21,398 bases of DNA from a virus, in IMG/VR virus record IMGVR_UViG_3300006059_000120, positions 1-21,398 of that record; one strand, 5' to 3'. The notes beneath the pieces were generated by a model. It was not told where the DNA came from and searched no databases. It saw only the letters and a program-made list of their open reading frames with translations. This document shows, piece by piece, positions 1 through 21,398 of this stretch; positions within the stretch are counted from its first letter, which is position 1, and the number at the start of each line of letters is the position of its first letter. The position numbers and the translations under genes were made by a program.

Positions 1-801
1 CTGGACCCGGCAGAGTTCAAGGTAGCCAGCTTGGACGAGGCCTCGATTCTACGCGGATTCGGCGGAACAAAGACTTTCCGCGAAGTCATGCGTCTGTTTA
101 CTGGCGAAGGTTCGCCGTCCACTGGAAAGCGTAACAACCGCGAAGATGGTAAGACGGTTATGGGACTGCACCGCGCTGGATACGACGTGACCGGAGTGGA
201 CATCAAACATCAGCCTCGCTACCCGTTCCGCTTCATTCAGGGCGATGCGCTCGCGCAAGACCTGTCTGGATATGACTTCGTGTGGGCATCGCCACCCTGC
301 CAAGGATACAGCGCGCTCAAGACGATGCTGAACGCCAGAGAACATCCTAAACTGATTGAGGAAGTCCGCGCCATGCTGACGGCATGGGGTGGCCCGTGGA
401 TAATCGAGAACGTGGAGGGAGCAAAGAACGAACTCCGAAACCCGGTGATGCTTTGCGGGAGTATGTTCGGGCTGGAATCCAACGGCTTCCAGTTGCGGCG
501 TCACCGCTACTTCGAGTCTAATGTGCCGCTCACCGCTCCCGGCCCGTGCCGCCACGCGGCTAAAACGCTCGGTGTGTATGGCGCGAAGGTGAGAGACATC
601 GCCAAAGAGAAAAGGCACTACGGCCAGCCAAAGGAAACGCGAGGAAAGCCGGTCGGCGTGGTGCTGCCCCAGGCGTGGGGATTCGAGGCGATGGGGTGCG
701 ACTGGATGAAGATAGAAGAAGCCAGCGAAGCCATCCCGCCCGCGTTTTCCGAATACCTCGCTCGGCAAACCCTGCGCGTGACTGCGAGGCACAACGAATA
801 G
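1..801 (+). CDS. C5-cytosine DNA methyltransferase, phage type, possibly partial at the left edge
   Basis: Transfers a methyl group from S-adenosylmethionine to cytosine C5 in DNA; in phages this usually protects the genome from restriction. Counting from the TTG at 31, I see GVDI (motif II, residues 55-58), ASPPCQGYS (motif IV, nucleophile Cys90), ENVEGA (motif VI, 126-131), RRHRYF (motif VIII, 156-161) and a motif X-like IPPAFSEYLARQ near the end. Motif I, normally DLFCGAGG just before GLHRAG, is degenerate: RLFTGEGS (residues 21-28), then about 15 residues that do not fit the family. The frame is open to the window edge, so the true start may lie upstream; TTG 31 and ATG 88 (just before RLFTGEGS) are the internal options. 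The family call is firm, but activity is doubtful because of motif I. Confidence 0.85.
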   Translation: MDPAEFKVASLDEASILRGFGGTKTFREVMRLFTGEGSPSTGKRNNREDGKTVMGLHRAGYDVTGVDIKHQPRYPFRFIQGDALAQDLSGYDFVWASPPCQGYSALKTMLNAREHPKLIEEVRAMLTAWGGPWIIENVEGAKNELRNPVMLCGSMFGLESNGFQLRRHRYFESNVPLTAPGPCRHAAKTLGVYGAKVRDIAKEKRHYGQPKETRGKPVGVVLPQAWGFEAMGCDWMKIEEASEAIPPAFSEYLARQTLRVTARHNE

Positions 802-892
802 CTCTGCCATGCGCGACCCACGACTCACGATTTCACTGCCAGCGCCAACGCGCATTGGCAGCAGCGTCTTGTTAGCAGGCGAAAAATAAACC

Positions 893-2242
893 ATGAAATA
901 TCTCTGCAATGTATCTGGCGGCCTCTGCTCGTTTTGGGCGTGGCACAGAACCGTCCAGCGCTACGGCGTGGAGAATGTCGTGCCCATCTTCGCCGATGTG
1001 ATGATAGAAGATGCTGACCTCTACAAATTCAACGAGCAAGCCGCGCAACTGCTCAAGAGTCCAATCACTAGAATCAGTCTCGAAATAACACCGTGGGAAC
1101 TATTCCGGCGCGAAGGACTGCTAGGCAATAACCGCTTCCCGATCTGCTCCGTAAAACTCAAACGCGAACCGCTCAATGCGTGGATGGCTTCAAGATACGA
1201 ACTCGACCACCGCCAGACAAATGCGCTGATGGAAGACGGAACTGTGGTGCTCGGATTCGATTGGACGGAACATCATCGCGTGGACGAATTTCAAGCGGAA
1301 CATCCGACATGGCGCGTGCTCGCGCCGATGACGGAAGAACCGCTGTGGGATAAATGCCGGATGCTGGCCGAAGCTGAAAAGCTCGGCTTCGAGCGCCAAC
1401 GGCTCTACAAACTCGGCTTCCCGCACGCGAACTGCGGCGGTGGCTGCGTCAAGGCTGGAATCTCTCATTTCGTGAACCTCTACTACCGACTGCCGGAAGT
1501 GTTCTGGCAATGGGCGGCGGAAGAACTCTACACGCGGGAACGGGTCTGGCTGCTCTGCGTCAATGAATTGGCCGACGATAACACAGCAGCAGGACATGGA
1601 GACGAACGGCCCGAATGGCAACGCGGGAACGTATCTGGCCGGCATGGTGAAGTTGTGGCCGACGATGACGATCAACGAGGCGGAAAATTCAATCAGCCCG
1701 TCGCAAATAACACGCAATACCCCCCCCCCTTGGAGCAGCCGCAGCACTGGCCGACTCCGCAAGCAATGGAAGGAACCAAAGTGACTGGAAAAGAGAACCA
1801 AGACAGCCTGACGAAGCGCATGAGGTTTGGCCAAGCAGACCAGGACAACCGCAATTCGGATGGGAGCCGCCGCGAGTTGTGGGCGACGCCGCGCAGCGGA
1901 AAAGTGACGGACGAAACTCTGGAGTCGTGGACGGAGCGCAACGAGGCGGGCGATGTGGCGACGATGCCGCTGACGCTGCAAGCGAAAGCATGGTCAACGC
2001 CTCACCAGAATTGCAACACCGGAGCGGGACAATCTCCGGAGAAACAAGGCGCTCCGAATCTTCAGACGCAAGCTGCGGGCAAGCTGAATCCTCATTGGGT
2101 ATCCTGCCTAATGGGCTACCCGCCGCTCTGGTGCGAGCTTGGCCGCAAGTTCACAACCGCGTTGGGCAACTCAAAGGCTACGGCAACGCCATCGTCCCAC
2201 AAGTCGCGCAAATCTTTGCAAGGGCAATCAAAAACCAACTGA
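893..2242 (+). CDS. PAPS-reductase-like (PP-loop) domain fused to the C-terminal part of a C5 methyltransferase
   Basis: Residues 1-210 look like the phosphoadenosine-phosphosulfate reductase family found in phages: a PP-loop-like SGG at 8-10, a FAD near 33-35, a conserved GNNRFPICSVKLK block (78-90) and a HANCGGGC cysteine cluster (178-185). Such domains bind ATP or PAPS; the substrate here is unknown. From RERVWLL (215-221, like methyltransferase motif VIII) the protein resembles only the tail of a C5 methyltransferase and has no catalytic PCQ of its own. As sequenced, the frame passes through 10 C (1720-1729) and then reads WPTPQA, LWATPRSG and LNPHWVSCLMGYPPLW (about 398-413), also typical of phage methyltransferase tails, ending at 2242. 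One more C would instead give a motif X-like GNAIVPQVAQIF end at 2250. The PP-loop call is good; the C-terminus is unsettled. Confidence 0.75.
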   Translation: MKYLCNVSGGLCSFWAWHRTVQRYGVENVVPIFADVMIEDADLYKFNEQAAQLLKSPITRISLEITPWELFRREGLLGNNRFPICSVKLKREPLNAWMASRYELDHRQTNALMEDGTVVLGFDWTEHHRVDEFQAEHPTWRVLAPMTEEPLWDKCRMLAEAEKLGFERQRLYKLGFPHANCGGGCVKAGISHFVNLYYRLPEVFWQWAAEELYTRERVWLLCVNELADDNTAAGHGDERPEWQRGNVSGRHGEVVADDDDQRGGKFNQPVANNTQYPPPLEQPQHWPTPQAMEGTKVTGKENQDSLTKRMRFGQADQDNRNSDGSRRELWATPRSGKVTDETLESWTERNEAGDVATMPLTLQAKAWSTPHQNCNTGAGQSPEKQGAPNLQTQAAGKLNPHWVSCLMGYPPLWCELGRKFTTALGNSKATATPSSHKSRKSLQGQSKTN

Positions 2243-2250
2243 AACCATGA
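1711..2250 (+). pseudogene. Out-of-frame C5 methyltransferase C-terminus (alternative end of the preceding gene)
   Basis: This frame has no start of its own but is open from 1711 to the TGA at 2248-2250. It reads ADSASNGRN, GQPQFGWEPPRVV and then GYGNAIVPQVAQIFARAI, the usual motif X end of C5 methyltransferases. It joins the upstream frame (which reads VVADDDDQRGG just before) if the poly-C run had 11 instead of 10 bases. Its stop overlaps the next start by ATGA, the spacing used throughout this operon, which supports it as the ancestral or alternate reading frame. It could be a sequencing error, a fixed frameshift or a phase-variable end. Confidence 0.5.
1720..1729 (+). repeat. Poly-C homopolymer tract (10 C) within a coding region
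   Basis: Ten consecutive C lie in the middle of the methyltransferase-like half of the preceding gene. Gain of one C switches translation between two long open frames, both with methyltransferase-tail features. Runs of this length are prone to polymerase slippage and to sequencing error. Confidence 0.9.
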
Positions 2251-2447
2251 CCGACCAACCTTTCAAATCGCCAATAGACGAAGCCGCCGCGATTGACCGG
2301 CTGCTCGAAAGCGACTTGGCAAAGAAGCTCGAAACTTACAGCCAGCCGAGACTCGCCAGTTTCAAATCCGACGCCATGAAAGCGCGGGCGCAAATCCGGT
2401 TATCCACATATTCACAACCTTGTTCACATGAGCAAAACAACCGATAA
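2247..2447 (+). CDS. Small hypothetical protein (66 aa)
   Basis: Starts at an ATG that overlaps the TGA at 2248-2250 of the alternative methyltransferase frame (ATGA), and ends 20 bases inside the next gene; this tight packing is the main reason to call it. The N-terminal half is charged and probably helical (DEAAAIDRLLESDLAKKLE). The C-terminal part is encoded by DNA that also holds three DnaA-box-like sites, so its amino-acid sequence may be constrained by the DNA. I recognise no family. Confidence 0.55.
   Translation: MTDQPFKSPIDEAAAIDRLLESDLAKKLETYSQPRLASFKSDAMKARAQIRLSTYSQPCSHEQNNR
2400..2428 (+). promoter_or_regulatory. Cluster of three DnaA-box-like 9-mers
   Basis: TTATCCACA at 2400-2408 is a perfect consensus DnaA box. 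It is followed by ATATTCACA (2408-2416) and TTGTTCACA (2420-2428), each one mismatch from the relaxed consensus TTATNCACA, all in the same orientation within 29 bases. This could recruit host DnaA for phage replication or regulate the adjacent early genes. I see no obvious AT-rich unwinding region directly beside it, so origin function is uncertain. Confidence 0.45.
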
Positions 2448-2652
2448 AATCTGCGAGAATTGCCATTTCTGGGTGCGCTGGCAAAAACAGCCAGATCCCT
2501 CTATCACCGTCGGCCAATGCCGCAAGAATCCACCGGCAGACCACATGCGACCCGATGGCCGCATGAAAACACACTGGCCTTGCACTCAATCCACTGACTT
2601 TTGCGGAAAATTCAAACATCGAGACAACCAAAACAACGCCGTTCCCGCTTAA
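2428..2652 (+). CDS. Small Cys-rich, zinc-ribbon-like phage protein (74 aa)
   Basis: Contains CENCHFW near residue 10, GQCRKNPP near residue 30 and WPCTQSTDFCGKF near residue 50. This spacing of C-x2-C, a single Cys and C-x6-C is typical of short phage and prophage proteins thought to bind zinc; their role is not known to me. The ATG at 2428 lies inside the end of the previous gene and directly after the last DnaA-box-like site. It ends 4 bases before the next ATG, so it is part of the early operon. Confidence 0.75.
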   Translation: MSKTTDKICENCHFWVRWQKQPDPSITVGQCRKNPPADHMRPDGRMKTHWPCTQSTDFCGKFKHRDNQNNAVPA

Positions 2653-2656
2653 TTAT

Positions 2657-3085
2657 ATGGAATCACTCGACAATAGTTTCTGGCAAGGAATCATTTTGAA
2701 GCTCTCGTTCAAGCCCGAAAAGGTCAAGCGAACCATGGCCGCGCTGATCTACGTCGGCTTGACGGGAGCCAAGTTCACAACTGACATCGTCCCTAAATCC
2801 ATCTGGGAAGATAACACCACATCCGGCTGCGCCGTCAGAATGTTGTCAGGCGCAAAGCGAGGCCTGGGCTTTCTGCAATGTATTGGCCGCGTCCCGTCGC
2901 CCGCCAAGACGCGCCACGGCGCAGAGGTCAAGGAGTGGCGGTTACTACCAGAAAAACGATCTTTGGCGCTCACTTGGCTTGAACGTAATGGATTCGACTT
3001 GCCAACAAACGACACCGACATTCAGCGCGAATTGTTTTCAATTTCAACCTCCCTCGCCCAAAACGGAGAAATTCAACCAGCTTAA
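2657..3085 (+). CDS. Hypothetical early protein (142 aa)
   Basis: No family recognised. It is a soluble, mixed alpha/beta protein without signal peptide or membrane segment; residues 20-60 (from KVKRTMAALIYVGLTG) could form a small globular domain. It has no Shine-Dalgarno sequence and starts in the TTATATG context common in this window. It lies 4 bases after the Cys-rich gene and 9 before the next gene, within the block leading to the replication gene, so a role in early metabolism or replication is possible by position only. Confidence 0.65.
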   Translation: MESLDNSFWQGIILKLSFKPEKVKRTMAALIYVGLTGAKFTTDIVPKSIWEDNTTSGCAVRMLSGAKRGLGFLQCIGRVPSPAKTRHGAEVKEWRLLPEKRSLALTWLERNGFDLPTNDTDIQRELFSISTSLAQNGEIQPA

Positions 3086-3094
3086 TCACATCTT

Positions 3095-3322
3095 ATGGCA
3101 TCCGCACTTAAATACATACGACTCACATTTTCAATTGGTGACAACGAAGACATGGCCCGAAATGTCAAAGAGCGTTCCGCCAAAGGTGGTTTCAACTTCG
3201 TCTTGTTGAACGACAAGACGGTCAGCTTCTGCGCCACGCGCAACTACAAAGGCTTGACCGAAAATGGACATGCTTCTTTCGACCAAATTTATCAACTGCA
3301 AAAACAATGTGGAATCATCTGA
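3095..3322 (+). CDS. Small hypothetical protein (75 aa)
   Basis: Starts at ATG 3095 in the local CTTATG context. The sequence suggests a small fold with several beta strands (YIRLTFSI, GGFNFVLL, KTVSFCAT) and no membrane segment. Between two other small early genes; no family recognised. Confidence 0.6.
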   Translation: MASALKYIRLTFSIGDNEDMARNVKERSAKGGFNFVLLNDKTVSFCATRNYKGLTENGHASFDQIYQLQKQCGII

Positions 3323-3330
3323 TTTATTTT

Positions 3331-3624
3331 ATGACACGCTCACAACGCATCTCAAAGCTATCAAACGCCATTAAAGCATATCGTGGTCGTCACGTTCCAG
3401 CTCCTGGCGGAAAGCGTAAATGGCTGCACTCTCCGCAGCTCGCCAGACGCGCTGACATTGTTCGTCACCTTGTTGAACTTGGCAGAACACAAGAACAGAT
3501 AGAATTAGACGCGATGATGATTGATTCATTTTCGCACGTCAGCCAGTTTGAACAGTGGATCAAGTCTTTTGAAACAAAGTCGGCTCTTGATTCCACGCTC
3601 GAAGCGGAAAGGGCTGCAACATGA
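3331..3624 (+). CDS. Small basic hypothetical protein (97 aa)
   Basis: I chose ATG 3331 (MTRSQRISKL) over ATG 3307 because 3331 follows the TTTTATG context used by neighbours and avoids overlap with the gene before. The N-terminal half is basic and helical, and the middle (RRADIVRHLVELGRTQEQIELDA, residues about 42-64) could hold a small helix-turn-helix, but I cannot name the family. Its TGA overlaps the ATG of the replication gene (ATGA at 3621-3624), which argues for translational coupling with it. Confidence 0.65.
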   Translation: MTRSQRISKLSNAIKAYRGRHVPAPGGKRKWLHSPQLARRADIVRHLVELGRTQEQIELDAMMIDSFSHVSQFEQWIKSFETKSALDSTLEAERAAT

Positions 3625-4382
3625 AGCCCGACGCATATTCGCGTTATTACGGCAACGATTTTGAGTCCGCAACAAAGGGCTGGCGTCCTGAAGTCAAGTG
3701 GGCTTACTGGTCGTGCCTTTGGTATTACCGATCTCATACGCACTGCACCGGCCTGGCAGACGATAACGACTTTCTGCGCCGACTTTGCGAATGCGACGCC
3801 GCAGACTGGATGCGAACCAAGGGATTGATTTTTGACAATGACCGATTCTTCAAACTCATTGATGGAAAATGGCACCAGTTGCGAGCCGCACGCGATTACG
3901 CCGACGATTGTGCTGACTACAAAAAACAATGCGAGCGAACCGAAAAAGCGCGAGCAAACAACCCAGACAACCAAATCGGACAGCAGCGTCGTAAAGCTGT
4001 CACAGGGTCTGTGACAGCACCTGTGACAGGTCCAGTTACAGGGCAACAACCAGAACCAGAACCAGAACCAGAACCAAAAGAAGAACAAGAATCTTTCGAC
4101 AAAGCTTCCCGCCGTGGTTCGTCTAGTTCAGAAAAAAAGACATCAAATCACCCGACAAAGCCGAAAAAGCTTTCAGAACGGCAAAAAGACATAGCCGATA
4201 AGTTTGAGGCTTGTCTTGGTGATGAGTGGGTCAACGATGCCGGCAAATGGATTGGTCGCATCAAGTCTGATACAGGCAAGGCCGAACGGGTCGCCAACGA
4301 GGTTGCCAACGCACAACGCGAAGGCCGCATTGCAACAACTCCGGCACGCTACGCCGAAGACACATGGAATCGCTTCAAATGA
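3621..4382 (+). CDS. YdaU/DUF1376-type phage replication protein
   Basis: The N-terminal 110 residues (YYGNDFESATKG, TGLADDNDFLRRLCECD, GLIFDNDRFFKLIDGKWHQ) match the DUF1376/YdaU family, phage proteins that sit where lambda O does and are thought to act in replication initiation. A low-complexity linker follows: four VTGS/VTAP/VTGP/VTGQ units, then repeated Glu-Pro. The C-terminal domain is basic and helical (KLSERQKDIADKFEACLG onward). As in lambda O, the linker DNA consists of short tandem repeats that could be an origin. Starts with an ATGA overlap and ends with an ATGA overlap at 4379. The N-terminal family is clear to me; exact biochemistry of the family is not established. Confidence 0.8.
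   Translation: MKPDAYSRYYGNDFESATKGWRPEVKWAYWSCLWYYRSHTHCTGLADDNDFLRRLCECDAADWMRTKGLIFDNDRFFKLIDGKWHQLRAARDYADDCADYKKQCERTEKARANNPDNQIGQQRRKAVTGSVTAPVTGPVTGQQPEPEPEPEPKEEQESFDKASRRGSSSSEKKTSNHPTKPKKLSERQKDIADKFEACLGDEWVNDAGKWIGRIKSDTGKAERVANEVANAQREGRIATTPARYAEDTWNRFK
3997..4044 (+). repeat. Four 12-bp iteron-like tandem repeats (candidate phage replication origin)
   Basis: Units at 3997-4008, 4009-4020, 4021-4032 and 4033-4044 carry the cores CTGTCACAG, CTGTGACAG, CTGTGACAG and CAGTTACAG. The first two form a perfect 10-bp inverted repeat with a 3-base loop (3996-4005 and 4009-4018), and the third unit lies in a 13-base palindrome (4020-4032). In lambda, iterons for the O protein lie inside gene O, and the arrangement here is the same. 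The A-rich DNA after 4074 could be the unwinding region. Confidence 0.5.
4051..4074 (+). repeat. Hexamer microsatellite, CAGAAC x4
   Basis: Four exact CAGAAC units encode the Glu-Pro stretch of the replication protein linker, directly downstream of the iteron-like repeats. Could expand or contract without breaking the frame. Confidence 0.85.
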
Positions 4383-4849
4383 ACACAACACACAAAGGCA
4401 AGCCAGAGTTCAAGGAAGACTTCATCAGCGAGAAGCGCGATCCAACCGTGCCCACCGCCACCGACTTTGATTGGGATGAAGTGTTTCGCGAGATGGGCGA
4501 ACTATCCTCTGAAGACAAAGCATCTGTCGCCATCGTCATTCGCAAAATCTTCCTATGGGTCACGGCCGTAAAGCTCAATCGTCGCAACACGCAGAAAATG
4601 GTTGGCCGCCGCTTCATCGCGCTGGCCTGGGTGCTCGACCCATCCCTGTTTGAAGACTCGCCTTCACTTGAATCGTTGGGAAAAAAAATAGGATGCAAAA
4701 AGATGTGGATGCTGTCAGGCCAAGTCACAAAAGACATTGGCATTCACAACCACGGACAAGACCATGCGTGGAACAGGGGCGAATCAGATAAAAATAAGGC
4801 AGTCTCTCCAAAAAAAACAAAGGAATCTTTTTTAGAACATAACACCTAG
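4379..4849 (+). CDS. Putative helix-turn-helix DNA-binding protein (156 aa)
   Basis: Start chosen at ATG 4379, which overlaps the replication gene's TGA (ATGA), rather than the in-frame ATG at 4364. The N-terminal 30 residues are charged and probably flexible. A helical middle (residues 35-90) leads into SLESLGKKIGCKKMWML near residue 100, which looks like a helix-turn-helix (ASLAKxLG-type first helix, then a recognition helix). Could regulate early genes or assist the replication protein. The HTH is by eye only; no family named. Confidence 0.6.
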   Translation: MNTTHKGKPEFKEDFISEKRDPTVPTATDFDWDEVFREMGELSSEDKASVAIVIRKIFLWVTAVKLNRRNTQKMVGRRFIALAWVLDPSLFEDSPSLESLGKKIGCKKMWMLSGQVTKDIGIHNHGQDHAWNRGESDKNKAVSPKKTKESFLEHNT

Positions 4850-4937
4850 GCTGGTTCCAAAGAAGACCCAACCTTTCGCAACCGAAGTAAAAATCTGATT
4901 GTCCCATGTTACTTAACATTTCAAACACAAAAATAAA

Positions 4938-5222
4938 ATGAGCAAACAAACAAAAATCGCGGCGTTAGGCTTTATCGTCCTGTGGGATGACAAAATGGGC
5001 GTGAACTGCCCAATGGGATGGGATTCCGACTGCGCGGGGGCAATCTGCTGCATGACTGACTCTGTAGCGATATTCCATAACCGAAAGTCCGCATGGAAAG
5101 CCATAGACATCTCAACAAAGTATGCGCTGCTCTGCCGTGCCCAAGGAAAGCCGGTAAATATGGACTTCCTTGGTGCGTGCCGGAAAAACCTGCGCGTCGT
5201 GCCGTGCAAGCCTAATTTATGA
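4938..5222 (+). CDS. Small Cys-containing hypothetical protein (94 aa)
   Basis: Starts in an A-rich, SD-less context after an 88-base gap with no feature I can support. The first eight residues (MSKQTKIA) nearly match those of the next gene (MSAQTKIA), and the DNA is the same at 20 of the first 23 bases, but the rest is unrelated. Several cysteines (NCPMGW, DCAGAICC, LCRA, ACRK, PCKP) suggest metal binding or a small disulfide-free Cys cluster; function unknown. Its TGA overlaps the next ATG (ATGA). Confidence 0.6.
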   Translation: MSKQTKIAALGFIVLWDDKMGVNCPMGWDSDCAGAICCMTDSVAIFHNRKSAWKAIDISTKYALLCRAQGKPVNMDFLGACRKNLRVVPCKPNL

Positions 5223-5716
5223 GCGCACAAACGAAAATCGCCTGGTGTGACAGCACGCTGAATCCGTGGCGCGGATGCGACAAAGTAAGCGCCGGATGTG
5301 CTAATTGCTATATCACCACCACCACACCGTTTCGTGTCAGCGGACAGAAGCACGGCGATCCGCGCATTAAAATTGAGTCGTTTGTAAAGAATGCGCTGGC
5401 GTTCAACCGTAAGCCGTTGATTTGTGACGAGTGCGGAGGAGCGTTTAAGGACAACCTCACTTCACATATTCGCGCCGATGGTAAAGATGCAGACAAGTAT
5501 TGCTGCACAGGAAAATCCTATCACCGCCGCCGCATCTTCTCGCTCTCGCTGGGCGACTGGTTGGATGACGAGGTGCCGATTGATTGGCTGGCGGAAATGC
5601 TGGACACCATCCGGCAATGCGACCAGGTGACGTGGATTCTCTGCACCAAGAGGCCGCAGAATTGGAAAGACAGGATTACAAAAGTCTATTCAGGAGATTT
5701 GGCGACTATCCCCTGA
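5219..5716 (+). CDS. DUF5131 (phage Gp37/Gp68) family protein, C-terminally truncated
   Basis: The N-terminus (TKIAWCDSTLNPWRGC, then SAGCANCY) is the hallmark of the DUF5131/Gp37-Gp68 family, with a C-x6-C-x2-C cysteine set at residues 20-30 reminiscent of Fe-S enzymes. An extra C-x2-C (residues 69-72, LICDECGG) sits in the middle. The conserved block WILCTKRPQNW near residue 145 normally sits around mid-protein and is followed by about 100 more residues with a SCEPLL motif. Here the frame stops 20 residues later and nothing family-like follows, so the gene looks truncated and may be inactive. The family's reaction is unknown to me. Confidence 0.75.
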   Translation: MSAQTKIAWCDSTLNPWRGCDKVSAGCANCYITTTTPFRVSGQKHGDPRIKIESFVKNALAFNRKPLICDECGGAFKDNLTSHIRADGKDADKYCCTGKSYHRRRIFSLSLGDWLDDEVPIDWLAEMLDTIRQCDQVTWILCTKRPQNWKDRITKVYSGDLATIP

Positions 5717-5753
5717 CGGCAAGTAACGGATATTTTTGAAACGTGATAAAAGC

Positions 5754-6002
5754 ATGACATGGCAAGGTCAAAAGTTAAGTCGAAGTTTCTCCGGCTGTTA
5801 TGGCTGGCGTCGAATCCGCCCGCGCAGTCCGCGAAAACAACTCGCCCAAAACGTCGCAACCCGGCGCAGCAATTTATCGCGACGATATACCTGCCGTTCG
5901 TGTGGCGTTAAATGCAGAACATCCAAAACAAACAGAGGCGCAAGAACAATATGTCTGGCCTGTGAAAATATCTACAAGCCGGGTTGCTACGCCGCTGATT
6001 AA
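5754..6002 (+). CDS. Possible small zinc-ribbon protein (82 aa)
   Basis: The only clue to function is a C-terminal C-x2-C...C-x2-C pattern (YTCRSCGVKC, then TICLACEN), which could be a zinc ribbon. The N-terminal half is Arg-rich and shows no family. ATG 5754 preferred over TTG 5736. The stop lies 5 bases before the terminase small subunit start, consistent with operon packing. Two other frames are also open through part of this region, so this could be a decayed stretch left after truncation of the DUF5131 gene rather than a real gene. Confidence 0.4.
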   Translation: MTWQGQKLSRSFSGCYGWRRIRPRSPRKQLAQNVATRRSNLSRRYTCRSCGVKCRTSKTNRGARTICLACENIYKPGCYAAD

Positions 6003-6007
6003 AAAAT

Positions 6008-6637
6008 ATGAATCCCCAACCGGAAGGGCCATCACTATCGCCGGAGCAGGCGAAAATCTTGCTTAAAGCCGATCTCGCTAACCTAGAGAAAAAAGTTAAT
6101 AACGGAAAACCATTGTCGTCTAAAGAACGCACGTTTTTGCAAAGCTCGCTTGCCGGCGGAAAGGTTTCAACGGCTGAATTTGTCAACAACATCGTCGAGC
6201 TTGCAGAAATACTTGGCGTCTCGCGCAAGACAATTCAACGCTGGCGGGAGTTGGACGATTGCCCTGAACCACGGCCAGACGGTCGTTGGCATGTTCCGGC
6301 CTGGCGCACGTTCAAGCTGATGCGTCAGGGCAAAGACACTGAAGACGACGACAATCAAGTCACGCAGTCGCAGGCTCGCGCCAAGCAAATACTGCTTCAA
6401 AACGAACGGCTGGCGATGAGGATTCTTGCGGAGAAAAAAGAACTCATCCCGAAGACTATTGCACAACAGATCTTCTCAAAGCTAATACTTGCGGCCAAGA
6501 CGCGAAGCTTTTCCAGCATAACCCGATTCGTGACGCTGGCGCGAATGTCGCCGGATTCAAACACCGCCGCTGAAGAAATCCGCAAGGAAATGATTTTAAT
6601 TTGGAAAGAGTTGGAGGACGGCAAATGGCGAAAGTAG
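6008..6637 (+). CDS. Terminase small subunit (Nu1-like)
   Basis: Binds the phage DNA packaging site and recruits the large subunit. A helix-turn-helix at residues 63-84 (VELAEILGVSRKTIQRW) followed by PEPRPDGRWHVPAWRTF matches the winged-helix DNA-binding domain of lambda Nu1-type proteins, where the last part forms the wing. The rest is charged and helical, with a probable oligomerisation and large-subunit contact region at the C-terminus. At 209 aa it is close to the family size of about 180-200. Overlaps the large subunit gene by 13 bases. Starts at ATG 6008 in an A-rich context. Confidence 0.8.
   Translation: MNPQPEGPSLSPEQAKILLKADLANLEKKVNNGKPLSSKERTFLQSSLAGGKVSTAEFVNNIVELAEILGVSRKTIQRWRELDDCPEPRPDGRWHVPAWRTFKLMRQGKDTEDDDNQVTQSQARAKQILLQNERLAMRILAEKKELIPKTIAQQIFSKLILAAKTRSFSSITRFVTLARMSPDSNTAAEEIRKEMILIWKELEDGKWRK
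6613..6617 (+). promoter_or_regulatory. Shine-Dalgarno site for the terminase large subunit
   Basis: GGAGG lies 7 bases before ATG 6625, inside the small subunit gene. It is one of few good Shine-Dalgarno sites in the window and fixes this start over the in-frame upstream TTG at 6601. Confidence 0.7.
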
Positions 6638-8451
6638 GACTTAATGAAAGTGAATGGCAGGAATCCGCCGCCGAGTTTGGACAATTCCTCGCCTCGATTT
6701 GCTCGCCGCCATCGGATGAGCCGACAGAGGTGTTCGCCGAAAAGTTTGTGATTGTTCAAGACGGCCCATTTGCCGGATCTGCTTGGCGACTTCAGTTCAC
6801 GCCGTTTGCAAAGTTCATTTTTGCCGGGTGTCGCAAGGCCGGAGTCAAGCGCGTGACGATAATGATGTCCGCGCAATACCTGAAAACAATTTCGCTTATC
6901 ATAATTTTCCTTCGCAACGCCGCCGAAGACCCGGCCGACACTATGTGGGTCATGGCCGACGCAGACCAGATGGGTGAATTCATGGAAAAGCGGCTGATTC
7001 CGAACATCGAAGGCTGCGAGCCAGTCGCCAAGATTTATCGCGGCAAGACCAAAAGCCTGCTGCGCTTCGAGACCTTCAACCTGCTTTTGCGCGGAGCAAA
7101 CTCGCGTGCGAAGTTGCAATCCGACCCGATTCGTTTTGTCATCTGTGATGAACGACGCGAATGGAAGGCCGGCAGCATTGACCTATTGCGGAAGCGGATG
7201 CGTTCGTTTCCTCACGCGCTTGAAATTTCAGCCGGCACCGCTGGAAAAGAGAACGACGAGCTGCATTGCGACTATCTGGAAGGCTCGCAGACTCGGGCGC
7301 ATATCCGTTGCCAGAAGTGCGGACACTCGCAGCCGATTCGCTTTGGCCGTGATGCAACGACGCTCTGGCCAAAGCCTCGTCAGTGCGGCGGATTTTATTG
7401 GGACACAAACGAGACGACAAAACCGTCCGGCGAATGGGACTTCACCGAACTTGCAAAGACCGTCCGCTTTGAGTGTGAAAATCCAGACTGCCGGTATCGC
7501 TACACCAACGCGGAAAAATATGACCTTATCCGAACCATGCACGCGCACGACTACAATCCATCGGCCCCGCCGGAATTCAAATCATTCGGAGGATCTGCGT
7601 TTGAAGCGGTTTGGGAGTCTTGCGACTGGGACAAACTCGTCATCGAGTTTTTGAAAGCGGTTGAACTGGCGAAACGTGGAAACATTGAACCCCTCAAGGC
7701 GTTCATCACAGAAACGCTGGGCGAACCGTGGAAAGACGAAATAGGCGTCGTTGAGGATTACGGTTTTCTTGAAGCGCGAAAGCAGGATTACGACTTCGGC
7801 GAAGAATGGCCGGAAGAGATAGCCCGCTTTATGTCGGCAGACAGACAAGAGGCCGGCGGCGAACATTACTGGTATGTTATCAGGGCTTACGGCCCGAATG
7901 GAAAATCGCGCCTGGTGATGTTTGGCCGCGCAATGTCCACGACAGAGCTTGAGGAGATCCGCAAGAAATACGACGTGCCATCCGGTAACTGCATGATTGA
8001 TTCCGGCTTCAAGGCCAGCGAGGTTTACAAGTTCTGCCTTTCGACCGGCTGGAAGGCATTTAAGGGAGATGATGCGGAACACTTTTTTTATCGAAACGTC
8101 CGCACAAAAAAAACCGTCCGGCGTGTTTTTGAACGCACGCTTATTGACCCATTTTTTGCCAGCAGCAATCAAGGCCGGCGAACATTACCGCTTTATCGGT
8201 GGTCAAACAACTCCGTCAAGGACATGCTCATGGCTTACATGGCAGGACTGTCCGGCGAGTGGACAATCCCACGCAAGACGCCAAAAACCTACATGCAGCA
8301 AGTCACCGCCGAACGGCGCGAGGAAGTCACAGACTTGAACGGCCGCGTCAAGTTCGTCTGGAAACGCAAATTGCGCGACAACCATCTTTTCGACTGCGAA
8401 TTACAAATTCACGTTGCTGCAATAATCACAAAAACAATCTTCGCCCGCTGA
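6625..8451 (+). CDS. Terminase large subunit, GpA family
   Basis: Packaging motor ATPase and nuclease. In order: a Walker A-like SAQYLKT (residues 82-88) in the place of the atypical P-loop of lambda gpA; Walker B VICDE (172-176); a cysteine pair RCQKCG (229-232) and a second CENPDC (284-289), a zinc-ribbon as in GpA proteins; and a nuclease domain with MSADRQ (Asp405) and MIDSG (Asp459). Length 608 aa, close to lambda gpA (641). Start fixed by the Shine-Dalgarno site at 6613. The P-loop lacks the usual Gly before Lys-Thr, which is known to vary in this family. Confidence 0.92.
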   Translation: MAKVGLNESEWQESAAEFGQFLASICSPPSDEPTEVFAEKFVIVQDGPFAGSAWRLQFTPFAKFIFAGCRKAGVKRVTIMMSAQYLKTISLIIIFLRNAAEDPADTMWVMADADQMGEFMEKRLIPNIEGCEPVAKIYRGKTKSLLRFETFNLLLRGANSRAKLQSDPIRFVICDERREWKAGSIDLLRKRMRSFPHALEISAGTAGKENDELHCDYLEGSQTRAHIRCQKCGHSQPIRFGRDATTLWPKPRQCGGFYWDTNETTKPSGEWDFTELAKTVRFECENPDCRYRYTNAEKYDLIRTMHAHDYNPSAPPEFKSFGGSAFEAVWESCDWDKLVIEFLKAVELAKRGNIEPLKAFITETLGEPWKDEIGVVEDYGFLEARKQDYDFGEEWPEEIARFMSADRQEAGGEHYWYVIRAYGPNGKSRLVMFGRAMSTTELEEIRKKYDVPSGNCMIDSGFKASEVYKFCLSTGWKAFKGDDAEHFFYRNVRTKKTVRRVFERTLIDPFFASSNQGRRTLPLYRWSNNSVKDMLMAYMAGLSGEWTIPRKTPKTYMQQVTAERREEVTDLNGRVKFVWKRKLRDNHLFDCELQIHVAAIITKTIFAR

Positions 8452-8476
8452 AATAGGATGCGTTGCCGCTTATTTG

Positions 8477-8806
8477 ATGGCATCGCGCATCCTTTTAATC
8501 CGGGCAATCGTCGAGAGCGCCCGCAGCATGGCAACGGATAAAGTCCCACTGACCAAAGTCTTGGGAAACATCCGAACGGCCATTTTCCAAGGGGATGTGG
8601 TCAACGGCAAGGTTTTGCTGACCAGCATGGAAGCCGGAGGAACGACGACCTTCTCACTTCCAAACGGCCACACGCCGATGGAAACGATGGCTCTGGTACA
8701 AGAAGCGATTGATTGGTGCAACGGTTTTGCTACCCCAGACAACCCGCCGACGACCCAGCGCAGGATCAAACGGCTGCGAGTTTCATTCCAGAGGGCTACG
8801 ATATGA
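8477..8806 (+). CDS. Putative head-tail joining protein (gpW position)
   Basis: Lies between terminase and portal, where lambda gpW sits, and has a compatible small size (109 aa) and layout: N-terminal helix, a beta hairpin (KVLLTSMEAGGTTTFSLP), then a helix beginning HTPMETMALVQEAIDW. No firm sequence match that I can name, so the call rests on position and predicted structure. ATG 8477 was preferred over the adjacent TTG 8474. Its TGA overlaps the portal start (ATGA). The 25 bases before it carry no clear ribosome-binding site. Confidence 0.6.
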   Translation: MASRILLIRAIVESARSMATDKVPLTKVLGNIRTAIFQGDVVNGKVLLTSMEAGGTTTFSLPNGHTPMETMALVQEAIDWCNGFATPDNPPTTQRRIKRLRVSFQRATI

Positions 8807-10473
8807 GCGAGGCTTCCGTCCCATTTAATGCGGCCTGGAAAGGGCTTCGAATCCAGTCAACCGTTTTGCCGCCGGCAAAATCCGTTCGCACGCGCACTGC
8901 GACCCGGGACACTACCAGGGCGGACGCCACGCCAGCTTGGAGCAGCTTTTCAACGCCGCCGCCGGATACTGTAAATTCAGGGTCGGGCAATTATTTCGAG
9001 GCGTTGCGAGATTCCAAGGACCGCACGGAAATCCCATACGCCAGCGTCCATCTTCGTCCGCAAATCATGCGGCTGATGAACGGCCTGAACCGGAAGCTGC
9101 TCGCCGCAGTTGGCCGATATTTGGTGGACAACAACGGCATGGTTTCCTACGCGGTCGAAACGATTGCGAATTACTCGACGCCGGTTCATCCGTATTCGGC
9201 TTGCTCCGACGAAAAAGCGGCCAAGGCTTACAGCGATTTTTTCAAGAACTGGGCGAACATCTGCGATTTTACCCGCCGTTTTACATTGGACGAGATGCAG
9301 CGAATTGCATGTATCGCGATTGACAGCGATGGCGACATCGGCGCGGCCTTGGAAATAAAGAATGATTTCCCGTTCCTGCGTTTCTTCGACACCTTTCATA
9401 TTGGAACACTTACCGGCCTTGATCCGAAGGACGGCGTTGATTCCGATGCCTTCGGAACGGTGCTTGGTTACAACATCTGCGATGGAGACATCGCATCTTT
9501 GACATCGACGACGAACCGCTATTTCAGCGCAAACCAGCTCTTTCTTTTACGCGACGCGACGCGATGGGATCACTATCGCGGATATTCCCCGATTCGTCGC
9601 GGCTCAAACGACATCCGCGACAATCAGGACATCAAGTCTTTCTTGAAGCTTCAAGAGAAAATCCGCGCAGCTTTCGGCGGTGTCATTCAAACCAACGGTG
9701 GACCGCTGGAAGAGGATGAATGGGGCAACGACAATGGCCCCGACGGTGTTACAACCAAGCAGAACGCCAACCCGTCCACGACGCCGCAGGAGAAGAAAAT
9801 TGGTTTATGGGAAATGCTTGGTGGTGATTTTCCGACCATCGAAGGTCAGTTGAAGATGCTGGACACGAAATTGCCCGGCACCGGCGGCATCGAGTTTTTG
9901 GAATTTCTTGCCGGTCAGTTTGTCGCCGGGCTGTCCATCCCTCCAGCCTACTACCTCGACGAGAAACTCACCGGCCCGAACGTGCGGAGCGTGCTCGGCA
10001 AAGCGCAGAAGAAATTTAACAACCGCATCGCGGTGATGTCTCGTTTTGTTGAATGGCTCTGGCGTCGAATCATTGCTTGGGGTATAGCGACCGGACAGCT
10101 TCCTTCGACGCCGGACTGGTGGCGGATTTCATTTCAACTGCCGGCGATTAGCACGATTGACCTGGGCGACCAGTTGAGCAACGAACGCGCAGACGTGCTT
10201 TGCGGTTTGATGTCTGAAAAGGAACGCTACGGCAACCGTGGCAGAAATTCCGAACATGAGGAAAAGCAAATCGTCTCGGAAATCCGCTCAAAGATTCGCT
10301 CTGCAGTGGAGATTCAGCAGGAGTTTGCGGAAGCCGAAATCCCAATCGAAATCATTCTAACGCGCATGGGCTTTGGCAATCTTGCCATCCGCGCCACTCT
10401 CGACAACCAGGAGCAGAGCCAAGACGGCGGCCACAAGAACGAACAAAAGAAAAAGAAAGACCAGAAAAAATGA
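8803..10473 (+). CDS. Portal protein, lambda gpB family
   Basis: Forms the dodecameric channel at the capsid vertex through which DNA is packaged. Family features: YASVHLRPQIMRLMNG-type N-terminal region, RWDHYRGYSPIRRGSNDIRD (the family's RGxS/P segment), and GLSIPPAYYLDEKL near residue 390, a hallmark of lambda-type portals (YELLxxDYS-like position). Length 556 aa (lambda gpB 533). Start at ATG 8803 chosen by the ATGA overlap with the preceding gene; a longer in-frame start at 8713 would overlap it by 94 bases. The C-terminus is a Lys-rich tail (EQKKKKDQKK). Overlaps the protease by ATGA. Confidence 0.88.
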   Translation: MSEASVPFNAAWKGLRIQSTVLPPAKSVRTRTATRDTTRADATPAWSSFSTPPPDTVNSGSGNYFEALRDSKDRTEIPYASVHLRPQIMRLMNGLNRKLLAAVGRYLVDNNGMVSYAVETIANYSTPVHPYSACSDEKAAKAYSDFFKNWANICDFTRRFTLDEMQRIACIAIDSDGDIGAALEIKNDFPFLRFFDTFHIGTLTGLDPKDGVDSDAFGTVLGYNICDGDIASLTSTTNRYFSANQLFLLRDATRWDHYRGYSPIRRGSNDIRDNQDIKSFLKLQEKIRAAFGGVIQTNGGPLEEDEWGNDNGPDGVTTKQNANPSTTPQEKKIGLWEMLGGDFPTIEGQLKMLDTKLPGTGGIEFLEFLAGQFVAGLSIPPAYYLDEKLTGPNVRSVLGKAQKKFNNRIAVMSRFVEWLWRRIIAWGIATGQLPSTPDWWRISFQLPAISTIDLGDQLSNERADVLCGLMSEKERYGNRGRNSEHEEKQIVSEIRSKIRSAVEIQQEFAEAEIPIEIILTRMGFGNLAIRATLDNQEQSQDGGHKNEQKKKKDQKK

Positions 10474-11303
10474 AAACCTTTGTAAAGCGTCTATCCTGCG
10501 ACGTTCCGATGATGTCAGTTCATGCACTTGACTTTATTCTGTCCCATGTGCCGACGGCTTCGGATATTCAATGCGCTGAACATCCGGCGTTCACGAAGCT
10601 GAAAAACGATTTGCGTCCGTCAATGCAGGTCTTCGGAGACGTGGCCATTGTGCCGGTTCAAGGCACGCTCGCCTACAATCCCGACCCGTGGGAAATGCTT
10701 TACGACGGTGTCGAAGATTCGCGCAACGTGCTGGCGATGCTTCAGCAAGCCGCCGCGAATCCGCAAGTGAAAGGCGTTTTGATTCGTATGGACACCCCTG
10801 GCGGGATGCTTCTCGGCGGACCCGAAATGGCGGACGCTGTTGACAATCTTCGGGCAATGGAAAAGCCGGTGGTGACTCACGTCGGCGGAATGGGCGCAAG
10901 CCTTGGCTACCTCATCGCTTCGCGCTCGGATGAAATCGTCGCCAACCGTTCGGCCATCGTCGGCAGCATCGGCGTGATTTCTTCCGTCACGGATTATTCG
11001 GACTACCTCGCGAAGCTCGGCATCAAGTTCGAGTATTTCACGAACGACGAGGCCACTTTCAAGGGCGCCGGCGCGGTTGGAAGCAAGTTGACGGACGACC
11101 AGCGGGCAAACATCAAGGCCAGCGTCAATTCAGCGTTTCAGCTTTTCAAAACCTCGGTAAACGAGCGGCGTCCGCAGGTTTCCGCCGATACCATGCGCGG
11201 CCAGACTTTCCGTGGTTCCGAAGCAAAAAAAGTAGGTCTTGTGGATCGGATTGGGGACGAGAATTTCGCGCTGTCAGTTCTTCGTTCTCACATGAAAAAG
11301 TAG
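10470..11303 (+). CDS. Head maturation protease, S49 (SppA/lambda gpC-like) family
   Basis: Cleaves scaffold and other head proteins during prohead maturation. The S49 fold is clear: KGVLIRMDTPGG (101-112), GGMGASLGYLIASRSDEIVA (139-158) with catalytic Ser144, and a Lys about 54 residues later (FKGAG, Lys198) as general base, then RRPQVS, GQTFRGSEAKKVGLVD, the typical end of the domain. At 277 aa it is the protease only; lambda gpC carries an extra C-terminal scaffold part, which here appears to be the separate next gene. Start by ATGA overlap with the portal. A 24-bp repeat found again at 16045 covers its stop codon. Confidence 0.9.
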   Translation: MKTFVKRLSCDVPMMSVHALDFILSHVPTASDIQCAEHPAFTKLKNDLRPSMQVFGDVAIVPVQGTLAYNPDPWEMLYDGVEDSRNVLAMLQQAAANPQVKGVLIRMDTPGGMLLGGPEMADAVDNLRAMEKPVVTHVGGMGASLGYLIASRSDEIVANRSAIVGSIGVISSVTDYSDYLAKLGIKFEYFTNDEATFKGAGAVGSKLTDDQRANIKASVNSAFQLFKTSVNERRPQVSADTMRGQTFRGSEAKKVGLVDRIGDENFALSVLRSHMKK

Positions 11304-11319
11304 GCGTCCCCGCTTTTAT
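11296..11319 (+). repeat. 24-bp repeat, copy 1, over the stop of the protease gene
   Basis: Identical over 24 bases to 16045-16068. Begins AAAAGTAGGCG, ends CCCGCTTTTAT and contains the TAG stop of the protease gene. It has a short GCG/CGC stem around a TCCC loop. The next ATG follows 33 bases later. Function unknown; could be an RNA processing, pausing or transcription signal. Confidence 0.75.
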
Positions 11320-11352
11320 GTAAAACGGTTCAAAGCCAACAAAACATTTTCT

Positions 11353-11823
11353 ATGAGCGCTGAAAACAAAATTGACCAGGCCGACGCACTTGCCCAACTC
11401 ACCGCTTTGAAGGGTGACACCGCCAAGCTTGCCGCACCTGGTCTTTCACTGCCGGCCAATCTGGTTGAAGCCGCGAACTCCATTCACGGCCTTACCAAAG
11501 AGCGTGATGATTTTAAGGGAAAATTTCAAACGCTGACCGGCGACAAGAGCAAGCTTTTGGCCGGGGCGACGCTTCCAACAGACCTTGTCGCCGCCGCAAA
11601 CGAAATTGCGACGCTGAAGGCCGAAAAGATTTCACTCGATGAAGCCGTCGCAAAGAAGGTTGCTGCGCTCGGAATGGTTGATACGAAGGACAAGAAAAGC
11701 GGATCTGACGAAGGCGCAAAAAAGCCGACTCTTACCGAAAAGCTTCTCGCCGCCAAAGGCGTGAAATCGCTTGAAGAGCTTTCCGAAAAATTTGACGCAA
11801 ACGGCGTTGCCGTCAAGTCTTGA
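11353..11823 (+). CDS. Putative scaffolding protein (Nu3 position)
   Basis: Between protease and major capsid gene, where lambda has the scaffold Nu3. Charged, Ala/Lys/Glu-rich, predicted mostly helical with coiled-coil potential and no aromatic-rich core, as expected of scaffolds. It has an internal duplication: about residues 22-58 and 63-98 share a D-x2-K-L-x-A...L-P-x2-L-V-x-A-A-N-x-I pattern. The C-terminal TLTEKLLAAKGVKSLEELSEKF could be the capsid-binding helix. Starts at ATG 11353 in a TTTTCTATG context. The call is by position and composition; a minor capsid or decoration protein is possible. Confidence 0.6.
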   Translation: MSAENKIDQADALAQLTALKGDTAKLAAPGLSLPANLVEAANSIHGLTKERDDFKGKFQTLTGDKSKLLAGATLPTDLVAAANEIATLKAEKISLDEAVAKKVAALGMVDTKDKKSGSDEGAKKPTLTEKLLAAKGVKSLEELSEKFDANGVAVKS

Positions 11824-11875
11824 AAAATCGCGCCGTGAATTTAACTGAAACCAAAACCTCAACACACTAAAACTT

Positions 11876-12955
11876 ATGGCAGGCCCCACTACAATCGGTC
11901 AACTTTGGGCTCCGAGCATTTGGATTCCCGCGATGCGCGAACGTCAAGCCACGTTTCCCGCGTTGTTTAACTCCGGCACAGTGGCTCGTGCCGACTTGTT
12001 TGACAAACTTGCCAGCGGCCCGGGCTACGCAGTGAACATGCCGTTCCTGCGCGACATCACCGACACTTCTGACGAGGTGCAGGTCGAAGGCCAGGCTCCC
12101 GCGAACAACAACGCCATCACTGGCGCGGTGCAGGTAGCGGCCCTCATGAATCGCGTCACGAAGTTTTCAAGCACCGCTCTGGCCAAGCAGATTTCTGGCA
12201 CCGATCCGATGCAGGCCATCATTGACCAGATGGCCGAGACGCGGCTGAAGCAGCGCCAGACGACGCTGATTGCGACGATGCGCGGCCTGTTTAATTCCGC
12301 TGGCGCTGCCAATCCGGCGGCTGCGGCTTTGCTCGGCTCACTGTATGTTGACCCGCAAACCGGCAAGGAGATTTTCACCGAAAACGGAGCGGCAGTTGAC
12401 GCCAACCTGATGACGCCGGATGTCTTTATCAACGCTAAAGCGTTGATGGGCGAACTTGGCGACATGCTGAAGAATGGTTGCATTTTGATGCATCCGAACG
12501 TCAAGGCCCGCCTTGAAGTTCTCGACGCGATTTCGTTCAAGACGGTCAGCCCTGGCTTGCAATCCGAGTTGCCGTTCTCCATCGAGACATATCGCGGCAT
12601 CCCGATTTTCACCAGCACGGCGCTGGTTCGCGCACAAACGGGCGGGAACGGTGGCTATGTGTATGACACCTATGTCATCACCAAAGGCACGGTCGGCTAT
12701 GGCGATAAGCCGCAGCAGGGCGACACCGCCGACGTGGCGTCGCTTCAATATTTCCGCGACCGCGACCTGAACAACGAGCTTATCTGGGACCGCACCCGGT
12801 TCTTGTTTGGCATCGCTGGCGTGAACTGGACTGGCGTCCCGGCGAACTTGAACAACGGACCGACGAATGCCGAGTTGCAGACAGCTGCGAATTGGGCGCT
12901 CGCGTTCCAGACTTCGAACCGCGTTGGGGCGGTTTGTATCCGCACGAACGGATAA
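11876..12955 (+). CDS. Major capsid protein (HK97 fold, lambda E/P2-like type)
   Basis: Builds the capsid shell. The N-terminus (PTTIGQLWAPSIWIPAMRERQATFPALFNSG) and the middle (VNMPFLRDITDTSDEVQVEGQA, residues about 55-75; RVTKFSSTALAKQISGTDPMQAIIDQMAETRLKQRQTTLIATMRG in outline) fit the spine-helix and E-loop parts of this type of coat protein. The C-terminal half has the YRGIPIFTSTALV and YGDKPQQGDTADVASLQYFRDRD-type strands of the P-domain. Length 359 aa, usual for the class. It lies just after the scaffold candidate and is followed by a GC-rich hairpin, fitting high expression. Starts at ATG 11876 in a CTTATG context with no Shine-Dalgarno sequence. Confidence 0.85.
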   Translation: MAGPTTIGQLWAPSIWIPAMRERQATFPALFNSGTVARADLFDKLASGPGYAVNMPFLRDITDTSDEVQVEGQAPANNNAITGAVQVAALMNRVTKFSSTALAKQISGTDPMQAIIDQMAETRLKQRQTTLIATMRGLFNSAGAANPAAAALLGSLYVDPQTGKEIFTENGAAVDANLMTPDVFINAKALMGELGDMLKNGCILMHPNVKARLEVLDAISFKTVSPGLQSELPFSIETYRGIPIFTSTALVRAQTGGNGGYVYDTYVITKGTVGYGDKPQQGDTADVASLQYFRDRDLNNELIWDRTRFLFGIAGVNWTGVPANLNNGPTNAELQTAANWALAFQTSNRVGAVCIRTNG

Positions 12956-12973
12956 GTCGATTGTCGTTTCTTC

Positions 12974-12998
12974 AAGCCCCCGGCGCTGTCGGGGGCTT
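12974..12998 (+). terminator. GC-rich hairpin after the major capsid gene
   Basis: A perfect 9-bp stem, AAGCCCCCG (12974-12982) with CGGGGGCTT (12990-12998), and a 7-base loop, 19 bases after the capsid stop. There is no U-run after it, so it is more likely a partial terminator or an mRNA-stabilising hairpin that limits expression of downstream genes than a strict intrinsic terminator. Confidence 0.55.
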
Positions 12999-13022
12999 CA
13001 TAGAACCGAGAATCAAAAAAAT

Positions 13023-13532
13023 ATGGCCGCAAACAAACCAGCGACGAATTGGGAAGACGGTGATGATGTGCAGGAAGCCGCTGCGCCCGCTCCGGCCTCT
13101 ACTCCGGCGGATTCCAAGATTGCCGGCGCGAAGGATGAATCGCATATCGAAGACGAAGTCGAGAAGTCCAAAAAAGCCGCTGCGCCCGCTCCGGCGGAAG
13201 AGCCTGACAATTTCCCAAGCGACTACAAGGCCGCTTTGAAACTGCGCGGTGAGCTTTCCCGCTTCGCGCACATTGGCGACAAGCCGACGCCAGAGCAGAC
13301 CAAAGGTCATGCGAAGTATGCGCGCTTGAGCGCGCATATCCACAAACTGCAACAAGGCTTGCCGCATATTCATGTGGATGCGACCAGCAAAGGAGCTTTC
13401 GCCGGCTTGCATGTCAGCGACCGCACCAAGTGGGAATATCTCGCCAGGACAAGCCCTGACGTAAAAAAACTTTTGGCTGCGCATGATGCGCTTGTCGCCG
13501 AATTGACCAAACTGAAAACCCCGAAAAAATAA
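13023..13532 (+). CDS. FI-position protein with Ala-Pro linker repeats
   Basis: Lies directly after the major capsid gene, as lambda FI does. The N-terminal 65 residues are disordered and contain two KAAAPAPA/EAAAPAPA segments encoded by an exact 20-bp direct repeat (13077-13096 and 13176-13195). The C-terminal 100 residues are compact and helical (YKAALKLRGELSRFAHIGD, KYARLSAHIHKL), ending Lys-rich. ATG 13023 in an A-rich context; the longer frame upstream overlaps the capsid gene and is not used. Functions in DNA packaging or capsid assembly are inferred only from position. Confidence 0.65.
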   Translation: MAANKPATNWEDGDDVQEAAAPAPASTPADSKIAGAKDESHIEDEVEKSKKAAAPAPAEEPDNFPSDYKAALKLRGELSRFAHIGDKPTPEQTKGHAKYARLSAHIHKLQQGLPHIHVDATSKGAFAGLHVSDRTKWEYLARTSPDVKKLLAAHDALVAELTKLKTPKK

Positions 13533-13539
13533 CCAGCTT

Positions 13540-14067
13540 ATGAAAAAACTGTTGAAAACACTGCTTGTTACCGTTGCCATTTTCGCCGCAGTTGGATCCG
13601 CCTTCGCCCAGCGTGCTGCGACTTATACGCTTGGCGGATTGAACGGCTCGACTGCCGTCATCCCTGCTGGAAGCACGAATACGTTTAATCCGACGGCCAC
13701 AAGCACGAACAGTTTCAACGTGCCGAATGGCGCGACATTCACCACGAATCTACTCTCACTGCCATGCTCGGAATTTGATAAGCCTGGCGTGACGTTCGCT
13801 TTCACCGGCACTGCGACAAGCACGAACAGCATATCTGTGTATCGCTCCTATGATGACGGAAGAAGTTACGAAGCGAGTCCGACATTCTCTGCGACCGGGA
13901 TTGCCCCCGGTGCGGCAAGCTTTATTACAAACGCAGTGATTGACGCGACTGGTGCATCGTCTATCGCCGTCAAAATCACCGGAACTGGCACTACCAGTTC
14001 GACGAACGCGCTTTTGGAAGTCAAGTTGAAGTCGCCCAAATATGGGATGAAGCCTTCGACTCAATAA
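13540..14067 (+). CDS. Secreted, beta-rich phage protein with signal peptide
   Basis: The N-terminus is a clear signal peptide: Lys-rich start, hydrophobic core (LLVTVAIFAAVGS), and AFA|Q cleavage after residue 23. The mature part (about 150 aa) is Thr/Ser/Asn-rich and beta-strand-rich (GSTNTFNP, TSTNSFNV, TSTNSISVYRSYDDGRSY), like an Ig-like or decoration domain. Phage structural proteins normally lack signal peptides, so it is either an exported accessory (surface or superinfection role) or a virion protein with an unusual route. Shares the CTTATG start context, and ends 7 bases before the tRNA gene. Family not recognised. Confidence 0.75.
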   Translation: MKKLLKTLLVTVAIFAAVGSAFAQRAATYTLGGLNGSTAVIPAGSTNTFNPTATSTNSFNVPNGATFTTNLLSLPCSEFDKPGVTFAFTGTATSTNSISVYRSYDDGRSYEASPTFSATGIAPGAASFITNAVIDATGASSIAVKITGTGTTSSTNALLEVKLKSPKYGMKPSTQ

Positions 14068-14074
14068 ACTTAAT

Positions 14075-14151
14075 CGCGGAGTAGAGCAGCCCGGTAGCTC
14101 GTCAGGCCCATAACCTGAAGGTCGTTGGTTCAAATCCAACCTCTGCAACCA
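14075..14151 (+). tRNA. Initiator-type tRNA-Met (anticodon CAT), CCA encoded
   Basis: A 77-base cloverleaf: acceptor CGCGGAG with CTCTGCA-ACCA, D stem GAGC/GCTC, anticodon stem TCAGG/CCTGA with loop CCCATAA, variable AGGTC, T stem GTTGG/CCAAC with loop TTCAAAT. The unpaired C1 opposite A72 and the overall sequence identify an initiator (fMet) type. Odd points: position 33 is C, where almost all bacterial tRNAs have U, and the anticodon stem has A29-U41 where E. coli has G-C. It lies inside the structural operon, on the coding strand, and its 3' end is 6 bases from the next start. Confidence 0.93.
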
Positions 14152-14157
14152 AGTGTT

Positions 14158-14544
14158 GTGACGCCAGCACAAAAATCGCGGTTGATTGGGTTCAACGCCT
14201 CGCTTACACAGCGAGGCGTTTCCGTTACGGTTGTTCCTGATGGCGTTGAAGTTTTGGCATTGGTTGAGGAAGTGACCGAGAAATCCCGCCAGCGGCTTCA
14301 AATCCAAGATGACCTGACATCGCACTGCATTCACATCCGCCGTGATCTGCTGGCCGTAGCCGTGGACGCCAGCAACGAGAATATAACAGTGGACGGTGGT
14401 CGTCCCGACGCCAGCGTGACGAAGGTTGATTTAGACAAAATCAGCGAAATAACACGGGCCGATAGCGAGCAGACATATCGGGTGCAGCACTACCGGGACG
14501 ACGCGCAACGGCCCGCCGTCCTTTTCTTTTGCATATTGAAATGA
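14158..14544 (+). CDS. Putative head completion protein (FII position)
   Basis: Small protein (128 aa from GTG 14158) between the capsid genes and the tail completion genes, where lambda FII sits. The opening FNASLTQRGVSVTVVPDGVEVLALVEE resembles the start of phage head-closure proteins (short helix, then beta hairpin). Starts available in frame are GTG 14158 and TTG 14182; longer readings would begin inside the tRNA. A strong hairpin covers its first codons. Its TGA overlaps the next gene (ATGA at 14541). Function is from position. Confidence 0.6.
   Translation: MTPAQKSRLIGFNASLTQRGVSVTVVPDGVEVLALVEEVTEKSRQRLQIQDDLTSHCIHIRRDLLAVAVDASNENITVDGGRPDASVTKVDLDKISEITRADSEQTYRVQHYRDDAQRPAVLFFCILK
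14194..14220 (+). terminator. Perfect 10-bp hairpin just after the tRNA, inside the next reading frame
   Basis: AACGCCTCGC (14194-14203), loop TTACACA, GCGAGGCGTT (14211-14220), then TTCCGTT. Placed 42 bases after the tRNA 3' end, it looks like the terminator of a tRNA transcription unit, yet it overlaps codons 13-21 of the next gene. It may be a tRNA 3'-processing or attenuation element, or a leftover of the tRNA's original context. Confidence 0.5.
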
Positions 14545-15410
14545 AATTGGCTTTGAACATGACCAGCAATGCTAGCGAGTTCGCAAGGAATCTCGACGAG
14601 TATTGCAGCGTCAGCAGCAAGGGCTATGGTGTCGCGCTAAACGACCAGGCTCGCAATTTTTGTCAGGATGCCGACGGTGGGCTTTATAGCGAATTCCGAA
14701 AAATCAGGCCGAAAAGTGATTCTATTCTTGCCGCTGCAAAAGGTCGAAACTTCCGCGTCGCACGCATGAGCAGCACATCGCTTGTTCCGACTGCCGGCGG
14801 TGTGTCTGCGCGGGCAATGGCGAAGGCGACGCAGCTTCTTGGCGGTCAGAAAAGCGAATTGTTTAACGCTGACAACCTCAAAGTCGTCAAGTTTGGTAAA
14901 AGCGGAGTCAACAAAAACCGCATCATCCGGCGTGGTGGAAAGTCCTCGCTGCGAGCGTATCAACTGACTTCCGAACAGCTCTCGGCAGCGTTGAACGAGC
15001 CATATTCCAATGGCGGAAAAAAGGGCGACAATGTTCGCCGGCTGAATCTTCGTGCGTTGTCTGTTCTTTTGGAACTTCTTTACCGTCGCAACGCCACGCA
15101 CGGTGGAACAATGGCGATTCAGTGGCTGCATAAGCAATGGAAGCGCAACCAGTGGGGGCAGAAGATCGGCGGTGTCTTGGAAGCGCGCAGCGCGGCGACC
15201 GGCCATCAAATCATCGGCACGGTGGAATTTAAAAAGGGTGTCAGTGGATCGCTGGAAAGCGTCATTATTTCCGGCTTTGTCCCCGGCACGGCGGAACAAG
15301 AGCAAAAGCATAACATCCTAGATAAAGTTTTTGCCGTCCGCTCGGCCTCGCTATTGCAGGCCATTGAGAACGCGCACAAGAAGGCCGCACGCGAAAGGGG
15401 GCTTGCATGA
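14541..15410 (+). CDS. Putative tail completion / minor tail protein (Z position)
   Basis: Start at ATG 14541 chosen by ATGA overlap with the previous gene, instead of the in-frame TTG at 14529. The 289-aa protein begins with a helix (TSNASEFARNLDEYCSVS), has a basic middle, and a beta/helix C-terminal domain (GQKIGGVLEARSAATGHQIIG). It sits exactly where lambda Z, the tail-terminator partner, would be, but is longer (Z is 192 aa). I do not recognise the family by sequence. Ends with ATGA overlap with the next gene. Confidence 0.6.
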   Translation: MKLALNMTSNASEFARNLDEYCSVSSKGYGVALNDQARNFCQDADGGLYSEFRKIRPKSDSILAAAKGRNFRVARMSSTSLVPTAGGVSARAMAKATQLLGGQKSELFNADNLKVVKFGKSGVNKNRIIRRGGKSSLRAYQLTSEQLSAALNEPYSNGGKKGDNVRRLNLRALSVLLELLYRRNATHGGTMAIQWLHKQWKRNQWGQKIGGVLEARSAATGHQIIGTVEFKKGVSGSLESVIISGFVPGTAEQEQKHNILDKVFAVRSASLLQAIENAHKKAARERGLA

Positions 15411-15901
15411 TGACGCTCGACCAAGTTCAGCCGACAGTCCTTGGCATTGTGCGCGGTATCCCTGCGCTTAATCCAAACGGCAACCCAATTAGTAATCGCG
15501 ACATCATGGTTTTCGCCAACACCGGCCAACAGGCGACGCAAAGCGAAAAAAACCTGAAGGACTACGGAATCAGCATCGAGATTTCCTTTCCGATTGGCGC
15601 AACCATTTCCGACCAGACTTTGACGCAAAACGATACTCCGAACAACTCCGGCCTCGCCTTGCTGGACACAATCACCGTTATCTGCGTCCGCACGAATCCA
15701 AAGGTCAACACCGGAGCTGAATCGCTGAATGTCTTCGTCCTGGTAAGCCAAATCATCAAGGCGATTTTATCATGGCGTCCAGCAAACAAGACAGAGCGCG
15801 GATTCAAGCTGAATCCAGAGCGGCCGTTTGAGCCAGACTTTGAGGATATCGGCTGCGAAACCTACGATGTCCGAGTCCGTAAAAAAATCATCATCCCCTG
15901 A
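15407..15901 (+). CDS. Putative tail terminator protein (U position)
   Basis: 164 aa in the U position (between Z-like and tail tube genes). Size and strand pattern (ITVICVRTNPK, LNVFVLVSQIIKAILSWRP, YDVRVRKKIIIP) fit an alpha/beta tail terminator, which caps tail polymerisation and joins head to tail. Starts at ATGATGA (ATG 15407 or 15410), the TGA being the previous gene's stop. Evidence is positional and structural only. Confidence 0.6.
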   Translation: MMTLDQVQPTVLGIVRGIPALNPNGNPISNRDIMVFANTGQQATQSEKNLKDYGISIEISFPIGATISDQTLTQNDTPNNSGLALLDTITVICVRTNPKVNTGAESLNVFVLVSQIIKAILSWRPANKTERGFKLNPERPFEPDFEDIGCETYDVRVRKKIIIP

Positions 15902-15908
15902 CAGCTTT

Positions 15909-16052
15909 ATGAAAACTGAAACCAAAACCAAGCATCCAGCTGCGACAAGTATTCCGCCTGAAACCGTAAAACGCGATTCCGACCCGACGGAACACCCGCC
16001 GAAAGTCAAGGAACAGACCGCCGAGGAGCCTGCACAGACCGAAGAAAAGTAG
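15909..16052 (+). CDS. Short charged, Pro/Glu/Lys-rich peptide (47 aa)
   Basis: ATG 15909 follows the CTTTATG context used by neighbours. The 47-aa product is composed almost wholly of Lys, Glu, Thr and Pro and is certainly disordered. It is transcribed between tail terminator and tail tube. The 24-bp repeat (copy 2) begins within its last codons. It may be a real small gene or simply an open linker; function unknown. Confidence 0.45.
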   Translation: MKTETKTKHPAATSIPPETVKRDSDPTEHPPKVKEQTAEEPAQTEEK

Positions 16053-16068
16053 GCGTCCCCGCTTTTAT
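16045..16068 (+). repeat. 24-bp repeat, copy 2, over the stop of the 47-aa gene
   Basis: Identical to 11296-11319. Again spans a TAG stop preceded by Lys codons and is followed, 30 bases on, by an ATG. Two exact copies at the same gene-junction position argue for a function at the DNA or RNA level. Confidence 0.75.
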
Positions 16069-16097
16069 AGGCAAGTAAACCGCAACCGAAAAACTTT

Positions 16098-16673
16098 ATG
16101 CAAGCACAACCAAGAATTGTCGGCAATCACGTCTATTTCTTTCGCGACGGAGATCCGTTCACTGTTCCCGGTGCAGGCGTCGCCAGCCGCACCGCCAAGC
16201 CAGGTATCACCGACGCCGGTTGGATTGAGTTCGGCAACGTGAACAAGCTGGACATCGTCCACGACAAGGAAGAAAAGGAGATTTACGCGCCGGCGCCGAG
16301 TCGCCTTGAGCTTTTCGACGTGCTTCAAAATAAGCGCAAAACGAGCATCAAGTTCGACACGCAGAACTTGACGCCCATCGCTTACGAATTGGCGTTTCAC
16401 ACCAAGCCGCTGACTGGCGCGGGTGCCAACGCTGCCGCTGCCGCTGCAAATCAGGCCGCTTTCAACCCGGGTTCAGGCAACCCGATCAAGGGATGGTTGC
16501 ACGTCGAACAGTTCGGCCCCGACAGCGATGTCACGCCAATCAATACGGTTGACCTTTATGTGTATCTGGCCTTGGACGGCGACCTGAAGTTTGATGAAAA
16601 CGTCGTCGCGGTTTCGATGCAGGCTACCAAGCTCACCAGCACGCTCAATGTCGGCGCTTTGATTGCCGGCTAA
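16098..16673 (+). CDS. Major tail tube protein (V position)
   Basis: Forms the tail tube of the siphovirus. 191 aa with the pattern of tail tube proteins: N-terminal strands, AGWIEFGNVNKLDIVHDKEE (residues about 40-59), EIYAPAPSRLELFDVLQNKRKTSIKF in outline, a central Ala-rich loop (GANAAAAAANQ), and a C-terminal beta region (TVDLYVYLALDGDLKFDEN). It is the expected neighbour of the tail terminator and is followed in lambda by the chaperone genes; here a cassette of exported proteins intervenes. ATG 16098 in a CTTTATG context. Confidence 0.75.
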   Translation: MQAQPRIVGNHVYFFRDGDPFTVPGAGVASRTAKPGITDAGWIEFGNVNKLDIVHDKEEKEIYAPAPSRLELFDVLQNKRKTSIKFDTQNLTPIAYELAFHTKPLTGAGANAAAAAANQAAFNPGSGNPIKGWLHVEQFGPDSDVTPINTVDLYVYLALDGDLKFDENVVAVSMQATKLTSTLNVGALIAG

Positions 16674-16682
16674 AAAATCACC

Positions 16683-16946
16683 ATGAGGACGCTTTGTGCC
16701 ATCTTGCTCGCGCTGCTGGTTGGCGCGAGCGTTGTTTTAGCTCAATACACGACCAATCCGCCATCCGTTGTCACAAACATCTTTGTTTTCACGACGAACG
16801 CGCCTGGGTTGAACACCAATGCATTTGTGTTCAACACAAACGCGCCGAACGTCTGGACAAACCGATTTGTATTCACAACAAATTCTCCCGGGAAAGTGGT
16901 CAACACAAATAGTTTCACGACCAACGCTCCTGGCAATCACCCATGA
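16683..16946 (+). CDS. Secreted Asn/Thr-rich tandem-repeat protein (87 aa)
   Basis: Signal peptide at residues 1-20 (MRTLCAILLALLVGASVVLA|Q). The mature part is four imperfect units of about 15 residues with the pattern TN-x-FVF-x-TNAPG. Such short beta-turn repeats suggest an elongated, surface or matrix-like peptide. First gene of the exported cassette between tail tube and chaperone. ATG 16683 lies 7 bases after the tail tube stop; its TGA overlaps the next ATG. No family recognised. Confidence 0.7.
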   Translation: MRTLCAILLALLVGASVVLAQYTTNPPSVVTNIFVFTTNAPGLNTNAFVFNTNAPNVWTNRFVFTTNSPGKVVNTNSFTTNAPGNHP

Positions 16947-18478
16947 GTCGTTTTTTTTTATTCACGGCGTTTCTGCTTTTGGCTTCATTGATTGAAGTCT
17001 CGGCGCAGAGCTTCACAAACATCAATGTAGGATCGTCTGCCAACGCGCACGATGGAGATCCGCTGCGTGTTGCGTTTGAAAAGGTCAACAGAAACTTCAT
17101 GCAGGTATCTAACATGTTCGGTTTGACCGTCACAAATGTTCAGGTTGACTCAAATTGCACGGCCTATGTTGTCGGGCAGACGTTGCATATTGGTGTTCCG
17201 ATTTCGAATGCGACTGTTTTAACCAATGGCGGCGGAGCCGTGACTGTGAACTCGTCTGGCGTGATTTCCGCTTTGAGTTCCGGCGGCGGGACACTGACGC
17301 TGGACGCCAGCGGGAATGTTTCGGTGCGCGGCTCTGGCGGTGGGTATATTTCACTGGACGACGCAGGTAATGCCAACTTTGGCGCATCGGGTTCAATTTT
17401 ATCCATTGACCCAAGCGGAAACATAGCCATTGAAGCTGTCAATGGAATAGAATTAGTTGGTTACACCTACGGAGAATCCATCTCAATGCCGGGAGACGGT
17501 TCGGTGTCCATGACTGGCCTTGGTGGCGGCTATGTCACCGCAGATGGAGACGGAAATGTTACTTTTGCTGGGCCGGGTGGAAGCATTTTCAGTTCCAGCA
17601 CAGGTGAAGCTGGTATGCAAAGTTCTACCGGCGGGGCATTCAATCTTGACGGGAATGGTAACGCAATGGTTCACGGCGCGGGGAACACGCTCGATGGTGA
17701 CGGCAATGTGGTGAACTCTGCGGGTGAAGTAAGTCTCACGGGTGGCAGCTTCTCGCAGCCAATAATCATCGAAGGCACCGCAACCGGCGGGAACATTACT
17801 GTCGGCGGCGCGAGCAGCGGAAACGGTGGCGACATTTCCATCACAGGCGGTATTGGAGCACCCGGATTTCCGGGTGGCAATGTGTCTATTTCAGATGCTG
17901 GTGGTAACAGCATTGTTTTCGATGGTTCTCAAAACTTAACCATAACCGGCAGCGGTGGCGGCTATTTACATGGTGATAACACTGGCGCAGTGAGCATGAC
18001 TGATATTAACGGGGCGTATGTTGGCGTGGACGGAACTGGCGGGGCAATATCTACAAGTCCCAGCGGGGCCAGTGTATCGGCGGTGGCTAGCGGGGATGCG
18101 TCCATGACTGGCAGCGGGCACGGCAGCTTTGTCGCAGACAGCGTCGGTAATGTGACCGCGACCGGACACGGCGGCGGGTATTTTACCGCAGACGGCAATG
18201 GGATTGCTTTTCTCTGGGGCTCTGGCGGCGGCGCGATTTACGCTGACGATTCTGGTAACTCGGAGATGGATAGCTCGGATGGTTCAGGCATTGTTGTGAC
18301 CCATAATGGAAACGTCAACATTTATAATTCGGGCGGAGCCTCTATTGCTATAGATGGCCCCGGCAACATTGCAATTCTACCAGTCAGCGGTGCGGCAGTC
18401 TCAATAGCCACTGTTGAGGGCGACACATTCTACGCCCACACGGATTCGGGATATTTAGTTTGGACAACATCACCATAA
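16943..18478 (+). CDS. Secreted Gly-rich beta-repeat protein with phage tail-fibre-like N-terminus
   Basis: Residues 1-21 are a signal peptide (LLLASLIEVSA|Q). Just behind it comes GDPLRVAFEKVNRNF (38-52), a motif widely seen near the N-terminus of phage tail fibres and their adsorption proteins. The remaining 430 residues are a Gly/Ser/Asp/Asn-rich repeat of about 20 residues with the pattern GxGGGYxxxDxxGNxxxxG, likely a beta-helix or beta-solenoid, ending in a short different tip (GDTFYAHTDSGYLVWTTSP). A signal peptide on a fibre-like protein is unusual. Starts by ATGA overlap. It could be a virion fibre or a secreted surface protein. Confidence 0.72.
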   Translation: MSRFFLFTAFLLLASLIEVSAQSFTNINVGSSANAHDGDPLRVAFEKVNRNFMQVSNMFGLTVTNVQVDSNCTAYVVGQTLHIGVPISNATVLTNGGGAVTVNSSGVISALSSGGGTLTLDASGNVSVRGSGGGYISLDDAGNANFGASGSILSIDPSGNIAIEAVNGIELVGYTYGESISMPGDGSVSMTGLGGGYVTADGDGNVTFAGPGGSIFSSSTGEAGMQSSTGGAFNLDGNGNAMVHGAGNTLDGDGNVVNSAGEVSLTGGSFSQPIIIEGTATGGNITVGGASSGNGGDISITGGIGAPGFPGGNVSISDAGGNSIVFDGSQNLTITGSGGGYLHGDNTGAVSMTDINGAYVGVDGTGGAISTSPSGASVSAVASGDASMTGSGHGSFVADSVGNVTATGHGGGYFTADGNGIAFLWGSGGGAIYADDSGNSEMDSSDGSGIVVTHNGNVNIYNSGGASIAIDGPGNIAILPVSGAAVSIATVEGDTFYAHTDSGYLVWTTSP

Positions 18479-18486
18479 ACAAAATT

Positions 18487-18879
18487 ATGAAAAAAATCAT
18501 CATCATCGGCGTTGCGGCATTGCTGGCAACGACAACCATTACCAACGCGCAGAACGTCGCCACCAACACGGCAGTTCTGGCTGCTCAATGTCAGGTCGTG
18601 CGTGCGGAGATTCAGGCGACGTTTTACACCGTCGCGCCGAGTCCGTATCAACCGGGTGGCACCATGGCGGCTTTGAACACGAACAACATCGCCAAGATTC
18701 CGGCGGTGGTGTCCGCGATGACCGGCGGCAAGGTCACAATCGCGTCTGACGCCAGCCCGACCATCATGGCGAACGCGCTGGCCGCGACGCTCTCGGCGGT
18801 ATCGAATCCTCCGCGACGGTATGCCGACCTGACCAACTCGCTCGCGCAGTTGAACGCGGGATGGGCGGCGGCGCAGTAA
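18487..18879 (+). CDS. Secreted helical hypothetical protein (130 aa)
   Basis: Signal peptide at residues 1-21 (MKKIIIIGVAALLATTTITNA|Q). The mature part has Ala/Thr/Asn-rich helical and loop segments, with a conserved-looking PSPYQPGGTMAAL and a C-terminal RRYADLTNSLAQLNAGWAAAQ. No catalytic motif seen. ATG 18487 (Lys-rich start) chosen over the in-frame upstream ATG at 18460, which would hide the signal peptide behind nine extra residues. Part of the exported cassette. Confidence 0.65.
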   Translation: MKKIIIIGVAALLATTTITNAQNVATNTAVLAAQCQVVRAEIQATFYTVAPSPYQPGGTMAALNTNNIAKIPAVVSAMTGGKVTIASDASPTIMANALAATLSAVSNPPRRYADLTNSLAQLNAGWAAAQ

Positions 18880-18901
18880 TCCGTAGTTGAATGGAATCAG
18901 T

Positions 18902-19255
18902 ATGACCGACAAATGGCGCAAGCAGGTCAATGAAATCAGCGAGCGGACAAACGTGACCGTCTCGGTGGCGACGGCTTGGTCGCTGGCAGTCGCGCTGGTT
19001 GTCGGTGTCGTGGCCATGAACAGTGTTGTCTCAAACATTCGCGCCGGTCAGAACGAGATTTTGAATGAGTTGAAGGTGATGAACGAAACTGCGGTTGACC
19101 ATACCGAGATGCAGCAGTTCTGCGACAATTTGCGCGAGGTAAACGAGAAGTTGCCGCTCAAGGTGCCACCGTTCCCAAATAATCACCCGCACGTCGGGAT
19201 GGCGGCTGCGGTTCTTCCCGAAACCAGAATAACAATGAGGAAGGACGAACGGTGA
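18902..19255 (+). CDS. Small membrane protein with periplasmic coiled-coil, spanin- or holin-like
   Basis: One transmembrane segment at about residues 25-45 (VATAWSLAVALVVGVVAMNSVV) after a short N-terminal helix, then a helical region with heptad-like spacing (IRAGQNEILNELKVMNE). This layout resembles i-spanins or XhlA-like lysis accessory proteins, but there is no matching lipoprotein gene, so the call is only 'membrane protein'. ATG 18902 follows CAGT with no SD. Its TGA overlaps the next gene's GTG (GTGA). Confidence 0.6.
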   Translation: MTDKWRKQVNEISERTNVTVSVATAWSLAVALVVGVVAMNSVVSNIRAGQNEILNELKVMNETAVDHTEMQQFCDNLREVNEKLPLKVPPFPNNHPHVGMAAAVLPETRITMRKDER

Positions 19256-19446
19256 ACAACAATCTTTCAACTATCTTTGCAAATCCGCATCTGCGTTGGT
19301 GCGGTATTATGCTCGCTGCGATAACCATTGCTGGCGTTTGGCTTCCGGCTTACAAGCCGCAGTTTGATGCGACGGCAAAGATTGTCATGCTTTACGCCAT
19401 CGCTGCGGCTGCAAACTCGACTCCGCAACCGCCGAAGCCAGTATGA
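19252..19446 (+). CDS. Small holin-like membrane protein (64 aa)
   Basis: GTG start at 19252 overlaps the previous TGA; AGGAAGG lies about 12 bases upstream. The 64-aa product has a hydrophobic segment at about residues 18-33 (GIMLAAITIAGVWLP) and a second weaker one (IVMLYAIAAAA), plus a Pro-rich end, consistent with a class II holin. The in-frame reading beyond its TGA continues for 28 codons with a further hydrophobic segment (see 19471). Confidence 0.55.
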   Translation: MNNNLSTIFANPHLRWCGIMLAAITIAGVWLPAYKPQFDATAKIVMLYAIAAAANSTPQPPKPV

Positions 19447-19470
19447 CACAAGTCGGCTATTTTCTCGGCG

Positions 19471-19533
19471 ATGCTGGTGGCCGTAGCCATCGGGGCGGCG
19501 CGAAGTTACGCAAAAACAAACAAATCGAAATGA
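19471..19533 (+). CDS. Tiny hydrophobic reading frame (20 aa), possibly a frameshifted small gene
   Basis: ATG 19471 to TGA 19533: a short hydrophobic stretch (LVAVAIGAA) and a basic end, in the same frame as the preceding gene and separated from it by only one TGA. Its stop overlaps the next start (ATGA at 19530). It may be a real mini-gene, the continuation of the preceding gene split by a stop, or the body of a gene that begins at ATG 19443 and lost one base. Too short for certainty. Confidence 0.3.
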   Translation: MLVAVAIGAARSYAKTNKSK

Positions 19534-20126
19534 AACGTATGAAGTTCAATAAATGGATTCTCGCACTCGCCGCAGTTGGCGTCATCATGGCCGCGTCCGC
19601 TGTTCGGGCGCAGACCGCGCAGACCAATCCGCCCGCGTCGTTTTGGGGCGGGCTTGGCGAGGCTGGTCAGGCGTTCGTGAACATCTTCAAGAGCGACACC
19701 AATGCGATCGGCTCGACCACATGGGTAGCGGTTCCGTTTGCGTCCTACGACGTGAGCATGAAGAAAATCGGTGGAGGCGTTGCAGCCATCTATCCTGTGG
19801 CGAACACCCCGCTGTATGTCGGTGCGCGACTGGAAAACATCAACGGCACATGGACGACCCCCAGCTTGCAGGTGCAGTTGAAGAAGAAAATCACAGTGGC
19901 CGGGATGTCGGTTACACCATTCGGCGTTGGTGGCACGGCAATCGTGAACGGCAACGTCGCGGCCTACGTCGGGTTGGGTGTGTATGTTGACTTCGTGGAC
20001 TTCACCATCAAAAGCAACCCGGCATCGTTCGGCTTTATGGGTGATTACGAGTCGTGGGGCGGTCTGCCAGCGACGTGCGGCACGAAGCGGGCGAACGCCG
20101 GGCCATGCCTGAAGCTCTCGTTCTGA
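19530..20126 (+). CDS. Secreted, outer-membrane-like beta-rich protein (198 aa)
   Basis: Signal peptide at residues 1-27 (WILALAAVGVIMAASAVRA|Q), hence ATG 19530 rather than ATG 19443. The mature part alternates beta strands (TTWVAVPFASYDVSMKKIGGG, LYVGARLENINGTW, TPSLQVQLKKKITVAG, NVAAYVGLGVYVDFVDFTI in segments) and ends with KLSF, a C-terminal Phe like outer-membrane beta-barrels. Two Cys near the end (TCGTK, GPCLK) could form a disulfide. Might sit in the host outer membrane, for example to block receptors; that is inference. Member of the exported cassette. Confidence 0.65.
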   Translation: MKRMKFNKWILALAAVGVIMAASAVRAQTAQTNPPASFWGGLGEAGQAFVNIFKSDTNAIGSTTWVAVPFASYDVSMKKIGGGVAAIYPVANTPLYVGARLENINGTWTTPSLQVQLKKKITVAGMSVTPFGVGGTAIVNGNVAAYVGLGVYVDFVDFTIKSNPASFGFMGDYESWGGLPATCGTKRANAGPCLKLSF

Positions 20127-20128
20127 CC

Positions 20129-20248
20129 ATGCTTGGAAACAATAACAACTGGAACAGCCTGCCAAAATTCGTGCGAGCCGCCATTGTTGGCGGTTTCACG
20201 ATTCTGGCGGGGGAGGTTTTGTGGTGGTTGCAAACCATTGCGTTTTGA
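20129..20248 (+). CDS. Very small membrane protein (39 aa), holin-like
   Basis: ATG 20129 directly follows the previous stop (2 bases). The 39-aa product has a single hydrophobic segment (AAIVGGFTILAGEVLWWLQT). The TGA is shared with the next ATG (TGATG at 20246-20250). Such tiny membrane proteins in phages often act in lysis. A longer reading from ATG 20105 would overlap the preceding gene. Confidence 0.5.
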   Translation: MLGNNNNWNSLPKFVRAAIVGGFTILAGEVLWWLQTIAF

Positions 20249-20796
20249 TGAAGAACAACGGACATTTTCTGACGCAGTTGGAAGTCACGCCTTTGGATGA
20301 CGGAATCCACTGGCGTCTGGATGAGCCACTGAAATTCCGTGACAAGCGCGGCGACATTCATTGCGTCCACAAGGGTTTCGTGACGGACTTTGCCACCATT
20401 CCGCCGCTGGCGTTCATCGCGGGATTGTTCTTGTCGTTTCTTGTCCCATTTGATGTCGGCTGCGCGTGGACTCACTGGCTGCGTCCGCTGCTATGGGCGG
20501 CACCGCTGACGCTGTTCGCGCTGTTTGTGGTGCTTGTGTCCGACTCGTTCAACTGTGACGACAGCGGTGCATCAAAACTCAATGCACCGGCAACACTGCA
20601 CGATGACGGCTACAAACGGGCGCGGCTCGGCAGGAAATGGTCTGACGTGCGTATGAAGCTGTACTGGGACAGGCTGCTTCGTGAGGCGTGCCTGGCTAAC
20701 GGCGTCAGTCCGTGGATCGCGTGGACGGTGTGGGGCGCGGTCGCGACATTCGGGTGGCTGTGCTGGCACGGTAAGAAGCCTTTAACAGAAATCTAA
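20248..20796 (+). CDS. DUF1353 family protein with an inserted membrane segment
   Basis: The core fits DUF1353, a small phage-associated family: WRLDEPLKFRD, GFVTDFATIPP (43-53), ATLHDDGYK (115-123), a SDVRMKLYWDRLLREA helix and NGVSPWIAWTVWGAVATFGW (151-170). Between TDFATIPP and the LHDDGY block it has about 60 residues, with strongly hydrophobic stretches (AFIAGLFLSFLVPF, PLLWAAPLTLFALFVVLVS), where the family normally has about 20, so a membrane hairpin seems to have been inserted. Start at ATG 20248 by TGATG. Its molecular function is unknown to me. Confidence 0.78.
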   Translation: MKNNGHFLTQLEVTPLDDGIHWRLDEPLKFRDKRGDIHCVHKGFVTDFATIPPLAFIAGLFLSFLVPFDVGCAWTHWLRPLLWAAPLTLFALFVVLVSDSFNCDDSGASKLNAPATLHDDGYKRARLGRKWSDVRMKLYWDRLLREACLANGVSPWIAWTVWGAVATFGWLCWHGKKPLTEI

Positions 20797-20804
20797 AACA
20801 CTTT

Positions 20805-21191
20805 ATGGACGCAACAAACACCAAAACCACAATGCTCGGCGGCTCACAGTTCACCGTCGAGTTTACCGACGGCAACCAAAAGACCGTCACCGTGAAACAG
20901 CTTCCCATTCGAAAGATGGAAGCATACCTCGAAGCCCAGCAGGACGAAATCAAGATGATTGAACTCGTTGTGCCGGACTTGCCGCCGACACTGATTGACT
21001 CGCTCAAGCCGGAATCGCACGAAGCTCTGGTTGCCGAGATTGAAAAGGTCAACGCCGATTTTTTCTCACGCTGGTTCAGCCGTCTTCAGGCGCGGGTGGA
21101 ACGGGTGGCTCCCGGCGTGATGAGTCGTCGGCTCGCCGCGCTGTCCGAATCGCCGATTTCGTCGCCGAAACGTGCATCGTCACCGGCCTGA
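20805..21191 (+). CDS. Tail assembly chaperone, short form (gpG-like)
   Basis: Located before the presumed tape measure gene, as lambda G. The N-terminal domain is beta then helical (TMLGGSQFTVEFTDGNQKTVTV, VKQLPIRKMEAYLEAQQDEI), followed by helices up to residue 87. A slippery heptamer at codons 86-87 allows -1 frameshifting to a longer product that uses the frame ending at 21394. Unshifted, it ends in a Ser/Arg-rich tail of about 40 aa. ATG 20805 in a CTTTATG context. Confidence 0.75.
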   Translation: MDATNTKTTMLGGSQFTVEFTDGNQKTVTVKQLPIRKMEAYLEAQQDEIKMIELVVPDLPPTLIDSLKPESHEALVAEIEKVNADFFSRWFSRLQARVERVAPGVMSRRLAALSESPISSPKRASSPA

Positions 21192-21394
21192 CGCTGGCAG
21201 AGGCCGTTGACCATAGTATCGCGCAGTTGCGCTTACTGTCGGCGGCTGCTCGAAGAATCCGCGCAGACGAATCGCTTGCGAACTTTCAGGCCGCGCACGC
21301 CGCGTTTGCAGCGGTCATGTGCGGCAATGACGGGCAGCGTGCGGCGGAAAAATACTTGAACCGTTTGACAAAACAAACCGAAACCGAAAAATGA
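20805..21394 (+). CDS. Tail assembly chaperone, frameshifted long form (gpGT-like)
   Basis: Made by -1 slip at 21059-21065: 87 codons of the short form, then 109 codons from 21065 to the TGA at 21392-21394 (196 aa in all). The second part reads ARRAVRIADFVAETCIVTG, LTLAEAVDHSIAQLRLL and a helical, Ala-rich end. It has no ATG, GTG or TTG start in its open region before 'QLRLL', so it needs frameshifting. Its stop overlaps the next ATG by ATGA, which is independent support. In lambda the T domain binds the tape measure. Confidence 0.7.
21059..21065 (+). promoter_or_regulatory. -1 ribosomal frameshift site (T TTT TTC)
   Basis: The heptamer T-TTT-TTC lies in the 0 frame as GAT TTT TTC and fits X-XXY-YYZ. 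The new frame is open from 21044 (stop at 21041-21043) to 21394, so the site lies in the correct overlap. Position, frame and direction (-1) match the known lambda G/T chaperone frameshift. Confidence 0.75.
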
Positions 21395-21398
21395 GCAA
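21391..21398 (+). CDS. Start of the next gene, partial (probably tape measure protein)
   Basis: Only ATGAGCAA is inside the window. The ATG overlaps the TGA of the long chaperone form. In lambda-like genomes the next gene is the tape measure protein; nothing further is visible. Confidence 0.4.

Follow-up and report, generated by a model that had tools for sequence, protein, structure and literature searches.

A cassette between the tail tube and tail assembly chaperone genes of a Verrucomicrobiota phage is probably a displaced fiber and lysis module

INTRODUCTION

In phages lambda and yong3, the tail assembly chaperone genes directly follow the gene for the tail tube. The virus DNA analyzed here has 4.1 kb between the two, encoding four signal-peptide proteins, three small membrane proteins, and a DUF1353 protein. 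What is this cassette for, and why does it stand inside a tail gene block? A preliminary description had taken it as the best candidate for an undescribed system, which might act in the host envelope.

The record is a linear IMG/VR virus DNA of 21,398 bases, all of which we refer to as the window; it is incomplete, with the right part of the genome absent. Its head module is lambda/HK97-like (terminase phrog_15, portal phrog_21, S49 protease phrog_53, and major capsid phrog_247). Relatives of the capsid protein occur in Verrucomicrobiota genomes, several of them labeled Pedosphaerales, and in uncultivated virus contigs. We take the phage to be a virus of Verrucomicrobiota bacteria. Related records are cited below by their L numbers.

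RESULTS

Gene content and borders of the cassette

The cassette (genes B to I), its two borders, and a further exported protein (A) are as follows.

13540-14067, + strand: A, exported protein of 175 aa between the capsid gene and the tail genes; signal peptide AFA-Q (the hyphen marks the predicted cut, here and below)
16098-16673, + strand: tail tube protein, left border; 52% identical homolog in L002; phrog_807 at E 0.018
16683-16946, + strand: B, exported Thr-Asn-rich repeat protein of 87 aa; signal peptide VLA-Q
16943-18478, + strand: C, exported fiber-like protein of 511 aa; signal peptide VSA-Q
18487-18879, + strand: D, small exported protein of 130 aa; signal peptide TNA-Q by the scorer, weak against shuffles
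18902-19255, + strand: E, protein of 117 aa with one transmembrane (TM) segment and a charged/coiled region; holin/spanin-like by type
19252-19446, + strand: F, small hydrophobic protein of 64 aa with hydrophobic segments; holin-like by type
19530-20126, + strand: G, exported beta-rich protein ending LKLSF; signal peptide VRA-Q; candidate outer-membrane protein
20129-20248, + strand: H, single-TM peptide of 39 aa; its place matches that of a 42-aa gene in L098
20248-20796, + strand: I, DUF1353 protein, predicted phospholipase A2-type, with a two-helix membrane insertion; Pfam 2.6e-10
20805-21191, + strand: tail assembly chaperone, right border; phrog_1442 at 3e-5

The tube was assigned mainly by position and by homology inside the phage group, its PHROG match being weak. 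The chaperone has homologs in L008, L014, L025, and L029 (5e-19 to 1e-22). The tube gene ends 9 nt before the cassette, and the chaperone gene starts 8 nt after it. The gene content given in the preliminary description (four exported proteins, three or four small membrane proteins, and a DUF1353 protein with a membrane segment) agrees with ours, all on the + strand where stated. Its reading of the genes as one tightly overlapping series holds for B/C, E/F, and H/I, which overlap by 1 to 4 nt, but not for D and G, which have no upstream overlap with the starts chosen here.

Predicted export signals

Sec signals were scored with a home-made scorer, not SignalP. Five of the 23 structural-module genes of the window were exported by this measure (A, B, C, D, and G), against 3 of 87 genes in a small control set of four phages (lambda, Ab105-2phi, vB_VhaS-tm, and yong3). 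One of these three is lambda Lom. E passes the scorer too, yet its hydrophobic stretch (residues 20 to 38) reads as a TM segment. Composition-matched shuffles reached the real score of A, B, C, and G in 0 to 23 of 2000 cases (3 for B and none for C). The signal of D is weak (346 of 2000 shuffles reach its score), because its N terminus is very hydrophobic. The signal peptides of B, C, D, and G that had been described earlier are borne out by the scorer, with D as the weak case, and so is that of the further protein at 13540 (A).

An A-Q cleavage site is predicted in all five exported proteins of the window. The earlier claim that all sites follow the pattern AxA-Q stands for the A-Q pair but not for position −3, where B, C, D, and G have V or T and only AFA-Q has A. 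Of 30 signals from sampled hosts, a small set, about 3 have Gln at +1. At this frequency, the A-Q pair is not a simple mirror of a strict host rule.

Export signals elsewhere in the head-tail block

The A family aligns in eight members, with 24 to 38% identity to the protein of the window. The only invariant columns are A23-Q24 (the cleavage site), T46-N47, and T155-N156; the mature part is mostly variable, while the cleavage pair is kept in all eight. The predicted fold of A (pLDDT 62) gives many weak matches to phage fiber-like beta-sandwiches. A had no match among 388 sampled Verrucomicrobiota genomes in a search run without positive control, and neither A nor C nor I matched any of 50,697 phage records by tblastn.

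A second exported family, directly upstream of the tube, is common to L004 and the L098 contig (~1e-23). An exported protein of L006, 1202 aa long, weakly matches a metallophosphatase (0.005), and the large signal-peptide proteins of L098, L004, and L006 have tailspike- or fiber-type layouts, as judged by eye. Because A, the pre-tube family, C with its L007 counterpart, and the L006 protein all carry them, export signals on head-tail-block proteins are a feature of the group. Predicted Sec signals thus recur on fiber-like, capsid-adjacent, and pre-tube proteins across these siphophages. The premise that virion proteins are normally not exported, on which the preliminary description built, is put in question by the signal peptides of the group's fiber-like proteins.

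The DUF1353 protein has a membrane insertion

Protein I matches DUF1353 (PF07087) in Pfam at 2.6e-10, with 40.2 bits against a cut-off of 22.5. Nine residues are invariant in 21 aligned DUF1353 sequences (G43, F44, D47, A49, P52, H118, D119, D141, and G169). For TtaP, a Salmonella protein of this family, phospholipase A2 (PLA2) activity has been demonstrated, with H70, D71, and D85 in catalysis; in the same study, a TtaP deletion strain had no envelope defect (PMC11525133). These catalytic residues correspond to H118, D119, and D141 of I. A profile of 11 DUF1353 proteins ranks solved PLA2s first (8k1w at 0.003, 7ygk at 0.007, and 4aup at 0.07). The AF2 model of I (pLDDT 81) has a PLA2, 8k1w, as its top PDB fold match, though a weak one (E 1.2; TM 0.42 on the target). 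By family and catalytic residues, we infer that I is a PLA2-type protein.

I resembles TtaP-type PLA2s in its family profile, its catalytic His-Asp and Asp (D141 lies at H+23), and its GFxTDFAxxP motif. It differs in an insert that lies after the motif and before the catalytic helix, adds 46 residues, and is predicted to form two TM helices: 65 residues separate FVTDFATIP from HD, where 19 to 21 are usual and all 22 of the other viral DUF1353 proteins have 19. The insertion was seen only in the window and in L098, which was the sole match in a scan of viral sequences for inserted DUF1353 proteins.

No DUF1353 match above the cut-off was found in 14 related records and host genomes; the enzyme is therefore not general to the phage group. 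The domain is present in 68 of 388 Verrucomicrobiota genomes. In 20 DUF1353 neighborhoods, read by eye and without a background count, it often adjoins small TM proteins and lipoproteins in prophage-like stretches (L066, L068, L069, L077, and L082). In phage FNU1, a DUF1353 gene lies two genes away from an amidase (PMC6591296). The PHROG family that matches I bears the name tail assembly chaperone, a name that probably stems from gene neighborhood.

Fiber-like and membrane proteins

Directly after the tube gene, where B stands here, L002 and L008 also have a signal-peptide gene. C consists of a GDPLRxAFxKVNxNF domain followed by Gly-rich repeats, and its N-terminal domain is homologous to that of a signal-peptide protein of L007 (at 15330; 1e-5). 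The L007 protein in turn matches Pfam T4_gp9_10_N (PF07880) at 1.8e-4, below the Pfam cut-off. The likeness of C to T4 gp9/10-N fibers and tailspikes thus lies in this N-terminal domain and is drawn through L007 only; C and the L007 protein differ from them in the signal peptide that precedes the domain, and neither reaches the Pfam cut-off. Signal peptides on virion fibers are hard to reconcile with assembly in the cytoplasm. For D, no homolog was found with Pfam, PHROG, or sequence searches.

Hydrophobic segments are present in E, F, and H, but Pfam and PHROG gave no significant family match for them (an Rz-like PHROG match of E is weak, at E 0.12). L098, L004, and L002 each have an E-type gene in the corresponding position, adjoined by an F-type gene, and the counterpart of H in L098, at the same place, encodes a TM- or lipoprotein-like product.

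G is 24% identical to the G of L098 over 146 aa (E 1.7e-5 in a comparison of 16 sequences). The C-terminal residue is aromatic in all three G-type proteins, and their beta-amphipathicity z-scores are 2.9 (G of the window), 0.4, and 3.0. From these two features, G is a candidate outer-membrane barrel. Like lambda Lom, it is Sec-exported by prediction, a candidate beta-barrel, and encoded inside a tail gene block. Unlike Lom, it has another place and is accompanied by a lysis-like set; it shares no sequence match with Lom, and no Lom/Ail-family match was found in Pfam or PHROG.

A second phage keeps the order in another place

A scan with the DUF1353 alignment recovered L098, part of a 61-kb contig. 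Its genes run in the order signal-peptide fiber (1182 aa), 50-aa TM protein, E-type, F-type, G-type, H-type, and I. Its I shares 57% identity with that of the window across 171 aa and likewise carries the insertion; its E and F are similar to their L004 counterparts. The gene before the L098 fiber is homologous (~1e-20) to the final large tail gene on the L004 contig; we label this gene tail tip by position only, as it has no PHROG or Pfam match.

The usual site of fiber and lysis genes is after the tail tip. The set is thus in its ordinary place in L098 and displaced in the window.

Other relatives vary as well. The tube adjoins the chaperone in L014, L020, and L029, in keeping with the lambda-like order that the preliminary description had expected and that lambda and yong3 show. 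L008 has a single exported gene in this interval, and L025 has 4.3 kb encoding a LamG-type protein, a TM protein, a lipoprotein, and a small protein. Ahead of its tube, L002 encodes a protein with a TM segment and a coil, a hydrophobic protein of 70 aa, one exported protein whose sequence ends in LEYDY, and a lipoprotein; two more exported proteins follow the tube. Comparable sets lie between terminator and tube in L002, L008, and L014, and L004 has a similar set, including a 780-aa exported protein, after A. Because relatives carry similar sets at differing places, we read the cassette as a module that can move inside one gene block. The L025 set, in the same interval, is comparable to that of the window as well.

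DISCUSSION

We consider it probable that the cassette is made of receptor-fiber genes and host-lysis or envelope genes that moved as a block into the interval between tube and chaperone. B and C, and perhaps D, would be the receptor-fiber genes, and E, F, G, H, and I the host-lysis or envelope genes. The sequence itself gives the gene content, the signals, the DUF1353 identity with its catalytic residues, and the gene order kept in a second phage. The functions, the timing, and the final site of the fiber-like proteins that we infer are these: E and F would be holin/spanin-type proteins of the inner membrane; G would reach the outer membrane via Sec; I, a PLA2 anchored by its membrane hairpin, would cut envelope phospholipids late in infection and help to open the cell; and B and C would be fiber-like proteins routed through Sec. 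The parts belong to known kinds; the variation lies in the membrane-hairpin PLA2, the place of the module, and the exported fibers.

The likeness to canonical lysis cassettes would lie in a late-region cluster that joins an envelope-directed enzyme with small TM proteins and a TM peptide. The set of the window differs in lying between tube and chaperone and in having a phospholipase-type protein in place of a recognizable endolysin or spanin family. Scanning the cassette with Pfam gave no endolysin, and searches of the fragment, an incomplete record, with Amidase_2 (PF01510), Phage_lysozyme (PF00959), SLT (PF01464), and M15_4 (PF13539) were empty. The missing endolysin, the TtaP deletion without envelope defect, and the weak PLA2 fold match count against a fiber and lysis module, as do the lack of significant family matches for E, F, and H, the difficulty of combining signal peptides on virion fibers with cytoplasmic assembly, and D, which this reading does not explain. 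Of the envelope roles suggested earlier, lysis and a fiber fit, because DUF1353 is a PLA2 family and the L098 series follows a tail-tip homolog. The label of an undescribed system is too strong for the whole cassette, since it reads as a displaced fiber and lysis module.

Alternatively, A, B, C, and G could act after export as a coat on the host surface or in its remodeling, in infected or lysogenic cells, for example in receptor blocking or phage exclusion, with E, F, H, and I as a neighboring lysis set. The kept Sec signals, strikingly the invariant cleavage pair of A, and the barrel features of G would suit such a role, as would the exported Lom of the lambda tail region, since Lom-type morons might act likewise; integrase-like genes in relatives, judged by eye, would permit lysogenic expression. 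We find this doubtful, however, given the tailspike- or fiber-type layouts (by eye) of the large signal-peptide proteins in L098, L004, and L006, the position of the L098 fiber after the tail-tip homolog, where virion fibers are encoded, and the place of A and C inside tight virion operons. That the genes lie in the head-tail operon, and that C and L007 share a fiber-type N-terminal domain, would also suit ordinary virion proteins whose hydrophobic N termini are unused for export and serve assembly or membrane contact at DNA entry. This is quite improbable: canonical n-, h-, and c-regions and a cleavage site kept across the diverged A family argue against it, and the five A-Q sites would be needless in a merely hydrophobic segment. 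We give very little credence to the junction being a chimeric assembly of two phages. The absence of a cassette between tube and chaperone in L014, L020, and L029 would agree with one, but the border gaps are just 8 to 9 nt on both sides, L002 and L008 independently have an exported gene right after the tube, and L025 has its 4.3-kb set in the same interval.

The export signals kept on fiber-like and capsid-adjacent proteins conflict with the usual cytoplasmic assembly of tailed phages. Verrucomicrobiota siphophages might send virion parts (fibers, the capsid-adjacent protein, and the pre-tube protein) through Sec and add them outside the cytoplasm, which we hold to be unlikely. If true, virion maturation would be partly periplasmic or extracellular, during or after lysis. 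The literature that we searched offered nothing of help about the export of virion proteins or about a part of phage phospholipases in lysis. As a displaced fiber and lysis module, the cassette gains a testable function where annotation would leave it hypothetical or mislabeled, and phospholipid hydrolysis is suggested as a part of phage lysis.

Further predicted exported proteins lie in structural blocks of the comparison stretches:
L004 18844-19248: second exported family, member 1, immediately 5' of the tail tube gene
L126 16564-16941: second exported family, member 2, immediately 5' of the tail tube gene
L006 13154-16762: 1202-aa exported fibre-like protein
The first two, from two phages, are homologous at ~1e-23, and the third has a weak calcineurin-type phosphoesterase match (0.005). 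Our Sec scorer also flags a signal-peptide-like protein within the structural block of Vibrio phage vB_VhaS-tm (L132 17405-17857).

All five cleavage sites that this scorer predicted in the window (13540-20126) have Gln at +1 (A|Q). They match the pattern of the Bacteroidetes Q-rule, in which Gln likewise follows the signal cleavage site (PMC5837995). Among sampled Verrucomicrobiota hosts, only ~3 of 30 signals have Gln there.

The exported protein A (13540-14067) is directly followed by a tRNA, a pair that we regard as kept because it recurs in L003 and L004:
Window 14075-14151: tRNA-Met (CAU), directly 3' of A
L003 8928-9002: tRNA-Met (CAU), directly 3' of A
L004 12229-12305: tRNA-Met (CAU), directly 3' of A

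Behind the 64-aa hydrophobic protein F, the frame runs on past the stop as HKSAIFSAMLVAVAIGAARSYAKTNKSK (19446-19533), again hydrophobic when read by eye; this extension is possibly readthrough, a relic or a tiny gene.

One protein in L004 occupies the place of the DUF1353 gene:
L004 14366-14824: 152 aa, contains His and Cys motifs
It has no match in Pfam; by eye, these motifs resemble those of a permuted NlpC/P60-type enzyme. The window's DUF1353 protein I (20248-20796) matches phrog_1158 (9e-17), which annotates the family as tail assembly chaperone. Contrary to this PHROG label, Pfam and literature evidence identify the family of I as a predicted phospholipase A2.
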